Shown: piece by piece, positions 1 to 64,000 of the stretch
Numbering within the stretch: the stretch's first letter is position 1
Layout of the letters: the number at the start of each line of letters is the position of its first letter
Origin: Algoriphagus sp. Y33
GTDB lineage: Bacteria; Bacteroidota; Bacteroidia; Cytophagales; Cyclobacteriaceae
Assembly: GCF_014838715.1 (NCBI RefSeq)
Contig: NZ_CP061947.1
Span: 3,782,001 to 3,846,000 of the forward strand
Direction: 5' to 3'
Length of the DNA: 64,000 bases
Position numbers and translations under genes: made by a program
Notes under the pieces: generated by a model
What the model was told of the DNA's origin: nothing
Databases searched by the model: none
The model's input: the letters and a program-made list of their open reading frames with translations, nothing else

Positions 1-1230
1 CATGCAATAGATTTCAAAATTCACTTGCCGGATGGGATATCCTTAGATGAGGGAGATTACTACTTATATTCAGGTGCTGTTGGCTCAGATATCCCTACAA
101 CAGACTTTCAAACTACTTATTTCGAAGGTTTATATTCCGGGACAAGCAACCCCGGTGTGGTTTCTTCCGGTGGAGAAGCTTTAACTGTTCTGTTGAAATT
201 GCCTGTGGGAAGCATCAAAGAAATCAAACCTTTTTGGCCGTTTTGGACTGATTACGGCTGGACAATTATTCTTGTACTGCTATTCTTTACGTTTTATGCT
301 ATCTGGAAAAAGCACGGAAAGGACGACCCTGTCACCAGAACAACCAGCTATTACCCACCCAAAGGGATGGATCCTGCGATGGTTGGCTTCTTGATAGACG
401 ATTCGGGCGACACCAACGACCTTATTTCTTTAATTCCATTTTGGGCTTCGCAAGGCTATATGACAATTGAAGAAATCGATAAAAAAGGATGGTTTGCTAA
501 AGATGACACCAAGCTCACCAAATTGAAAGAACTTGATGCAGATTTCCCATTGTATCAGCGTCAGCTTTTCGATGGGCTGTTTGGGCGCGGATCGGAAGTA
601 TTGGTAAGCAGCTTAAAAGACAAGTTTTATACTACGATGAGCAAAGCCAAAGTAACGCTCAAGGATGCCGCCCAGATCTACTATGTGAACAAGTCCAAAA
701 AAATCATGATCTACACAGCAGTGGGCCTGGTTTTGTTGATGTTTATTCTGATCCCAAGCTTTCTCTTTTTATGGGGGATTATCGCTGCCATTTCAGTTGG
801 GGTATCTTTGATCTTCCTATTGATAATGAATCAGTTTATGATCAAGAAGAATAAGGAGGGAACTGCGATATTGTCTGAATTGAAAGGTTTCAAACAATTC
901 ATAAAAGTAGCTGAAGAAAACAAATTGAAAATGCTTCTCAAAGAAGATCCTTCCTACTTCGAATCTACCATGGGCTATGCATTGGCATTTGGAATGTTTG
1001 ACAAATGGGCAAAAAAATTCGATTCGCTAAATATTGAGCCACCGACTTGGTATTACTCCTCCACAGGGAGAATGATGACTATGGCTCATTTCTCCAAATC
1101 CTTCAATAGCTCCATCAAATCAACCCAATCCACGATGGTGAGTTCACCTTCAAGTTCGGGAAGCTCCGGCGGCGGGGGCGGTGGATTTTCCGGAGGTGGT
1201 TTCGGCGGTGGAGGCGGAGGAAGCTGGTAG
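1..1230 (+). CDS. DUF2207 family membrane protein (5' truncated by window edge)
   Basis: The reading frame is open from base 1, so the N-terminal half lies outside the window. The visible 410 codons contain a short end of the extracytoplasmic beta domain, a membrane segment (around WTIILVLLFFTFYAIW), a soluble part beginning TSYYPPKGMDPAMVGFL, and a second hydrophobic block of about 40 residues. The protein ends in a glycine-serine tail with runs of G and a final GGSW. This order and the Gly-rich C-terminus are typical of DUF2207 'predicted membrane proteins'. Their function is unknown. The TTG at 25 is not a credible start because the frame continues upstream in the same domain. Confidence 0.85.
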   Translation, partial: HAIDFKIHLPDGISLDEGDYYLYSGAVGSDIPTTDFQTTYFEGLYSGTSNPGVVSSGGEALTVLLKLPVGSIKEIKPFWPFWTDYGWTIILVLLFFTFYAIWKKHGKDDPVTRTTSYYPPKGMDPAMVGFLIDDSGDTNDLISLIPFWASQGYMTIEEIDKKGWFAKDDTKLTKLKELDADFPLYQRQLFDGLFGRGSEVLVSSLKDKFYTTMSKAKVTLKDAAQIYYVNKSKKIMIYTAVGLVLLMFILIPSFLFLWGIIAAISVGVSLIFLLIMNQFMIKKNKEGTAILSELKGFKQFIKVAEENKLKMLLKEDPSYFESTMGYALAFGMFDKWAKKFDSLNIEPPTWYYSSTGRMMTMAHFSKSFNSSIKSTQSTMVSSPSSSGSSGGGGGGFSGGGFGGGGGGSW

Positions 1231-1626
1231 TTAAACATGTTAGGAAATAAGATTGTCCCCTTTTTCATATCGCATACCGGTAGCTATATCATCTTTTGGA
1301 CTTAATGGCTTGAAGACCGATGACCGAAGACAGAAGTAGCACAATGCTAGAGTTTTCCGAATCTTTTGATGCTTTTAGGATTTTTCTGGTAGAATAGCGG
1401 ATATACATAATCCTCTGTAGGATTACGTTGTTTTGGTGAGTGCCGGCAAACACATTTGCAGAAAAGATATATTTCTTCGATTTAGTCAGTAATTGATGAA
1501 GTGTGGCTTTAAGAAATATTTTGAAGATCCTGCAGAACTATTCAGACAATCATTGTCCAGGAAAATTTTAGCTTAAGAAAACTTTGGTGAGTTGATCATA
1601 CTTTTAGGAAACCAAATTATAATCAC
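1231..1626. other. Gene-free interval between DUF2207 and the RibD-C gene
   Basis: The 396 bases hold repeat copy A and the small hairpin at 1410-1425. The rest is AT-rich. A 26-codon frame starting at 1497 has no recognisable content. I see no convincing terminator for the upstream gene. A TACTTTTA box at about 1600 resembles the phylum's -7 element except for its last base, but no -33 element lies at the right distance. Confidence 0.5.
1316..1409 (+). repeat. Dispersed intergenic repeat, copy A
   Basis: This copy shares an ordered set of blocks with 29731-29825 (copy B) and 12098-12174 (copy C): ACCGATGAC, GAAGAC, GAAGTRGC, a CTAG-GTTTTCC-AATC stretch and a 3' end reading AGCGGATATACATA. 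The alignment to copy B runs over the whole 94 bases with scattered substitutions. It sits in the gap after the DUF2207 gene. A perfect 6-bp hairpin (AATCCT/AGGATT, 1410-1425) follows directly. No protein is encoded. Confidence 0.6.
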
Positions 1627-2160
1627 ATGAAAAACAGTGTTTTTATTGCCACCAGCCTAGATGGTTTCATAGCCGGGGAAAACGATGAACTAGACTGGCT
1701 TTCCACCTTTCCTGAAATTGATCATATCGATACCGGATTTAATGAGTTTACCTCCCGCATCGATGCACTGCTGATGGGAAGAAACACATTTAAAGTTGTA
1801 GCGGGTTTTGAAGGAGAATGGTTTTATAACAAGCCTGTTTTTGTTTGGAGTAATTCTCTTGCAGAGATTCCGGAAAAACTACAAGAAAAGGCATTTCCGG
1901 TCAATGGAAGCATCCCGGAAGTACTTTCCCAAATTCATGGCAAAGGTTTTCACAACCTCTATATCGATGGAGGTAAAACTATTCAAAGCTTTCTAAAAGA
2001 AGACCTAATTGACGAAATGATCATTACTACTATTCCGGTGTTATTGGGATCGGGCATTCCTATGTTTGGTGAATTGCCGCAGCAACTGGTTTTTGAATGC
2101 GTCAGGTCAACCCGATTTTTAGACAAAGTCGTACAAAACCATTTTGTCAGAGCCCGATAA
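1627..2160 (+). CDS. RibD C-terminal / dihydrofolate reductase-like family protein
   Basis: 177 residues forming one RibD_C (DHFR-fold) domain. The N-terminus SVFIATSLDGFIAGEND has the family's ATSLDGfIA start. A central LMGRNTFKV and a late LYIDGGKTIQSFL, followed by LGSGIPMFGEL, mark the nucleotide-binding face and the C-terminal strand pair. These free-standing proteins are annotated as dihydrofolate reductase family but are generally not the folate enzyme, and their substrates are unknown. The ATG at 1627 starts directly at the domain. It converges with the SDR gene, with three bases between the two stop codons. Confidence 0.88.
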   Translation: MKNSVFIATSLDGFIAGENDELDWLSTFPEIDHIDTGFNEFTSRIDALLMGRNTFKVVAGFEGEWFYNKPVFVWSNSLAEIPEKLQEKAFPVNGSIPEVLSQIHGKGFHNLYIDGGKTIQSFLKEDLIDEMIITTIPVLLGSGIPMFGELPQQLVFECVRSTRFLDKVVQNHFVRAR

Positions 2161-2163
2161 CAA

Positions 2164-2946
2164 TCATCTCGCCGTCCAGCCTCCATCCACGGTCAGCATG
2201 GATCCTACCATATAAGTTCCGGCATCTGAAGCCAGGTAGATTGCCGCTCCCTGGATTTCTTCCAATCTTCCCCATCTGCCCAGAGCTGTAGCACCTACCA
2301 CAAACTTCTTCCCTTCCTCTGTATCGGCTATCGGCAGGTTCATTTCCGTCAAAAAAGGTCCCGGACAAATCGCATTCACCGTGATATTAAACGGAGCGAA
2401 TTCCAACCCCAAAGCTCTGGTCATCTGAACTACTGCACCCTTGCTGGATGCATACGGTGTTCTATTGGACAGACCCACCAATCCCAACGTGCTCGCCAGA
2501 TTGATAATGCTTCCCCGGCCTGCTTCCTTCATATAAGGCGTCACTGCTTTACAGCATAGCCATGTTCCCGTCACGTTGATTTCCATCACTTTGCTGAACT
2601 CTTCCAGCTGCAATTCATCGATCGCGCCGCGAATATTAATCCCTGCACTGTTGATTAGCACATCTATCTTTCCGAACGCATCAAAAGCTGCTTTAGCCAT
2701 AGCTTCTATCTGGTCTTTATTCACTACATCCGCCTCAAAGGCGATTGCTTTTACTCCATAGACTTCTGCAATTCTCTTGGCGGATTCATCGCCTTCAGAC
2801 AGATTTCTGCTTACCAGCATCACACTTGCACCGGCTGAGGCAAGTCCTTCGGCCATCGCCAATCCAAGGCCTTTGGAGCCTCCTGTGATTATTGCTGCTT
2901 TTCCGGTCAGGTCAAAAAGTTTGATTCCGGGGAGTTTTTCAGACAT
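2164..2946 (-). CDS. Short-chain dehydrogenase/reductase (SDR)
   Basis: 260-residue classical SDR. Visible are the Rossmann motif TGGSKGLG (residues 21-28), the NSAG motif (99-102), the catalytic Ser152, Tyr165 and Lys169 (YASSK) and the PG motif near residue 196. It resembles gluconate 5-dehydrogenase and 3-oxoacyl-ACP reductase relatives. It has no signal peptide, so it should act in the cytoplasm with NAD(P)H on a sugar or sugar-acid alcohol. It is the last gene of a minus-strand unit after the TIM-barrel enzyme (64-base gap) and the haem dehydrogenase. That context suggests a carbohydrate oxidoreductase rather than a fatty-acid enzyme. The exact substrate cannot be read. Confidence 0.88.
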   Translation of the reverse strand: MSEKLPGIKLFDLTGKAAIITGGSKGLGLAMAEGLASAGASVMLVSRNLSEGDESAKRIAEVYGVKAIAFEADVVNKDQIEAMAKAAFDAFGKIDVLINSAGINIRGAIDELQLEEFSKVMEINVTGTWLCCKAVTPYMKEAGRGSIINLASTLGLVGLSNRTPYASSKGAVVQMTRALGLEFAPFNITVNAICPGPFLTEMNLPIADTEEGKKFVVGATALGRWGRLEEIQGAAIYLASDAGTYMVGSMLTVDGGWTAR

Positions 2947-3010
2947 GGTTAGAGGGGTTAAGAGGTTGATTGTTTATAGGTTAAAAGTTTGATTTTCGGA
3001 AAATTCATGG

Positions 3011-4114
3011 CTACAACCCAAGTGAAATACGGCTATAATCAAGACAGGCTACTACGTTCTGTTCTTCAAAAGCCAATTGCTTTTCTTTACTTAATCCTGT
3101 GATTTTTGGCAGCTCTCCTTCGAACAGATTTTCTTCAATCATTCGCTGCATTCTGTACACGTCCAATCCGGTCAAGTGCTCGAAAGTAGTCCAATAACCA
3201 TCCTTCATACAGGGGATTTCCAGCGGATTCCTTGTGATCATTTCTAGGCTGAAATTGATCCCGGGATTATGTTTTTTGCAAAGTGCAACCGCAGATTTCA
3301 GATCCACAATCCCCTCGCCAAGCGGAACTTCAGAAAGCAAAAAACCATCTTGATAATGCTTCACCCCCATATCCTTCACATGGGTAGAAAATGCATAGGG
3401 AGCCAATGTCTCTATTACTCTCATAGGATGCTCCAAGAATGAAATATTATTCCCAAAATCCAACGTCACTCCCACCCATTCACTTCCAAGATTTAAGACA
3501 ATTGATTCTAGTTCTGCGGAAGTCCAGTCTTTATGGTTTTCTACTGCAAGCTTCATCTTATGCTTTCGCACCACAGGCTCTGCAAGTTCAATGGATCGAA
3601 TTGCATTCAGTTTGAATTTATTGAAATCCTCAAGCACAGTAAAGTCCACGTAGCGTCGTCCACTGAGACATGCTGTCCTTAGAATTGTCGCTCCTGCTTC
3701 CCGGGCAGCCAAAACATCAGTTTCAAATTTCGGAAGCTCATCTTGAGATTTAGGCAATGCAATGCTTCCTTCTAAGTACATACCGAATTTTTCCCGCACG
3801 TCTCTAACTTTCTTTGCAAAATCTTTAGACCAGCCATTCACCACGGTTTGCACACCTCCCGCACCTATCTCTTTACAATGCTCCAGTAAACCCAGCGCAT
3901 TTTCGATCCCCGGATATTTTTCACTTGGAACATCTGAATGCCATCTCGCCGCATAGGAATGAACTACTATTCCCATGGGAGTATCCACCAAATTCTTAGG
4001 AAATAGAGGTAAGGGAAAAGTCATTGCAAGAGCTCCCAGCCCCGCTGTTTTCAGAAAGCTCCTTCTTCCCGAAAGACTTTGGATGCTTTTGTGCTGAGGG
4101 AAAATCGAATTCAT
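3011..4114 (-). CDS. Tat-exported sugar phosphate isomerase/epimerase-like TIM barrel protein
   Basis: 367 residues. The N-terminus carries a twin-arginine signal (RRSFLKTAGLGALAMTFPLP, residues about 18-37), so the product is folded before export. The rest is an AP-endonuclease-2 type TIM barrel. Likely metal ligands are the Glu in LAVENHKD, Asp in TLDFGNN, His in STHVKDMG and Glu in FSLEMIT. Members include xylose isomerase-like, inosose dehydratase-like and keto-sugar epimerases. The start is only three bases after the stop of the haem dehydrogenase gene, so the two are almost surely co-expressed and co-located in the periplasm. A role in epimerising or dehydrating an oxidised sugar is inference. 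Confidence 0.82.
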   Translation of the reverse strand: MNSIFPQHKSIQSLSGRRSFLKTAGLGALAMTFPLPLFPKNLVDTPMGIVVHSYAARWHSDVPSEKYPGIENALGLLEHCKEIGAGGVQTVVNGWSKDFAKKVRDVREKFGMYLEGSIALPKSQDELPKFETDVLAAREAGATILRTACLSGRRYVDFTVLEDFNKFKLNAIRSIELAEPVVRKHKMKLAVENHKDWTSAELESIVLNLGSEWVGVTLDFGNNISFLEHPMRVIETLAPYAFSTHVKDMGVKHYQDGFLLSEVPLGEGIVDLKSAVALCKKHNPGINFSLEMITRNPLEIPCMKDGYWTTFEHLTGLDVYRMQRMIEENLFEGELPKITGLSKEKQLAFEEQNVVACLDYSRISLGL

Positions 4115-4117
4115 AGG

Positions 4118-6670
4118 CTAAGGTTTTTGTGACTCACCTTCCGGCAAAGACTCTATGTACTCATTCAGTTCAGCGGCTTTCCATGGATACACTCTTCCCT
4201 GAGTTGAAACCCGTGTTTTGCTGATAGTACGGCTAGATATTAGTGGAGCTTGATTACCCCATTCATTTCGGATGTAAGTCAAAATCGCTGCAATGCTCGC
4301 ATCATCCATCGTAGAATGCGCAGGCATCACAGGAAGGATATCAGGTGCATCATAAGTTTTCCCAGCCACTTCCACCGGCCCCTCCAATCCATGCAGCAAG
4401 ATCATCGCAAGCCTCCGCTCATCTCCCAGCACCCACTCTGAGCCCACCAATGGCGGTCCCATTCTATTAGCTCCCGCTCCATCGGAGCTGTGACACCCCG
4501 CACACGTTACCAAGTATTTCTGTCTGCCCTGAGCAAATTGCTGCATCCCCCTATCATCCAATTGATTTTCAGAGACTACCACCTTAGAAGGGACAAAACC
4601 CGGCCAGGAGAATATCCGCATCATCCTATCCAAGCGATTTTTATCGATGGGAAGATCGGTGCGTTTGAAAAGCGAAGGCTCGGTTTCCAGCACTATCGGC
4701 TCCTTCTCTTGCAGATTTGCAGCCTGAATAGACATTCCTGAAATCAAAATGTTTTCTTTCCATCCCAATTCTTTTGCATCGGCCATCGTCAAAAGCCCGT
4801 TGACTTCAGGAGAAGATCCTTTTTTAAGAATTGCCGTGGCTAGAGTCTCCAGAAAAATCTCCTTGATCTGATCCTGCTTTTCCCAATCAGAAGAAGTCCA
4901 AAGCTTTTGCAGAAAAGCGTATTCCCTATCTGCCAAACTGCTCATCATCGCATCCCGAATCAGAGGATCGGAGCCATGTTTTTGGAAAATATAGGAAAGG
5001 ATATTTCCATTTTCCTCAGCCTCTAGCACATATGCGCTCAATGCAAGCTGCAGCGTTTCTTTAGGCGAAGCAACAGGAGCAGCATCTTTCATAAGTTGAG
5101 CAAGCTTAGACCGGGTAGATGGAGAATTTTGGGCAAATGGTTCTGCCAATCTAAGTACTGTACTTTGTATCAAGCCGGAAGAATTATCGAGAACTGAAAA
5201 AAGCAAATCCTCTGTGAGCAAATCCAGTCCTTCCAACGTCCAAAGCGCATGAAATCTTGCCATCTCATTCCCTTTTGGATCCGATATCACTTGTATCAGA
5301 GCATCTTTCACGCTTTTGTCATTTCGTTCTACCAACAGACGCTGAGCCATGTCCCGATACCAGCCGTCCTCATCCGAAAGCAATGCGATCAATTCATGGT
5401 TATCGGCTTTTGAAAGTTTTGGTGTTTTTCTGGTATTTTTCCCCTCAGGAACAATCCTCCATATCCTACCCAAGTGAATCGGCATATGCAGTCCTCTTCC
5501 CACTGTCTGCTCACTCAAGTAAGGAGTGAGATACTCTTTATGCTGAATCAATCCTCGATACATATCCGCTATATACAAAGCTCCGTCAGGCCCAACAGCA
5601 AAATCAGAAGGACGAAACCGCTCATCTGAGGATGCCATAAACTCACTTCCTGGATTTGGATCCATACCCGAAATAGTTGTACCACTTTCTGTCAAGACAT
5701 TTCTTTTGACCAAATTGCCTGCAGGCTCTGCCACAAAGGCATTTCCGTAATACTCTTCAGGAAAAAGTGTGCTTCTGAAAATCAAGGGGGAGCAGGCTGC
5801 CGTGAATTCCATCAATCTTTGGCTTTCATCTAAAACGCCGGGGATGTATCCTCTATTCACTGCCGGAGTGGGGTGGATTGGATAAACTCTTCGATCCTGT
5901 GCCACTCCATAATCTATCCCTGTAGAAGAACTGTGATTTGGATTTCTGGAAAGATAATTTGGAGGCACCAGATCAGCGTGAAGCTGAGACCAATTGTAAT
6001 TGTAATACAATCTGCCCTGATCATCTTGACTGATTCCCCATTGGCCACGAAACTCGGTCTCTTCTCTAATCCATTTGCCGTCCTTATATTTGTACCTGAT
6101 TTTGGACTTTGCATTGTAGTACCAGTTGTCTACGTTTCTCAGCAAACCATTATCGGAATGTTCGGGATTTCCCGAAGAAGCATAGGTCGAATCGAGCAAA
6201 ACTTTTGTATCAGCACGGAGGTCTCCATTGAGATCTTTCGTAATCCACAGCGCACTGTTTTCAGAGACAAGCACTCCATCTGCAAAAAACCCAATTGCCC
6301 GCGGCATCACCAAGCTATCAAGGTAGACAGTACTTTTATCCATCAAACCATCTCCATTTTCATCCTCCAGCACTGAAATCCTGCCTATCGGTTTATCTTC
6401 CTCAGAGCCCAATGTATCAGTCATAAATCCGCGCATCTCTATCACCCAAAGTCGGGCATCTTCATCGAACGTGATAAAAACAGGATCCTGCACCATGGGT
6501 TCTGCGGCTACCAATTGGATTTTGAATCCCTCTTCCAGTTCAAAAGTTTCCAATTCTTCCTCAGCTGATCTTGCTGGTGAGGGATTGGATGGATCTTCGA
6601 TCACTATTTTGGCACATGCCGCCATTACTATTACTATTAAAAAGTAAGGAATACTACGGGTAATCGACAT
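4118..6670 (-). CDS. Lipoprotein dehydrogenase: beta-propeller (PVC-type haem-binding family) + HEAT + cytochrome c
   Basis: About 850 residues from the ATG at 6670; a TTG at 6700 gives 10 more residues but pushes the lipoprotein signal inward. The signal ends in a lipobox with Cys19 (MAAC). Residues about 45-420 form the propeller of the 'putative membrane-bound dehydrogenase' family, for example GFKIQLVAAEPMVQDPVF and FAVGPDGALYIADMYRG. A helical HEAT-like stretch follows (about 430-600). The C-terminal cytochrome c has CAGCH at 723-727 and a probable axial Met near 782 in LPVMPAH. It should sit in the periplasm, oxidise a sugar-like substrate and pass electrons to haem. It leads an operon with the TIM-barrel and SDR genes. 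Confidence 0.85.
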   Translation of the reverse strand: MSITRSIPYFLIVIVMAACAKIVIEDPSNPSPARSAEEELETFELEEGFKIQLVAAEPMVQDPVFITFDEDARLWVIEMRGFMTDTLGSEEDKPIGRISVLEDENGDGLMDKSTVYLDSLVMPRAIGFFADGVLVSENSALWITKDLNGDLRADTKVLLDSTYASSGNPEHSDNGLLRNVDNWYYNAKSKIRYKYKDGKWIREETEFRGQWGISQDDQGRLYYNYNWSQLHADLVPPNYLSRNPNHSSSTGIDYGVAQDRRVYPIHPTPAVNRGYIPGVLDESQRLMEFTAACSPLIFRSTLFPEEYYGNAFVAEPAGNLVKRNVLTESGTTISGMDPNPGSEFMASSDERFRPSDFAVGPDGALYIADMYRGLIQHKEYLTPYLSEQTVGRGLHMPIHLGRIWRIVPEGKNTRKTPKLSKADNHELIALLSDEDGWYRDMAQRLLVERNDKSVKDALIQVISDPKGNEMARFHALWTLEGLDLLTEDLLFSVLDNSSGLIQSTVLRLAEPFAQNSPSTRSKLAQLMKDAAPVASPKETLQLALSAYVLEAEENGNILSYIFQKHGSDPLIRDAMMSSLADREYAFLQKLWTSSDWEKQDQIKEIFLETLATAILKKGSSPEVNGLLTMADAKELGWKENILISGMSIQAANLQEKEPIVLETEPSLFKRTDLPIDKNRLDRMMRIFSWPGFVPSKVVVSENQLDDRGMQQFAQGRQKYLVTCAGCHSSDGAGANRMGPPLVGSEWVLGDERRLAMILLHGLEGPVEVAGKTYDAPDILPVMPAHSTMDDASIAAILTYIRNEWGNQAPLISSRTISKTRVSTQGRVYPWKAAELNEYIESLPEGESQKP

Positions 6671-6734
6671 ACTATAACTCGGAATTTTGGGTTTGCGCAA
6701 TTTCCTCTACTTAAGCTAACCACTACAATTTTGG

Positions 6735-6742
6735 CAAACTTA
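6735..6742 (-). promoter_or_regulatory. Candidate -7 promoter box for the haem dehydrogenase operon
   Basis: On the minus strand the bases read TAAGTTTG, which fits the Bacteroidota TAnnTTTG element and lies about 65 bases before the ATG at 6670. A TTTC lies 18 bases upstream in place of the usual TTTG. It is plausible but not strong. Confidence 0.4.
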
Positions 6743-6882
6743 AAAAGGTCAGTACAATTTGAAACATATTCGGCTTATACACAAACTTGAATTTAACAAT
6801 ATGAGCATTCTACCATCTTTCCATTTAACTGTAGATGCTTTCAGAATCACTATATTCATTGCAATATTCAACTTATCATCTT

Positions 6883-7311
6883 ATGCTAAAAAACAGTCTT
6901 CTTGCCGCTATTCTGCTTCTTTTCTCATTCTATGCCTTTAAAAAAGAAGTGCTGGAAGCAGCTTCGCCGACCTCCGTCACGCTCATAGAATCCGAACTTG
7001 CCTGGAATGGAGATTCTTTGCCTCATTATCCCAATTCCAAACCCAAAATTTCAATTCTAAAAATCACCATCCCTGCCCATGCCGAACTCCCACTGCATTA
7101 TCATCCGGTAATCAATGCCGGCGTATTGCTGAAAGGAGAATTATTTGTAATCGACGAAGATGGCAATGAACTCACGCTCAAAGCCGGAGATCCTATCATA
7201 GAAGTGGTGAATAAAAAGCATTTGGGGAGAAATATGGGCGATGAGGATGCTGAGATCATAGTCTTCTATGCCGGAACGCCTGGCATGAAGATTACCGAAA
7301 AAGTTCAATAA
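6883..7311 (+). CDS. Exported cupin domain protein
   Basis: 142 residues from the ATG at 6883, which places a hydrophobic leader (MLKNSLLAAILLLFSFYAF) at the N-terminus; an in-frame ATG at 6835 would bury it, so the shorter start is preferred. The body is a single small cupin: LPLHYHPVINAGVLLKGEL gives the two His and the G of motif 1, and AGDPIIE begins motif 2. These proteins bind a metal and often have no defined reaction. It is divergent from the haem dehydrogenase operon and precedes the helicase gene by 39 bases. Periplasmic or membrane-anchored location is inferred from the leader. Confidence 0.78.
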   Translation: MLKNSLLAAILLLFSFYAFKKEVLEAASPTSVTLIESELAWNGDSLPHYPNSKPKISILKITIPAHAELPLHYHPVINAGVLLKGELFVIDEDGNELTLKAGDPIIEVVNKKHLGRNMGDEDAEIIVFYAGTPGMKITEKVQ

Positions 7312-7333
7312 TAACTTCCAAGCCTTAACTTTG
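7304..7333 (+). promoter_or_regulatory. Candidate promoter of the DEAD-box helicase gene
   Basis: TAACTTTG at 7326-7333 matches TAnnTTTG exactly, and a TTC at 7304-7306 lies 19 bases upstream where TTG is expected. It ends 17 bases before the helicase ATG, so the 5' leader would be very short. Confidence 0.4.
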
Positions 7334-7350
7334 CGAATAAATACGTACGC

Positions 7351-8484
7351 ATGAACTTTTCAGAACTCGGACTTTCCAAGCAATTGCTTGATGCTATAAA
7401 AAAGGCAGACTACGATAGTCCATACCCTATACAGATAGAAGCAATCCCGGCTATTTTGCAGAAGAAAGACGTACTCGGAATAGCGCCTACCGGTTCTGGA
7501 AAGACAGCCTCCTACATCCTGCCCATCCTTCAGAGACTTCAGGAAAAAGACGTAAATAAAGGACGTATGATTCCGATTTTGGTGTTGGTGCCCACACGTG
7601 AGCTGGCAAGTCAAGTGGCTGAAGTAACGGAGAATTTTGCTCGATTTCTGACAAGAAAAGTGAAAGCCTTGGCTGTATATGGCGGTGTTTCTATCAATCC
7701 GCAGATGATGAAAATCTATGGAACAGATATTTTGGTTGCTACTCCCGGTCGATTACTGGATTTGCTCTCCAAAAATTCCCTAAATCTAAATCAGGTAGAA
7801 ATCCTTGTATTGGATGAAGCGGATAAGGTTTTGAATATGGGATTCAAAGAAGAGGTAGACCAAATCTTGGAAAAACTTCCCAAAAAGCGACAAAACATTC
7901 TTTTCTCAGCGACTGCAGAAGAGTCTGTAGAAGGATTAATCAATGAAATGCTGCACGATCCTGTCCTGATTGCCGCAGAGCCTGATACTATTTCTCCGGA
8001 TCTTATAGAGCAGTATGCGTACCGCGTTCCTATGGAGCAAAAAGGCCCGTTCCTCCGCTATTTGATTAATTCAGGTGACTGGTCCCAGATTTTGGTATTT
8101 GCCTCATCTATCCGGGCGGCTAATAATATCGTCACCAAGCTCGGCAAAAACGGAATTGATGCACTGGCTTTTCACGGTGACAAGAGTCAGGGAGCAAGAA
8201 CCGAGGCACTGCATAGATTTAAGTCCGGCAAAACCAGGGTGCTGGTGGCCACTGATTTGGCTGCAAGAGGTATAGATATCAAGTTTTTGCCATTGGTGAT
8301 CAATTATGAACTTCCAAGATCTCCCAAAGACTATGTGCATAGAATCGGTAGAACCGGACGTGCGGGAGCAACGGGCGAAGCGATATCTTTGGTCTCTGAA
8401 GAGGAGTTGCATCACTTCAAAATCATCCAAAAGAAAATGAAAAAGCATGTGCAGCTGAGAAGTATTGATGAGATTGAATTTTAA
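7351..8484 (+). CDS. DEAD-box ATP-dependent RNA helicase
   Basis: 377 residues, a near-minimal helicase core. All motifs are present in order: Q motif (YPIQIEAIPAIL), Walker A APTGSGKT (45-52), PTRELA (81-86), TPGRL, DEAD (155-158), SAT (186-188), a TDLAARGID block and HRIGRTGRAG near residue 330. It lacks the long basic C-terminal tail common in RhlE and CsdA types, so it probably relies on core contacts to unwind short RNA duplexes in ribosome assembly or RNA decay. It is a single gene between a cupin and a transporter. The 243 bases after it (8485-8727) are AT-rich, and I see no clear terminator there. Confidence 0.93.
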   Translation: MNFSELGLSKQLLDAIKKADYDSPYPIQIEAIPAILQKKDVLGIAPTGSGKTASYILPILQRLQEKDVNKGRMIPILVLVPTRELASQVAEVTENFARFLTRKVKALAVYGGVSINPQMMKIYGTDILVATPGRLLDLLSKNSLNLNQVEILVLDEADKVLNMGFKEEVDQILEKLPKKRQNILFSATAEESVEGLINEMLHDPVLIAAEPDTISPDLIEQYAYRVPMEQKGPFLRYLINSGDWSQILVFASSIRAANNIVTKLGKNGIDALAFHGDKSQGARTEALHRFKSGKTRVLVATDLAARGIDIKFLPLVINYELPRSPKDYVHRIGRTGRAGATGEAISLVSEEELHHFKIIQKKMKKHVQLRSIDEIEF

Positions 8485-8727
8485 TTCCAAGAGAAAAAGG
8501 GCGTAATACTCCGAAAAATCTATTCTTTGGCAATTTTTCCTTCATCCAAAATCATCAGATTTAATCGATTTACTTTTCGAATAAAAAATAAGACTATTAA
8601 TGAATCTTCAACACATTCTAAAGTAGCCTAATTATTTCATAAAAAATTAAGCCGATATTTACGAACTCATTAACAGACAAGCCTGTTTACTCCAGATAGC
8701 GAATTTTCAGGTCAAACTATTTTTAGG

Positions 8728-9963
8728 GTGGAAAAGAGATACAGCAAAGCAGAATACTTTAAGATTGTCCTTGTATTGGGAGCATTGTGCACAATCTCAC
8801 CATTTTCAATCGATATGTACCTTCCGGGTTTTCCTGAGATGGCCAAATCCTTGAATACTCCTATTTCGAATATCCAGCTTTCCCTAACTGCCTATTTGGT
8901 AGGCATTGCGATAGGTCAACTTTTCTATGGACCTCTTTTGGATAAGTACGGACGCAAAAAGCCACTGTACGCAGGACTGGCTATTTATATCCTAGCGTCT
9001 ATCGGCTGCGCGGTATCGCAGTCGGTGGAGAACCTTATCTTCATGAGATTTTTGCAGGCAGTAGGCGGATGCGCGGGAATGGTATCTGCGCAAGCAATCG
9101 TCCGCGATATTTTCCCTGTAGAGAAGACCGCACAAGCCATGTCTTTGCTTGTATTGGTAATAGCAGTTTCCCCTATGATAGCTCCTGCTTTGGGTGGATT
9201 TGTGACTGCGGCGTATGACTGGCACTGGGTTTTTATTATTCTGGCTGCTTTGACTGCTATCATTTGGATAGCTACTGTAATCATACTTCCTGCGGGAGCA
9301 CTTCCTGACAGGGAGGTCTCTTTAAAACCCAAACAGGTTTGGAAAAGCTACCTCAAAGTTCTTGAGAATCGTCAGTTCTTGGTTTATATGCTTGCCGGAG
9401 GAATTGCCGGAGCCGCACCATTTGCCTATATCGCCAGTTCTGCAGACGTATTTATGAACTTATATGGGTTAAGTGAGCATCAATTTGGGTGGATCTTCGC
9501 TATTCTGGCCTTTGCCATGATAGGTTCGACTCAACTGAACCATATCCTATTAAAGCGCTTTTCTTCTCAGCAGATCATTAATTTCTCCCTGCACTACCAG
9601 AGCTTCATGGGATTACTCTTAATTGTGGGTGTTTATTTCAATCTGTTCAATGTGTATTCACTGATAGCGGTTATGTTTATTTTCCTAACCGCACATGGAC
9701 TAAATGGACCCAATACTACTGCGCTTTCCATGGCTCCATTCTCTAGAAATGCCGGATCGGCGTCTGCAATGCTAGGAAGTATGAGAATGGCTATAGGAGG
9801 AATCGTAACTGCCATCGTAAGTTTGTTTCATGCCAGCACTGCATTACCGATGGTTATCGGAATGGGTGTGTGTGCATTTGGAGGATTTATGGTGCTCAAG
9901 ATGGACCAGCAATTACCCGGTACCATCAGTCGCAAGCCAAACACCGAGGTTTTTGCCTCCTAA
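8728..9963 (+). CDS. Bcr/CflA-type MFS drug exporter
   Basis: 411 residues with a twelve-helix MFS pattern. The N-terminus has the DHA1/Bcr signature SPFSIDMYLPGFPEM in helix 1. Motif A (GPLLDKYGRKKPLY) lies between helices 2 and 3, and the proton-linked exporter motif C region falls around SPMIAPALGGF. The family exports bicyclomycin, chloramphenicol or similar compounds by proton antiport at the inner membrane; the substrate here is not predictable. The start is the GTG at 8728, because the next Met is inside helix 1. A stem-loop terminator lies 76 bases downstream. Confidence 0.9.
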   Translation: MEKRYSKAEYFKIVLVLGALCTISPFSIDMYLPGFPEMAKSLNTPISNIQLSLTAYLVGIAIGQLFYGPLLDKYGRKKPLYAGLAIYILASIGCAVSQSVENLIFMRFLQAVGGCAGMVSAQAIVRDIFPVEKTAQAMSLLVLVIAVSPMIAPALGGFVTAAYDWHWVFIILAALTAIIWIATVIILPAGALPDREVSLKPKQVWKSYLKVLENRQFLVYMLAGGIAGAAPFAYIASSADVFMNLYGLSEHQFGWIFAILAFAMIGSTQLNHILLKRFSSQQIINFSLHYQSFMGLLLIVGVYFNLFNVYSLIAVMFIFLTAHGLNGPNTTALSMAPFSRNAGSASAMLGSMRMAIGGIVTAIVSLFHASTALPMVIGMGVCAFGGFMVLKMDQQLPGTISRKPNTEVFAS

Positions 9964-10038
9964 AACTTATAAACTAAAATGAGAGACCTGAGAATTGAAA
10001 ATTCTGAAATTGAGTCAGATCCCTCCCCGTATAAACCA

Positions 10039-10071
10039 GAGACTGTCCCTACCTATGAGACAGCCTCTTTT
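10039..10071 (+). terminator. Intrinsic terminator after the MFS gene, of the GAGRCTGTC hairpin family
   Basis: GAGACTGTC (10039-10047) pairs with GACAGCCTC (10059-10067) through one G-U wobble, leaving an 11-base loop, and TTTT follows. The 3' arm and its flank (TATGAGACAGCCTC) are identical to the outer arm of the much longer hairpin at 34444-34561, so this is the short form of a dispersed element. Confidence 0.7.
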
Positions 10072-10075
10072 CATT

Positions 10076-10354
10076 TTAGTTAAGACTACAGGACTGATTG
10101 ACAGTAATTATTTGAGCGATGGCTCCGAATCTTACCCGTATCAAAGCAGCTCGAGTCTCATCCAGGCTGTTTGCTTTTACAGTTAGTGTGATCTGAGCAT
10201 TTCCAGAACCGGAGACTGGATTGGCAGTAATCCAAGACTCTTCTATTTCAATAGTCCAATTTTGATTACCGGTGATCGACAAGAGTTGGGAATCTTCCTG
10301 AGAACTGTATGGCAATGAGTTTACACCTCTAAAAGTATATAATCCACATTTCTC
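10076..10354 (-). pseudogene. Remnant with a BACON-like domain
   Basis: An open frame of about 92 codons with no ATG; the first possible start is a TTG at 10315, which would give 79 residues. The content SITGNQNWTIEIEESWIT, then NPVSGSGNAQITLTVKANS and a final IITVNQS, follows the BACON domain pattern (xWTI, SWITv, GsGn, vtvxaN, vtQ). BACON domains normally sit near the N-terminus of large Bacteroidota surface proteins, and here nothing follows. There is no signal peptide or lipobox. I read it as the leftover end of a deleted surface protein gene; a genuine small protein is less likely. Confidence 0.45.
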
Positions 10355-10460
10355 TTAAGAGATATAAATGTTTGATAAAGGGGATCCATTAGTTACATAG
10401 TTAGGCAAAAGACCGGAAACCCCCTTCTGACTAGCTTCACATTCGGAAAGGAATAATCCC

Positions 10461-10468
10461 TACTTTTG
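10461..10468 (+). promoter_or_regulatory. Candidate -7 box for the CDF transporter gene
   Basis: TACTTTTG fits TAnnTTTG and ends 23 bases before the ATG at 10492. No clear TTG is seen at the -33 distance. Confidence 0.35.
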
Positions 10469-10491
10469 CCATTCTCTCACAAGTGCAATCC

Positions 10492-11358
10492 ATGAGCAAT
10501 TCAAATCTTGCGATCCGAACGGTTATTTTCAGCATGCTGGGAAATGTTATTCTGGCAGCGATCAAATTTCTCGCAGGCATACTAGGCAATTCATATGCGC
10601 TGATCGCGGATGGAATAGAGTCCGTGGTTGATGTATTCGCTTCTTTGCTGGTTCTCTTCGGATTGAAATACTCTTCAAGACCGGCTGATGATAATCATCC
10701 CTATGGTCATGGAAAAGCCGAGCCGCTGATGACATTTTTGGTGGTAGTATTTCTAATCATCTCGGCAGGTACTATCGCTTGGCAGGCTTTTCTACATATC
10801 ATCTCTCCGCACGAGACACCCAAACCTTTTACATTGATCGTTCTTGCGGGGATCATTACCTGGAAAGAAATCTCTTTTCAGGTGGTAATGTCACGGAGTA
10901 AAAAACTGAAAAGCAGTTCTCTTAAGGCAGAAGCTTGGCATCACCGCAGCGATGCCATTACATCCGTTGCCGCTTTTATAGGCATTACGATTGCAATTTT
11001 CGGCGGAGAAGGATTTGAATCAGCAGATGACTATGCTGCTTTATTCGCTGTAGCTTTCATTCTTTTCAACTGCTACAAAATCTTTCGTCCTGCGCTAGGC
11101 GAAGTCATGGACGAGAACAATTATGAGGAACTAACAGAACAAATCCGACAGGTTTCTTTGACCGTCCCCGGAGTGAAAGGCACAGAAAAATGCTATATCC
11201 GCAAAGCCGGAATGGAATATTACGTCGATTTGCACGCACTGGTTCCTGGAGAACTTACTGTGACCGAAGGACACGCCATTTCTCATGAATTGAAAGACAA
11301 ACTTTGCAAAGTAATTCCCGAACTTGGTAATGTACTGATTCACATAGAGCCCTGCTGA
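10492..11358 (+). CDS. Cation diffusion facilitator family transporter
   Basis: About 288 residues. Six hydrophobic segments and a soluble C-terminal part fit the CDF (cation efflux) family. The paired metal-site motifs are visible: an acidic helix-2 site in ALIADGIESVVDVFAS, HPYGHGKAEPL just after it, and HHRSDAITSVAAFIG in helix 5. The C-terminal domain (residues about 200-288) ends with HIEPC. These proteins move Zn, Fe, Mn or Cd out of the cytoplasm by proton antiport. The Asp/Glu pattern does not by itself fix the metal. A GTG nine bases upstream (10483) is an alternative start. Just downstream lies a decayed chloride channel fragment. Confidence 0.92.
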   Translation: MSNSNLAIRTVIFSMLGNVILAAIKFLAGILGNSYALIADGIESVVDVFASLLVLFGLKYSSRPADDNHPYGHGKAEPLMTFLVVVFLIISAGTIAWQAFLHIISPHETPKPFTLIVLAGIITWKEISFQVVMSRSKKLKSSSLKAEAWHHRSDAITSVAAFIGITIAIFGGEGFESADDYAALFAVAFILFNCYKIFRPALGEVMDENNYEELTEQIRQVSLTVPGVKGTEKCYIRKAGMEYYVDLHALVPGELTVTEGHAISHELKDKLCKVIPELGNVLIHIEPC

Positions 11359-11372
11359 ATAAGATTAAGCCA

Positions 11373-11566
11373 TTTGGGCAAACCAATCTAGCAGGAATCA
11401 ACGCATGCGTCACCTGAACCCAATGAGTACGACTATCTTATTGGCTACCCTTACCGGCTTCAACTACTTCACACCTATACTTTTTGCATGCATGACAGGA
11501 TATCTCCTTGCTCCAAAGATTCCTTTTATAAGTTCTCAAAAGGAAAAATACCCCGCATTGAAATAG
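11373..11566 (+). pseudogene. ClC-type chloride channel remnant (frameshifted fragment)
   Basis: Two neighbouring frames together look like the last membrane helices of a ClC channel. The first frame (11373-11414) reads FGQTNLAGINACVT before a stop, matching the GMAACV segment. The second (about 11420-11566) starts PMSTTILLATLTGFNYFTP and continues PILFACMTGYLLAPK then PFISSQ before a stop, matching the APxTaxLL-TG-PilfA-YLLAPK-Q pattern. About 65 codons remain of a protein usually longer than 400. The ATG at 11423 could in principle give a 47-residue membrane peptide, but decay explains the frame break better. Confidence 0.55.
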
Positions 11567-11665
11567 CTTTTTTGAGCTGAATTTCTTTAAATCTTAAGAG
11601 CAATTCCTTAGAACTTTGGTTACCTTATGGATGAGTAGCTTACAAAATCTTAAACCCAAATAATT

Positions 11666-11962
11666 ATGAATATCCTCAAGAACTTGTCCTTCCATAATGA
11701 TCGCCCATCAGTCTGCCCGATCCAGCGGACAGACAAAACCAACTATTTTGCCATTGGACTGATCCATAACCAAATCCTAAAAAAGCATACTGCAAATAGC
11801 CCATCTTTATTAACCGTACTCCAAGGTGAACTAGCATTTTTCATCAATGGAGAAACACTGCATCTTAAAGAATTTGACACCTACGACATTCCTGTGATGG
11901 TGGAGCACGAGGTGAAAGGTGTAAAAGAAAGAAATGTTTTTACCATTATTCAGGAGAAATAA
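11666..11962 (+). CDS. Small cytoplasmic cupin protein
   Basis: 98 residues with one cupin fold. LLTVLQGELAFFINGETLHL corresponds to the first sheet and FDTYDIPVMVEHEVKG to the second. The usual metal-binding His of motif 1 is weak (KKHTANSPSLLTVLQG), so metal binding is uncertain. Similar short cupins occur widely in Bacteroidota with no assigned role. No signal peptide. It stands alone: the ClC remnant is before it and repeat copy C after it. Confidence 0.72.
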   Translation: MNILKNLSFHNDRPSVCPIQRTDKTNYFAIGLIHNQILKKHTANSPSLLTVLQGELAFFINGETLHLKEFDTYDIPVMVEHEVKGVKERNVFTIIQEK

Positions 11963-12058
11963 GAATGCTGTCTGCTCCTTTGGTGAAGATGCTTTTCAGC
12001 AATGATGCCAGTTACCTTAGTTGCTTTGTTAATCTGGCTAGAAGACCCTTGCCCGACA

Positions 12059-12082
12059 GGCGGGGATGGCAGGAGCCCCGCC
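12059..12082. repeat. GC-rich hairpin inserted in repeat copy C
   Basis: GGCGGGG (12059-12065) and CCCCGCC (12076-12082) form a perfect 7-bp stem with a 10-base loop. The surrounding 45 bases are far more GC-rich than the flanks. In copies A and B the words before and after this block are adjacent, so the block looks inserted. Confidence 0.55.
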
Positions 12083-12097
12083 CCGGCGAGGCAGTGC

Positions 12098-12174
12098 GAA
12101 GCGGCCAAAATCTATAGTTTACCAAGTCCTATATTGCTTTTGCTCCTTTACTTACAGAAAAGCGGATGTATACA
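12098..12174 (+). repeat. Dispersed intergenic repeat, copy C
   Basis: GAAGCGGCC, then TATAGTTTACCAAGTCCTAT, a GCTTT stretch, CTCTTTACT-like bases and AGAAAAGCGGATGTATACA align without large gaps to copy B (29748-29825) and more weakly to copy A (1332-1409). All three copies have the same orientation in the window. Confidence 0.6.
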
Positions 12175-12342
12175 AATTTGAATATGCCTAAAAGGCGGTA
12201 GTAATTCTAACTCCGTCTCTGGATAATTATTCTTATTTCTAACATTGAAAGCACTTCTATGCATCATTTTTAGTAACTTAAAAATCACATCAGCGATAGA
12301 TGCTGAGGTATCTCTCTTTTGGTCAAAAGCTCAAAAAAACCC

Positions 12343-12762
12343 ATGAAAACCCTGTTAACTCTATCTCTTTTTCTCTGCGCTACTTTTGTCTTTGCACAGA
12401 CAGATAAAGAAGTTGCCTCCCAAGTTGAAAAACTCCGCCTGGCATTAATTGATCCCACTGAGGAAAGTCTGAGCGAGCTCAGTTCACCAAGTCTTAGCTA
12501 CGGACACTCAAGCGGAAAAATGGAAAGCCAAGCCCAGTTTATCGAAGCGTTGGTCAGCGGAACATCCGATTTTGCCACAGTTGATTTTCAAGATCAAACG
12601 ATCCAAGTATCGAAAGATATTGCAATAGTCCGACATAATCTAGCCGCCGATGTGCTCGATGGAGGCATCTCAAACTCCATAAAAATCGGCGTAATACTGG
12701 TATGGCAAAAAGAAAAGGGACAGTGGAAACTTATTGCACGGCAAGCGTATAAATTACCCTAA
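12343..12762 (+). CDS. Exported NTF2-like (DUF4440) protein
   Basis: 139 residues from the ATG at 12343; an upstream GTG/TTG-type start at 12319 only adds eight residues before the signal peptide. The leader MKTLLTLSLFLCATFVFAQ ends in a good signal peptidase site. The mature part (about 120 residues) has the cone-shaped NTF2/SnoaL pattern of DUF4440: a first helix with EKLRLALIDP, the LSYGHSSG strand, and a closing VWQKEKGQWKLIARQAY. It is probably periplasmic and may bind a small ligand; no reaction can be named. It lies 25 bases upstream of the response regulator and could share its transcript. Confidence 0.78.
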   Translation: MKTLLTLSLFLCATFVFAQTDKEVASQVEKLRLALIDPTEESLSELSSPSLSYGHSSGKMESQAQFIEALVSGTSDFATVDFQDQTIQVSKDIAIVRHNLAADVLDGGISNSIKIGVILVWQKEKGQWKLIARQAYKLP

Positions 12763-12787
12763 CCCCATCCATTCAAATTAGATTCTT

Positions 12788-13480
12788 TTGAAAAAAATAC
12801 TATTAGTAGAAGACGACCCGAGAGTCTGTAGCTTTATCAACAAAGGGTTGAGTGAAAATGGCTTTGACGTCACAGTTGCAATGGATGGAAAGACAGGCCT
12901 TCAGCTTGCTTTCAGCAATCCGTTCGATTTGTTGATTTTAGATATTATGCTGCCGGTCGTCAATGGACTGGAAGTTTGCCGTCAAGTCAGAGAGCAGGAT
13001 ACATACGTACCTATCTTATTTCTCACAGCCATGGGGAGCACAGAAAATGTGGTGATCGGACTGGAATCAGGAGCTGATGATTACCTTGTGAAGCCGTTTA
13101 AGTTCATCGAGCTGCTGGCACGAATCAAAACTCTGATGAGGCGGGGTGGCAAAGTGGAAGAAGCCGATAGGCAAGACCATGACATTTACCAGTTTGCCGA
13201 TCTGATTTTGGACGATACGGAAAAGTCTGTTTATCGAAATGAAAACGAAGTTTCTCTTACTTCTACCGAGTTTCGCCTCTTGCTAATGTTTTTGAAAAAC
13301 CCCCGAAAGGTGCTGACAAGAGTAGATATGCTTCATGAAGTCTGGGGGGTTAATTTTGACATGGGAACTAATGTAGTCGATGTGTATGTAAATTATCTAC
13401 GGAAGAAACTGGATAAATACGGAGATCAAAAACTTATTCACACAGTAATAGGAATGGGCTATGTACTAAAAGAGTATTAA
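12788..13480 (+). CDS. OmpR/PhoB-family response regulator
   Basis: 230 residues. Receiver domain: acidic pocket E8-D9-D10, phospho-acceptor Asp52 (LLILDIMLPVVNG), Thr80 in LFLTA and Lys102 in YLVKPFKF. The C-terminal winged helix includes LTSTEFRLLLMFLKNP and the recognition helix NVVDVYVNYLRKKLD, followed by the wing hairpin TVIGMGYVL. The start is a TTG; it gives KKILLVEDD immediately, so no other start fits. Its stop codon overlaps the kinase ATG by one base. Likely targets are discussed at 14852-14922. Confidence 0.95.
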   Translation: MKKILLVEDDPRVCSFINKGLSENGFDVTVAMDGKTGLQLAFSNPFDLLILDIMLPVVNGLEVCRQVREQDTYVPILFLTAMGSTENVVIGLESGADDYLVKPFKFIELLARIKTLMRRGGKVEEADRQDHDIYQFADLILDDTEKSVYRNENEVSLTSTEFRLLLMFLKNPRKVLTRVDMLHEVWGVNFDMGTNVVDVYVNYLRKKLDKYGDQKLIHTVIGMGYVLKEY

Positions 13481-14856
13481 TGAAACTCCAAAATAAAATA
13501 ATCTATATACTGCTTACTGCCTTTCTCGGTTACACACTGTTGTTCAGTGGTTTTATCTACTATTCCATTTCAAGATTTGCATTTACTGATTTTTATAAAA
13601 GACTGGAAATACGGGCTATTGCAACAGCTAAAATCGAACTGGAAAAACAAAATGGCAGCGATGTCGTCCAACAGTTGCGACAAGATTATCTTGAACCTCT
13701 AGCAAATGAAAAACTCCTAATCTTAGAAAATATTGACACCAAAAACGTGGTCAGGGACTCGCGGCTCAATGAGTATAACCAGTCTTTTCTAGTAGAAGCA
13801 GTGGAAAAAGGTATCGCTACCTATAGCCATCAAGAAACATTTTACTATGGCACTTTGTACATGACTCCCGATCAAAAAAATCATCTGGTTATTATCTCTG
13901 CTGAAAATTATTTCATCACCCACCACATTGCTTATTTAAGGAATCTCATTTTCACCTCCTTAGCCATTGCTTTTCTTTTGATCGTATTATTCACGGTGAT
14001 GTTTTCGAGGAAAATCATCGAACCAATACAGAGCATCATCCAAAAAACCAAAAAGATAGGTTCCGAAAATCTTCACCTGAGACTGGAAGTCCCTAAAAGT
14101 AATGACTCTGTACGGGAGCTGGCCAAAACGTTCAACGATATGCTGAACAGACTGGAAACCTCTTTTGAGACGCAGAAAAATTTTATCAGCAACGCCTCTC
14201 ACGAGTTAAACACACCGCTCACCTCCATTATTGGCGAGGCGGATGTCTCTCTTTCGAAACTCAGAAAGCCTGAGGAATACATAGAATCACTTCACGCGAT
14301 ATTGGGAGAAGCAGAAAAACTCCAGAAAAAAGTTCAGGCATTGTTGCTGCTTGCCCAAACCGGATTTGACGGAAAGCGGCAGAAGTTCGGTAAAGTACGA
14401 ATGGACCAATTGATTTTGGATGTAAAAGAAACCGTGGAAAAAATCCAATTTAAGAGTAAAATCAGTTTGGACTTTAGCCTATTGCCAGAAAACCCCCTGT
14501 TGCTCAAAGTCTTGGGAAATGAACAGCTACTCCACTTAGCAGTGTCTAATATTGTACTGAATGCCTGCAAATACTCTGATGGCAAACAAGTAAATATTGC
14601 GTTGGCAGTAGTCGATGGTGAGATCATAGTGATCATAAAGGACAACGGAATAGGTATTCCTCCCGGAGAAAAGGAATATATTTTTGATCCGTATTTCAGG
14701 GCTTCTAATACCAAAAATTACGAGGGATATGGTATTGGCCTTCCACTTGCCAGAAACATTGTCCGTATCCACGATGGAGAATTAAGAATAAACTCTATTC
14801 TTGATGAGGGAACCACCGTGGAAATCCGGTTGCCAAAAGGGAATTTCGTTCTCTAA
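13480..14856 (+). CDS. HAMP-containing sensor histidine kinase
   Basis: 458 residues. Membrane helices at about 6-28 and 155-175 bracket a 125-residue extracytoplasmic sensor with no recognised fold. A HAMP linker follows (about 178-230), then the phospho-acceptor His241 in SNASHELNTPLTSI. The ATPase part has an N box (SNIVLNACKYS), G1 (DNGIGIPPGE) and G2 (GYGIGLPLARNI). The topology and the short sensor resemble CusS/ArlS-like kinases, but the signal is unknown. It overlaps the response regulator gene by one base (TAATG), so the two are translationally coupled. Confidence 0.95.
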   Translation: MKLQNKIIYILLTAFLGYTLLFSGFIYYSISRFAFTDFYKRLEIRAIATAKIELEKQNGSDVVQQLRQDYLEPLANEKLLILENIDTKNVVRDSRLNEYNQSFLVEAVEKGIATYSHQETFYYGTLYMTPDQKNHLVIISAENYFITHHIAYLRNLIFTSLAIAFLLIVLFTVMFSRKIIEPIQSIIQKTKKIGSENLHLRLEVPKSNDSVRELAKTFNDMLNRLETSFETQKNFISNASHELNTPLTSIIGEADVSLSKLRKPEEYIESLHAILGEAEKLQKKVQALLLLAQTGFDGKRQKFGKVRMDQLILDVKETVEKIQFKSKISLDFSLLPENPLLLKVLGNEQLLHLAVSNIVLNACKYSDGKQVNIALAVVDGEIIVIIKDNGIGIPPGEKEYIFDPYFRASNTKNYEGYGIGLPLARNIVRIHDGELRINSILDEGTTVEIRLPKGNFVL

Positions 14857-14922
14857 TCACATTCTAATCTCAGGCCACAGATTCTAATCACATCTTAATC
14901 TCGTCCTTACTTCATTCTAATA
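14852..14922 (+). promoter_or_regulatory. Phased TCTAATC heptamers, probable response-regulator operator
   Basis: Heptamers lie at 14852 (TCTAATC), 14863 (TCTAATC), 14883 (TCTAATC), 14894 (CTTAATC) and 14916 (TCTAATA). Offsets from the first are 0, 11, 31, 42 and 64 bases, so every site falls on the same helix face. Seven-base direct repeats at 11-base spacing are how OmpR/PhoB-type dimers bind DNA. The site begins over the kinase stop codon and ends 45 bases before the next gene; TATAATTTC at about 14930 could be its -7 element. Binding by the neighbouring regulator is inference. Confidence 0.6.
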
Positions 14923-14967
14923 AGTCAGATATAATTTCACCACTGTTCACAACAAATAACAGGAATT

Positions 14968-15483
14968 ATGTCGAAGACTATTTTAATACCAACCGACTTT
15001 ACAGTAAAATCTCTCAACCTAGCCAAAATAGCACTTCAAAAAGCACTTGACAACAACGAAAGGATTACTTTAATTCTGGTACATGGGTACTGGATGTCCA
15101 GCTCCATTTCTGATTTGCTCTTCTACTCCAAAAGCAAATTATTAGACAAATTAGAAACTCCGGACTTCAAGGCTAGTTGCAAATTACTGCTAGGGAGATA
15201 TGAAGGTATCATTGAAAAGATGTCTATCGATATTTTTAGCGGAACCAACCAGAATGCATTTGAAAATTATCTGGAAGCCAACAACGTCCAAGGGATTTAC
15301 CTCTCAAAAAACTACAAATTCAAGCTTAAAAGCAGCAACAGCTTTGACCTTACACCTTACTTCATCAAGAGTAAGCTGAATGTTACAGAAGTCAACTGGG
15401 AAGCCGTTCCCTCTATCAGCCAAGAAAGCGGTCAGGATGAACTTGCTGCATTGTTCTTCAATCACGGACAAGTCGCCCATTAA
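14968..15483 (+). CDS. UspA-fold stress-like protein
   Basis: 171 residues. The first strand SKTILIPTDFTVKSLNLAKIAL is the usual UspA opening (ILvPtDFS), and LILVHGYWM is strand 2. The ATP-binding GxxG of the universal stress family is not evident, and the C-terminal half (SKNYKFKLKSSNSFDLTPYF, the later VTEVNWE) is divergent, so it is a distant or non-nucleotide-binding member. It leads a three-gene unit with the lipocalin-like and DUF1275 genes at spacings of 3 and 6 bases. The phased heptamers upstream suggest control by the adjacent two-component system. Confidence 0.65.
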   Translation: MSKTILIPTDFTVKSLNLAKIALQKALDNNERITLILVHGYWMSSSISDLLFYSKSKLLDKLETPDFKASCKLLLGRYEGIIEKMSIDIFSGTNQNAFENYLEANNVQGIYLSKNYKFKLKSSNSFDLTPYFIKSKLNVTEVNWEAVPSISQESGQDELAALFFNHGQVAH

Positions 15484-15486
15484 ACG

Positions 15487-15954
15487 ATGAAACCTAAGCT
15501 AATGTATCCTATCTCGTTCACCTTATTGATAGGAGTATACTTTACCCTTCTTTCTTTTTTGGAAAGCCCGGAAACAAACATCATCGGGGAGTGGAAAGAA
15601 GTATCATGGGAATACGAAAAAATGGATACGTTAGGCTTCAAAAGTGATCGTTTCGATTACATGCTTACAGACCATATCAAAGGTCAAATCAGTAAGAATC
15701 TGATCATCCATGAAGCCGAAATATGGAAGTTTGTATCAGACGAAACCCTGGAAATGAAAGGCAATAATTCTTCCAAATCGCTGCATTGGACGCTTAAAGG
15801 GAGGGGAAATATACTTCAACTCAACGGGGAAAAGAACATAATTGAACATTACCAAATACAAGAACTCAGTTCAGATAAAATGGTCTTATTCTTCAATTTT
15901 GACATGCAGGTACGCGGTATAGTGAAAATGACATTCGAAAGAATCAATGCTTAA
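15487..15954 (+). CDS. Lipocalin-like small protein with N-terminal membrane anchor
   Basis: 155 residues. A hydrophobic stretch at residues 7-25 (PISFTLLIGVYFTLLSFL) could be a signal anchor. The remaining part starts IIGEWKEVSWEYEK, the GxW entry strand of lipocalin-like domains common in Bacteroidota, and finishes with VKMTFERI. No lipobox Cys. It should face the periplasm. I cannot assign a ligand. Its position between the UspA-like and DUF1275 genes, three and six bases apart, marks it as part of one transcript. Confidence 0.6.
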   Translation: MKPKLMYPISFTLLIGVYFTLLSFLESPETNIIGEWKEVSWEYEKMDTLGFKSDRFDYMLTDHIKGQISKNLIIHEAEIWKFVSDETLEMKGNNSSKSLHWTLKGRGNILQLNGEKNIIEHYQIQELSSDKMVLFFNFDMQVRGIVKMTFERINA

Positions 15955-15960
15955 AAAAAC

Positions 15961-16737
15961 ATGATTAGCAAACATATCGATAGAACCAACAAAGAGAATG
16001 TCCAACTTGGCTCGCTTACCGCCTTCTCGGCAGGCATGGTAAACGTGATTTCTGTGATTATTTTCTTTGCGTTCACCTCTAATGTAACCGGGCATTATGC
16101 CATTCTCGCCCAGGAAATTTCCCATGGCAACTGGTATCAGGCACTTGTGGTTTTAGGCTGGATCTTTCTTTTTTTCTTCGGAAATTTCGTTTCAAACATA
16201 ATTGTGATCAATTTCCGAGACCGTAATGCATACCTCGCTCATTCATTACCCCTGGTTATAGAGATAATTTGTCTGCTCGCGGTAGGCACTTATATACAAT
16301 TCTATTATAAAGAGACCCTGTTGGAAACCGAACTGATGGTGAGCACGATGCTCTTTGCCATGGGAATTCAAAACGGGCTTACAGCTACCATTTCCAACTC
16401 AGCAGTCAAGACAACTCACCTCACCGGCCTTACTACTGATCTGGGAATACTTGTATCGCTTTTCACCAAAGAGGAAAACCGGAAAAACCCGGCACTCCGG
16501 AGCAAGTGGAAATTGTTGCTTGCAATTATGGGTTCCTATCTTGCAGGCGGTATATGTGCAGGATACATCTATTTGACCATCGCCTATAACGTATTTTACA
16601 TTGTATGCTTCTTTTTATTGATCGTGATAGGGTACGATTTCTACCGAACCAAGATGAATTATTTGCTTCATAAAAAGCAACCCTATTACAGAAAAACAAT
16701 AAAGAAAACTAACCCTGCTGCTTACGAACTAAACTGA
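15961..16737 (+). CDS. DUF1275 (YoaK-like) membrane protein
   Basis: 258 residues with about six membrane helices. The family pattern is clear: AFSAGMVNVISVI in helix 1, FTSNVTGHYAIL just after it, then FFFGNFVSNI and the second-half MLFAMGIQNGLTATIS with TTHLTGLTTDLGI. The internal repeat of NVTG and HLTG marks the DUF1275 fold. No transport substrate is established for this family. It ends the operon that begins at 14968 and is followed by a strong terminator. Confidence 0.87.
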   Translation: MISKHIDRTNKENVQLGSLTAFSAGMVNVISVIIFFAFTSNVTGHYAILAQEISHGNWYQALVVLGWIFLFFFGNFVSNIIVINFRDRNAYLAHSLPLVIEIICLLAVGTYIQFYYKETLLETELMVSTMLFAMGIQNGLTATISNSAVKTTHLTGLTTDLGILVSLFTKEENRKNPALRSKWKLLLAIMGSYLAGGICAGYIYLTIAYNVFYIVCFFLLIVIGYDFYRTKMNYLLHKKQPYYRKTIKKTNPAAYELN

Positions 16738-16842
16738 TTTGGTAGCATAAAAAGAAGTTATCAATAGCTCCTGATTTTACACTAGGCAGAAGATCAATTA
16801 TCAATCCGCTCATAGTTTCATAATGGTTTGTGTTATACGGAA

Positions 16843-16879
16843 AACAGACTTCCCTTAATTGAGGAAGTCTGTTTTTTTT
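16843..16879 (+). terminator. Intrinsic terminator after the DUF1275 gene
   Basis: AACAGACTTCC (16843-16853) and GGAAGTCTGTT (16863-16873) form a perfect 11-bp stem with a nine-base loop and run into eight T. It separates the plus-strand operon from the convergent BASS gene. In the opposite direction only a TTTTCC follows, so it would be weaker for the minus strand. Confidence 0.88.
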
Positions 16880-16911
16880 ATAGAAATGATTGGGTTAGCA
16901 AGACAGTTAAT

Positions 16912-18006
16912 TCATTTTATATCCTCTCCCTTGATAGGCTTTTTGTGCCAATAGGAAGCGAGCAAAGAACCGGTCACATTCATCAAAGGGCCAAAAACAG
17001 CAGGAGCCAGACCCACAGTAGCTATTTTACCCATTTCCTTGGCGATACCTGAAGCCAATCCCCCATTCTGCATTCCCACCTCTATCGCAATAGTTCTACA
17101 GTCTTTTTCATTGAGCCTCAGCAACCTGCTCGCCCAATACCCCAGAGTATATCCTGCAAGGTTGTGAATTACCACCAGAATAATCAGCAGTGGGCCTATC
17201 TCCAATAAACTATCCCTGCCGGCAGCTACTATCACTATAAGAATAAGGGCTATAGCTGCCATAGAAATTATCGGCATCAGATCATCCAGCCATTTGGCTT
17301 TGCCTTGCAAGAAATAATTGAAAATCAGCCCCGCACCTATAGGTATAATCACCATTTTCACAATGCTAAACATCATATCCAGAACGTCAATTGCCACAAA
17401 TTCCCCCGCAAGCCATCCCATCAAAAACGGAGTGACGAAAGGTGCCAACAAAGTGGTGACTGAGGTCACGGTAATAGAAAGAGCAAGATTCGCCCTAGCA
17501 AGGTAGCTCATTACATTGGAAGCCATTCCACTTGGAGAACAGCCGATAAGAATAATCCCGGCAGCTATTTCCGGCGAAAAGCCACTCATATTTGCTAGCG
17601 AATACCCAATAAAAGGCATTATGGAAAATTGGCAAAGCACACCTATGAGCACCCCTTTGGGCATTTTGACTACTCCGAGAAAATCTTTGATGCTCATAGA
17701 AGTCCCCATTCCAAACATAATTATCTGGATCAATGGAACTATCAAACCACTAAACTTGAAGCTTCCGTACTCAATGAAATAATGCGGAAAATAAAGTGCA
17801 AGTGCCACAGACCCAAAGATCATCATGGAGTAAGCATAGCCTTTTAATTTCGGACTTCCCAAAAATGTAATGGCGCAGCAAAAGAAAAAGCCAATCCATA
17901 GCAGTCCTGCATGTGCAATACCTAAAAAAAGACTAATGCCTAGTGCAGCAAAGAACATTACACCGGTGACAGCTGAAAGTATTTTAGTAATTGTTGGATT
18001 AAACAT
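16912..18006 (-). CDS. BASS-family sodium symporter (bile acid:Na+ symporter family)
   Basis: 364 residues from the ATG at 18006 (a TTG at 18039 would add 11). About ten hydrophobic segments. The SBF-family marks are the half-helix LIGCSPSGMASNVMSYLARAN, with the Na-site region, and AIEVGMQNGGLASGIAKEM in the second repeat. Plant BASS2 of this superfamily is a sodium:pyruvate symporter; others take bile acids or pantothenate. It is the last gene of the acid-sugar locus, 90 bases after the enolase-superfamily gene, so import of a small keto acid made by the exported enzymes is a reasonable inference. Slightly longer than most bacterial members. Confidence 0.85.
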   Translation of the reverse strand: MFNPTITKILSAVTGVMFFAALGISLFLGIAHAGLLWIGFFFCCAITFLGSPKLKGYAYSMMIFGSVALALYFPHYFIEYGSFKFSGLIVPLIQIIMFGMGTSMSIKDFLGVVKMPKGVLIGVLCQFSIMPFIGYSLANMSGFSPEIAAGIILIGCSPSGMASNVMSYLARANLALSITVTSVTTLLAPFVTPFLMGWLAGEFVAIDVLDMMFSIVKMVIIPIGAGLIFNYFLQGKAKWLDDLMPIISMAAIALILIVIVAAGRDSLLEIGPLLIILVVIHNLAGYTLGYWASRLLRLNEKDCRTIAIEVGMQNGGLASGIAKEMGKIATVGLAPAVFGPLMNVTGSLLASYWHKKPIKGEDIK

Positions 18007-18096
18007 TGTTGGATTTTGGGTGAGGACGAATGAAAACAACCCGAAAACAGGTTTTTCAACTAGCTCTCGGGTATATCAATAGGTAAAATAGGTGTC

Positions 18097-19581
18097 TTAA
18101 CTGTAAGTTCGGTCATGAGAGCGCTTTTCATTCCACATCTCTGTAGGAGCGAAAAAAGAACTATCAGACTTATGCAAATGCGCTTTCACCACTTCTTCAT
18201 TCAGCTCGATTCCTAACCCTGGAGCATCCAATGGAACCGGTGCATATCCTTTGTCAATCATCTTGCCTCCACCTGTCATCGTCACCATATCCTCCCACCA
18301 AGGTATATCTACCGAATGGTGCTCTAACGCAAGAAAATTCTGTGTCGCGGCTGCACAATGCACATTTGCCATAAATGAAACAGGGGTACCGGCCTGGTGC
18401 ATAGCCATACCAATTCCTTTTTCTTCCGCATAATCCGCGATTCTCTTTGTCTCCAAAAGACCGCCTGAGGATGCCAAATCCGGATGTACAATATCTACAG
18501 CATGATTATCGATGAGGTCTTTGAAATATTCCAGTAGATAGATGTCTTCACCGGTAGTCGTAGGAGTGTTCAGTGCATCCGTGATAGTCTTGTGCTGCTG
18601 CCACATCTGCCAAGGAACCATGTCTTCCAACCATGCCAGACGATATTTATCAAGTGCTTGGCCTAGCCGGATACAATTGTTCAAGTCAAAGTGTCCATAG
18701 TGATCTGTTGATATCGGAATATCATACCCTACCATACTTCTCACATTATCCACGATTTTTGCAAGCTCGTCAAGACCTTTTTCTGTAATCTGTACACCTG
18801 TAAATGGATGTGCTGTATTTGCATAGGACATATAGCCTCCCTGCCACTGGCTTTTCCCTTGCTTGAAAATCTCAGGATTCACAATACAGCCTGGGATATC
18901 CATAATCTCCCCAATCGAAACATCCATCTTCAACCACGTATATCCCTGCTCCTCAGTTCTGTATTTGATAAGTTTCCTTTGCTCTTCCGGAGAACTTGCT
19001 TCCGGCGTATCGGCATATAGCCTCACAGAATCCCTATATCTCCCACCCAGCAGTTGCCAGGCTGGCACATTATAGGCTTTTCCACAAAGATCCCATAACG
19101 CCATCTCTACTCCACAAACCCCTCCGGCTTGGCGGGACTGACCGCCAAACTGCTTGATAATCTTAAAAATTTTCTCCACGTTACATGGATTCTCCCCAAG
19201 AATACGGCTTTTCAGCATCAAAGCATACGTTGGATCTGCACCGTCACGTACTTCTCCCAGTCCGTAAATACCTTGATTGGTATCAATACGCAAAATGGCT
19301 GTACCTCCCATTACCGCAGTATGGGCGTATCTCATATCCGTAATTTTCAGATCAGACGGTGCAGAAGCTCTACGCAAATTTTTGGTCGTTTCGGCCATGG
19401 TATCTTCAATGCTTAGCCCCATGAGTGCTGTCAAACTCAATCCTCCCAGTGCTGTTTTCTTCAAAAAATCCCTCCTGTTGTCCTTTGTAAATGGATTGTC
19501 AATTTCTGCTTGCCTCTGCGCGGTATACTGCTGTTCTCTTGTTTTGTTTTTTTCTATCAGATCTTTAAGCGTGCTTTTCAT
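18097..19581 (-). CDS. Tat-exported enolase-superfamily (mandelate racemase/MLE-type) enzyme
   Basis: 494 residues. A twin-arginine signal (RRDFLKKTALGGLSLTALMG) begins only at residue 36, after a charged N-terminal extension. The capping domain and TIM barrel follow. Probable metal ligands are Asp in ISTDHYGH, Glu in AWLEDMVP and Glu in TTGEDIYL; a general-base His is in GMAMHQAGTP and a final acidic residue in LALEHHSVD. The superfamily KxK is KMD (TWLKMDV), so it is not a racemase of the usual type, and a sugar-acid dehydratase is most likely. It differs clearly from the other enolase-superfamily protein at 20928. Repeat copy E1 lies just upstream. Confidence 0.82.
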   Translation of the reverse strand: MKSTLKDLIEKNKTREQQYTAQRQAEIDNPFTKDNRRDFLKKTALGGLSLTALMGLSIEDTMAETTKNLRRASAPSDLKITDMRYAHTAVMGGTAILRIDTNQGIYGLGEVRDGADPTYALMLKSRILGENPCNVEKIFKIIKQFGGQSRQAGGVCGVEMALWDLCGKAYNVPAWQLLGGRYRDSVRLYADTPEASSPEEQRKLIKYRTEEQGYTWLKMDVSIGEIMDIPGCIVNPEIFKQGKSQWQGGYMSYANTAHPFTGVQITEKGLDELAKIVDNVRSMVGYDIPISTDHYGHFDLNNCIRLGQALDKYRLAWLEDMVPWQMWQQHKTITDALNTPTTTGEDIYLLEYFKDLIDNHAVDIVHPDLASSGGLLETKRIADYAEEKGIGMAMHQAGTPVSFMANVHCAAATQNFLALEHHSVDIPWWEDMVTMTGGGKMIDKGYAPVPLDAPGLGIELNEEVVKAHLHKSDSSFFAPTEMWNEKRSHDRTYS

Positions 19582-19657
19582 AGTAGATTGGGTTATTGTT
19601 TATTATCAGTTTAATCGCAAATAATCATATTATAACTCGTGTAGTATTACCCAAGAT

Positions 19658-19762
19658 CCGTCAGGTTTACACCATGGATTTTTGATGAATAAGTAGCTTC
19701 TTATGGTTCTAAATAGCAAAACCTGACAGGTTTATCCGGTACTTTTTACACTTAACATAACA
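19658..19762 (+). repeat. Dispersed palindromic repeat, copy E1
   Basis: About 105 bases that align with 34296-34401. Shared words are GTCARGTTTACACCATKGA, TTTTTGATRAATAAG, GGTTCTAA, the near-palindrome AAACCTGACAGGTTT (19719-19733) and a TAACATA end. It fills half of the 218-base gap between the two last enzyme genes of the operon, so it may shape transcript stability there. No coding content. Confidence 0.65.
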
Positions 19763-19799
19763 CTAGTTGAAAATAAGTTTGGTGAACTATCATCCAACC

Positions 19800-20777
19800 T
19801 CAATAATTTCTTTCTTTCAGATAATCGTCCAATTCTTCCTTAGTCATTGGAAGTTTTCCGGGGTAATTATTCAACCAGTCCAGAAAATCCTTTTTGATCT
19901 CCTCTGTCCACTGACTGTCTATCTGACCAGCCAGATACTTTCCTTCCCGAAGTCTTTGATGCCCGAATTCATCTCTTAATCCAGTCACTTCGGATGTCAA
20001 CACCAGTTCCTCCACCAGATAGGCAGGAATAAAAATCACTCCGTATTTCTTCGCCAACACCACATCACCCGGAAGTACTGTTGCTCTCCCTATGCGAATC
20101 GGAGAATTAATGGACGTAAGCATCATTTGCTGGATGTAGGAAGGATCTTGGCCTTTCATCCAGGCATTGAAACCTTCGATTGCAGAGAGCCCTTCCTGAT
20201 CACGAACCGAGCCATTGAAAATTACTCCCCGCTGGGATTTGGCGTAGATCGCATTTCCGAGATTATCACCGATCAAAGTTCCGTCCACTATCTTTCCATA
20301 CCCATCGGCCACATATACATCTCCATTGGTAAGGATATCAATTGGCCAGGAGTTAGTCCCTCCTTTTGGGGATCTACCTTCTTTTTCTACTCCCTGGTCT
20401 TTAACTTGCTTCTCCAAATCAGGTCTTAGGGGCATGTATTGAGCTGTAACTACACGACCGGTCATTGCTTCCTCAGGAAGCATGATTTGCCAGTCCCCTT
20501 CATATTGGTTTTGATAGCCTTTGTTTCTAAGCACGCCCCAAGCCTCTTCGATGGAGATGTTTTTCAATCGTTCAAGAATGGAATCTGAGACCTTGGGTCT
20601 GCCGTCTTGAAAACGCTCCCCCGTCCAATCTGCGGTGAGGGCTTTGATGTATTCCGGGGAAGCTCCCACATGTTGTGCTGTAGCACTTCCACCCACTACA
20701 AAAAGGATCACAGCAAGTATACTCGCTAAGGCATGCGTCCCACGCAAAGCTTTAAATTCAAGATAAAAGATATTCAT
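19800..20777 (-). CDS. Exported RraA-family (HMG/CHA aldolase-like) protein, copy 1
   Basis: 325 residues from the ATG at 20777; a TTG at 20810 adds 11. Residues 16-34 are hydrophobic and end in ATAQ, a likely signal peptide. The RraA fold follows. The aldolase motif GDNLGN (170-175) and the Arg192-Asp193 pair in NGSVRDQEG are kept; in HMG/CHA aldolases these bind the metal and pyruvate enolate. Hence an aldolase or decarboxylase acting on a 2-keto acid is favoured over the RNase E regulator role. Its paralogue is at 22226. Both have an extra N-terminal helical part (residues about 40-100) beyond the usual 160-200 residue family length. Confidence 0.82.
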   Translation of the reverse strand: MNIFYLEFKALRGTHALASILAVILFVVGGSATAQHVGASPEYIKALTADWTGERFQDGRPKVSDSILERLKNISIEEAWGVLRNKGYQNQYEGDWQIMLPEEAMTGRVVTAQYMPLRPDLEKQVKDQGVEKEGRSPKGGTNSWPIDILTNGDVYVADGYGKIVDGTLIGDNLGNAIYAKSQRGVIFNGSVRDQEGLSAIEGFNAWMKGQDPSYIQQMMLTSINSPIRIGRATVLPGDVVLAKKYGVIFIPAYLVEELVLTSEVTGLRDEFGHQRLREGKYLAGQIDSQWTEEIKKDFLDWLNNYPGKLPMTKEELDDYLKERNY

Positions 20778-20927
20778 AGTTATTTGGCCAGGGTTTATCG
20801 ATTTACTCAAGGTGCTGTTTTTTTAGTTATAATAAGGTTGGGACTTTCAATTGAAACGACCCTCTTTCTATGTTATATGGTCATCCTTACCATTAATTCT
20901 GGTTTATGACGGTGAAGTACCCCGGCA

Positions 20928-22202
20928 TTATTCAAAAAAAGGAATCCCCGGAACTGCGTGTTTTTTCATTCCTTCCTCATTGATTTCCACTCCGATTCCA
21001 GGCTTCTCAGAAAGAGTGATGAAGCTATTTTCAGTTTTCGGGCCATCGTAGGTCACGATATCTTTCCAGAGATCGTCGGTGTCCATATAGATTTGCCATT
21101 CCATAATCTGGAAGTTTGGCACCGACGCACATACATGGCAACTCGCCATAGCGCCTAAAAAAGAAGCCACCATATGAGGAGAAAAAGGCACATAATGAAG
21201 ATTGGCCAAATTGGCAATGCGCTGACCTTCTCCTAATCCCCCTGCCTTCTGCAGATCGGGCATAATGATATTCAAGGCTCCATCCGACAATAGTTTTGTA
21301 AATCCGTAGGCTAGGTAGATATTTTCGCCGGCACAGATCGGAGTGCTAGTCTCTTGGGTAATATGCTTATACATTTCCGGATTATCAGCAGGTATTGGTT
21401 CTTCTAAAAACATCAAATTCAGAGGCTCGTAAGCTTTCGCCATCTTCATTCCGGTTATTGCGTCATATCTCCCGTGCATATCTACACAGATATCTATATT
21501 GGGTCCCACCTCTTCCCTCACTGCCGCTATGGCATTGTACATTCTGTCTATTTCTGCCGGACTCGCTGTCCAGTTGTATCGGTCATATTTATTAGGATCT
21601 CTTGCATCATCTACATCAAATTTTACTGCGTTATATCCCCGGGAGACGGCATTCTTTGCAGCAGCGGCATAATCATCCGGAGTAGGATTGGTAGACGTAT
21701 AAAGTGCTGTATCGCAATAGACCCGGATTTTATCTCTGAATTTCCCTCCCAGCAATTGGTAAACAGGAACGTTAAATACTTTTCCGGTAATATCCCAAAG
21801 GGCTGTTTCAATCGCTGTCAAAACAGCCACAAATACTCCGGATTGTGCACCACCAAAAAAAGCTCCTTTGCGGATTTGCTCTGCTAGTCGATTGGGATTT
21901 AGTGGGTTTTGCCCCCTAAGCTGTCTCCCCATGCGCTGAATCATGTAATAGGTACCTTGGATAGCATCTACTGCTTCACCACATCCCCAAACGTCCTGAT
22001 CGGTATATATTTTTACATAGACTGCACCCCGCACATAGGCACACTTTACATCCGTAATTTTTAGATCTGAAGGATTAGAGTAGGGATTTTGTCGTGCCAC
22101 TGCTTCATTTAAACCGCCAAAAGTCCCCAATAAGCCAGCGCCGGTCAGTCCGGCTACAGCACTTTTTTGAAGAAATGATCTTCTTGTATTTTTAGGTTTC
22201 AT
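20928..22202 (-). CDS. Tat-exported galactonate dehydratase-like enolase-superfamily enzyme
   Basis: 424 residues. Tat signal RRSFLQKSAVAGLTGAGLLG at 7-26. The barrel keeps the full galactonate-dehydratase set: Asp241-Met-His243 (DMHGR), Glu267 (FLEEP), Glu293 (AGENI), catalytic His343 (SPHMVAS) and Glu368 (QIMEW). This is strong support for a syn-dehydration of an aldonate to a 2-keto-3-deoxy acid. Cytoplasmic members are the norm; an exported one implies the reaction runs in the periplasm. It starts 23 bases after the upstream RraA gene stop, so the two form a dehydratase/aldolase pair. Confidence 0.87.
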   Translation of the reverse strand: MKPKNTRRSFLQKSAVAGLTGAGLLGTFGGLNEAVARQNPYSNPSDLKITDVKCAYVRGAVYVKIYTDQDVWGCGEAVDAIQGTYYMIQRMGRQLRGQNPLNPNRLAEQIRKGAFFGGAQSGVFVAVLTAIETALWDITGKVFNVPVYQLLGGKFRDKIRVYCDTALYTSTNPTPDDYAAAAKNAVSRGYNAVKFDVDDARDPNKYDRYNWTASPAEIDRMYNAIAAVREEVGPNIDICVDMHGRYDAITGMKMAKAYEPLNLMFLEEPIPADNPEMYKHITQETSTPICAGENIYLAYGFTKLLSDGALNIIMPDLQKAGGLGEGQRIANLANLHYVPFSPHMVASFLGAMASCHVCASVPNFQIMEWQIYMDTDDLWKDIVTYDGPKTENSFITLSEKPGIGVEINEEGMKKHAVPGIPFFE

Positions 22203-22225
22203 AGGTTTATCAGATTTTTAATTAG

Positions 22226-23158
22226 TTACCAGGTTCTGTTTTTGAGTATTTCTTGAATCTGCTCCCTTGCTATAGGCAATTCGTCAATATGGGCTTCAAG
22301 CCACTGAGAAAAGTCTTTTTCTATTTCATCAGACCACCTGGTATCGATATCACCGGCAGTATATTTTCCTTCACGGATTCGCTCATGCCCAAACATATCC
22401 CTCAACCGAACTACCTCAGAGGTAACTACTACCTGCTCGACTAGATGAGCGGGGATAAACGAAACTGCACCGTCACGACCTAAAACCACATCACCTGCCA
22501 TCACTGTAGCTTGTCCGATTTTTGTAGGTTTATTGATACCGATCAGCATGGTATTTAAATCTCTAGGTTGGTTATGATGGGAAGGATGATATGTACGGTA
22601 ATAGGAGGTGAAGCCTCCGATTTCTTTGAGTCCGGCGATATCCCTGATAGCTCCATTATAAACTATTCCATTGCCTGAATTGGCATAAATCGCATTGCCT
22701 ACATTATCGCCGATAGTAGGACCTCCATCATGAATCCCGAACTGGTCGGCAACATATACATCTCCTTCTACCAATAAATCCACTGGCCAAACATTCTGTC
22801 CTTTCTTTCCTTCAGCTTTTCCACGGGCATCTATGGCTCCATGGATATCTGGCCTGCCAGGCATAAAAGTGGCTGTCAAAGCCCTTCCCACCATAATGCT
22901 GTCAGGATTGATCATCTCCCATCCATCTGCATATTGGTATTTGTAGCCTGCATTTTTCATCACTGCCCATGCTTCGTCATGGGTAACGATTTTCATTCGC
23001 TTCAATAGGTCATCAGACACTTTAGGGCGACCATCTTCAAATCTTTCTCCTTTCCATTCTTGGGTGAGAAAGAGCATTTCTTCTTTGGAAATTTGCTGAG
23101 AAAAAGATTCTATTACAACTAAGAATAGAAACAATAGGGTTAGATATGATTTGTTCAT
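22226..23158 (-). CDS. Exported RraA-family (HMG/CHA aldolase-like) protein, copy 2
   Basis: 310 residues with a signal peptide (MNKSYLTLLFLFLVVIESFS, cleavage before QQ). It is a clear paralogue of copy 1: both contain GERFxDGRPKVSD, the NVWPVDLL/NSWPIDIL strand, GDVYVAD and FGHxRxREGKY. The catalytic GDNVGN (150-155) and Arg172-Asp173 are present. The proposed reaction is retro-aldol cleavage of the keto acid made by the neighbouring dehydratase. It is the first enzyme gene after susD, 60 bases downstream, with a terminator in between. Confidence 0.83.
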   Translation of the reverse strand: MNKSYLTLLFLFLVVIESFSQQISKEEMLFLTQEWKGERFEDGRPKVSDDLLKRMKIVTHDEAWAVMKNAGYKYQYADGWEMINPDSIMVGRALTATFMPGRPDIHGAIDARGKAEGKKGQNVWPVDLLVEGDVYVADQFGIHDGGPTIGDNVGNAIYANSGNGIVYNGAIRDIAGLKEIGGFTSYYRTYHPSHHNQPRDLNTMLIGINKPTKIGQATVMAGDVVLGRDGAVSFIPAHLVEQVVVTSEVVRLRDMFGHERIREGKYTAGDIDTRWSDEIEKDFSQWLEAHIDELPIAREQIQEILKNRTW

Positions 23159-23179
23159 CTTGGAATATAACTAAAATCT

Positions 23180-23210
23180 AAAAAACCGAGTCTGGGTTTT
23201 CCAGACCCGG
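23180..23210 (-). terminator. Intrinsic terminator between susD and the first aldolase gene
   Basis: On the minus strand CCGGGTCTGG (23210-23201) pairs with CCAGACTCGG (23195-23186) through one wobble, with a five-base loop, and TTTTTT follows (23185-23180). It starts eight bases after the susD stop. The next gene begins at 23158, only 21 bases after the T run, so expression of the enzymes needs read-through. Confidence 0.85.
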
Positions 23211-23218
23211 TTATGTTT

Positions 23219-24736
23219 CTATTTATCCCACCAAACTTTGGTCTCAAGGTTATCAGCTCCCTGAGCTGAAATAGCAGCTTGGACATTTTCGGAATTCACA
23301 GAAATTTCAGAATTCGGATAAGTTAATCGATTGATAAATTCCACGTCCCTTCCAGGATATGGATTTGGAGTCAATTCCGGATAGCCCGATCTCCTGAAGT
23401 TAGCAAAAGCTTCTGGACCATTCAGAAAGCTGGAGATCCAATATTGCGTGTTGATCTGCTCCATTGCCATAGACGCTTCGAAGGGATTTTGCTCGAGATA
23501 TTGATCTATTTCAGAAGTGGAAATGACAGATCCTTCATCCACCGTACCAAGCTGATTCATATGGGCACGGACTCCGGCATTGTAGTACTCTTCCACCGAT
23601 CCGCTGCTGATCCAGCCCCTTTCTCTTGCTTCTGCCATAAGCAAATAATTTTGCGAAGCAGTAACAAGAAAGTTTGGTGCAGTATTTTTGGTCACCCGTC
23701 TTCTATCTGCTTGCGCAAATTCGTAAAAACTGGCCAATCCCAATGCCGAAGCAGCACTTACAGCTCCTGCATTATCGTTCCCCATGGGCATTCCCACATG
23801 GATACTTGCATCATAGGTTTCATTGGCGGCTGTCTGCTCCGGACCTGATTTGGCACCTACATAAGTTACTGCAATTGCAGAAAGACGTGGATCATTCCTG
23901 TTTCGCAGATAGTCTACAAATGGTTCCGTTAAGTAGAAATTGGAAGCTTCAGTTGCATTCAGGAAATTACCGATGGGATTGGTGTAGTTTGGGTCATGGT
24001 TGATTTTGGCGTTATCGTCATTTGTCAAAATAACTCCCCCCTGCACGGCTACCTGTACCACTTGGGCAGCTGTGACGGGATCTACTTTGCTCAGCCGCAT
24101 CCCTGCTCTCAGAAGCAGTGAATAACCAAAACTCTTCCATTTGTTCAAATCACCTCCGTAGAGAATATCAGCAGATTCCATAGTTCCGGAAAGATCCAAA
24201 GCTGCAGTAGCTTCAGTCAATTCTTTGATCAAATCCTCGTAAATAGCTTCCTGAGAATCATACACAGGCAGGTAAATCTGATCTGAATAGCCTTTGCCTC
24301 CTTCGAAATACGGAATACTCCCATAATCATCCGTCAGCACCATAAACGCAAATGCTTGAACAATTCTGGTCATATTCTTAAGATTGGCCCGGGAAGGGTT
24401 ATCTTCTGTCTGGTTGATTACATCACGTGTATTTTTGATCACGTTTCTATAATATCCCTGCCACAGTTCCTGAGTCAAGGTTCTGTTATCTTGGTTGTAA
24501 TTGGCTCCTGAGACCAGCCCTGAATTAGGGGTGACTATCTGCTGAACAATCCCAATATCATAGACTAAACTTCCATTCGGGTATGCACAGCCTACAATCG
24601 CGGCATTCAGTTGAAATACCGGATCAATTGAAGTTGCACTGACTTTATTGGTATTGAGTTCATCAAAGTTATTGTCGCATCCCGATGAATAAACCAATAC
24701 TACTAGTATGAATATATAATTGATGATCTTTTGCAT
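23219..24736 (-). CDS. SusD/RagB-like outer membrane lipoprotein
   Basis: 505 residues. Lipoprotein signal with Cys20 (VYSSGC). The mature N-terminus DNNFDELNTNKVSATSIDP is the typical start of the SusD-like group with TPR helices. LLMAEARERGW and a PNPYPGRDVEF segment match conserved family parts near the C-terminus. It should lie on the cell surface as the lid of the SusC channel at 24748. The gene starts 11 bases after susC. The ligand is not predictable; the downstream enzymes point to a sugar acid or acidic glycan. Confidence 0.92.
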   Translation of the reverse strand: MQKIINYIFILVVLVYSSGCDNNFDELNTNKVSATSIDPVFQLNAAIVGCAYPNGSLVYDIGIVQQIVTPNSGLVSGANYNQDNRTLTQELWQGYYRNVIKNTRDVINQTEDNPSRANLKNMTRIVQAFAFMVLTDDYGSIPYFEGGKGYSDQIYLPVYDSQEAIYEDLIKELTEATAALDLSGTMESADILYGGDLNKWKSFGYSLLLRAGMRLSKVDPVTAAQVVQVAVQGGVILTNDDNAKINHDPNYTNPIGNFLNATEASNFYLTEPFVDYLRNRNDPRLSAIAVTYVGAKSGPEQTAANETYDASIHVGMPMGNDNAGAVSAASALGLASFYEFAQADRRRVTKNTAPNFLVTASQNYLLMAEARERGWISSGSVEEYYNAGVRAHMNQLGTVDEGSVISTSEIDQYLEQNPFEASMAMEQINTQYWISSFLNGPEAFANFRRSGYPELTPNPYPGRDVEFINRLTYPNSEISVNSENVQAAISAQGADNLETKVWWDK

Positions 24737-24747
24737 GTCTGTATAGC

Positions 24748-27700
24748 TTAGAATTTGACATTAAGATTGAAACCTAAACCTCTCGTAGACGGAAGGCCAG
24801 TGGACTCCAAGCCTACTAAGTTGTCTGAAGAATACCCGAAAGACTCCGGATCGATATTGTCAACCCATTTCTTGATCATAAAGACGTTATTTGCCACAAA
24901 ATTTAGTTTAACCGACTTGAACGGCTGTTTTTCGGGCAGATGTTTCGTAAAATCATAGCCCAGCGTAATTTGCCGAAGCTTCCAATAACCACCATTATAA
25001 ATCACCGGCTCCACCAAGGCTTGAGACCTTACGACCTCCCAATAGGATTGGACGGGTGCTACGACTGTGTTTGTCTCGCCGGCTTCATTGACACCTACGC
25101 CGATCACTCCTCCTTCTCTTCCTTCCAGAGTCATCTTATGAAGACCATGTCTGGTCGCATTGAAATTAGTACCGGAAAGCATGGTATTTCCTAGCTTGAA
25201 GTCAATCAGAAAGGAAAGCATCACTCCTTTATAATTGAATGAGTTATTGAATCCCCCCACCCAATTAGGTAATGCAGAGCCAAAATTCACCAAGTCATCT
25301 GTACGAAGTGGAATACCATTTCCACCAAAAACCTGACGTCCCTGCGCATCCCGCTTGAAGCCGAATCCCGCAACTTGCCCCATTTCCATTCCCACGATTT
25401 GTCTCAGCTCCCCATTGAAAACATGTGTGCCAACTGTGATTCGCTCTCCAGGAGTGTCTGTCAATAAGCTGAGCACCTCTGTCTTATTGTATGCCGCATT
25501 TGTGGTAAATTCCCAAGTGAACTTTTCGTTTTCGACGGGTACCAGGGTGAGCAGCATTTCCACTCCTTTATTTTCACTTTGACCACTATTGATAGATGTA
25601 TTCACAAAGCCCGACGCGTCTGAAATCTGAGCACTTACTATCTGGTCTGTAGTAAGTTTTCTATAAGCAGCCATATCAAGATTCACTCTGCCTTGGAACA
25701 TACTCAGCTCGAAACCTATTTCTGCTTCTCCGATTCTCATAGGCCGCAAATTTGGGTTGGGAAGGTTGGTGCCGTTTGGACCTCCGACAGGCTGTCCATC
25801 GAAAAGGTTGTTGTTGATACCATAGAAAAGCACATTTGAGTATGCTCCCACGTCTGCATCACTTCCCACCTCCGCGTAAGCTGCCCTCAACTTGCCGAAG
25901 TTCAACCAGCCCGTTGTTCCCGTATTTTCCGTGAACACCCAACTTGCAGATACTGAAGGATAAATAATGCTCCTGTTTTCTTTGGAAAGTGTAGAAAACC
26001 AATCATTTCGCAAAGTCCCTGTCAAAAACAGCATATCCTTAAATGAGAATTCTGCCGAACCATAGAGGGAATTTACCGCACGCTCATTCAAATCATAAAG
26101 AGGATCCTTGGCCCTTCCATTCTGCACGGTATACAATCCCCTTACAACAAAATCTGTAACCTGTACACTGTTGCGATCGGAACGACGCTGCATATGGTTT
26201 CCACCAAAATTTGCATTCAGTGTATAATCACCAAATTTATGATTCACATTAACAAGAAAATCCGTATTGATCTCACGGAATCGCCTGGATTCCTGAGTGT
26301 ACATACCGTTGACAAATCCTGCAGGCGCAGCCGCCCTGGAAGCTTGACCTGTAGGAAAATTATTGTAATCCTGATCACGTGACCAATAATCCTCTCCCAC
26401 TCTTCCTTGGATAAACAACCAAGGAAGAATGTCATATTTCACAGCTATATTTCCGAAAATCCTATCCCGTTTAATATTCTGAAATTGCTCTGCCAGGGTA
26501 AAGTATGGGTTGGTCCGGTTACGAAATCTTGAGTAAACAGCTTCGTCCCCATTTGCATCATACTTATTTTCATCCAGTACGTTCAGCGGCATAGAATTAG
26601 CCATGCTGTAAAGAGCCACAGGAATTGTATTGTCTTGCTCACCGATGTTTGGCGGGTTTTTGTTCTCCTCTACAGAGTAGTTAAAATTGCCCTTAAAGCT
26701 AAATTTAGGTGTCAAATCATAGCCAAAGCCCAGGTTTATTGTCTTTCTATTAAAGGTATTGTTGGGTACGATCCCCTTGCTGTTTAGATCCGAAAAGGAT
26801 AGACTAAGCCCGCCTTTTTCAGTAGAGGTTGCCAGGGTTATTGAATTTGTCACATTTTGCCCGTTGCGAAAAAAATCATTGATAATTCCCCTTACAGGCT
26901 GGTAAGGAACCGTCACGCCGTCAAACAACATTTGTGTCATTCCGGGCTGGAACCTCTCTCCGAATGACCATTGCCCTGAAGTCGGATTTGGGGTGGTTGG
27001 CCTTACACCTTGTTCACCTTGACCGTATTCATATTGATAGTCGGTAAAATCCAAAGGTGCCTCATTTGTATAATTCAGATTATAGGTAATCCCGATTCCC
27101 CGCGTGTCATTCTTGCTTTTGGTAGTAATCATTACTACCCCGTCTTTGGCACGGGAACCATATAATGCCGCCGCTGCAGCTCCTTTTAGAATCGTCATGG
27201 ATTCTACATCATCGGGATTGATACTGGAAAGCCCATCTCCGCCATCAGAGGTGTTTCCTCCTCCGCCCCGCACTCCTATACTGCTATCAGAAGCACCATT
27301 GCCAGGATTGGAACCAAAATTTGTGTTGTCAATAGGAACTCCATTAACCACTATCAACGGGTTGTTTTGCCCTGAAATAGATGATTGTCCCCTGATACGG
27401 ATTTTTGAAGTGCCCCCGGGTCCGGAACCCAGTGCAGAGATAGATACTCCTGCTACTTTACCCTGAAGGGCATTCATCACATTGGGGGTTCTATTTACAG
27501 TTAGCTCATCTGATTTCACTGTGGAGGTAGCATAACCGAGGCTTTTGGCAGATTTTTCTATTCCCAAGGCGGTAACGACTACTTCTTCCAAGTCACTTTC
27601 ATCTACTTTCATTGTCAGGTCAACCACGGATCTGTTGCCAACTGTAATTTCCTGATTGAGGTAGCCTACAAATGAAAAAACCAAGACGGAAGATTCATTT

Positions 27701-28290
27701 TCTGCGTTGATGGAATAATTTCCGTTGTTGTCGGTGACAGTACCTACGGAAGTTCCTTTCAGCAATACATTTACTCCCGGAAACCCCACGCCATTTTCAT
27801 CCGTCACCTTGCCAGTGATTTGAACTCTACGTCTGTCATTTATAGAATTCACACTTCTGGCTATAGTTGCCTCAGACGTGGAAATTCTCCCTTCCGAAGA
27901 TGGTGCCAGCGAAGCTGTTTGAATAAATCTCAAATCAGCTCCTTTAACGGATTGGTTAGACCTATTTTGGAATATCACATAAAAATTCTCACCTGCCTTC
28001 TCGTAGCTGAGACCAGTTTCTTTCAAAACTACTTTTAACCCTTCCTCCACTGTATTAAAGGAAGATTTTGATGATTTGATCTTTTTTGATTGTACCAATT
28101 CATCCTTGTAAGCTATCGAGACATTGAATTTGTTCTCGAATTGGGTAAGGACCTCTTTTAGGTCCCTGTTATCATATCTAGATGTAGAGGTATCTAGGTG
28201 TTTTTCCGAAGCTATCAAACCCTCGACTTGCGCTGATGCAAACCAAGAAATCGAATAGCTTATACATACTAATAGTACAAACTTTCTCAT
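24748..28290 (-). CDS. SusC/RagA TonB-linked outer membrane transporter with STN domain
   Basis: 1180 residues. Signal peptide to residue 20, then an STN domain (residues about 40-110, NRDLKEVLTQFENKFNVSIA), a carboxypeptidase-like domain (ITGKVTDENGVGFPGVNVLL), the LEEVVVTALGIEK TonB-box region, a plug and a long barrel ending in LGFNLNVKF. The STN domain links the transporter to the FecR anti-sigma encoded 43 bases upstream, so occupied transporter should trigger the sigma factor. It imports the locus substrate across the outer membrane with SusD. Length is near the upper range because of STN. Confidence 0.95.
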   Translation of the reverse strand: MRKFVLLVCISYSISWFASAQVEGLIASEKHLDTSTSRYDNRDLKEVLTQFENKFNVSIAYKDELVQSKKIKSSKSSFNTVEEGLKVVLKETGLSYEKAGENFYVIFQNRSNQSVKGADLRFIQTASLAPSSEGRISTSEATIARSVNSINDRRRVQITGKVTDENGVGFPGVNVLLKGTSVGTVTDNNGNYSINAENESSVLVFSFVGYLNQEITVGNRSVVDLTMKVDESDLEEVVVTALGIEKSAKSLGYATSTVKSDELTVNRTPNVMNALQGKVAGVSISALGSGPGGTSKIRIRGQSSISGQNNPLIVVNGVPIDNTNFGSNPGNGASDSSIGVRGGGGNTSDGGDGLSSINPDDVESMTILKGAAAAALYGSRAKDGVVMITTKSKNDTRGIGITYNLNYTNEAPLDFTDYQYEYGQGEQGVRPTTPNPTSGQWSFGERFQPGMTQMLFDGVTVPYQPVRGIINDFFRNGQNVTNSITLATSTEKGGLSLSFSDLNSKGIVPNNTFNRKTINLGFGYDLTPKFSFKGNFNYSVEENKNPPNIGEQDNTIPVALYSMANSMPLNVLDENKYDANGDEAVYSRFRNRTNPYFTLAEQFQNIKRDRIFGNIAVKYDILPWLFIQGRVGEDYWSRDQDYNNFPTGQASRAAAPAGFVNGMYTQESRRFREINTDFLVNVNHKFGDYTLNANFGGNHMQRRSDRNSVQVTDFVVRGLYTVQNGRAKDPLYDLNERAVNSLYGSAEFSFKDMLFLTGTLRNDWFSTLSKENRSIIYPSVSASWVFTENTGTTGWLNFGKLRAAYAEVGSDADVGAYSNVLFYGINNNLFDGQPVGGPNGTNLPNPNLRPMRIGEAEIGFELSMFQGRVNLDMAAYRKLTTDQIVSAQISDASGFVNTSINSGQSENKGVEMLLTLVPVENEKFTWEFTTNAAYNKTEVLSLLTDTPGERITVGTHVFNGELRQIVGMEMGQVAGFGFKRDAQGRQVFGGNGIPLRTDDLVNFGSALPNWVGGFNNSFNYKGVMLSFLIDFKLGNTMLSGTNFNATRHGLHKMTLEGREGGVIGVGVNEAGETNTVVAPVQSYWEVVRSQALVEPVIYNGGYWKLRQITLGYDFTKHLPEKQPFKSVKLNFVANNVFMIKKWVDNIDPESFGYSSDNLVGLESTGLPSTRGLGFNLNVKF

Positions 28291-28333
28291 TGTAAACAGG
28301 GTTCAGGTTATTTGGGGAATACTTCATTTTGGG

Positions 28334-29344
28334 TTATTTAATCAGGTACTTATTGTGCTCGTCTACTATTTCAACATTGAATATTTTGGAAATCTGCGAC
28401 ATAAAACTTGCCGCATCACTAAGCGGCATAGAGCCTGATGCTGTTAGTTTTAGCACTTCATGATCTTGCACGTCAATATCAATCCCGTAATTATTTCTGG
28501 CCATCTTTATAATCTCTTCCAAGCTGGTCTCATCCAAGTGGAACACTTTGTCTTTCCACGAAGTGTAGTGTGTGGTATTTACTTTCTTACGCTGAAACTT
28601 ACTCTCTTTAAATTCTACCAATTCTCCTGGACTCATCAGGATTTTGCCCTCTTTTTCTTTCACAGGAAAGCTCAGGGTCACCAGCCCGGAAGCCAGCACC
28701 ACCTCTGTCTCCTGCGATCGGTTATAGACATTAAATTCTGTCCCCAGAACTTCTATAGCCACATTTTGTGAGCTAAATACTTTGAAAGGTTGATGATCTG
28801 TTTTATGAACCACACTAAAAAATGCTTCTCCTTCGATCCTGATTTCTCTGGCGGTTTGGTCTTCCCAATCATTAACAAAAGCCAATCTGGAATTAGAATT
28901 CAAGATTACAATGGAACTGTCAGGCAGCATGATTTCTTTGGTTTCTCCATAAGCAGTTTGATATTCTATTTCCCTTGGCAACTCATACCAATACCAGACA
29001 AGGAAGGCGAAAACAATAGACGCAGCCACAGAGGTTAGAGGCCAAAATTTCTTCCTTCGGGATGATGGTTTAAGAATCCTTCGGGGATTTTTAATATCAG
29101 CTTGTACAGCATCCCACACTGCATGCAATTCATCTGAATTCATTTCAAACTTTGACTTCTCAAGAGTCAAAACCAATCTTTTTGCTTCTTCCAGCAATTT
29201 TATTTTGGATGGGTTAGCATCTTTCCAAATAGTCCAAAACTCTTCATGAACCGGATCTGAAAAGAGCACCCATTCTTTGAAAAACGGATCCATGACAAAG
29301 TCATCTGTCGAAAAATTATCGTAATCGGTAGGTTGATGATTCAC
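28334..29344 (-). CDS. FecR-family anti-sigma factor
   Basis: 336 residues with a GTG start. A cytoplasmic N-terminal part binds sigma. One membrane helix (around VAASIVFAFLVWYWYEL, residues 100-118) follows. The FecR domain includes YQTAYGETKEIMLPDSSIV, GEAFFSVVH and GTEFNVYNR, and the C-terminal DUF4974-type domain runs DETSLEEIIKMARNNYGID to residue 336. It receives the signal from the STN domain of SusC. Unlike most FecIR pairs the sigma gene is not adjacent: 485 bases with repeat copy B lie in between. Confidence 0.93.
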   Translation of the reverse strand: MNHQPTDYDNFSTDDFVMDPFFKEWVLFSDPVHEEFWTIWKDANPSKIKLLEEAKRLVLTLEKSKFEMNSDELHAVWDAVQADIKNPRRILKPSSRRKKFWPLTSVAASIVFAFLVWYWYELPREIEYQTAYGETKEIMLPDSSIVILNSNSRLAFVNDWEDQTAREIRIEGEAFFSVVHKTDHQPFKVFSSQNVAIEVLGTEFNVYNRSQETEVVLASGLVTLSFPVKEKEGKILMSPGELVEFKESKFQRKKVNTTHYTSWKDKVFHLDETSLEEIIKMARNNYGIDIDVQDHEVLKLTASGSMPLSDAASFMSQISKIFNVEIVDEHNKYLIK

Positions 29345-29641
29345 TGCAACTCTTTTGGTTAATACCTATAAGAGTATCACAGCATCAAAACCTCATCATT
29401 TTTTTTAATCTTTTTTGGGAAAAATTAAGTAAAGGCAAAAAAATAACCAATTAAAACTCTGATTAACAAGGTATTATTGAATAAAAATAGGTGTTTCCAT
29501 TTTTATACCAACCCCTAGGATAAAGCATTGTAAGGTTCAGGAAACGCAAACATCAACACCACTTCGGCCTGCCCCACCTGGGTAGGGTCTTCCGCATTCC
29601 TTGCCTATAGGCATGCGCCCAGTAAAAGAAACATACCTGCC

Positions 29642-29695
29642 GGCATCATTGCGCCCATACCCATAAAAAATTATATGATTATCCGCAATGATGCC
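29642..29695. repeat. Perfect 12-bp inverted repeat with 30-base AT-rich loop
   Basis: GGCATCATTGCG (29642-29653) is the exact reverse complement of CGCAATGATGCC (29684-29695). The right arm plus AGT recurs at 11999-12012 upstream of repeat copy C, so it belongs to the same element as copies B and C. Confidence 0.6.
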
Positions 29696-29730
29696 AGTAG
29701 CCTCATTTTCTTTGGTGTAACGACAGGAAA

Positions 29731-29825
29731 ACCGATGACAGAAGACCGAAGTGGCCTCGGCACTAGTGTTTTCCAAATCCTATAATGCTTTAGTCTCTTT
29801 ACTGGCAGAAAAGCGGATATACATA
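29731..29825 (+). repeat. Dispersed intergenic repeat, copy B
   Basis: The best-preserved copy. Words in order: ACCGATGACAGAAGACCGAA, GTGGCC, CACTAGTGTTTTCCAAATCC, TATAATGCTTTAGTCTCTTT and AGAAAAGCGGATATACATA-like end (AGCGGATATACATA). It aligns to copy A at 1316-1409 and copy C at 12098-12174, and ends five bases before the sigma gene stop codon. Confidence 0.62.
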
Positions 29826-29830
29826 AAAAA

Positions 29831-30463
29831 TTAAAAGTAATAATTGAGAAAAGAAACTAACGACAAAGCTTTCATCACAACTCTCATACATTGTAATGCT
29901 TTTGAAAGAAGATTATGGGCAGAAGCAGGGGTAATTGACATTAGGCCCGCTATTTCTGAATAACTCAGCTCATTGAAATACTTGAGCACTACAATTTCCC
30001 GCTGTCTTTTTGAAATTTTTGTAAGTGCATCGGTGACTTTCCTCTCATTTTCCTTTGCATAATCGAGAGAAACCAAGCCGTCTTCAATCGACGCTTCAAA
30101 AGCCCGCGACTCCTGACCTTCATCCAAATCAGTGAAGAGCTTTCTATCCCTATTGATATGCTGGATAAGTAGATTTCGAAATGACTTAAACAGGTAATAC
30201 TTAACTGACTCCACTTCCGACAGTGATTCTCTTCTATTCCAAATAGTGGTAAACAACTCCTGAATACAGTCTTTGACCAATTCCCGATTGTAGCAAAAAT
30301 GCATACCATAATTAAAAAGCAAGTTGGAAAAGCGCTGATACAAATTGGAAAAAGCCAGATCATTGCCCTTTATCAAACTTTGCCACAAAGCTCTCTCGTC
30401 CGAACATGAACCGGAAGTGGTTTTCGGACTTCCTGAAATAAATAGATCAACCTTGCTACTCAT
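29831..30463 (-). CDS. FecI-like RNA polymerase sigma-70 factor (ECF)
   Basis: 210 residues from the ATG at 30463; a TTG six bases upstream is possible. Region 2 includes AFSNLYQRFSNLLFNYGMHF, CIQELFTTIWNRRESL and VKYYLFKSFRNLL. Region 4 is TKISKRQREIVVLKYFNELS with the helix-turn-helix YSEIAGLMSITPASAHNLLS. This is the Bacteroidota-expanded ECF group that serves SusC/FecR pairs. It should direct transcription of fecR-susCD and the enzyme genes when FecR releases it. Its own promoter region contains a large inverted repeat at 30502-30534. Confidence 0.92.
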   Translation of the reverse strand: MSSKVDLFISGSPKTTSGSCSDERALWQSLIKGNDLAFSNLYQRFSNLLFNYGMHFCYNRELVKDCIQELFTTIWNRRESLSEVESVKYYLFKSFRNLLIQHINRDRKLFTDLDEGQESRAFEASIEDGLVSLDYAKENERKVTDALTKISKRQREIVVLKYFNELSYSEIAGLMSITPASAHNLLSKALQCMRVVMKALSLVSFLNYYF

Positions 30464-30501
30464 ATACAAAATTTTATTCCTGTAAAATTCGATTTTAAGG
30501 T

Positions 30502-30534
30502 AGTAAGTTTTTTATATTATATCAAAAACTTACT
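30502..30534. promoter_or_regulatory. Perfect 11-bp inverted repeat upstream of the sigma gene
   Basis: AGTAAGTTTTT (30502-30512) and AAAAACTTACT (30524-30534) are exact reverse complements with an 11-base AT loop. It lies 40-70 bases before the sigma ATG and 46 bases after the DUF819 stop. It lacks a T run beyond the stem, so an operator is as likely as a terminator. Confidence 0.5.
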
Positions 30535-30579
30535 TTAAATATCTCACAGAAGCAATCAACCAACTATTATAAAACAGTA

Positions 30580-31719
30580 TTACCCCAGTATACCAGCAAT
30601 AAAAAAACCGCCGTAGGTTCCCAAAGCATTTCCCAAACTTCCCACCAAAACTCCTGGAATCAACAAATCAGGGCGGTTCAAGCTTTCAGCTGCTGCCAAT
30701 GCGGTAGTGTTTCCTCCAACATTTGCCTGAGACGCCACCGCAATAACATCCCAATCGATCCGGAATAATGCTCCAAGTCCAAAAATCACCAGTCCATGAA
30801 TCAATACCAGTACTGAAACAAACAAAAACAACACTCCTGCAAGATCGCCCAGTCCCACCAATGTACCCAAATCACACAGTGTCCCAATAGCCGACAGGAA
30901 AAGTAAGATAAGGAAAAAACCAATTGTGTGCGTACCCTCCAGTTTCTTCAGTAACCGTATTTGGGCCAAAATCAACGCAATGGTGGTGAGTGTAAGTATC
31001 TCGGGAATCTGCGGAAAAAACTGCGAGGTTAATTTTGAAACTGCCATAGCCAGAAATGCCAAGCCCAAAATACTTGCCAAGCCAGCTATACTTACAGATT
31101 CGTTGGTTTTAATTTTTTGACCCGCATTTCCCGACGGAAGCAATTTCTTTCTGGGCAAAAAAGTCTGCAAATACTTCGGCAAAATTAGTGTAGCAATAAT
31201 CCAAGGTGTTCCTATGAGGTTATCTACCACAGTGGTGGCTGCAAACAAGTCTGCATTCTCGTTAACTTGATAGCTCAAGGCGATCGCATTGAAATTGATA
31301 CTTCCACCTATATAAGTACCGGTGTACATTCCTGCTACTGCATTTGCCATCGGCCCAATTTCTACTGCCGGCTTCACTAGATACCAAGCGACCAGTACTC
31401 CGATAATTGTCCCCACCGCACCAATGCCAAACATAAGCAAAATCGGCATTCCAGCTTTTTTGAGGCTTTTGAGATCTACCTCCAGCAAGGCAATGAAAAT
31501 CCCCATAGGTGCCAAACACTTAAATATCCCCACATAAACAGGATTACCTCCCGTCGCAGTAGGGATAATACCGAAGTTGGCTGCAATAGCCGTAATTACT
31601 ATCACCAATATAGGCATGCCCACTATTTTCCAACCTTTGAATTTTGCCAGCCAAACAGACAGCAGTACAAACATGCAGAGCATTCCACTAATGTAAATGG
31701 GGTCTTGAGTCCAAGTCAT
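30580..31719 (-). CDS. DUF819 family membrane protein (putative carrier)
   Basis: 379 residues from the ATG at 31719; an ATG at 31743 adds MFFCLFYP. About eleven hydrophobic segments. Family features are KCLAPMGIFIALLEVDL in the first half, YTGTYIGGSINFNAIA in the middle and SQANVGGNTTALAAAESL near the end, which together look like the paired G-rich motifs of DUF819/YjcL proteins. Inner membrane; substrate unknown, though the fold suggests a secondary carrier of anions. It lies upstream of the sigma gene in the same direction with 116 bases between, so membership in the acid-sugar locus is possible but unproven. Confidence 0.85.
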   Translation of the reverse strand: MTWTQDPIYISGMLCMFVLLSVWLAKFKGWKIVGMPILVIVITAIAANFGIIPTATGGNPVYVGIFKCLAPMGIFIALLEVDLKSLKKAGMPILLMFGIGAVGTIIGVLVAWYLVKPAVEIGPMANAVAGMYTGTYIGGSINFNAIALSYQVNENADLFAATTVVDNLIGTPWIIATLILPKYLQTFLPRKKLLPSGNAGQKIKTNESVSIAGLASILGLAFLAMAVSKLTSQFFPQIPEILTLTTIALILAQIRLLKKLEGTHTIGFFLILLFLSAIGTLCDLGTLVGLGDLAGVLFLFVSVLVLIHGLVIFGLGALFRIDWDVIAVASQANVGGNTTALAAAESLNRPDLLIPGVLVGSLGNALGTYGGFFIAGILG

Positions 31720-31794
31720 AGGGTAAAATAGGCAAAAAAACATTTATCGAGAGCTTTTGAACCCCTCCAAATCAGACTTCCCCAACAGTATCAC

Positions 31795-32886
31795 TTAATG
31801 CGATAGAAAGAACTGCCTCACTTTTCCACTAACAAATTCTATTTCTTCTTCTCTCATCCAAGGATTTAGTGGCAAAGAAAGTCCTTGAGCACTTAGAATT
31901 CCGGCATTTCTAAAATTTCCCTGACAGGAAAACTCCGTCATCTCTGGTAAGCTGAGGGGGTAATGAATGGCTGTACCTACTCCTTGCTTGGATAAAAACT
32001 CTTTCAATTCATTTCTTTTGGGAGTTTGCACTACAAAGAGATGGGCATTATGATCTTTTCCCAAAATACCGGCCGGCAATCTCAAGCCGTCCAGATCCCC
32101 CAACGCCTCAAGGTACATCCCTGCAAGCCTTTTTCGAAACTTTTGGAATGAAACAAACCTGTCCATATAAACAGTTAGAAACCCTGCTTGTATAGAATCG
32201 ATTCTGCTATTTCTTCCTACCAATTCATGTTCATCACGAACTTTCTGCCCATGATTAAGTAGCTGTCTAATTCGTTCGGTGAGTTCAAGTGAGTCTGTCA
32301 GGCACATTCCCGCTTCTCCCAACGCACCGAGATTTTTAGTAGGATAAAAACTCAGGCATCCCACATCTCCAAAAGTACCCGCAGCTTTATTGTTTTGAAA
32401 AGAACCAAAAGACTGGGCTCCGTCTTCGATCACAAAGAGTTTATACTTCTTTGCTTTAGCCATCAGATTTCCCATATCCACCATTTTACCGTACAGATGA
32501 ACTGGCATGACTGCCTTCGTGTTCTGGGTTATTGCTTCTCCCCAATCTGCAGCCAATAGTCCATTCGCATCCGTATCCCAGAAAATCGGTTTTGCTCCCA
32601 CCATAGCTACTGCCTCGGCAGTGGATACCCAAGTCATCGCAGGAACGATAACCTCATCCCCTGAGCCGATTTGCAATGCCCTCAAAGCAAGCTCCATTGC
32701 ATCTGTACCATTGGCACAGGCAATAGAAAATGGAGAGTTGAGGTAAGTTGAAATTCTAGACTCAAGTGACTTCACTTCCTCTCCGCCGGAAAAAACACCT
32801 AGGTCAAGCATTTCCGAAAACTTAGATTTCAAAGCATTTTTCAGCTCAGAATCCATTCTTTTCAAATCAAGAAACGGAACCCTCAT
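31795..32886 (-). CDS. DegT/DnrJ/EryC1 family sugar aminotransferase
   Basis: 363 residues of the PLP-dependent fold type I family that aminates keto-sugar nucleotides. PLP lysine is Lys184 in SFYPTKNLGALGEAG, the pyridine-N aspartate is Asp155 in VIEDGAQSFG, and the N-terminal FLDLKR and CANGTDAMELALRAL motifs are typical. It is closest in style to the group making 3- or 4-amino-6-deoxyhexoses for surface polysaccharides. It overlaps the glycosyltransferase gene by 20 bases. No dehydratase or nucleotidyltransferase partner is in this window, so the product sugar cannot be named. Confidence 0.92.
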   Translation of the reverse strand: MRVPFLDLKRMDSELKNALKSKFSEMLDLGVFSGGEEVKSLESRISTYLNSPFSIACANGTDAMELALRALQIGSGDEVIVPAMTWVSTAEAVAMVGAKPIFWDTDANGLLAADWGEAITQNTKAVMPVHLYGKMVDMGNLMAKAKKYKLFVIEDGAQSFGSFQNNKAAGTFGDVGCLSFYPTKNLGALGEAGMCLTDSLELTERIRQLLNHGQKVRDEHELVGRNSRIDSIQAGFLTVYMDRFVSFQKFRKRLAGMYLEALGDLDGLRLPAGILGKDHNAHLFVVQTPKRNELKEFLSKQGVGTAIHYPLSLPEMTEFSCQGNFRNAGILSAQGLSLPLNPWMREEEIEFVSGKVRQFFLSH

Positions 32887-34156
32887 CCAGCAATTTGGCC
32901 AATTGAATACTTAAATTTCTTCGCGAATAGTGCTCAATTCCAGTTGCCGAAACAGCTTTTCCTCCCCGCTCAAACAACTCCCTCAAGCTGACTTGAATAG
33001 CTACATGATCCGAATGAGACAAAACTTCACCAGCTCCTGATTCTTCCAAAATCATGGCAGAATCACCTTCAGGATCTCCCAAAGCCAGAATCGGCAAGGA
33101 GGTCGCCATATACTCGAATAGCTTTCCGGGGATGTTCCCTTTTGCATTTTTAGTATTGGTGAGAATCAAAGCCAGGGCATCAGCTTTCTCGTAAAACCGG
33201 AAAACCTCCTGATGTGACACATATCCCGCCAAAATCACATGGGAGGAAAGCCAAGAATCCGCAGCAATCTGCTCACGCACTTGATCACTCACCCGCCCTA
33301 CAAAAGTAAAGTGCACTTCTCCTTTCTCCATCGAAAACTCTTCCTTCATTGCATTCAGCAAAGGCATGGGATTTCTGATCGAATCGATGATCCCGCTATA
33401 CACCAAATGCAGACTGCCCGCTTTTTTTTCTTCCACAGAAAAGTCATGTGGAATATCAGCCAAATCAAAGCCATTGGTCAGTATTTCGATTTTCCGGTGA
33501 GCTAACTGCTCTAAATCATGCTGAAATGTAGGAGAAATAGTGGTCACAACATCCGCCTCACCCAATACCTGCATCTCTAGTTTTCTATGCCTTTCCAGCA
33601 CTTGATTCTGCATGGGAAGTTTATCCAAAAATTCCCATTGTGACCAGGGATCCCGAAAATCAGCAAGCCAAAAAACATTCGTTTTTCGCTTCAATTCTCT
33701 CCCAATCAAATGCATGGAGTGCGGCGGTCCTGTAGTAATTACCGCCTGGAACTGTCCTTTTTCCACTAATTCAGTCAAGAATTTGACTGAAGGTTTGACC
33801 CAAAAAACCCGGGGATCAGGAACCAGCAAATTCGCCCGCAGCCAGATTGCTGCCCTTTCTAGAAAACTGTGTTTTTTTTGCTCCAGCACCCTTCCCGGAT
33901 GCGATTCTTTTTTCCCCCGGAGCCTATCCAAAAGTTGATAAGGTTCCCAGATCGGGAATTTCATTACCTCCAGATTAGGAGAAATTTCCTTTTCCAGGCT
34001 TTCGTCTTTAAGGTCAAAATCAGGATTTTCCGGTGTAAAAATCACCGGCTCCCAACCTGCTTCAGGTAGATATTTGGCAAACTTCAGCCAGCGCTGTACG
34101 CCGGAACCTCCGCTTGGCGGCCAATAATAGGTAATGATTAGAACTCTTTTGGACAT
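32867..34156 (-). CDS. Glycosyltransferase family 4 protein
   Basis: 429 residues from the ATG at 34156 (a TTG at 34183 is unlikely). The N-terminal GT-B half opens with RVLIITYYWPPSGGSGVQRW, the glycine-rich acceptor-domain loop seen in surface polysaccharide glycosyltransferases. The C-terminal half has LHLVYSGIID, HVILAGYVSHQEVFRFYEKA and GNIPGKLFEYMATSLPILAL with the donor-binding Glu of the GKLFEYMA motif. It should transfer a sugar at the inner face of the membrane. Co-transcribed with the aminotransferase downstream, so it may attach the amino sugar. Confidence 0.9.
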   Translation of the reverse strand: MSKRVLIITYYWPPSGGSGVQRWLKFAKYLPEAGWEPVIFTPENPDFDLKDESLEKEISPNLEVMKFPIWEPYQLLDRLRGKKESHPGRVLEQKKHSFLERAAIWLRANLLVPDPRVFWVKPSVKFLTELVEKGQFQAVITTGPPHSMHLIGRELKRKTNVFWLADFRDPWSQWEFLDKLPMQNQVLERHRKLEMQVLGEADVVTTISPTFQHDLEQLAHRKIEILTNGFDLADIPHDFSVEEKKAGSLHLVYSGIIDSIRNPMPLLNAMKEEFSMEKGEVHFTFVGRVSDQVREQIAADSWLSSHVILAGYVSHQEVFRFYEKADALALILTNTKNAKGNIPGKLFEYMATSLPILALGDPEGDSAMILEESGAGEVLSHSDHVAIQVSLRELFERGGKAVSATGIEHYSRRNLSIQLAKLLDEGSVS

Positions 34157-34295
34157 AATTTGGGCACAATGTACTAAGTACAAAGTACCAAGTAGTCGGC
34201 CATAAAATCAAACTTCTAAAAAGAACATTAATTAACGAGCCTTCAGAAAGGGGATGAAAGGGGAAAGCGGGGCTGAATAGAGAGTGTCAACCAAA

Positions 34296-34401
34296 ACCTG
34301 TCAAGTTTACACCATTGATTTTTGATAAATAAGCAGATTATTACGGTTCTAATAGCAAAACCTGACAGGTTTACCCGGTAATTTTTATGCATAACATAGC
34401 A
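34296..34401 (+). repeat. Dispersed palindromic repeat, copy E2
   Basis: About 80% alike to 19658-19762 by eye. It includes CCTGTCAAGTTTACACCATT, TTTTTGATAAATAAG, GGTTCTAATAGCAAAACC and the near-palindrome AAACCTGACAGGTTT (34358-34372). Palindromes of this kind recur in many Bacteroidota intergenic regions, as far as I recall. Confidence 0.65.
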
Positions 34402-34443
34402 TAAAACTCCGGGTCCATCGTGGTATCTATTTATACATGAAAA

Positions 34444-34561
34444 GAGACTGTCTCATAATCATGTTTTCTTGTCAGACTGAGCGAAGCCGAAGCCTTTTAT
34501 GTGCAATTAAACCCATTTCGACTTCACTCAATGTGTCAATTATGAGTTATGAGACAGCCTC
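34444..34561. repeat. 118-base double-stem hairpin element
   Basis: Outer arms GAGACTGTCTCATAA (34444-34458) and TTATGAGACAGCCTC (34547-34561) pair over 15 bases with one wobble. Inner arms 34469-34491 (TTGTCAGACTGAGCGAAGCC and 3 more) and 34517-34539 pair at 18 of 23 positions. The outer arms are the same words as the terminator at 10039-10067. The GAGCGAAG(C/T)CGAA core is a common Bacteroidota intergenic word to my knowledge. Confidence 0.65.
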
Positions 34562-34581
34562 CTTCTCAATTTCTAATTTTC

Positions 34582-36033
34582 TTATTCACCCTGTGCCAGT
34601 GAGTAGCCTCTCACACCGTCGAAGGAGTATAAGTTTTCAGTCTTAATAAAATCGAATCCCAGTTCTTCTACTTGCTTCAATAACTCACGGATCTGAGCGT
34701 GTGAAATTGTGGATTGCTCGGGAGTCTGGAATCTACATCTCCAGTGATCCGTACAGAAAGACTCACGCATGCCGTCAGGAAAAACTTTAATTCCTCTGTT
34801 GGTGATCAAAGTCAATTGCAATCCATCAGCATTCGCCTTGCGAAGTTTTTCGCCCAGCACCTGGGGATCTCTTCCCGGCTCATCCCAATCTACAAACACG
34901 TCCACGCCGATTAGCTCTTTTTTAGCTTTAGTCACTGGAGATACAAACACATTCATTGGAGTGGTGTCCTTATCAAATTCAGCCGGAACCATCGTAGAAG
35001 GAAGTTGACCAATTCTTTCAATCACTGCATTAGCAAACTCTTCAGTACCAACCTTCTTAGTAGAAAGTCCTTCCTGATAGATATCGCCTGTATGGATTCC
35101 GTCTTCCAAAGTCTTCATCCACGCATTGGAAATTTTCTCAGCAACTTCCGGCTGACCAATATGAACAAGCATCATGATCGCTCCATTGAGCAAGCCTGAT
35201 GGATTTGCAATGCCCAACCCTGTGATATCAGGAGCTGAGCCATGAATAGCTTCAAACATCGCTACTTCTTCACCCACATTGGCAGATCCGCCAAGCCCCA
35301 CAGAACCCGTAACCTGAGCTGCCACATCAGAAATAATATCACCATAAAGGTTCAAAGTCACGATCACATCAAATGTCTCCGGTCTATCTGCTATTAGAGC
35401 AGTTCCAATATCGATGATTTTATGGTCAGCTTTGATTTCAGGATATTCCTTAGATATCTCATCAAATGTCTTATGGAAAAGACCATCTGCCAACTTCATG
35501 ATGTTGTCTTTGGTCATGCAGGTCACTTTCTTACGACCGTATTTTTTTGCGTACTCAAATGCATATCGAATAATCTTCTCAGAGCCCGGCTTTGAAATCA
35601 ATTTCAACGACTGAAAAACCTCTTGCGTCTGTCTATGCTCTATTCCTGCATAAAGATCTTCTTCATTCTCACGGATGATCACCAGATCTGTCTTCGGAAA
35701 ATGCGTCTTGATGAATGGCGAAAAAGCCTTACAAGGCCTCACGTTTGCGTACAAACCAAAAGAAGTGCGGGTCGTAACATTCAGCGATTTAAAACCACCA
35801 CCCTGAGGAGTAGTGATAGGTGCCTTCAGGAAAATTTTCGTTTCTCTTAGCGATTCGAATGCATTCGGCTCCATTCCTGAACTGATACCTTTCAGATACA
35901 CTTGTTCTCCGATTTCGATTACATCATATTCGAGTTGAGCACCGGCTGCTTCTAGGATCGCCAAAGTTGCCTTCATGATTTCGGGACCGATCCCATCACC
36001 ATAGGCAACCGTAATTTTTCTTTTGGAAGACAT
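34582..36033 (-). CDS. icd: NADP-type isocitrate dehydrogenase
   Basis: 483 residues, longer than the 420 of E. coli Icd and like the Thermus-type enzyme, with an added C-terminal domain of about 140 residues (from VFVSPVTKAKKELIGVDVF). The catalytic core shows YGDGIGPEIMKATL, RTSFGLYANVRPCK, REN EEDLYAGIEHRQ with the catalytic Tyr, TCMTKDNIMK with the Lys, the metal Asp of YGDIISDVAAQ, and HGSAPDITGLGIANP of the cofactor loop. It converts isocitrate to 2-oxoglutarate and CO2 in the TCA cycle. It is divergent from the enoyl-CoA hydratase gene. NADP rather than NAD preference is inferred from family, not proven. Confidence 0.9.
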   Translation of the reverse strand: MSSKRKITVAYGDGIGPEIMKATLAILEAAGAQLEYDVIEIGEQVYLKGISSGMEPNAFESLRETKIFLKAPITTPQGGGFKSLNVTTRTSFGLYANVRPCKAFSPFIKTHFPKTDLVIIRENEEDLYAGIEHRQTQEVFQSLKLISKPGSEKIIRYAFEYAKKYGRKKVTCMTKDNIMKLADGLFHKTFDEISKEYPEIKADHKIIDIGTALIADRPETFDVIVTLNLYGDIISDVAAQVTGSVGLGGSANVGEEVAMFEAIHGSAPDITGLGIANPSGLLNGAIMMLVHIGQPEVAEKISNAWMKTLEDGIHTGDIYQEGLSTKKVGTEEFANAVIERIGQLPSTMVPAEFDKDTTPMNVFVSPVTKAKKELIGVDVFVDWDEPGRDPQVLGEKLRKANADGLQLTLITNRGIKVFPDGMRESFCTDHWRCRFQTPEQSTISHAQIRELLKQVEELGFDFIKTENLYSFDGVRGYSLAQGE

Positions 36034-36070
36034 ATTATTATAGCGGATTTAGTTGAAATTCGATTTTGAA

Positions 36071-36078
36071 CAAAAGTA
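36071..36078 (-). promoter_or_regulatory. Candidate -7 box for the isocitrate dehydrogenase gene
   Basis: On the minus strand the bases read TACTTTTG, an exact TAnnTTTG match, 37 bases before the icd ATG. The -33 position is an oligo-A stretch without TTG. Confidence 0.4.
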
Positions 36079-36193
36079 AATAAAAATGTGGAAGCAGTTT
36101 TTTGACTTGGGACAAAATCCACATTATCCATACTTAAATTACAAAAGGGGCAATAATCCATTACCTTAGGCTCATCATTTTTCGGGTACTCAG

Positions 36194-36224
36194 TTTGGGA
36201 TTGAATACCCTGCTTGTATATTTG
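36194..36224 (+). promoter_or_regulatory. Promoter of the enoyl-CoA hydratase gene
   Basis: TTTG (36194-36197) and TATATTTG (36217-36224) are separated by 19 bases, the ideal form of the Bacteroidota housekeeping promoter. The ATG follows 21 bases after the -7 box. Confidence 0.7.
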
Positions 36225-36245
36225 TTTTATACTCAACGATGAACT

Positions 36246-37031
36246 ATGGCTGATTTCAAAAATATCCTAACTGATGTAAAGAATGGAGTGCTCCACCTTA
36301 CCATCAATAGAGAAGACAAAATGAATGCGCTGAATTTTGATACGTTGAAGGAGTTAAAGTCGATTTTTGAGGAGGTTTCAGACAATAAGGAGATTAAAGC
36401 TGTAATCATCACAGGGTCTGGAGAAAAAGCTTTTGTGGCTGGTGCCGATATTAGTGAGATAGCTTCTCTAAATGAAGTTAATGCCCGAAAATTCGCTGAG
36501 AACGGACAGGAAATTTTCAACATGATAGAAAATTGCCATAAGCCTGTGATCGCGGTGAATAATGGCTATACGCTTGGCGGAGGCTGCGAACTGGCTATGG
36601 CATGTCATATTAGAATCGCAACTGCCAATGCGAAATTTGGGCAGCCGGAAGTCAACCTGGGAATCATTCCCGGCTATGGGGGAACTCAACGCTTAACTAT
36701 CCTAATCGGCAGAGGAAAAGCCAATGAATTAATGATGACCGGTGACATGATCGGAGCAGAAGAAGCTAAGGTCTTAGGACTTGTTAATTATGTGCTTCCT
36801 ACCAAAGAAGAAGCTTTGGGAAAAGCCGAAGAAATCATCGCCAAAATTCTTAGCAAGGCACCTCTCGCTATCGGTATGATTATAGACTGCGTCAACTCTG
36901 TTTACGTGTCTGACGAAAATGGATTTCAGACGGAAGCAAACAGCTTTGCCAGATGTGTGAAATCGGGAGATTATAAAGAAGGAACTTCTGCTTTTCTGGA
37001 AAAAAGACAGCCGCATTTCAAAGGAGAATAG
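36246..37031 (+). CDS. Enoyl-CoA hydratase/isomerase family (crotonase)
   Basis: 261 residues. The oxyanion-hole segments are AGADISEIA and YTLGGGCELAM. Both catalytic acids of true hydratases are present: Glu115 (GGGCE) and Glu135 (FGQPEVNLG), so water addition to trans-2-enoyl-CoA is likely in fatty acid or amino acid oxidation. IIPGYGGTQRL follows. The C-terminal helix ends KRQPHFKGE, as in FadB-like and PaaF/Crt enzymes. It stands beside icd on the other strand and is followed 15 bases later by the flippase gene, which may share its transcript. Confidence 0.93.
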   Translation: MADFKNILTDVKNGVLHLTINREDKMNALNFDTLKELKSIFEEVSDNKEIKAVIITGSGEKAFVAGADISEIASLNEVNARKFAENGQEIFNMIENCHKPVIAVNNGYTLGGGCELAMACHIRIATANAKFGQPEVNLGIIPGYGGTQRLTILIGRGKANELMMTGDMIGAEEAKVLGLVNYVLPTKEEALGKAEEIIAKILSKAPLAIGMIIDCVNSVYVSDENGFQTEANSFARCVKSGDYKEGTSAFLEKRQPHFKGE

Positions 37032-37046
37032 CCTCCTTTTCACTGA

Positions 37047-38552
37047 ATGGGTAATTTCAAAAAACTAGCCGGACAAACCGCAGTTTATGGACTGAGTAGT
37101 ATCCTCGGTAGATCTATCAATTTTTTGTTGATCATCGTGTACACCCAATACCTCAGCAAAGAGGCTTTAGGTTCATTCACAAGTATTTATGCACTGATCG
37201 GGTTTATGAATATTGTCTTCACGTACGGGATGGAGACAGCTTTTTTCAGATTTGCCACAGGCAAAAACCTAGACCCTACAAAGGTTTACAATTCTACCCA
37301 ATCCTTATTGATTACAAGCACCCTGATTTTGGGTTCCGGGTTGTATTTGCTCGCTCCTTCACTTGCCGAATGGCTGGATTATCCTGGTCAGGCCTATTTA
37401 TTCAGATGGACTGCTTTAATACTATCTTTTGATGCAGTGTTGGCAATCCCATTTGCCAAGCTACGGCTGGAAAACAAAGCGCTGATTTTTGCCGGTGCCA
37501 AAATCTTTAACATTCTACTGAATATATTTTTCAACCTTCTACTGATCATAGGGTTTCCCTATTTGATTTCCACAGGAGTGATTTCAGAATATTTTCTAGG
37601 ATACAGATCAGATTGGGGAGTGGAATACATTCTACTTTCAAACCTTTTTGCGAATGGATTAATCATCCCATTCGTTTGGTGGAAAGCCGGGTTCTTCCAG
37701 TTCAAACTGGAAGCTGATATCATCAAACCCATGTGGATCTATTCCGTCCCACTGCTATTTATGGGATTGGCAGGGGTGACCAATGAGTTGTTTTCCAGAT
37801 TTCTATTTGAATACGTGCTCCCTCCAAATTTCTATGCCGGACTTAGTGCCCGGGAAGCGGGAGGTGTGTTCGGAGCTAACTTTAGACTTGCCATCCTGAT
37901 GAACTTGGTGATTCAGGCATTTAAATATGCTGCCGAACCGTTCTTTTTCAAGCAATCAGCCGACAAGAATTCTCCGATGCTATACGCAAAGGTGATGCAT
38001 GCATTTATTGTTTTTTGCTCGGTACTTATGATTGCCATTTCGGTAAACCTGAACTGGTTGGGACCAATGTTTTTGAGACAAGCCGGCTACGAAGAAGGAC
38101 TGTTTATTGTCCCTACACTCTTGATGGGATACTTACTTCTAGGCATTTATTTCAACCTTTCTATTTGGTTTAAAATCACGGATCAGACCAAATACAGTTT
38201 TTGGATCACATTAATTGGCGCAATAATCACCGTGGCGATAATCGTTGTATTTGTACCGATCTGGGGGTACATGGGCGGCGCTCTCAGCACGATCACCTGT
38301 TACCTGGTGATGTGTGTGCTTTGTTTTCTTTACGGACAAAAACACTATCCTATCCCTTATAAAATAGCAAAAGGACTTATCTACCTACTTATTTCCTTTG
38401 CACTCAGCTATTTGGGATTTTACCTTGATCTAGGGATTCCAATTCTGAATTTCTTCCTGAAAAACAGTCTTATTCTACTTTATCTCGGACTTATATTCTT
38501 GCTCGAAAAAGATCAAATCATTTCTTATTTGCCCAAACGCAAAAAAATGTAA
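37047..38552 (+). CDS. Polysaccharide flippase (Wzx/MVF-type, MOP superfamily)
   Basis: 501 residues with about 14 membrane helices. The N-terminus GQTAVYGLSSILGRSINFLL is the family hallmark (GxxxYGLgxilgr), and FTYGMETAFFRF and AGVTNELFSRFLFEYVLPP match conserved loops. It should flip lipid-linked saccharides across the inner membrane for surface polysaccharide or O-antigen. Its genes for assembly are probably elsewhere; the aminotransferase and glycosyltransferase at 31.8-34.2 kb are the nearest candidates. The start is 15 bases after the enoyl-CoA hydratase stop. Confidence 0.88.
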   Translation: MGNFKKLAGQTAVYGLSSILGRSINFLLIIVYTQYLSKEALGSFTSIYALIGFMNIVFTYGMETAFFRFATGKNLDPTKVYNSTQSLLITSTLILGSGLYLLAPSLAEWLDYPGQAYLFRWTALILSFDAVLAIPFAKLRLENKALIFAGAKIFNILLNIFFNLLLIIGFPYLISTGVISEYFLGYRSDWGVEYILLSNLFANGLIIPFVWWKAGFFQFKLEADIIKPMWIYSVPLLFMGLAGVTNELFSRFLFEYVLPPNFYAGLSAREAGGVFGANFRLAILMNLVIQAFKYAAEPFFFKQSADKNSPMLYAKVMHAFIVFCSVLMIAISVNLNWLGPMFLRQAGYEEGLFIVPTLLMGYLLLGIYFNLSIWFKITDQTKYSFWITLIGAIITVAIIVVFVPIWGYMGGALSTITCYLVMCVLCFLYGQKHYPIPYKIAKGLIYLLISFALSYLGFYLDLGIPILNFFLKNSLILLYLGLIFLLEKDQIISYLPKRKKM

Positions 38553-38697
38553 TCTTAATTTTCATCAACCGGGGATCATTTTAGTACGTACTCTCGTTAG
38601 CAAGAAGAATAACTCTATCTCATTCCCATCGACAAGCAAAGCCTTATTGCATAAAAGGCATTATGTTTGTGAATTCAAGCCGAAGTCTCTATTTCCC

Positions 38698-40425
38698 GTG
38701 AAATTCAAAAGAATACTCCTTATATTTCTCGTAGCCGCCCTAGGCTCCGCAGCAAGTTTTGCCCAAGGTAAGCTCTCGAAGAAAGAGCGTACAGCTCAAT
38801 CAAACAAATCGCAAGGGTCCCGTTATTTCATAGAGGGTGAGAAAAACCTCGTTCTCGATGATTTAGAAAAAGCATTTTTCTACTTTCAAAAAGCACGGGA
38901 TTTCTCCCCCGAAGAACCTGCCATCCATTACAAAATAGCCGAGGTGCTGGTCAAAGCAAACCAACCTGAAAAAGCGATGCCCTTTGCCACCAAAGCAGCG
39001 GAACTCGATGCTGACAATAAGTACTACTCCTTGATGCTAGCAGAGATATATACGAATCTCAAGCAACCACTCAAAGCTGCTGATATACTGGAAAAACTAA
39101 CTGCTGATGGTGAAAACAATCAGCAGTACAACTTGGATCTTGCCTCTATCTATCTGAATGCAGGGGAGATGGACAAGGCTTTGATTGTGCTGGACAGAGC
39201 TGAAGATTACTATGGAGTGATGGAGCCAATCACACTGCAAAAACAGCGGATTTATTTAAATAAAAACAACCTTAGTCAAGCTATTGCAGAAGGTAAAAAA
39301 CTGGTGGAAGCTAGACCGGGCACCCCTGCCTATGTAATGAATCTGGTAGAGATTTTATATAACAACAATAGGATAGACCAGGCATTGGAGTTGGTATTTG
39401 GAGAAATCAAAAAATATCCAAATCAACCTGAATTGCAGATGGCAGCTCACACATTACTAAAAGACAAGGGAAATATCGACGAGTCAAACCACCATCTCTA
39501 TGCGGCATTTGCCAGTGCAGATCTTGATCCTGAAGTCAAATCAAAGGCTTTTATCAGCCAGTTAACTGAAATAAAAACTCGAGAACGAGAGACATTGCTT
39601 GATAGCCTAGAGACGCTTATGACTACGACAAGTCCAGAGAATGCAACGATTTATGCTGCTCTTGGGGAGCGTAAAATGCAAGAGCAAAACCTAAGCGAAG
39701 GTATAGAATATTTCAAAAAATCACTTTTACTTGACCCTAAGAACCCCAAAATGCTCGAGCAAGTGATTTTAGGGTCTTTCGGAGAAGATGCAGATTTCAG
39801 AGAACTGGAGAAATTCACAATTCTAGGAGTTGACGAATTCCCACAAAACCCGGAATTCTGGTTTTACGACGGGGTAGTGAAATCCGCACAAAAGAAAGAC
39901 GAAGAAGCTGTCATTTCTCTCAAAAAAGCCATAGAACTGAACTCAAACAAAAACCCACAATTGAATCAAGTAGCCTTTGGGGCTTTGGGTAATTCATTGT
40001 ATAATTTGGGAGATAAGGAAGAAGCTTTTCTAAATTTTGACAAAGCACTGGAACTTAATCCTAATGACGAGCAAGTGCTGAACAATTATTCCTATTTCCT
40101 TTCTCTGGAAAAAAAGAATCTGGACAAAGCAAAGACAATGTCTGATAAAGTTGTCAAGAGATTTCCCGAAAATGGCACTTTCCTTGATACACACGCTTGG
40201 GTTCTTTTTCAGATGGAAGATTATGAAGGTGCCAAGAAATTTATGGACTTGGCATTAAAGCACGAGACCAAGCCTAGTGGGGTAATGCTTGAACATTATG
40301 GAGACATCTTGTTTCACCTGGGCAAAAAGAACGAAGCGTTGAGTTATTGGAAAAAAGCAGAAGGAAGTCCTGAAGCCTCTGATAAACTTTCACAAAAAAT
40401 AAAAGAAGGAAAATACCATGAATAA
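38698..40425 (+). CDS. Exported tetratricopeptide repeat protein
   Basis: 575 residues from a GTG at 38698 that puts the signal peptide (FKRILLIFLVAALGSAASFA) at the N-terminus; a TTG at 38647 would add 17 residues before it. The rest is nearly all TPR: repeats around FYFQKARDFSPEEPAIHYKI, YFKKSLLLDPKNPKML, AVISLKKAIELNSNKNP and AFLNFDKALELNPNDEQVL. It is a periplasmic or outer-membrane scaffold. It overlaps the DUF4292 lipoprotein gene by 8 bases, and an EnvC-like gene follows, so the three probably form an envelope complex. Confidence 0.87.
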   Translation: MKFKRILLIFLVAALGSAASFAQGKLSKKERTAQSNKSQGSRYFIEGEKNLVLDDLEKAFFYFQKARDFSPEEPAIHYKIAEVLVKANQPEKAMPFATKAAELDADNKYYSLMLAEIYTNLKQPLKAADILEKLTADGENNQQYNLDLASIYLNAGEMDKALIVLDRAEDYYGVMEPITLQKQRIYLNKNNLSQAIAEGKKLVEARPGTPAYVMNLVEILYNNNRIDQALELVFGEIKKYPNQPELQMAAHTLLKDKGNIDESNHHLYAAFASADLDPEVKSKAFISQLTEIKTRERETLLDSLETLMTTTSPENATIYAALGERKMQEQNLSEGIEYFKKSLLLDPKNPKMLEQVILGSFGEDADFRELEKFTILGVDEFPQNPEFWFYDGVVKSAQKKDEEAVISLKKAIELNSNKNPQLNQVAFGALGNSLYNLGDKEEAFLNFDKALELNPNDEQVLNNYSYFLSLEKKNLDKAKTMSDKVVKRFPENGTFLDTHAWVLFQMEDYEGAKKFMDLALKHETKPSGVMLEHYGDILFHLGKKNEALSYWKKAEGSPEASDKLSQKIKEGKYHE

Positions 40426-41158
40426 ATTTTTTGCAGGAATCGCGCTTGTCTTCGGCCTAGGCCTTCTACTCTCCTGCTCTAAAAAGACGGTCGTCTATCA
40501 GGCAGATGGAAAGATGGAGGGTTTTTCACCAGTCTATACAGACTATGGGTTTATGAGTGCCAAAGCCAAAGTAATCATCGAAGAAGAATCCGGTAAAATC
40601 ACCAGGGGCAGCTTGAACCTACGTGCAAAGAAAGATTCTGTGCTATGGTTCATTATTTCTCCCGGTATGGGAATGGAGGCAGTACGCGGCTTGATCACAG
40701 AGGATAAAATCCAAATCAAAGACCGAATCGGCAAAGAGGAGATAAACCTAACATTCAAAGAATTTGAATCAATCTATGGCCTGAAATTATCCCTTGAGAC
40801 TTTTCAAAACGTACTTTTCGCCAACCCTCCTCACGAAGTAGACTACAAAGACAGATTAGTACGTGTAGGTAAATCATTTGAACTGACTCAGGTTCGGGAC
40901 AAAGTCCGATACTTCTCCAAAGTCGACGTCAATTACAGAAAAGTCACCGAGTTGGTGAGCAATTCACTTGATGATCGGGGATCACTATTGGCAAGCTATG
41001 CTACTTTTCAGGAAGTGGACTCCAATCCTTTCCCTTTTGAAGTCCTCTATAAACTGGCCTACCAGCTACCTGAAGGTGGACAGAATACCATCATCCATGT
41101 GGAGTGGACAGCTGTAGATCCCCACTCCGAACCACTCAGCTTCCCCTTCAAATTTTGA
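40418..41158 (+). CDS. DUF4292 lipoprotein
   Basis: 246 residues. Lipobox Cys20 (LLLSC). The mature part begins SKKTVVYQADGKM and has a LolA/LolB-like alternation of strands, for example GSLNLRAKKDSVLWFIISP, VRGLITEDKIQIKDRI and FFSKV-type short strands, ending FPFKF. DUF4292 proteins are Bacteroidota-specific and have been linked to outer membrane maintenance by fold similarity; no reaction is known. Translation is coupled to the TPR gene by an 8-base overlap, and the EnvC-like gene begins 5 bases after its stop. Confidence 0.88.
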   Translation: MNKFFAGIALVFGLGLLLSCSKKTVVYQADGKMEGFSPVYTDYGFMSAKAKVIIEEESGKITRGSLNLRAKKDSVLWFIISPGMGMEAVRGLITEDKIQIKDRIGKEEINLTFKEFESIYGLKLSLETFQNVLFANPPHEVDYKDRLVRVGKSFELTQVRDKVRYFSKVDVNYRKVTELVSNSLDDRGSLLASYATFQEVDSNPFPFEVLYKLAYQLPEGGQNTIIHVEWTAVDPHSEPLSFPFKF

Positions 41159-41163
41159 ACTGC

Positions 41164-42411
41164 ATGTTTCGCAAATACTTTATTCCATTTAGCCTTCTGA
41201 TTGGATTGATATTTTTTTCGGCAGCTGATCTTTCTGCACAAACTAAGAAAACCCGAGAGCAACTTGAGAAAGAAAAAGCTGAAGTACAGGCTAGATTACT
41301 GGAATTCGACAAAATTCTTAAGCAGACCACCGCAACTAAGAAAAGTACAATAGGTGAATTAAACGCAGTAACAAGGCAGTTCCAGACTCAAACAAGACTG
41401 GTCAACACCCTAGATAGGGAAGTAAAGCTAATCAATCAAGAGATCAAGGAGACTGAATCAAAAATCACAAGTCTGGAGAGTCAGCTGAAAGAGCTGAAAG
41501 CCGAATACGGCAGAATGATCTACAATGCTTCCAAACTAAACAGAGGGCTTTCTATCGTTTCATTTGTTTTTAGTTCGGCAAACTTTAACCAGCTCTATTC
41601 CAGATTAATGTATCTAAAACAATACACCGATAGTCGCAAACAGCAAGCTGCTCAAATCGAAAAACTAAGTATTGAACTTAAAGATCAGCGCGTTTTATTG
41701 GATGAGAAAAAAATCGAAAAAGAAAAAGTACTTGTCGAGGAGCAAAAGGAACGCGCCCAACTGGATAAGATGAAACGGGAGCAAGAGGGACTGGTAAATA
41801 CGCTCACGAGCAAGGAGAAAGACATCAAAAAACAGATTACCGCAACCAAAAAGCAACAGGATCAACTGAACAGAATGATCAAGCAGGTAATCGAAGATGA
41901 AATTAGACGGGCGGAAGCTGCAGCAAAAAAAGAAAACAGTACTGCTACCAAATCATCAGGCAGTAGTATGCCGATGACTCCTGAAGTAGCAGCCTTGTCC
42001 AATTCATTTGCCGGCAACAAAGGTAAATTGCCTTGGCCTGTGGAAACAGGATTTGTGGCACAGGGATATGGCACTTATCCGCACCCTACGCTCAAAGGGA
42101 TTACTATGGAAAGTGACGGGCTGGATATCCGAACTCAGCCAAACTCTTCGGTGAGGGCGGTATTCGATGGTACAGTCACCAAAATCACCACAATGCCCGG
42201 TTTTGGCGGAACGGTAATTATCAAACATGGGGAGTATTATACCATGTATAGTAAGTTGAAAACCATTACTGTAAAATCGGGTCAGACTGTCAGTGCAAAA
42301 GACGTAATTGGTCAGGTAGCAACAGGAGCTAATGGCGAAGCGGAAGTACATTTTCAGACCTGGAAAGGGCTGACTGTTATGAATCCTTCTGCCTGGCTTA
42401 CATCCAAATAG
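41164..42411 (+). CDS. EnvC-like murein hydrolase activator (degenerate LytM domain)
   Basis: 415 residues from the ATG at 41164. Signal peptide to about 25, a long coiled coil (28-255), a linker, and a C-terminal LytM/M23 fold (290-415). The zinc ligands are missing: the H of the H-x-GxD motif is Ser317 (SDGLD), the usual YxHL is YSKL (362-365) and HxHF is EVHF (394-397). This is the pattern of EnvC/NlpD activators, which switch on amidases rather than cut peptidoglycan. It is the third gene of the TPR-DUF4292 unit, so a role in daughter-cell separation or wall remodelling is likely. Confidence 0.88.
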   Translation: MFRKYFIPFSLLIGLIFFSAADLSAQTKKTREQLEKEKAEVQARLLEFDKILKQTTATKKSTIGELNAVTRQFQTQTRLVNTLDREVKLINQEIKETESKITSLESQLKELKAEYGRMIYNASKLNRGLSIVSFVFSSANFNQLYSRLMYLKQYTDSRKQQAAQIEKLSIELKDQRVLLDEKKIEKEKVLVEEQKERAQLDKMKREQEGLVNTLTSKEKDIKKQITATKKQQDQLNRMIKQVIEDEIRRAEAAAKKENSTATKSSGSSMPMTPEVAALSNSFAGNKGKLPWPVETGFVAQGYGTYPHPTLKGITMESDGLDIRTQPNSSVRAVFDGTVTKITTMPGFGGTVIIKHGEYYTMYSKLKTITVKSGQTVSAKDVIGQVATGANGEAEVHFQTWKGLTVMNPSAWLTSK

Positions 42412-42461
42412 TTGAGAATTGCGTATATTCATAAAAAAGATGGACTGCTTTTCCGTTGAAC

Positions 42462-42492
42462 TTTGTGTAAGCGGATCACAGTTATATCTTTG
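42462..42492 (+). promoter_or_regulatory. Promoter of tatA
   Basis: TTTG (42462-42465) and TATCTTTG (42485-42492) are 19 bases apart, matching the TTTG-N19-TAnnTTTG consensus in full. The ATG of tatA is 31 bases further on. Confidence 0.75.
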
Positions 42493-42523
42493 TAACCTCA
42501 TTTACCCTTAAACACACACCATC

Positions 42524-42724
42524 ATGACTACATTAGGTTTCATTCAAAACATGGGCGGTGGCTCGATCGTACTGATCGTATTGGTCGTCCTTCTACTGTT
42601 TGGTGCTAAAAGAATACCTGAATTGGCTCGTGGCCTTGGACGTGGTATCAGAGAATTCAAAGATGCTACCAAGGACATTCAGAACGACCTGGAAGAGGGA
42701 CTGAAAGACGACAAGAAAAAGTAA
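42524..42724 (+). CDS. tatA: Twin-arginine translocase subunit TatA/E
   Basis: 66 residues. One membrane helix (GGGSIVLIVLVVLLLFGAKR), the FGAKRIPELARGLGRGI amphipathic helix with the FG hinge, and an acidic-basic tail ending DDKKK. It forms the pore ring of the Tat system in the inner membrane. tatC is not in this window. At least three proteins encoded here (at 3011, 18097 and 20928) have Tat signals and would depend on it. gatA follows after 17 bases. Confidence 0.95.
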   Translation: MTTLGFIQNMGGGSIVLIVLVVLLLFGAKRIPELARGLGRGIREFKDATKDIQNDLEEGLKDDKKK

Positions 42725-42741
42725 TCTCTTAAGCCAATAAA

Positions 42742-44169
42742 TTGGAAAAATTCATCTCATTCGACGAAATCAAAAAATCGCTCGAAAAGAAGGAAACTGA
42801 CTGTCGGGCGATAGTCCAATATTATTTGAAAAACATTCAGACGAAGGCGCATCTCAACGCCTTCGTCGAAGTTTACGAGCAATCCGCATTGGTTCAAGCT
42901 GATCTTATAGACGAGAAGTTGGCCAAGGGAAATGCCGGTAAGCTTGCCGGGATGGTAATTGGCATTAAAGACGTACTTTGCTATACCGGCCATGAGGCAA
43001 ACGCTTCCTCAAAAATCCTCGAAGGTTTCGAATCTCAATTCACTACTACTGCCATTCAACGATTGCTGGATGAGGATGCGATCATCATCGGAAGATTAAA
43101 TTGTGATGAATTCGGAATGGGCAGTTCCAATGAGAATTCTGTCCACGGCAAAGTGCTGAATGCGGCAGATGAATCCAGAGTACCCGGAGGATCTTCCGGA
43201 GGGTCAGCAGTGGCAGTTCAGGCAAATCTCTGCACAACTTCTTTGGGTACAGACACCGGTGGATCAGTCAGGCAGCCTGCTGCCTTTACGGGTGTGATTG
43301 GGATGAAACCAACCTATTCCCGCGTTTCACGCTGGGGTCTAATTGCCTATGCCTCTTCTTTTGATTGTATTGGCGTATTTTCCCATACAGTAAAAGACAA
43401 TGCGCTCGTGATGGAAATTATGGCTGGTCATGATGAATATGACAGCACATCCTCTAGAAAATCAGTATTGCCCTATAGTCAATTGTTACATTTTGACAAA
43501 AAAGCAAAAGTTGCTTACCTTAAGGAAACAATAGAATCTCCTGCGCTCCAGCTAGAGATTAAAGCCAACACATTAGCTGTTTTGGAAAAATTGAAGTCAG
43601 AGGGTCATACGGTAGAAGAAGTAAGCTTCCCATTGCTGGACTTTATTCTCCCAACCTATTACATTCTGACCACTGCAGAAGCAAGTTCTAACTTGTCCCG
43701 ATTTGATGGTGTGAAATATGGATACCGTACGCCAAACGCGCACAACCTAGAAAGCATGTATAAGCTGACTAGAAGTGAGGGATTCGGAGAGGAAGTAAAG
43801 CGTAGAATCATGCTTGGCACATTTGTGCTCAGTGCAAGCTATTACGATGCATATTTTACCAAAGCACAGAAAGTCAGAAGATTAATTAAAGACTTCACTG
43901 AAAATCTTTTGAATGATTTTGACTACATTATTATGCCGACTACACCATCTACAGCGTTTAAGTTTGGCGAGCATAGTGGCGATCCGGTAGCAATGTATCT
44001 GGAAGATCTCTTCACAGTACAGGCATCGGTATCAGGAGTGCCTTCTATTTCATTGCCAAACGGCAAAGATAAGCAAGGAATGCCTATAGGATTACAAGTG
44101 ATCTGCAACTCGTTCAAAGAAGCCGAATTGTATGCTTTCAGTAATTACCTAACCGAATTGACATCATAA
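42742..44169 (+). CDS. gatA: Asp/Glu-tRNA amidotransferase subunit A (amidase family)
   Basis: 475 residues. Amidase-signature catalytic triad Lys76 (GIKDV), Ser151 (PGGSSGGS) and Ser175 (GTDTGGSVRQP), with the spacing known for GatA. NCDEFGMGSSNE and YDSTS-type segments are GatA-specific rather than those of general amidases. The enzyme releases ammonia from glutamine for Gln-tRNA or Asn-tRNA formation with GatB and GatC; neither is next to it here. The start is a TTG giving EKFISFDEIKK, in line with the family length. Confidence 0.92.
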   Translation: MEKFISFDEIKKSLEKKETDCRAIVQYYLKNIQTKAHLNAFVEVYEQSALVQADLIDEKLAKGNAGKLAGMVIGIKDVLCYTGHEANASSKILEGFESQFTTTAIQRLLDEDAIIIGRLNCDEFGMGSSNENSVHGKVLNAADESRVPGGSSGGSAVAVQANLCTTSLGTDTGGSVRQPAAFTGVIGMKPTYSRVSRWGLIAYASSFDCIGVFSHTVKDNALVMEIMAGHDEYDSTSSRKSVLPYSQLLHFDKKAKVAYLKETIESPALQLEIKANTLAVLEKLKSEGHTVEEVSFPLLDFILPTYYILTTAEASSNLSRFDGVKYGYRTPNAHNLESMYKLTRSEGFGEEVKRRIMLGTFVLSASYYDAYFTKAQKVRRLIKDFTENLLNDFDYIIMPTTPSTAFKFGEHSGDPVAMYLEDLFTVQASVSGVPSISLPNGKDKQGMPIGLQVICNSFKEAELYAFSNYLTELTS

Positions 44170-44183
44170 AACCCATTATTCCA

Positions 44184-45572
44184 ATGAAAAGAACTTTGTA
44201 CAGAATCTTCACACTTGCGCTTGTCACATGTCTGATTCCTCTGTCCGAAGCCTTTTGTCAGGATGATGGGGCGGTAGCTGATGCTCCCTTGCTTGACGAA
44301 GAAGTTTTGCCAAATTATCATTACGAATACATTCCGGATTTCACATATGAAGACATTAACCGCCGCGTCAAAGCGATGGATCATGAAATGTCCTTTGAGC
44401 TGAATGACCGCATTTTTTCTTTTATCCAATACTTCACGGTAAGAAATAGAGACTATACCAAAATGGTCTTGGCTCGTAAGGAGATGTTCTTTCCCATGTT
44501 TGATGAAACTATGGCAAAGCATGATATGCCGTTAGAGATCAAATATCTATCCATCATAGAATCCGGGCTTGATCCCCAAATCCGCTCAAGAGTTGGGGCG
44601 ATGGGGCTTTGGCAGTTTATGCCCGCTACAGGCAGGATGTATGGTATGAACACCAATAATGAGGTAGATGATAGAATGGATCCCGAACTCTCTACGGAGG
44701 CCGCTGCAAAATACCTGAAATCACTTCATAGAATGTTTGGAGATTGGGAAGTAGCTATGGCTGCTTATAATTGCGGCCCCGGTAATGTAAGAAAAGCCAT
44801 TCGAAGATCAGGGGGAAAAAACACCTTCTGGGGAATTTACAACTACCTGCCAAGGGAAACACGAAGCTATGTCCCGCAGGTACAGGCGATGCTTTATATA
44901 CTAAATCATCTTGAAGAGCATAATTTCCATCCCGAAGATCCTACATATGTGGTGGAATATGAAAAAATCCGTTTTGACAGAGCACTTAGTTTGGACAAAC
45001 TTGCAGAGCTCACCAACCTGTGTGTATCAGATCTGGAAACTTTAAATCCCGCTATAAAGAATAAAAAACTTCCTGAAAGTAATAGAAACATGGCACTTCG
45101 CATCCCCAAATCGAAAGTGCCTTACATCAAAAAAAATCTGGCTTGGCTAAGTGACTCCCTAAATAATGCGCCAACTGTATTGCTAGCGTCAAATGTACAA
45201 GTGCAGTCTGTAGAAGCACTGGCACAGGAAATCAAACAAAATGGCACTACCTATAAGGTAAGATCTGGAGACGTGCTGGGATCGATAGCCCGTCGTCATG
45301 GTGTCACAGTCACTCAGATCAAATCATGGAATAACCTCTCCTCTAATCTGATTCGAGTCGGCCAAACACTAAGGATCAACTCAGGAATATCAGAAAACAT
45401 TGCCTCTACCCAAACAAACTCTTCCGGGCAAACCACTTACATCGTCCAACCTGGAGATTCCTTGTGGGTTATTTCCAAAAAACATGAAGGCCTGACCGTG
45501 GAGCAAATTAAGCGATTGAACAATCTTAATTCGAATAACATCAAGCCTGGCCAGAGACTCATAATCGGCTAA
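44184..45572 (+). CDS. mltD: Membrane-bound lytic transglycosylase with two LysM domains (MltD-like)
   Basis: 462 residues. Signal peptide MKRTLYRIFTLALVTCLIPL then SEAFCQ. The SLT domain (about 105-260) contains the catalytic Glu126 (IIESGLDP), GAMGLWQFMPATGR and AAYNCGPGNVRKAI. LysM repeats are at about 342-387 (YKVRSGDVLGSIARRHGVTV) and 414-460 (YIVQPGDSLWVISKKHEGLT). It cleaves peptidoglycan glycan strands with 1,6-anhydro ring formation, in the periplasm or outer membrane. No lipobox despite the MltD-like order. It begins 14 bases after gatA. Confidence 0.93.
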   Translation: MKRTLYRIFTLALVTCLIPLSEAFCQDDGAVADAPLLDEEVLPNYHYEYIPDFTYEDINRRVKAMDHEMSFELNDRIFSFIQYFTVRNRDYTKMVLARKEMFFPMFDETMAKHDMPLEIKYLSIIESGLDPQIRSRVGAMGLWQFMPATGRMYGMNTNNEVDDRMDPELSTEAAAKYLKSLHRMFGDWEVAMAAYNCGPGNVRKAIRRSGGKNTFWGIYNYLPRETRSYVPQVQAMLYILNHLEEHNFHPEDPTYVVEYEKIRFDRALSLDKLAELTNLCVSDLETLNPAIKNKKLPESNRNMALRIPKSKVPYIKKNLAWLSDSLNNAPTVLLASNVQVQSVEALAQEIKQNGTTYKVRSGDVLGSIARRHGVTVTQIKSWNNLSSNLIRVGQTLRINSGISENIASTQTNSSGQTTYIVQPGDSLWVISKKHEGLTVEQIKRLNNLNSNNIKPGQRLIIG

Positions 45573-45695
45573 TTCAGACTGGATCAATTCTCATTTTGTT
45601 AATTTTTTTTAACTAATGGCAATATTCAATCCTAAATAAGGATATGTGTTGTTATGTCATTAATTTGACCTTATCCAAGAACCAAACAATCAAAA

Positions 45696-46793
45696 ATGAA
45701 AACGCTTTCATCCTTTCTCATAACCTTAGTTATAGGCATTACCCTTATTTCCTGCGAAACTGATGGAACGGCTGTGGACAGCTCCAAGCCAAAAGCAAGA
45801 GGTTCTATCGGGGAGATCATCCTTGTAATAGATTCCGCAAAATGGGCAGGACCTGTCGGAGAAGAATTAAAAGAGATTTTCGAATCCGATATTCCCGGAA
45901 TGATTCGCTCAGAAGCAAAATTCAAGATAAATACCGTTGATCCCAGGGCGATGACCCGTATGCTCAAAATGTCTACCAACCTGATATATGTCACTACTTT
46001 TGATGACAAAGGCTCCGCCAGTCAAGTGATCAACGCACAGTTCTCCAAGGAATCGAAAGAAAAGGCAATGAATGACCCCAATATTTATTCCCTGAGAATG
46101 GAAGATGAATATGCGATCGGTCAGGAAGTATTGTATCTATTTGGAAACACAGAAGGTCAGTTGGTCGAAAATCTCAAGAAAAACAGAAACCGCCTACAGA
46201 ACCTATTCGAAGTAAGAGAAAGAGGCAGATTGGAGAAAGTAATTCTTGCCAGAAAAAACTCGGCGGCAGCTTTCGAAGCAAAAGAAAATCTAGAGATTGA
46301 AATAAATGTGCCTGCCTCCTATCAAGTAGCAAAATCAGAAGATGATTTTCTTTGGGTAAGACAGATCACTCCAAGCGAAAAAAGAGCTGACATCAGCTTG
46401 TTTTTCTACGAGACAGATTACACTTCTGAGGAACAAACTTTCCCCGAGAACATACTCAAACTCAGAGACTCTATCACAAAGCAACATATCTTTGGTGACC
46501 CTGAAGACCCCACTTCTTATGTGGTTTCTGAAAAACAAATCCCTCCGGTTTTCAGAAACATGGTGATTAATGATAATTTTACCACAGAAATGAGAGGTTC
46601 CTGGAAAACCAACAACACAAGCATGGGAGGATCTTATCTGGGTTACCTGATGGTTGATCAGAAAAAAGGAAAACTTTATTACATTGAAGGCTTCGTATTT
46701 TATCCAAATGAAGTACACAGAGATGCCCTTCGTGAAATCGAGACTATTCTTCTCAACACTAACGTGAGTTGGAAGAATGACCAGGGGGCCTAA
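45696..46793 (+). CDS. DUF4837 family lipoprotein
   Basis: 365 residues. Lipobox with Cys20 (LISC). The conserved opening GSIGEIILVIDSAKWAGPVG, the mid FTVNTVDPRAM-type strand (FKINTVDPRAMTRM) and EIEINVPASYQVAKSEDDFL mark DUF4837, a Bacteroidota-only family without assigned function. It ends with a strand pair GKLYYIEGFVFYPN. It should be an inner-facing outer membrane lipoprotein. It precedes the malic enzyme gene by 23 bases; the same neighbours seem usual in this phylum as I recall. Confidence 0.87.
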   Translation: MKTLSSFLITLVIGITLISCETDGTAVDSSKPKARGSIGEIILVIDSAKWAGPVGEELKEIFESDIPGMIRSEAKFKINTVDPRAMTRMLKMSTNLIYVTTFDDKGSASQVINAQFSKESKEKAMNDPNIYSLRMEDEYAIGQEVLYLFGNTEGQLVENLKKNRNRLQNLFEVRERGRLEKVILARKNSAAAFEAKENLEIEINVPASYQVAKSEDDFLWVRQITPSEKRADISLFFYETDYTSEEQTFPENILKLRDSITKQHIFGDPEDPTSYVVSEKQIPPVFRNMVINDNFTTEMRGSWKTNNTSMGGSYLGYLMVDQKKGKLYYIEGFVFYPNEVHRDALREIETILLNTNVSWKNDQGA

Positions 46794-46816
46794 AACCCAA
46801 ATTATATTAGCTTTTT

Positions 46817-49087
46817 ATGGCAATCAAAATCCGCAAGGAAGACGCACTTAATTATCATACGCAGGGCTCTCCGGGCAAAATTGAAGTAAATCCCACCAAG
46901 CCGCTTTCCAGTCAGATGGATCTTGCCCTTGCATACTCTCCTGGAGTAGCTGAGCCCTGCAAGGAAATTGCGACAGATGTAGAAAATGTCTATAAATACA
47001 CAGCCAAAGGAAATTTGGTTGGAGTGATTTCTAATGGGACGGCAGTGCTGGGTCTTGGAGATATTGGACCTGAAGCGTCCAAACCGGTGATGGAAGGAAA
47101 AGGAGTTCTTTTCAAGAAATTTGCAGGGATAGACGTTTTCGATATTGAGATCAATGAAAAAGATCCAAAAAAATTAATTCAGACAATAAAATCCCTTGAG
47201 CCTACTTTTGGCGGGATAAATCTTGAAGATATCAAAGCGCCTGAATGTTTTGAAATCGAAGCTGCGCTCAAAAAGGAAATGAATATCCCGGTCATGCATG
47301 ATGACCAGCACGGTACGGCAATTATTTCAGGAGCGGCACTGTTAAATGCCCTAGAACTGGTGGGAAAAGACATCTCCAAGATCAAATTGGTAGTGAACGG
47401 TGCCGGAGCCGCTGCAATTTCTTGTACCCGCTTCTATATTTCCCTCGGCATCAAAAGAGAAAACATTGTCCTGGTAGACATAGTAGGAATCCTTCGATCA
47501 GACCGAACCGATCTAGACGACATCAGAAGAGAATTCTGTACTGATAGAGATCTTTACACCCTTACAGATGCTTTGAAAGACGCTGATGTTTTTTTGGGGC
47601 TCTCTGCCGGCAATATAGTGACCCAGGATCAGCTTATGCTAATGGCACCGAATCCGATTGTTTTTGCCTTGGCAAATCCTGATCCTGAAATTTCGTATGA
47701 TTTAGCAGTAGCAGCACGGGAAGACTTGATCATGGCCACAGGCAGATCTGATCATCCCAATCAAGTGAACAATGTGCTCGGTTTCCCTTATATTTTCCGT
47801 GGAGCACTGGACGTACGGGCTACAGCTATCAATGAGGAGATGAAACTCGCCGCAGCCCAAGCCATAGCCAAACTTGCAAAAGAGCCGGTTCCTGATATAG
47901 TCAATAAAGCATATGGTGAAGATAAGCTGGGATTTGGCAGATTATACCTTATCCCAAAACCTCTGGATCCCCGACTGATAACAACTATAGCTCCTGCTGT
48001 GGCAAAAGCTGCGATGGATTCAGGCGTAGCAAAATACCCAATACAAGACTGGGACGCTTACGAATTAGAACTTCAAGAGAGAATTGGTATTGACCAGAGA
48101 TTGATGTCTGTAGTCATAGCCAGAGCTAAAAAAGACCCTAAACGTGTCGTGTTTGCGGAGGCAGATAATAGAAAAATCCTCAAGGCAGCGCAAATCATCC
48201 GTGATGAAAAAATAGGAGAACCGATACTTCTGGGTAACAGAGAGAAGATATTATCACTAATAAAGGACAATGCATTGGATCTATCCAATGTAATCATTAT
48301 TGATCCTATGGAAGAAAAAGACCTGCTGAAGAAATTCGCAAGTATGCTTTTCCAGAAACGTCAAAGAAAAGGAATGACCGCAGGTGATGCTGCCCGATTA
48401 GTCACTCAGAGAAATTACTTCGGTGCATTGATGGTGGAATCAGGCGCTGCAGATGCGTTTATTTCCGGGCTTACGCGGGATTATCCTAAAACTATTTTGC
48501 CTTCCCTTCAAACAATTGGAGTGAAGCCAGGGGTGAATCGTGTGGCGGGTATGTACATTATGAATACCCCAAAAGGCCCATATTTCTTTGCCGATGCCAC
48601 TGTAAACCTTAATCCCACTGCGGAAGAATTGGTAGAAATCATTGGTTTGACGGCAGACGCGGTGAGGTTCTTTAATATGGAACCCCGGATTGCTGTTCTT
48701 TCCTATTCCAACTTTGGCTCGGCAAAAGGAGATATTCCCGGCAAGATGGCCAAAGCAACGGCTATTGCTCAGAAAAAATATCCGGATTTGGTGATAGAAG
48801 GAGAAATGCAGGCAAATGTTGCAATAAATGAAGACATTCAGCGCGAAATGTATCCATTCTCTAAGCTTATCAATAAAAGAGCAAACACTTTGATCTTCCC
48901 GGATTTGAGTTCGGGCAACATCGCATATAAGCTTCTTGCCGAATTAGGGAACTCTGAAGCGATAGGCCCAATTTTGCTGGGAATGAACAAGCCGGTACAT
49001 ATACTTCAGCTGGGTAGTTCTATTCGGGAAATAGTAAACATGGTAGCTGTAGCTGTAGTAGATGCCCAATCCGCAAACACCTTATGA
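46817..49087 (+). CDS. maeB: NADP-dependent malic enzyme with phosphotransacetylase-like domain
   Basis: 756 residues, the full size of MaeB-type fusion enzymes. Malic enzyme part (1-430): [34 protein letters not shown], the metal and substrate DDQHGTA and the dinucleotide motif [12 protein letters not shown]. The C-terminal part (about 430-756) is phosphotransacetylase-like ([27 protein letters not shown]) and is regulatory, not catalytic, in known members. It oxidatively decarboxylates malate to pyruvate and supplies NADPH. Its stop overlaps the ruvA start (ATGA). Confidence 0.95.
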
Positions 49088-49680
49088 TCGATTATCTACA
49101 GGGAAAATTGGTTTTCAAAGATCCTACTTACGTCATCATAGATGTAAACGGAATAGGGTATCATGTGAAGATTTCTCTTCAGACATATACTGAAATCAAG
49201 GATGAGGAGCAGATAAAGCTCCTCACCTTCCTTCATATCAAAGAAGACGCACACACACTTTTTGGATTTAAGCAAGCCAACGAAAAGCGTTTATTTTTAA
49301 TGTTACTTTCTATCAACGGAGTAGGACCAAGCACCGGCTTAATGATTCTTTCATCACTAAGTTCATCCGAAATAGAGCAAGCCATTCTTGCAGGCGATGT
49401 AGCTACTATCCAGCATGTAAAAGGGATAGGAGCAAAAACTGCCCAAAGAATTATTTTAGAGCTAAAAGACAAAGTAGGGAAAGGTGGGGTTGATGCGAAC
49501 ACCGTCTCATTTGGTTTCTTGAAATCAGACAATAAAATACGTGAGGAGGCGTTACAAGCACTTATTACGCTTGGTTTCCCAAAAGCCGCTGCAGAAAAAA
49601 ATATAACAACGGTCCTCAAAAAAACCACGGGAGAAATTTCATTAGAAGATTTAATTAAAGCATCTTTAAAGACATCATAA
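49084..49680 (+). CDS. ruvA: Holliday junction branch migration protein RuvA
   Basis: 198 residues with the three RuvA domains: an OB fold ([26 protein letters not shown]), the helix-hairpin-helix part (LLSINGVGPSTGLMIL and IQHVKGIGAKTAQRIILELKDK) and the flexible C-terminal domain (EEALQALITLGFPKAAAEK). It binds four-way junctions and loads RuvB for branch migration in recombination repair. It overlaps maeB by four bases and is followed 12 bases later by sprA. Confidence 0.96.
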   Translation: MIDYLQGKLVFKDPTYVIIDVNGIGYHVKISLQTYTEIKDEEQIKLLTFLHIKEDAHTLFGFKQANEKRLFLMLLSINGVGPSTGLMILSSLSSSEIEQAILAGDVATIQHVKGIGAKTAQRIILELKDKVGKGGVDANTVSFGFLKSDNKIREEALQALITLGFPKAAAEKNITTVLKKTTGEISLEDLIKASLKTS

Positions 49681-49692
49681 TTTTAAGTTGTA

Positions 49693-52600
49693 TTGAACTT
49701 TTGGAGTTTACTGACTTTTTTTCGGAGGAGGTTTCTCAATAGTTGGCCTCAATTAATTATCCTTTGTGGCCTTCTGTTTGCCTATTCCACTTCTGAGGCT
49801 CAACAAACCAATCCTGACAGTGTTCAGTCCCGGATTGATTCTTTGAATCGAAGGAGGCTAACCCCCTCATATTTGCTCTGGCAAAATCTGAGGACGAATC
49901 CTCTATTCCCTACACGAAATCCTTTTTTACAGTCTCAGGCACCATTTTTCCAAGCCAATCCCATTACCCAAAATATAAAAGTAAAAGTGGACTCAACACT
50001 CCGCTATAACGTCGTCGATCAGATAGACACCATACGGGTTGGTAATGAGCAAGAATATGATTTTGAGGAGTTCTCCAAAATTCAGGAATACAAAGTCAGA
50101 CAAGACTACTGGAGGAGCAGGGCCCGTGGGGGCGACGGTGAAAGCGCAGTAGAAGGAAGAGGTTTGATTCCTCCACTTACTATTAGCCCCACCCTAGATA
50201 GGCTCTTTGGAGGAAGTGAGATAAATATCACACCATCAGGCTACGTAAACCTTGACTTCGGAGCTATCTTCAGGCGGGTAGACAATCCTACTCTACCTAT
50301 AAGGCAGCAACGAAACGGTGGGTTCAACTTTGACCAACAGATCCAAATGGCGGTAAACGGGTCTCTGGGAGAAAAAGTGAAGATCGGAGCTAATTTCGAC
50401 TCAAATAATTCTTTCGACTTTCAAAACCAAATGAAACTCGAATTCAACGGGTTTGAAGAGGACATTATCCAGTCCATTGAAATCGGTAACGTAAGTATGC
50501 CTGTACAAAATAGGTTGATACAAGGAGCTCAGAATCTTTTTGGCGTCAAAACGCAGCTCAAATTTGGAAAATTGGGAGTGACAGCCGTAGCTTCTACCCA
50601 GCGGGGCCGAAGGGATAATCTAACAATCGATGCCAACGGTCAGGGCAGATCATTTGACATCCAGGCTTCGAAATATGATGAAAATCGACATTTCTTTATT
50701 GGACACTTCTTCCGTGACAATTATGAAAGATGGCTGAGAGGGCTTCCACAGGTTCTTTCGGGGGTGAACGTGACTAGAATTGAGGTTTACATCATGAACC
50801 GGGCAGCAAACACAGAGACACTTAGGAACTTTGTCGCGTTCATGGATCTGGGTGAGGGGAGGGTGATCTACAATCCTACCAACCCAAATATTGGCTCGGG
50901 AAACCCTTCGGCTCCCGCAGGGAACTCCGCCAATAGTCTATATTCGAACATATCCAACAATCCTGCCTTCCGACCTTTTGATACCGGATCACGGTCAATG
51001 GAGTCAAGCTTGGGGCTCAGAAAAGGAGTTGACTTTGAGCAAATCAACGGGGCAAGGAAATTGGATCAAACAGAATATTTTTTCAACCCGCAGCTTGGCT
51101 ATTTGTCTCTTTTCAGAAGACTACAAAATGATGAAGTGCTTGCCGTCTCCTATGAATACACATACAATGGCCAAGTGTATAAAGTCGGAGAATTGACAGA
51201 AGATTATCAAAACAGACAAGAAGATGAAATGATTTTCATGAAGCTTCTTCGGCCTGCCCGAATCAACACCCGGGTTCCTACTTGGGATCTGATGATGAAA
51301 AACGTCTATAACCTGAATGCGAATCAAATTATGCGGGATGGTTTTCAGCTTCAGGTAATCTATAGGGATGACAGAACCGGTCTCGACAACCCTTCGCTTC
51401 TGGAGGGTACAGGGCTAAAAGACAAGCCATTGATCCGGCTCACTGGACTGGATAATCTCAATCCGCAAAATGATCCCGCCCCTGATGGGAATTTTGACTT
51501 TGTGGAAGGGCTCACCATACTCACAAACAGAGGTCTATTGGTATTCCCGGTTTTAGAGCCCTTTGGGTCCAACCTTGAAAAGTATTTCCAACCCGGAGAA
51601 GTAGTTCTGAAAGACAAATACGTCTACGATACACTATACAAGACAACCCAAGCAGATGCTGAACTTGTCACCAGGCTCAACAAATATTTTATTAAGGGCA
51701 GATTGACAGCCGGTTCTGCCAGCGAAATCCAATTACCTGGACTCAATATCTCTCCCGGTTCTGTGATAGTTCAAGCTGGAAATATCCCACTGACTGAAGG
51801 TGTTGACTTCACAGTAGACTATAATGTGGGGAGACTTGTCATCATCAATGATGCAATACTCCAGTCCGGGAAACAAATCAATGTGAGTTTTGAAAAAGCA
51901 GATTTGGTTTCCTTCCAAACCCGAAGTTTACTGGGAACCAGACTTGATTATTTGTTCAATGACAAGTTCAATATCGGTGGTACATTCCTTTATTTAAATG
52001 AAAGGCCTAACGTCACCCGAATTGCCACCGGGAATGAAACCTTAAGAAATAGCCTATGGGGATTGGACGGGAATTTCAGTGATGAATCGAGGTGGCTAAC
52101 CAAAATGGCAGATGCTCTTCCCTTTACCAGCACCAAGGAAACTTCCCTTGTGCAGATCAGCGGGGAATTTGCACATCTTATTCCGGGAACATCCAATCGG
52201 GTAAATGGAGACCAAGCTTCCTATATTGATGATTTCGAGGCAGCAATTACACCATACAATTTGGGAGGAGCCGCCAATCAAAACTGGAAACTTGCCTCTA
52301 CACCGCAGACCTCTGACAACAGATTTGACTTGAGTAACCAGACTGAAGACAACCTCGGAGCAGCTTATCGAAGAGCACGGGTGGCATGGTACAATATTGA
52401 CAATATTTTCTATAGAGAAAATGGACCTGGTGTCCCCTCCAATATTACCAGGGAGGACAGGAGAAACCATTATGTCAGGCGTGTAGTGCCTCAGGAAATT
52501 TTCCCACAGCAAGACAGGGATGTGATCGTCACACCTGAACCTCTTTTTGAACTGGCTTACTTTCCCAGCGAGCGGGGCATGTACAATTATAACACAAATC

Positions 52601-55600
52601 TGACTACTGACGGTTTACTTCCAAATCCAAAAAACAACTACGGTGGGGTAACCAGAGCGATTACTACAGAAGTTGATTTTGACCGTACCAATATAGAGTA
52701 TCTAGAATTCTGGTTGATGGATCCATTTATAGAGGGAGAAAATGGACGGGTACTCGATGGGATATTCAATCAAAACAATACAACGGGAGGTAAGTTATTC
52801 ATCAATCTGGGAGACATTTCGGAAGATCTGATGAAAGATGGTCGCCATTCCTTCGAAAACGGGCTTCCAGCTAATGGAGACCCTGCCGAAACCGGTCAAA
52901 ATGAATGGGGAAGAATTACCCGTGAGCAATTCTTATTGCCTGCCTTTGACAATTCGGAAACTTCTCGACAAAATCAAGATGTCGGTTTGGATGGGTTGAA
53001 GAATGAAGATGAAGCTACTTTTTTCCGTTCCCGATACTTAGATCGTCTGAATGTAAACGCTACGGCCAGAAATCAAATTCTAGAAGATGTTTCCGGAGAT
53101 TTATTCAAATACTATCTAGATGAAGGGTTTGATCAAAATAATGTCAAAATTCTAGAGCGGTATAAAAAGTATAACGGATTGGAAGGCAACACCCCCGTGA
53201 CAGCCAATGAAAACCTTCCATATACTCCCTCTGGGTCAAACACTCCTGACAACGAAGACTTGAACAATGACAATACCATCAACGAACTGGAAAACTACTA
53301 TTCCTACGAAATGGAATTGAAGCCGGGAAGTATGGTAGTAGGTCAAAATTACATCGTGGACAAAACCACTCACAACGAAGGCGGAGAAAATGTGGATTGG
53401 TATTTATTCCGTATTCCTGTCCGTCAGCCAGACCGTATAGAAGGAGATATCTCAGGTTTCAAATCCATACGATGGATCAGAACCTATCTAACTGATTTCG
53501 AACAGCCGGTAGTACTTAGAATGGCCAACTTTCGCATGGTCGGCAGTCAGTGGAGAGTTTTTCAGGAATCCCTTTTCGAAAAAGGCCTTTTCGAAATCCC
53601 GGAACCGGACAATTCAAATGTAACCGTAGATGTGGTAAGTATTGAAGAGAATAGCCAGGGAAGTGCTACAGAAAGCCCATATGTACTTCCTCCGGGGATA
53701 TTCCGGGATCGAGACAATACATCTACAGTAGAACGGAGACTGAACGAGCAATCTCTTCGAGTTTGTGTAGAAGATCTCGGACCCAAAGATGCCAGAGCTG
53801 TTTTCAAAAATGTTACTTTGGATTTGGTGCAGTTCGAACGGATCAAAATGTTTTTGCACGCAGACAGTGAAGATGCAATGGATGGGGAAATCACGGCATT
53901 CCTACGATTAGGTACAGACTATACTGATAACTATTACGAGATCGAAGTTCCTCTTATGATCACGCCAAAAGGCACGCGAGATCCGGATCAAATCTGGCCT
54001 GAGACAAATGAAATCGACATTGCAATCCAAGATGTGGTAGGAGTAAAAGTAGCCCGTGACAACCAAAAAGTATCACTCAATATCCCATTTTCACAACAAG
54101 TGGGTCGATACAAGGTAACTGTAGTCGGACGCCCGGAATTGAATCAATCCCAATCTTCCATGATCGGGGTAAGAAATCCCGGCACAAACGGAGGTGGAAG
54201 CAGGAGCATCTGTATATGGGCTAATGAACTTAGAGTGACGGGCTTCACCAAATCAAACGGATGGGCAGCCAATGCACTTATGAATGTAAAAATCGCCGAT
54301 GTAGCTGTAGTCTCAGGATCCATCAGCCACAACTCAATAGGTTTTGGAGGATTGGAAACCAGGCTGTCCCAACGGGCGAGAGAATCAACCACCCAGTATG
54401 ATATCTCCACCAATGTGGACATTCACAAGCTTCTTCCTGAAGCCTTGGGCGTAAGTATTCCTATGTACTTCTCGCTTGAAAACAGTACGACCAAACCTGA
54501 GTACGATCCTTTAAATCCCGATGTGCCCTTTGAAATAGCTCTTCAGAAATTCGACACTCAGGATGAAAAAGATGCTTACAGGAAAATCACTATGGATCAA
54601 ATAAACCGTAAAAACATAAGTTTCAACAATGTACGAAAGATAAAAACCAACCCTGAATCAAAAAGTAATTTTTACGATTTAAGCAATTTCTCCTTCTCAT
54701 ATGCTTTTGGGCTAATGAGTCAAACAAGTGCCCAAATCGAAGATTACACCTACAAGACCTATCGCGGCAACGTCACATACAGCTTTCAGCCAAAACCGCT
54801 TACTATTGAGCCATTTAAAAACTCAGGATTTCTGGATTCCCCTCATTTGAAATTGATCAAGGATTTCAACCTCAACCTATCCCCTACACTAGTATTGGCT
54901 AGATTGGACGTAGATCGAAAGCACATGAGATCCCAATACAGAAATGATCAATTAACCACTACCGGCGTTGATCCGCTTTTCCAGAAAAGCTTCTTTATAA
55001 ATCGCTTTTATACCGTGAACTGGGATTTGACAAAAAATCTACGGGTTGATTATACAGGAAGTGTAATGGCAGTAGTAGACGAACCCCAAGGTGATCTGGA
55101 TACGGAGCAAAAATCCGATTCGGTAAGGTATAACGCATGGCGATTTGGTCGACGCACTAATTACAACCATTCTATTAACCTTAACTATACACTACCGCTG
55201 GATAAATCCCCGCTTACCGACTGGATAAGAGCGGAGTATAAATACATTGCCACGTATACGTGGCTCACCGGCGCGATTGGCCAAAGAGATACGCTGGGCA
55301 ATTCGATCCAAAACACCCGTGACCAGTCTCTCAACGGAAAATTTGACCTGATAAGACTCTATAATAAAAGTAAAAAGCTGGCGGCGCTAAATGCCCCAAA
55401 ACGACCAAGTATTCCGGGAAGAACATCGATACAGGCAGAAGACACTATCGGGACACCTTTCACCAATAAGGTGCTGAAAATGCTTATGATGGTAAAAGAG
55501 ATCAGCTTCAACTATGGGAAAATTGAAGGCACTTTTCTGCCTGGATACATGCCAAATACAGGGCTTTTGGGAATGGATAGAGCTTTTGACAACCCCGGTT

Positions 55601-56823
55601 TGGCTTTTTTATTGGGAAGCCAGGATCCGGGAATAAGAAATGAATTTGCGCAGGCAGGAATAATGGCACCTAGCAGTGAACTCACGCAAACTTTCAAACA
55701 GACACGTGTTACAAATATGACGTTTGGTAGTTTGGTAGAACCATTCCAAGACTTTAAGATCACATTAAACGCAACTAAACGGGAAGTGGGCGATTATCAG
55801 GAAATTTTCAGAAATTCTATCGATAACCCAGGGGTTTACGAGTCTATAAGTCCCAATAGACTGGGTTCCTATAGCATTTCCACGATTATGATAGGGACTA
55901 CCTTTAGCAAAGACCGCTTTGATAATTCTTCTCCTCTTTTCAATGATTTTGAAAATAATAGAGCTATTATTAAAAGTAGGCTTGATGCGAGGGATGCAGG
56001 CGGAGAATATAGCATCAATGGCCAAGATGTGTTGATACCAGCCTTCCTTGCTGCCTATCGAGGAAAGGATGCAGCCACTTTCGACATGAATCCTTTCCCA
56101 AAAATACCATTACCAAACTGGCGCTTGGATTATCGTGGGCTTTCTAGGATTAAAGCCCTCAGCGAGGTCTTCAGCAGTATCAACATCACACATATGTACA
56201 CTTCTAAATATGATGTGAGCAATTTTTCCAACTCACTGCAATACCGGCAAGGCTTAGAACTATATAATAGCCTTCAGCAAATCTCCAGGCCCACTGAAGT
56301 AAATGAGGAAGGGATGTACATACCAATTTATGTCCTTAATCAGGTCGTGCTTACAGAGCGATTTTCTCCATTGATAGGGCTTGACCTCTTGACAAAAGAC
56401 AGATTAAATATTTCCATCCTATACAATAAAGAACGAAATCTTGGCCTGAATTTCTCCAACTCACAGGTAACAGAGCAGAAAAGCAATGATTTTGGCTTAA
56501 CCCTGGGTTATACCAAAGCCGGTGTAAAAGTCCCTTTCAAATTTCAGGGAAAACAAACTGTTTTAAAAAATGACTTGCAGTTCAAGTTGGACTCTAAGGT
56601 AGTCAGCACTACACAAATCCAGCGAAAGATCGAGGAAGGGAGTACCATTACCAGTGGAAACTTGAATATTTCTTTTAGACCAACCGTCTCCTACCTGATT
56701 AATCAAAATCTAAATCTGACCCTATATTTCGACAGAACTATCAATGACCCAAGAGTAACAACTGCCTACAAGCGAACTTCCACGGCTTTTGGAGGCCAGC
56801 TTCGATTTAATTTAGGCCAATAG
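49693..56823 (+). CDS. sprA: SprA, type IX secretion translocon protein
   Basis: 2376 residues, the usual length of SprA/Sov. Signal peptide LIILCGLLFAYSTSEAQQ follows a short FFRRRF run. Repeated SprA-N domains are seen around residues 150-320 (SPTLDRLFGGSEINITPSGY) and in a barrel-rich centre (VKIGANFDSNN; YIDDFEAAI). The giant 36-strand barrel is the outer membrane channel of the type IX system and is needed for gliding motility and export of proteins with a type IX C-terminal domain. The start is a TTG; no other start keeps the signal. I saw no cargo CTD in this window. Confidence 0.96.
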   Translation: MNFWSLLTFFRRRFLNSWPQLIILCGLLFAYSTSEAQQTNPDSVQSRIDSLNRRRLTPSYLLWQNLRTNPLFPTRNPFLQSQAPFFQANPITQNIKVKVDSTLRYNVVDQIDTIRVGNEQEYDFEEFSKIQEYKVRQDYWRSRARGGDGESAVEGRGLIPPLTISPTLDRLFGGSEINITPSGYVNLDFGAIFRRVDNPTLPIRQQRNGGFNFDQQIQMAVNGSLGEKVKIGANFDSNNSFDFQNQMKLEFNGFEEDIIQSIEIGNVSMPVQNRLIQGAQNLFGVKTQLKFGKLGVTAVASTQRGRRDNLTIDANGQGRSFDIQASKYDENRHFFIGHFFRDNYERWLRGLPQVLSGVNVTRIEVYIMNRAANTETLRNFVAFMDLGEGRVIYNPTNPNIGSGNPSAPAGNSANSLYSNISNNPAFRPFDTGSRSMESSLGLRKGVDFEQINGARKLDQTEYFFNPQLGYLSLFRRLQNDEVLAVSYEYTYNGQVYKVGELTEDYQNRQEDEMIFMKLLRPARINTRVPTWDLMMKNVYNLNANQIMRDGFQLQVIYRDDRTGLDNPSLLEGTGLKDKPLIRLTGLDNLNPQNDPAPDGNFDFVEGLTILTNRGLLVFPVLEPFGSNLEKYFQPGEVVLKDKYVYDTLYKTTQADAELVTRLNKYFIKGRLTAGSASEIQLPGLNISPGSVIVQAGNIPLTEGVDFTVDYNVGRLVIINDAILQSGKQINVSFEKADLVSFQTRSLLGTRLDYLFNDKFNIGGTFLYLNERPNVTRIATGNETLRNSLWGLDGNFSDESRWLTKMADALPFTSTKETSLVQISGEFAHLIPGTSNRVNGDQASYIDDFEAAITPYNLGGAANQNWKLASTPQTSDNRFDLSNQTEDNLGAAYRRARVAWYNIDNIFYRENGPGVPSNITREDRRNHYVRRVVPQEIFPQQDRDVIVTPEPLFELAYFPSERGMYNYNTNLTTDGLLPNPKNNYGGVTRAITTEVDFDRTNIEYLEFWLMDPFIEGENGRVLDGIFNQNNTTGGKLFINLGDISEDLMKDGRHSFENGLPANGDPAETGQNEWGRITREQFLLPAFDNSETSRQNQDVGLDGLKNEDEATFFRSRYLDRLNVNATARNQILEDVSGDLFKYYLDEGFDQNNVKILERYKKYNGLEGNTPVTANENLPYTPSGSNTPDNEDLNNDNTINELENYYSYEMELKPGSMVVGQNYIVDKTTHNEGGENVDWYLFRIPVRQPDRIEGDISGFKSIRWIRTYLTDFEQPVVLRMANFRMVGSQWRVFQESLFEKGLFEIPEPDNSNVTVDVVSIEENSQGSATESPYVLPPGIFRDRDNTSTVERRLNEQSLRVCVEDLGPKDARAVFKNVTLDLVQFERIKMFLHADSEDAMDGEITAFLRLGTDYTDNYYEIEVPLMITPKGTRDPDQIWPETNEIDIAIQDVVGVKVARDNQKVSLNIPFSQQVGRYKVTVVGRPELNQSQSSMIGVRNPGTNGGGSRSICIWANELRVTGFTKSNGWAANALMNVKIADVAVVSGSISHNSIGFGGLETRLSQRARESTTQYDISTNVDIHKLLPEALGVSIPMYFSLENSTTKPEYDPLNPDVPFEIALQKFDTQDEKDAYRKITMDQINRKNISFNNVRKIKTNPESKSNFYDLSNFSFSYAFGLMSQTSAQIEDYTYKTYRGNVTYSFQPKPLTIEPFKNSGFLDSPHLKLIKDFNLNLSPTLVLARLDVDRKHMRSQYRNDQLTTTGVDPLFQKSFFINRFYTVNWDLTKNLRVDYTGSVMAVVDEPQGDLDTEQKSDSVRYNAWRFGRRTNYNHSINLNYTLPLDKSPLTDWIRAEYKYIATYTWLTGAIGQRDTLGNSIQNTRDQSLNGKFDLIRLYNKSKKLAALNAPKRPSIPGRTSIQAEDTIGTPFTNKVLKMLMMVKEISFNYGKIEGTFLPGYMPNTGLLGMDRAFDNPGLAFLLGSQDPGIRNEFAQAGIMAPSSELTQTFKQTRVTNMTFGSLVEPFQDFKITLNATKREVGDYQEIFRNSIDNPGVYESISPNRLGSYSISTIMIGTTFSKDRFDNSSPLFNDFENNRAIIKSRLDARDAGGEYSINGQDVLIPAFLAAYRGKDAATFDMNPFPKIPLPNWRLDYRGLSRIKALSEVFSSINITHMYTSKYDVSNFSNSLQYRQGLELYNSLQQISRPTEVNEEGMYIPIYVLNQVVLTERFSPLIGLDLLTKDRLNISILYNKERNLGLNFSNSQVTEQKSNDFGLTLGYTKAGVKVPFKFQGKQTVLKNDLQFKLDSKVVSTTQIQRKIEEGSTITSGNLNISFRPTVSYLINQNLNLTLYFDRTINDPRVTTAYKRTSTAFGGQLRFNLGQ

Positions 56824-56879
56824 ATTTTATCCTTGTGTGATTCCTATTAATTTTGACTCCTATATAACTATTCACAACT

Positions 56880-57257
56880 ATGGATTTTCCTCAAGAATTA
56901 AAGTACACCAAAGACCACGAATGGGTTAAATTTGACGGTGATGTTGCAACTATTGGAATCACTGAATTTGCCGCGGGTGAACTTGGTGATATCGTATATG
57001 TAGAAGTAGAGACTACGGGCGAAGCACTGGATACCAACGAAGTTTTTGGATCTGTAGAAGCAGTAAAGACCGTTTCTGATTTATTCATGCCTGTTTCAGG
57101 TGAAATTCTAGAAGTGAATCCTGATTTGGAAGATTCCCCAGAACTGGTAAATGAGTCACCTTATGAAAAAGGCTGGATGATCAAAGTGCAAGTTACAGGT
57201 GATATCCCTTCCGATTTGTTGTCTGCAGCAGAATACGCAGAGTTGGTAGGAGCATAA
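56880..57257 (+). CDS. gcvH: Glycine cleavage system H protein
   Basis: 125 residues. Lipoylation Lys63 in [16 protein letters not shown], and the usual N-terminus [20 protein letters not shown]. It carries aminomethyl groups between the P, T and L proteins, which are not encoded here. A TAATTTTG box at 56848-56855 may be its -7 element. The VanZ gene begins 11 bases after its stop. Confidence 0.96.
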
Positions 57258-57267
57258 GTTATCGATT

Positions 57268-57636
57268 TTGAGATTAGGACTTGCAGTAGTGTGGCTACTT
57301 TTCATAGTCGGTGCTATGTTGACTCCGGGAAATAATTTTCCCGCTCCTTCATTTAATTTCGAGGATAAGCTAATTCACTTAGTGTGTTTCGGCCTCTTAA
57401 GTTTCCTTTGGTGTGGAGTCGGAGTAAAAAGAGCCCTTGTGACGGGTGTGAGAGGGAGAGTTCTTGTGAACTATCTGATTTTCGGTGTAGCCGCAGGAAT
57501 AGTTTTGGAAACCGCTCAGCTGTTTATCCCCTTCCGTTCATTCGACTATATAGACATGATTGTCAATGAAATAGGTGGAGCTGTAGGTTTATTAGCATAT
57601 TTTAAGATTCCTACCACCAACATTGGCTTGGATTAG
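57268..57636 (+). CDS. VanZ-like membrane protein
   Basis: 122 residues with a TTG start. Four hydrophobic segments and the VanZ pattern: MLTPGNNFPAPSFNFEDKLIH (the DKxxH motif), then ETAQLFIPFRSFDYIDMIVN (the R-xxD-xxDx-xN motif). It is an inner membrane protein with no proven activity outside VanZ's teicoplanin resistance; chromosomal copies are common. Immediate proximity to gcvH (11 bases) is a shared arrangement in Bacteroidota rather than a functional clue, as far as I know. Confidence 0.9.
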   Translation: MRLGLAVVWLLFIVGAMLTPGNNFPAPSFNFEDKLIHLVCFGLLSFLWCGVGVKRALVTGVRGRVLVNYLIFGVAAGIVLETAQLFIPFRSFDYIDMIVNEIGGAVGLLAYFKIPTTNIGLD

Positions 57637-57705
57637 TGCCTATTAATTATTACAATTGTTAGTCTGAAGTAGAAGAAAAATTAACCTTTATAAACCAAAC
57701 TTATC

Positions 57706-58383
57706 ATGGAAGCAAAAAAGACTCCCAGCGCTGATCTAACCAAAAAGTCAGGAATGTTCCTGAATCTAGGTTTGGCAGTAGCTGTAGGTGCGACCCTTGC
57801 TGCCTTCGAATGGAAATCATTTGACGATGGTTCATTGAAAGACCTTGGTCAAGTAACTGACAACTTCGAAGAATTGCTAGATATTCCGATCACAGAGCAG
57901 CCACCGCCACCACCGCCGCCACCTGTAGAGCTCCCTGTCATCAAGGAAATTCCTGATGAAGTAGAAATCGAGGAGAAAATCGAAGTAAACTTTGATGTCG
58001 ATGTAAAAGAAACTACTGTAATCAAAGAAGTGGTAATCGCTGAAGCTCCTGTAGAAGAAAAAGTAGATGCTATCTTTGACGTAGTAGAAACCCAGCCCAA
58101 CCCTCCGGGAGGGATGTCGGGATGGAACAAATACCTCAGCGATAATCTAAAATATCCTACTCAGGCAAGAAGAATGGGTATTGAAGGAACAGTAATCGTA
58201 GTTTTCGTAGTAAACACAGATGGTTCTATTCAAGACGTTGATGTTTTGAGGGGAATCGGTGGAGGATGCGATGAAGAGGCAATAAGAGTAGTGAAGAACG
58301 CTCCTAAGTGGGAACCTGGAAAACAACGTGGACGTGCAGTACGTACTCGTATGAGACTTCCGATTAGGTTCAAACTTGGCTAA
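57706..58383 (+). CDS. Energy transducer TonB (copy 1)
   Basis: 225 residues. N-terminal anchor helix SGMFLNLGLAVAVGATLAAF, a proline stretch (EQPPPPPPPPVELP, residues 65-78), an acidic valine-rich spacer, and a C-terminal TonB domain (about 135-225) with LKYPTQARRMGIEGTVIVVF and MRLPIRFKLG. It carries proton-motive energy from ExbB/ExbD to TonB-dependent transporters such as the SusC at 24748. The proline tract is shorter than in E. coli TonB. A strong terminator follows. Confidence 0.92.
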   Translation: MEAKKTPSADLTKKSGMFLNLGLAVAVGATLAAFEWKSFDDGSLKDLGQVTDNFEELLDIPITEQPPPPPPPPVELPVIKEIPDEVEIEEKIEVNFDVDVKETTVIKEVVIAEAPVEEKVDAIFDVVETQPNPPGGMSGWNKYLSDNLKYPTQARRMGIEGTVIVVFVVNTDGSIQDVDVLRGIGGGCDEEAIRVVKNAPKWEPGKQRGRAVRTRMRLPIRFKLG

Positions 58384-58389
58384 TCATAC

Positions 58390-58417
58390 AGACCCGAGAA
58401 ATCGGGTCTTTTTTTTT
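58390..58417 (+). terminator. Intrinsic terminator after the first tonB
   Basis: AGACCCGA (58390-58397) pairs perfectly with TCGGGTCT (58402-58409) over a four-base loop, and a run of nine T ends at 58417. Confidence 0.93.
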
Positions 58418-58531
58418 GCCCCAACTCTTAACAACTTTCAGCTTAGTTAAATAGTGTTATCACATTAGTATCAATGAGTTAAGTAGTGTAAATTATTTGA
58501 GCAGTTTTTTCTAACCTCTAACATTACACTC

Positions 58532-59203
58532 ATGGAACACAAAAAAAGTTCAACGTCTGATCTAAAAAGATGGTCAGGTACTTTGTTTAACTTGGGACTG
58601 GCAGCCAGTCTCGGTGCAGTTTTGCTAGCTTTCGAATGGAAAGCCAAAGATCAAGGTAGTATTAAGACATTCGACAGAATGAAAGATGATTGGGTCGATA
58701 TTGATATTCCCATCACCATTCACACCCCACCCCCGCCTCCACCTCAGGTTCCTATCGAGATAAATATCAAGCCCGATGATATTGTAATTGACAATTTCAC
58801 AAGTCCAACACTAGATATAAACACTTCAGAGGTGACTATTATCCCAGAAGTAGAAATATCCAATCCTCCAATAGTTGAAACGGTGGATGAGATCAAAGAT
58901 TTTGTAGATGTTCAGGCGACGTTTAAAGGCGGGATGGATGCTTGGTATGCATACCTTAACAAGAACCTTAGCTATCCTTCTCAAGCAAAAAGACTGGGGA
59001 TAGAAGGAATGGTGATAGTCCGCTTTGTAGTCAACACAGATGGATCAATTCAGGACATAGAGCTAGTACGTACAATTGGGGGTGGATGTGATGAAGTAGC
59101 AAAAGAAGTCATACAAAACTCCCCCAACTGGACTCCCGGAAGAATTGGTGGAAAGCCAGTAAGATCCCGTATGACTATGCCGATTCGTTTTCGTCTGAAT
59201 TAG
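58532..59203 (+). CDS. Energy transducer TonB (copy 2)
   Basis: 223 residues, a tandem paralogue of copy 1 with the same architecture: anchor LFNLGLAASLGAVLLAFEWK, short proline run HTPPPPPPQVP, and C-terminal domain with LSYPSQAKRLGIEGMVIV and VNTDGSIQDIELVRTIGGGC. The two proteins share most residues of the C-terminal domain but differ in the spacer, so they may couple to different transporters. The terminator between them means separate transcription. The 114 bases upstream show no clear promoter. Confidence 0.92.
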   Translation: MEHKKSSTSDLKRWSGTLFNLGLAASLGAVLLAFEWKAKDQGSIKTFDRMKDDWVDIDIPITIHTPPPPPPQVPIEINIKPDDIVIDNFTSPTLDINTSEVTIIPEVEISNPPIVETVDEIKDFVDVQATFKGGMDAWYAYLNKNLSYPSQAKRLGIEGMVIVRFVVNTDGSIQDIELVRTIGGGCDEVAKEVIQNSPNWTPGRIGGKPVRSRMTMPIRFRLN

Positions 59204-59217
59204 CAACAATACTACTG

Positions 59218-59245
59218 AAAAGTAAGGGGCTGTTTGGCCCCTTAC
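59218..59245 (-). terminator. Intrinsic terminator at the end of yicC
   Basis: GTAAGGGGC (59222-59230) and GCCCCTTAC (59237-59245) form a perfect 9-bp stem with a six-base loop; on the minus strand TTTT follows (59221-59218). The stem begins at the last base of the yicC stop and can also halt tonB copy 2 transcripts, though without a T run on that side. Confidence 0.78.
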
Positions 59246-60126
59246 TATAAAACATTCAATGCTTGTTCCTTCACTTTTTCCAGCTCATCCTTCATCAGTA
59301 TCACATGTTTCTGCATAGCGGCATCATTAGCCTTAGATCCTATGGTGTTGATCTCCCTGCCTATTTCCTGACTAATAAATCCCAGCTTTTTACCTTGACT
59401 GGTTTCTTCGCTCAGGCAGGTGGAGAAATACTTCAAATGAGTGTCTAGCCTAACGATCTCCTCGGTAATATCCAACTTTTCGAAATAATAGATTAACTCC
59501 TGTTCGAAGCGATTGGCATCAAATGAATTCTCGTCAAGCCACTCGCTGAAATGGTTTCTGATCTTTTGTTTGATTCTATCTTTTCTAGCTCCTTCCTCTG
59601 CCTCAATTTTACTTAAACCACTGGCTATTGCTTTGATATTTCCCTGAAGTTTTTCTTCCAGAGAATTCCCCTCATCCCGTCTGAAAGAATCACATTTATT
59701 AAGTGCCACTGTAAGCACTTTTTTGATTTCTTCCCAATCCGCCTGATCATCTCTTTGCTCACCGGTCAGTTGGGTGATTACACTTGGAGCTTGCAGAGCC
59801 AGCTTGAAAATATCCTGGGAATTATCCTTTACACTATCCGCAAGTTCTTTGTACTTTCTGTAAAACAAGTTAAACAAATCTTCATTAATACTAACCGGCA
59901 TTTCGGCAGATCCCTTAGATTGAAAGTCAATAGAAATGCTCACTTTACCACGATCTAAAATAGACTGAACCAGATTTCTGATTTCTTGCTCTTTATCATT
60001 AAACTGTCTGGGGCTACGAACGGAAAGATCCAAAAACTTTGAATTGAGTGTTCGCACCTCCACTTGGATCACCATCCGCTCATCTTCAAACCCGGCATTT
60101 CCGAAGCCGGTCATTGATTTGATCAT
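59245..60126 (-). CDS. YicC family endoribonuclease-like protein
   Basis: 293 residues, full length. MIKSMTGFGNAGFEDERMVI is the classical YicC N-terminus. EVRTLNSKFLDLSVRSPRQF and DRGKVSISIDFQSKG follow, and the C-terminal DUF1732 has GKKLGFISQEIGREINTIGSK. Members are stress-linked ribonucleases that act in the cytoplasm. It is the last gene of a minus-strand unit; the TolB/barrel gene stops 14 bases upstream of its start. Confidence 0.93.
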   Translation of the reverse strand: MIKSMTGFGNAGFEDERMVIQVEVRTLNSKFLDLSVRSPRQFNDKEQEIRNLVQSILDRGKVSISIDFQSKGSAEMPVSINEDLFNLFYRKYKELADSVKDNSQDIFKLALQAPSVITQLTGEQRDDQADWEEIKKVLTVALNKCDSFRRDEGNSLEEKLQGNIKAIASGLSKIEAEEGARKDRIKQKIRNHFSEWLDENSFDANRFEQELIYYFEKLDITEEIVRLDTHLKYFSTCLSEETSQGKKLGFISQEIGREINTIGSKANDAAMQKHVILMKDELEKVKEQALNVL

Positions 60127-60140
60127 AATAAAATTTATAG

Positions 60141-63100
60141 TTAGAAATTGTAGCCCAAAGTTACATAGAACTTTAAGTCTTCCGCTACATAATTTCGGAT
60201 TGGCCTAGCCACATCAAGCTTGACATAATAGTTAAGCAAAACTGTTCTTAACCCTGCTCCATAACTTTGTAACCAAGGATTATTGAAATTATTTAGCACA
60301 ATAGTGAAAGGAGAGCCTTCTGTATTGATCACCTCAGTATTTTGATCGTTTACACGCTCCCATGGTGCCGAATCATTCCAGGCTGACCCTATGTCATAAA
60401 AACCCACCAATTGAAAATTTCGGATGAAATTAGAAGTTATATTACCTCTAGTCAGGTAAGAGAATACAGGGATTCTTAACTCGGTCGTAAAAGTGACTAC
60501 ATTTCTACCTCGGATCTCATCGTAATCATATCCTCTTAGATCCACAAAGTCTGCAAAGAGAATATTGGAATTTTCTGCGCCGGTAGGGTTTCTGAGCGGG
60601 GAAGCCTCGGGCCTGTTGGATGGTGGGCGGTAAAACTCGTTGAAAAGCCAATTATCCATGCCTCCCACCATATATGTCTGAGGATTGTTCCCCATAAAAG
60701 ATCCTGCATATAGACGTGCGGCGAGGACAATATTCTTATGGATTGTTTTGTACTCTCTCAAATCCAAATAAAGGTTGCTAAATGAGCGCTCCTTCTGACC
60801 GAAGGACTGATACTGTACATAACCAATTTTTCCTTTGAACCCAGTCTGTGAATAGAGTCCCAAGGGCTGCGTACGATCATAAACGAACTCTGCTTTTCCG
60901 CCCAAATAGTTGACATCAAAACGATTTTGATCGGGATCTTGACCATTAATTAGAGAGTCGGGATTGAGGTTAAAATACTGGGTTTTTGCCACAAAAGGCG
61001 AAAGGGAAAATCTAGCGTTGGCATTCAATGGATAAGAAAATCCTGCTTCTACCTTGGTAAGCACATACTTCTGAAATGTAATATCTCCTTCAGAAATTCG
61101 AATGGTTTTGCGATCAAACCTTCCTCTGAAGTCCACTCTGCTTTTCAGATATTCATATTCAAAAAATATGTCTCCACCTGACCTAAAGTCAAGCGTAGTC
61201 ATTACTCCACCTTGAAATGAATGATTATCAAGCAAGTCCGTCATTTTTCCCGTAAGGCCAATTCCAAAGCCTCGCAAAGGATCCACAACAAACCGGGTAT
61301 TGATATTATTGATAAAAAACTGCGGTTCCATTTGTCTAGGGCCTGTAACTCGCTTTGTTAGACTCTGCTTTCTAAAAGTTTCCAGCAAAGTGGTAGAGGA
61401 TTCAGCAGTGATAGGGGCAGGAGAATTAAGATTGCTTGGTAGTGTGTCAAAGGTATAATTATCGGTATCGATCCCATTTTTAGACTCAAAGCTCAGTCGT
61501 TTGATGTCAATGGATGATGTGGCATTTTCTGTAGTAGTGTCCATCTGTATCAACGGCTGGGTGGAAGGGCTCTGCTCCCGATTGACCTGCGGAAGATTTT
61601 CCTTAGCTTCTTTTTCTTCCAGCAACCTTCTTGCGGCCATTCTTTCGTTTAGGCTCTTCGCTTGCTCGAGCTGTATTCTTGGAGTACTGGGCGTAAACTG
61701 ATCTGAAATGGATAACCCCTCTACTACCAAATAACTTTCCCTCCCATCACGTACAGAATAAGCCATTCTATTCATTCTGCTATTGACATCAAAAGCTTCT
61801 AAACTTTTATTATAGGCAGAGATTTGGTTGGAGACCTGATTTCCAATACTCATACGCATGAGGTTATTTATCCCACTCAGATCGCTGAGGTAAACAATTG
61901 TGTTGCTGTTTACCTTCCTCGGTCTAATATTTTTACTGTTCGAATTGGTCAGCTGCTTTGTGACTATAGTATCAGTCACCTGCACCATATAGAGGTTATA
62001 GTAATTGGGCAAGGAACCCAATTCCAAATTTTTTCCCATTAGAGAATCAGGTAGATTTGTCGCGTTTGATGAGTATATAATGGTAGAATCGTTTAAAAAA
62101 ACAGGTGTCAATTCATCAAAGGAATCGTTTGTCAGCCTTCTTCCTGCACCTCTGGCATTAAGCGTATAAATATCAGACTTACCGTTTGATATAGCCGAAA
62201 GCACCATATTTTTGCCTGTACTATTAAAGTCCAGACTGAGGATCTGGGTGATGTTTCTTAAGAAAATCTTATCCACATTAGAACCATCGAGAGACCTCAA
62301 TCTCAGTGTAGTGAATCCCCTTTTGAATGAGGCAATGGCGATGTTTGCCGAATCTCTCCACGCTATTATGGGAGAAGTGAAATTAGCTTCCTGATCTTGG
62401 AGAGAAGTGCCACCTGTAAAAATTGTTTGTTCTCTGCCCGTACTCAATTCCCTTACCTGAACTTTATACTTACCTGCATTATTAATCACATAAGCCAAAT
62501 TCAACCCGTCTGGACTAAACTTGATGTCATTTATTGCACCTATAAACTTGGGGGATGTTTGTGCTACGGAAGCATCTTTATTTGGATCTCTAAAGGTCGA
62601 TGAAACTTGCTTATTGATGTCAGAATAAAACTTTTTCCAGTCCTCTGTAAAGGTTTTGTAATTCAGCCCAACAGTATTTGCAATGCTGTTTTCCTCGTTT
62701 CTATTTATTCGGGAAAGGTTTAGAATACTCGAAACATACCTTCTTCCATATCTTTCGGCTATGTAATTCCAAACGGACTGCCCCGCCAAAGCAGCTTCCT
62801 TTTCCTTAAGCTTAAGGATCTTTGGAGTTTGATCCTCCTCGAAATAATGCCGCACAAAATCATCCATCTCACGGCTCCACCCTTTCGCCAAATACAATGC
62901 GATACCATCCACGTACCATTCCGGGAAGCTATTGGTTAGATTGGACTGAAATGCATCAGAAACAGATGAGCCATAAAGCATCTCTTCAATGATTACCTTT
63001 ACAGTACCGTAGATTAAATCTTCTTTAAATAAGTCAACCTCTCCTTTGTAGGCAACCTCAGCCAATAGCCTATTGAAATTTGTTTGTCCCTGCTCATTAT

Positions 63101-63431
63101 ACTCTTCCTTATTGAGATTGATATTACTCTGCAGGAGCTCCTCGGGAGAGTTATAAATGTAAATTTTAGGCTTAGTATAAGCAACATAGCCTATCATCTG
63201 TGTGAGTCGATTGAACTCACTCTCCAGATAATCAATAGCCATTTTGGCATTGGCTCCTCCACGGTCATAATAGTATACCTCAAAATTATTTGAAGTATAC
63301 AAATACCATTCAAATTGCTTGTGCTGAATTCTGTTTTTCCCAAAACGCTCCTGATCAAACTGGGCAAGGGCAAAAAATGAATTCAACCATAAGCCAGCAA
63401 AAATTAAAATTCGGAAAAGGTGATATCGCAT
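60141..63431 (-). CDS. Degenerate gluzincin + TolB-like propeller + Omp85-type barrel fusion
   Basis: 1096 residues. Signal peptide to about 24. Residues 40-260 look like a peptidase MA-like domain: PEWYVDGIALYLA (170-182) matches the family's second zinc-site helix, but the first HExxH helix is VIIEEMLYG (146-154), without the histidines, so it should be inactive. Residues 290-580 carry PD40-type propeller blades (KFSPDGLNLAYVIN; TFTGGTSLQ). The last 370 residues resemble a surface-antigen/BamA-type barrel (RGYDYDEIRGRNVV; final Phe of LGYNF). It probably sits in the outer membrane. Co-transcribed with yicC and the FAD gene. Confidence 0.82.
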   Translation of the reverse strand: MRYHLFRILIFAGLWLNSFFALAQFDQERFGKNRIQHKQFEWYLYTSNNFEVYYYDRGGANAKMAIDYLESEFNRLTQMIGYVAYTKPKIYIYNSPEELLQSNINLNKEEYNEQGQTNFNRLLAEVAYKGEVDLFKEDLIYGTVKVIIEEMLYGSSVSDAFQSNLTNSFPEWYVDGIALYLAKGWSREMDDFVRHYFEEDQTPKILKLKEKEAALAGQSVWNYIAERYGRRYVSSILNLSRINRNEENSIANTVGLNYKTFTEDWKKFYSDINKQVSSTFRDPNKDASVAQTSPKFIGAINDIKFSPDGLNLAYVINNAGKYKVQVRELSTGREQTIFTGGTSLQDQEANFTSPIIAWRDSANIAIASFKRGFTTLRLRSLDGSNVDKIFLRNITQILSLDFNSTGKNMVLSAISNGKSDIYTLNARGAGRRLTNDSFDELTPVFLNDSTIIYSSNATNLPDSLMGKNLELGSLPNYYNLYMVQVTDTIVTKQLTNSNSKNIRPRKVNSNTIVYLSDLSGINNLMRMSIGNQVSNQISAYNKSLEAFDVNSRMNRMAYSVRDGRESYLVVEGLSISDQFTPSTPRIQLEQAKSLNERMAARRLLEEKEAKENLPQVNREQSPSTQPLIQMDTTTENATSSIDIKRLSFESKNGIDTDNYTFDTLPSNLNSPAPITAESSTTLLETFRKQSLTKRVTGPRQMEPQFFINNINTRFVVDPLRGFGIGLTGKMTDLLDNHSFQGGVMTTLDFRSGGDIFFEYEYLKSRVDFRGRFDRKTIRISEGDITFQKYVLTKVEAGFSYPLNANARFSLSPFVAKTQYFNLNPDSLINGQDPDQNRFDVNYLGGKAEFVYDRTQPLGLYSQTGFKGKIGYVQYQSFGQKERSFSNLYLDLREYKTIHKNIVLAARLYAGSFMGNNPQTYMVGGMDNWLFNEFYRPPSNRPEASPLRNPTGAENSNILFADFVDLRGYDYDEIRGRNVVTFTTELRIPVFSYLTRGNITSNFIRNFQLVGFYDIGSAWNDSAPWERVNDQNTEVINTEGSPFTIVLNNFNNPWLQSYGAGLRTVLLNYYVKLDVARPIRNYVAEDLKFYVTLGYNF

Positions 63432-63452
63432 TCGATTTGCTGAAAGATGTCT

Positions 63453-64000
63453 TTAAATATAATTAAAATAACGAGCTATGCCCACTTCGGAGTCAATAGC
63501 ATTTCCATTTAGTAAATGTTCCACCATTAGTTCACTAAAATAAGGAATTAATGACACTCCCTTCGCTCCAAAACCATTGAATATATAAACGCTTTCCTCG
63601 GTAGGATGTTTTCCCAAAAAAGGTTTTCTATCTCTAGTAGCAGGTCTAATCCCGGTCTTGTGACTGATAATTTTTTCTACCGGCAACCGAACCAAATCTG
63701 TCAACTTCTCCAAAATCTCGGTTTTGGCAGAATCCGTGGCGCCTACGTCCAAATCATGCTTTGTGTAGGTGGATCCGACCCTATGGATCCCATTACCTAA
63801 ATGAACTCTAAAAACACCCCGGTTCACAATGTAATCGGGAGTAAATTCTTGTTTAACTTCCAAAATCTCTCCTTTCACAGGCGCAAACGGAAGGAAATTG
63901 AAGAATCTGGAATTCATAGCCCCCAAGCCGTTACAATACACTATTGCTTTCGCCTTCAGTTCTCTATAAGACCAATAATCATCCTCACATGAAAGTAAGT
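63453..64000 (-). CDS. FAD-dependent oxidoreductase, DAO family (N-terminus beyond window)
   Basis: The frame is open to the window edge, so only the C-terminal 182 residues are visible. Upstream of a GTG at 63941 it continues with KAKAIVYCNGLGAM, the classical DAO turn after the FAD domain, so the true start lies outside. KGEILEVKQEF, GSTYTKHDLD, TGIRPATRDRKPFLGKHP and VYIFNGFGAKGVSLIPY (the C-terminal FAD-contact motif) follow. It resembles glycine/D-amino acid oxidase and the MnmC oxidase domain. The substrate cannot be told from this half. It ends 21 bases before the TolB/barrel gene start. Confidence 0.85.
   Translation of the reverse strand, partial: LLSCEDDYWSYRELKAKAIVYCNGLGAMNSRFFNFLPFAPVKGEILEVKQEFTPDYIVNRGVFRVHLGNGIHRVGSTYTKHDLDVGATDSAKTEILEKLTDLVRLPVEKIISHKTGIRPATRDRKPFLGKHPTEESVYIFNGFGAKGVSLIPYFSELMVEHLLNGNAIDSEVGIARYFNYI

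Follow-up and report, generated by a model that had tools for sequence, protein, structure and literature searches.

A nine-gene locus in the window (the whole 64,000-nucleotide stretch of Algoriphagus sp. Y33 analyzed in this study) probably encodes a periplasmic, non-phosphorylating Entner–Doudoroff-type sugar-acid pathway, a reading to which we assign a probability of about 0.7. The ECF sigma/FecR pair would control SusC/SusD, which would carry an aldonate, or a small aldonate-yielding compound, across the outer membrane. Two Tat-exported dehydratases would convert stereochemically different aldonates to 2-keto-3-deoxyaldonates. Each dehydratase would be served by a dedicated exported aldolase, RraA-type and metal-dependent, that splits its product into pyruvate and a short aldehyde, and the BASS-family symporter would take up the small carboxylate product, most likely pyruvate, with sodium. 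Gene content, export signals, catalytic motifs, the pairing of RraA with dehydratases and their co-occurrence were read directly from sequence, and we infer the activities of the enzymes, their stereochemistry and the two dehydratase specificities. Counting against this reading are the lack of an evident handler for the aldehyde product in the locus and several points detailed below: the sub-threshold NCBIfam function scores, the altered acid position of ENO2, the chemistry of FlDet, the Asn of BASS, the gaps in adjacency, motif and signal among relatives, and the cytoplasmic-type KDPG/KHG aldolases and PfkB kinases of the genome. Our literature search found no description of such a periplasmic pathway and no experimentally measured activity for any near relative of the locus enzymes.

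As originally predicted, the nine genes follow one another on the minus strand as sigma, FecR, SusC, SusD, RraA-a, dehydratase-1, RraA-b, dehydratase-2, and BASS (Table 1), and curated Pfam cut-offs were passed for Sigma70, FecR, the SusC-type TonB receptor, SusD-like_2, RraA-like (twice), MR_MLE (twice), and SBF. SusC scored 648.5 bits against NCBIfam TIGR04056 (cut-off 368.25). Its N-terminal region is FecR_C/STN-like: the FecR_C match (26.6 bits, above the curated cut-off of 24.4) overlaps an STN match of 25.0 bits, below the curated cut-off of 28.4, so that of the predicted "SusC with STN" the SusC assignment stands and the STN match is sub-threshold. The open reading frame of RraA-b begins at a TTG at position 20810, its likely start being the ATG at 20777, and the first in-frame ATG of BASS is codon 12. 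The terminator-like hairpin downstream of SusD and ahead of RraA-a is a possible attenuator; the pattern scan found 15 such hairpins in the region against 11.5 expected, and the sigma-70 promoter scan was uninformative (33 found, 30.7 expected). Of the 21 loci with the outlying DUF4440/SnoaL-like gene, 15 have it next to BASS or ENO2; this family was assigned by Pfam on two relatives, and the window protein falls in the same BLAST cluster.

Table 1. Features of the locus, with positions counted from the first letter of the window.
Feature	Position	Strand	Evidence
ECF sigma factor (P0009)	29831..30469	-	Pfam Sigma70_r2/r4_2
FecR-type anti-sigma factor (P0008)	28334..29344	-	Pfam FecR, FecR_C
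SusC/RagA outer-membrane transporter (P0007)	24748..28290	-	Pfam; NCBIfam TIGR04056
SusD-like lipoprotein (P0006)	23219..24736	-	Pfam SusD-like_2 (1e-81); lipoprotein-type signal
Terminator-like hairpin between SusD and first enzyme gene	23184..23212	-	Pattern scan only
RraA-a (P0005)	22226..23158	-	Pfam RraA-like; Sec signal; D-x20-R-D; clade and neighbor match
Dehydratase-1 (P0004, ENO1)	20928..22202	-	Pfam MR_MLE; TAT signal model over cut-off; residues
RraA-b (P0003)	19800..20777	-	Pfam RraA-like; Sec-type signal; G-D-x20-R-D
Dehydratase-2 (P0002, ENO2)	18097..19581	-	Pfam MR_MLE; RR motif; residues
BASS-family sodium symporter (P0001)	16912..18039	-	Pfam SBF (5.7e-39); ASBT-NM match; conserved segments
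Secreted DUF4440/SnoaL-like protein, probable outlying member	12319..12762	+	Adjoins BASS or ENO2 in many relatives

The SusC/SusD pair, identified by Pfam, stands under an ECF sigma/FecR pair as in the polysaccharide utilization loci of Bacteroidota. Unlike those loci, the nine genes include no glycoside hydrolase, lyase, esterase, or other carbohydrate-active enzyme detectable by Pfam, and a classic glycan utilization locus was rejected on this ground, in agreement with the original prediction. A GH28 gene neighbors one of the tested relative loci (L018).

All four enzymes are predicted to be exported, two by Tat and two by a Sec-like route, as had been proposed. Both dehydratases carry an RR motif followed by a hydrophobic stretch, and RraA-a and RraA-b have Sec-type signals; these were scored with home-made rules rather than SignalP, and the TAT signal model exceeded its cut-off for dehydratase-1 only. 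A TatC gene is present in the genome. The signals of the four enzymes recur across relatives (signal counts and residue tallies include the window's own genes), with five of 20 RraA-a proteins scored as lacking a signal under the home-made rules. Cytoplasmic enzymes with mis-called starts were considered and rejected, control families giving 1 of 38 under the same rules. Export is well supported by these predictions, and the conserved signals speak against the cytoplasmic localization that had been named beforehand as grounds for refuting the pathway.

Dehydratase-1 retains D241, H243, E267, E293, D316, H343, and E368, with spacings (26, 26, 23, 27, and 25) equal to those of DgoD in what we take to be the numbering of that enzyme; the first six residues are invariant in 36 of 36 sequences, a tally in which E368 was not included. 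In dehydratase-2 the metal ligands are conserved, as are the paired D368 and H395, and the residue check found Tyr295 in place of the acid histidine two positions after the first metal aspartate, so the claim that catalytic residues are kept holds for dehydratase-1 and fails at this histidine in dehydratase-2. D293, E319, E345, D368, and H395 of ENO2 are kept in 84 of 84 sequences, among which position 295 is Y in 56, F in 17, W in 6, and T in 5. The predicted structure of dehydratase-2 has a pLDDT of 79.4. Neither dehydratase reached the 311-bit cut-off of the NCBIfam D-galactonate dehydratase model PRK14017 (246.7 and 171.1 bits for dehydratase-1 and dehydratase-2), so that this name was rejected for both, and no locus enzyme passes an NCBIfam function cut-off. 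Dehydratase-1 may be described as a putative Tat-exported, galactonate-dehydratase-like enzyme of the enolase superfamily, and dehydratase-2 as a putative Tat-exported member of that superfamily without the DxH acid histidine.

Both RraA proteins contain a G-D-x20-R-D motif (D182/R203/D204 in P0003 and D151/R172/D173 in P0005), whose D-x20-R-D spacing we take to be the RraA metal/catalytic motif. It is invariant across a 42-row alignment (A1, the first row of which begins one codon past the likely ATG) and occurs in 126 of 132 complete RraA proteins of the loci, the other six lacking the strict motif. The RraA proteins have the alpha-beta-beta-alpha fold of RraA/HMG-CHA aldolases and match HMG/CHA aldolase in fold as well as they match uncharacterized members. 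Their scores of 49 and 25 bits against the 304.5-bit cut-off of the NCBIfam LigK/CHA aldolase equivalog indicate that they are not LigK/CHA aldolase specifically. Most homologues of HMG/CHA aldolase are stated to carry one of two motifs (PMC5065237). The locus proteins would resemble that enzyme in RraA fold, Asp plus Arg-Asp motif, and proposed pyruvate aldolase activity, and differ from it, an aromatic-degradation enzyme, in being longer, exported, and of low identity (19% over 208 aligned residues). We propose that RraA-a may be a periplasmic 2-keto-3-deoxyaldonate aldolase cognate to dehydratase-1 and RraA-b an aldolase cognate to dehydratase-2, both presumably acting by aldol cleavage.

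A long RraA occurs in 24 of the 395 Bacteroidota genomes surveyed. At the thresholds used, dehydratase-1, dehydratase-2, or an exported SelA-like enzyme was present in all 24 and in none of the 371 RraA-negative genomes (Fisher values take no account of kinship among genomes), a co-occurrence that makes chance neighborhood unlikely. Within the genus, 29 of 72 genomes have two RraA matches each and 43 have none; in G194 and G438 the second match is just a fragment, and in G424 and G437 stops interrupt one of the two matches. In a draw across the phylum (32 regions and 34 RraA genes without the window, 33 and 36 with it), ENO1 is the next gene after RraA-a in 11 of 11 cases and ENO2 the next after RraA-b in only 9 of 23, leaving the window out. 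An adjacent dehydratase is absent from 6 of the 97 named and 11 of the 34 drawn RraA genes. The collection of relative loci comprises the best 80 out of 92, with a bias toward RraA-b-like genes, and the ORF picker favors the longer frame, with some genes lost. It overlooked ENO2 about 110 bases after RraA in L117, and RraA itself in L046. The association of each RraA with its own cognate dehydratase suggests two independent modules. Co-conservation is well supported by these comparisons, and its absence, which the original prediction had named as refuting, was not found.

Exported proteins encoded near relatives include PQQ dehydrogenases, SMP-30 lactonases, epimerases, and UxuA-like proteins, and cytoplasmic ones include gluconokinase-like kinases (FGGY); PfkB KDG-kinase-like genes also occur near relatives. 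To name each family, one to three representatives were scored with Pfam/NCBIfam and the name was extended by BLAST clustering, many neighbor genes lying outside this identified set. These neighbors suggest aldonates as the substrate class. Four loci without dehydratases place RraA and BASS beside an exported amidohydrolase and a SelA-like PLP enzyme, joined by RidA in three of the four. This alternative front end, which adjoins only 4 of the 17 RraA genes without an adjacent dehydratase, probably forms KDG and resembles the cytoplasmic N-acetylglucosaminate-to-KDG route. In the ong cluster of Pseudoalteromonas (oxidative chitin), TonB-dependent uptake of oxidized sugar is followed by a deacetylase and a deaminase that lead to KDG, with RidA required, and a similar deacetylase/deaminase/RidA formation of KDG is proposed for the alternative front end; unlike here, OngB and OngC are predicted to be cytoplasmic, KDG is phosphorylated, and RraA goes unmentioned in the available part of that report (PMC9537276). 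An exported aldonate-to-pyruvate route distinct from a classic glycan locus, as first proposed, is supported in part, by export, pairing and co-occurrence, the PQQ dehydrogenase and lactonase neighbors, and the KDG-type front end.

BASS has an SBF domain with conserved sodium-site segments (E-V-G-M-Q-N in 51/51 and A-S-N in 49/51), and its closest PDB match is ASBT-NM (2e-66). The equivalent of Asn265 is present in 51 of 51; this Asn is required for pantoate binding in ASBT-NM and is thought to disfavor ketopantoate, according to the portion of the report available (PMC10645422). For pyruvate as cargo, the residue evidence is therefore ambiguous. In only 49 of 131 cases is BASS no more than three genes away from RraA (32/91, 1/6, 10/24, and 6/10). 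Its cargo would be a small carboxylate product, with pyruvate the most likely.

An unlikely alternative is that the RraA proteins act like FlDet of Flavobacterium sp. UMI-01, dehydrating and decarboxylating 2-keto-3-deoxyaldarates, themselves made from glucarate or galactarate, so that alpha-ketoglutarate semialdehyde is formed in the periplasm and BASS imports a C5 acid. FlDet is a distant relative of the locus RraA proteins (the RraA tree leaves it out), likewise an RraA-family enzyme from Bacteroidota, and its substrate is a 2-keto-3-deoxy sugar acid, as proposed here; in the available part of its description it is a KDGR dehydratase/decarboxylase that used KDGR alone among the keto acids tested and was inactive on KDG (PMC8563752). 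The same source gives it 237 residues and a native N-terminus at its own Met, so it is not processed for export; it is thus shorter and unprocessed, unlike the locus proteins, its chemistry differs from that proposed for them, and no enolase-family dehydratase is described with it there (PMC8563752). The dehydratases, moreover, score 27 bits each against 828.7 for glucarate dehydratase and match galactonate dehydratase best (247 and 171 bits, below the cut-off), and the identified neighbors are mostly aldonate or sugar genes.

It is quite unlikely that dehydration is periplasmic and BASS imports the 2-keto-3-deoxyaldonate or aldonate itself, leaving a cytoplasmic KDG kinase and KDPG aldolase to finish. 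The genome does hold two cytoplasmic-type KDPG/KHG aldolase-family genes, one adjoining a PfkB kinase, the FGGY and PfkB kinase genes occur near relatives, and the Asn of the BASS pocket suits 2-hydroxy acids; however, both RraA aldolases are exported, each tied to its own dehydratase, and BASS stays where the dehydratases are replaced and RraA remains. Very unlikely is the use of another acid class, such as aromatic-derived 4-hydroxy-2-oxo acids, or a role of the enolase-fold proteins as epimerases. The equally good fold match to HMG/CHA aldolase would permit the former, and the missing canonical acid histidine of ENO2, in a superfamily that includes epimerases, the latter, but no aromatic-ring-cleavage gene was found among the identified neighbor representatives, which are mostly sugar or sugar-acid genes.

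The known non-phosphorylative Entner–Doudoroff pathways of archaea and bacteria are cytoplasmic and use a DHDPS-family aldolase. The periplasmic pathway that we favor would share with them the sequence from aldonate through 2-keto-3-deoxyaldonate to pyruvate and an aldehyde with no ATP spent, and differs in that the dehydratase and an aldolase of different fold are exported at this locus. A broader reading, which we place at even odds taken as a whole, is that Bacteroidota possess a modular periplasmic 2-keto-3-deoxyaldonate hub with swappable exported front ends and import of C3 acids. Its core would be the exported RraA aldolase and the BASS importer; cognate dehydratases would serve aldonates, which in some species would be made from free sugars by a PQQ dehydrogenase and a lactonase, both exported, and N-acetylated aminoaldonates would elsewhere be processed by an amidohydrolase, a SelA-like lyase, and RidA, so that sugar-acid chemistry including carbon–carbon cleavage would be completed outside the inner membrane.

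If the proposed pathway is true, many environmental Bacteroidota use their periplasm for a central catabolic sequence that is usually assigned to the cytoplasm. It would also give a function and location to a protein family often labeled as a regulator of RNase E activity, and a substrate class to SusCD systems without a glycan-degrading enzyme. The finding may bear on the consumers of aldonates released by oxidative cellulose or chitin attack and by glucose-oxidizing neighbors.

The original prediction had correctly read the locus as a minus-strand run of nine genes, from an ECF sigma factor to a BASS-type sodium symporter. Intergenic gaps from the FecR gene to the BASS gene are 11–218 bases (from listed ORF ends), and the sigma-FecR gap is 486 bases. 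The window sits in a single 6.38 Mb contig, and its closest named relatives are Algoriphagus. The two RraA-family proteins (RraA-a and RraA-b, proposed 2-keto-3-deoxyaldonate aldolases) share 49% identity and are the only PF03737 matches of the genome (E 0.001), and the two enolase-superfamily dehydratases (ENO1 and ENO2) share 31% identity and are among its five MR_MLE_C matches. A terminator-like hairpin might hold expression of the enzymes below that of SusCD.

Features located in the window and in one related locus
Feature	Position	Strand	Content or setting
Nine-gene locus	30469 down to 16912	minus	ECF sigma, FecR, SusC, SusD, RraA-a, ENO1, RraA-b, ENO2, BASS
Terminator-like hairpin	23184-23212	minus	interval between SusD and first enzyme gene (pattern scan only)
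Secreted DUF4440/SnoaL-like protein	12319-12762	plus	
Open reading frame, 2376 residues	49693-56823	plus	outside the nine-gene locus
Fused frame, genome G194	L143:11053-11715		start of RraA-b joined to end of ENO2, one open frame

Among the 97 RraA genes of the best 80 of 92 named loci, a set biased to RraA-b-like genes, ENO1 is the next gene after RraA-a in 21/21 cases and ENO2 the next after RraA-b in 70/76. In the phylum draw without the window, the corresponding figures are 11/11 and 9/23; in at least one of these 14 RraA-b misses (L117), ENO2 was lost by the ORF picker and recovered by a separate ENO2 search. All ENO1-followed RraA proteins fall on one side of a single branch of a 71-row tree (support 100/100). 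Within the stretches read, Dyadobacter loci hold RraA-b/ENO2 only and two other loci (L137 and L142) RraA-a with ENO1 only, and G194 has lost the RraA-b/ENO2 pair by deletion and retains the RraA-a/ENO1 pair intact. Because each RraA has its own dehydratase and each pair is found alone, the pairs are two independent modules, which would most simply represent two substrate specificities.

These genes are co-conserved in the genomes surveyed, contrary to one refuting condition of the original prediction. Long RraA, ENO2, and ENO1 were detected in 24, 15, and 13 of 395 drawn Bacteroidota genomes, respectively, and every ENO-positive genome is RraA-positive. The four RraA-positive genomes lacking both dehydratases (G126, G134, G171, and G300) all encode a SelA-like PLP enzyme, which occurs in seven drawn genomes, all RraA-positive, although it does not adjoin RraA in G249, G203, and G286. 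At thresholds of 1e-20, 1e-70, and 1e-60, at least one of ENO1, ENO2, and the SelA-like enzyme is present in 24/24 RraA-positive vs 0/371 RraA-negative genomes (Fisher values ignore kinship). Of 72 Algoriphagus genomes, 29 contain two RraA matches each (some being fragments or containing stops) and 43 contain none. A SusCD-kinase-RraA-ENO2 locus was also found on a Williamsia-labelled contig of an Actinomycetota MAG (L071); its RraA groups with a Chitinophagaceae row, and the bin is probably mislabelled or contaminated.

Export of the four enzymes, as originally proposed, is predicted to recur in relatives. By home-made rules (RR motif or Sec/lipoprotein signal) rather than SignalP, signals were scored in a 90%-dereplicated set including the window proteins for ENO1 (Tat, 20/20), ENO2 (52/53; Tat 51, Sec 1), RraA-b (65/68), and RraA-a (15/20), vs 1/38 for presumed-cytoplasmic control families. 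TatC is encoded in the window's genome.

Neighbouring families, named by Pfam on representatives, include FGGY kinases (13 loci), UxuA-like proteins (11), AGE-type epimerases (9), PQQ dehydrogenases with cytochrome c (7), SMP-30/gluconolactonases (6), and MFS carriers (6). Their best NCBIfam names, most scoring below their own cut-offs, are gluconokinase (2/3) or xylulokinase (1/3) for FGGY representatives, D-galactonate transporter (MFS), mannonate dehydratase (UxuA-like), and glucose/quinate dehydrogenase (PQQ). Neighbours seen once each include a dihydroxy-acid/L-arabinonate-type dehydratase, as well as a PfkB kinase for which KDG/KDGal kinase ranks second among the models. The home-made rules assign export signals to PQQ dehydrogenases (7/7), lactonases (6/6), UxuA-like proteins (9/11), and epimerases (7/9). 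This set reads as an order in which an aldose would pass through lactone, aldonate, and 2-keto-3-deoxyaldonate to pyruvate, each step having a family with export signals; RraA, ENO2, BASS, PQQ dehydrogenase, and lactonase cluster in L127 and L124. The window's genome also encodes a PQQ dehydrogenase, distant from the locus, whose N-terminus resembles that of a lipoprotein on visual inspection. The DUF4440/SnoaL-like protein, possibly an auxiliary pathway isomerase, adjoins BASS or ENO2 in 15 of the 21 loci holding it (beside BASS in L016, L025, L029, L078, L081, L120, and L125) and is separated by intervening genes in four Algoriphagus relatives as well as in the window.

Four loci (L116, L120, L125, and L128) contain RraA and BASS with no adjacent enolase gene. 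Their amidohydrolases scored Sec in 7/8 cases, their complete SelA-like enzymes have an N-terminal RR by eye in 6/6 (the rules call Tat in 4/6), RidA proteins, whose N-termini look RR-bearing or Sec-like by eye, occur in all but L120, where RidA was not seen in the locus, and SMP-30 lactonase occurs in L120, L125, and L128. In Pseudoalteromonas, N-acetylglucosaminate use requires a RidA protein as well as a deacetylase and a deaminase; the latter two form KDG in vitro and are predicted to be cytoplasmic (excerpts of PMC9537276). Our inference is that RraA receives KDG from the exported set, which makes these loci candidates for a periplasmic pathway that consumes N-acetylated amino sugar acids. 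That unrelated front ends share RraA and BASS is the best evidence for the RraA substrate and for a BASS cargo downstream of RraA. The set does not accompany 13 further RraA genes that lack a neighbouring dehydratase (6 from named loci and 7 from the draw, including L117).

The closest solved structure to BASS is ASBT-NM. Segments E-V-G-M-Q-N (51/51) and A-S-N (49/51) are kept, and the Thr112 equivalent is chiefly Met, Leu, or Val. In ASBT-NM, pantoate binding requires Asn265, which is thought to disfavour ketopantoate, and plant BASS2 carries pyruvate (excerpts of PMC10645422). Pyruvate is therefore a likely cargo; glycerate or another hydroxy acid is possible. BASS lies within three genes of RraA in just 49/131 cases; the remaining loci must in part depend on a different carrier or on one whose gene lies outside the locus.

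Several results count against the pathway. FlDet, a Bacteroidota RraA-family dehydratase/decarboxylase, used KDGR alone out of the keto acids tried and was inactive on KDG (excerpts of PMC8563752); no locus enzyme passed a curated NCBIfam function cut-off; KDPG/KHG aldolase and PfkB genes also occur in the window's genome; and the locus has no evident handler for the aldehyde product. In the parts of the open-licence PMC literature covered (subscription papers and preprints lie outside it), neither exported RraA/dehydratase pairs nor a periplasmic aldonate-to-pyruvate route was found described; a haloarchaeal mannan cluster figure includes RraA and mannonate dehydratase (excerpts of PMC10963439). 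Predicted export, pairing, and co-occurrence suggest that the reading as a periplasmic acid-sugar catabolic pathway is right in outline, with stronger support than the original prediction had offered.
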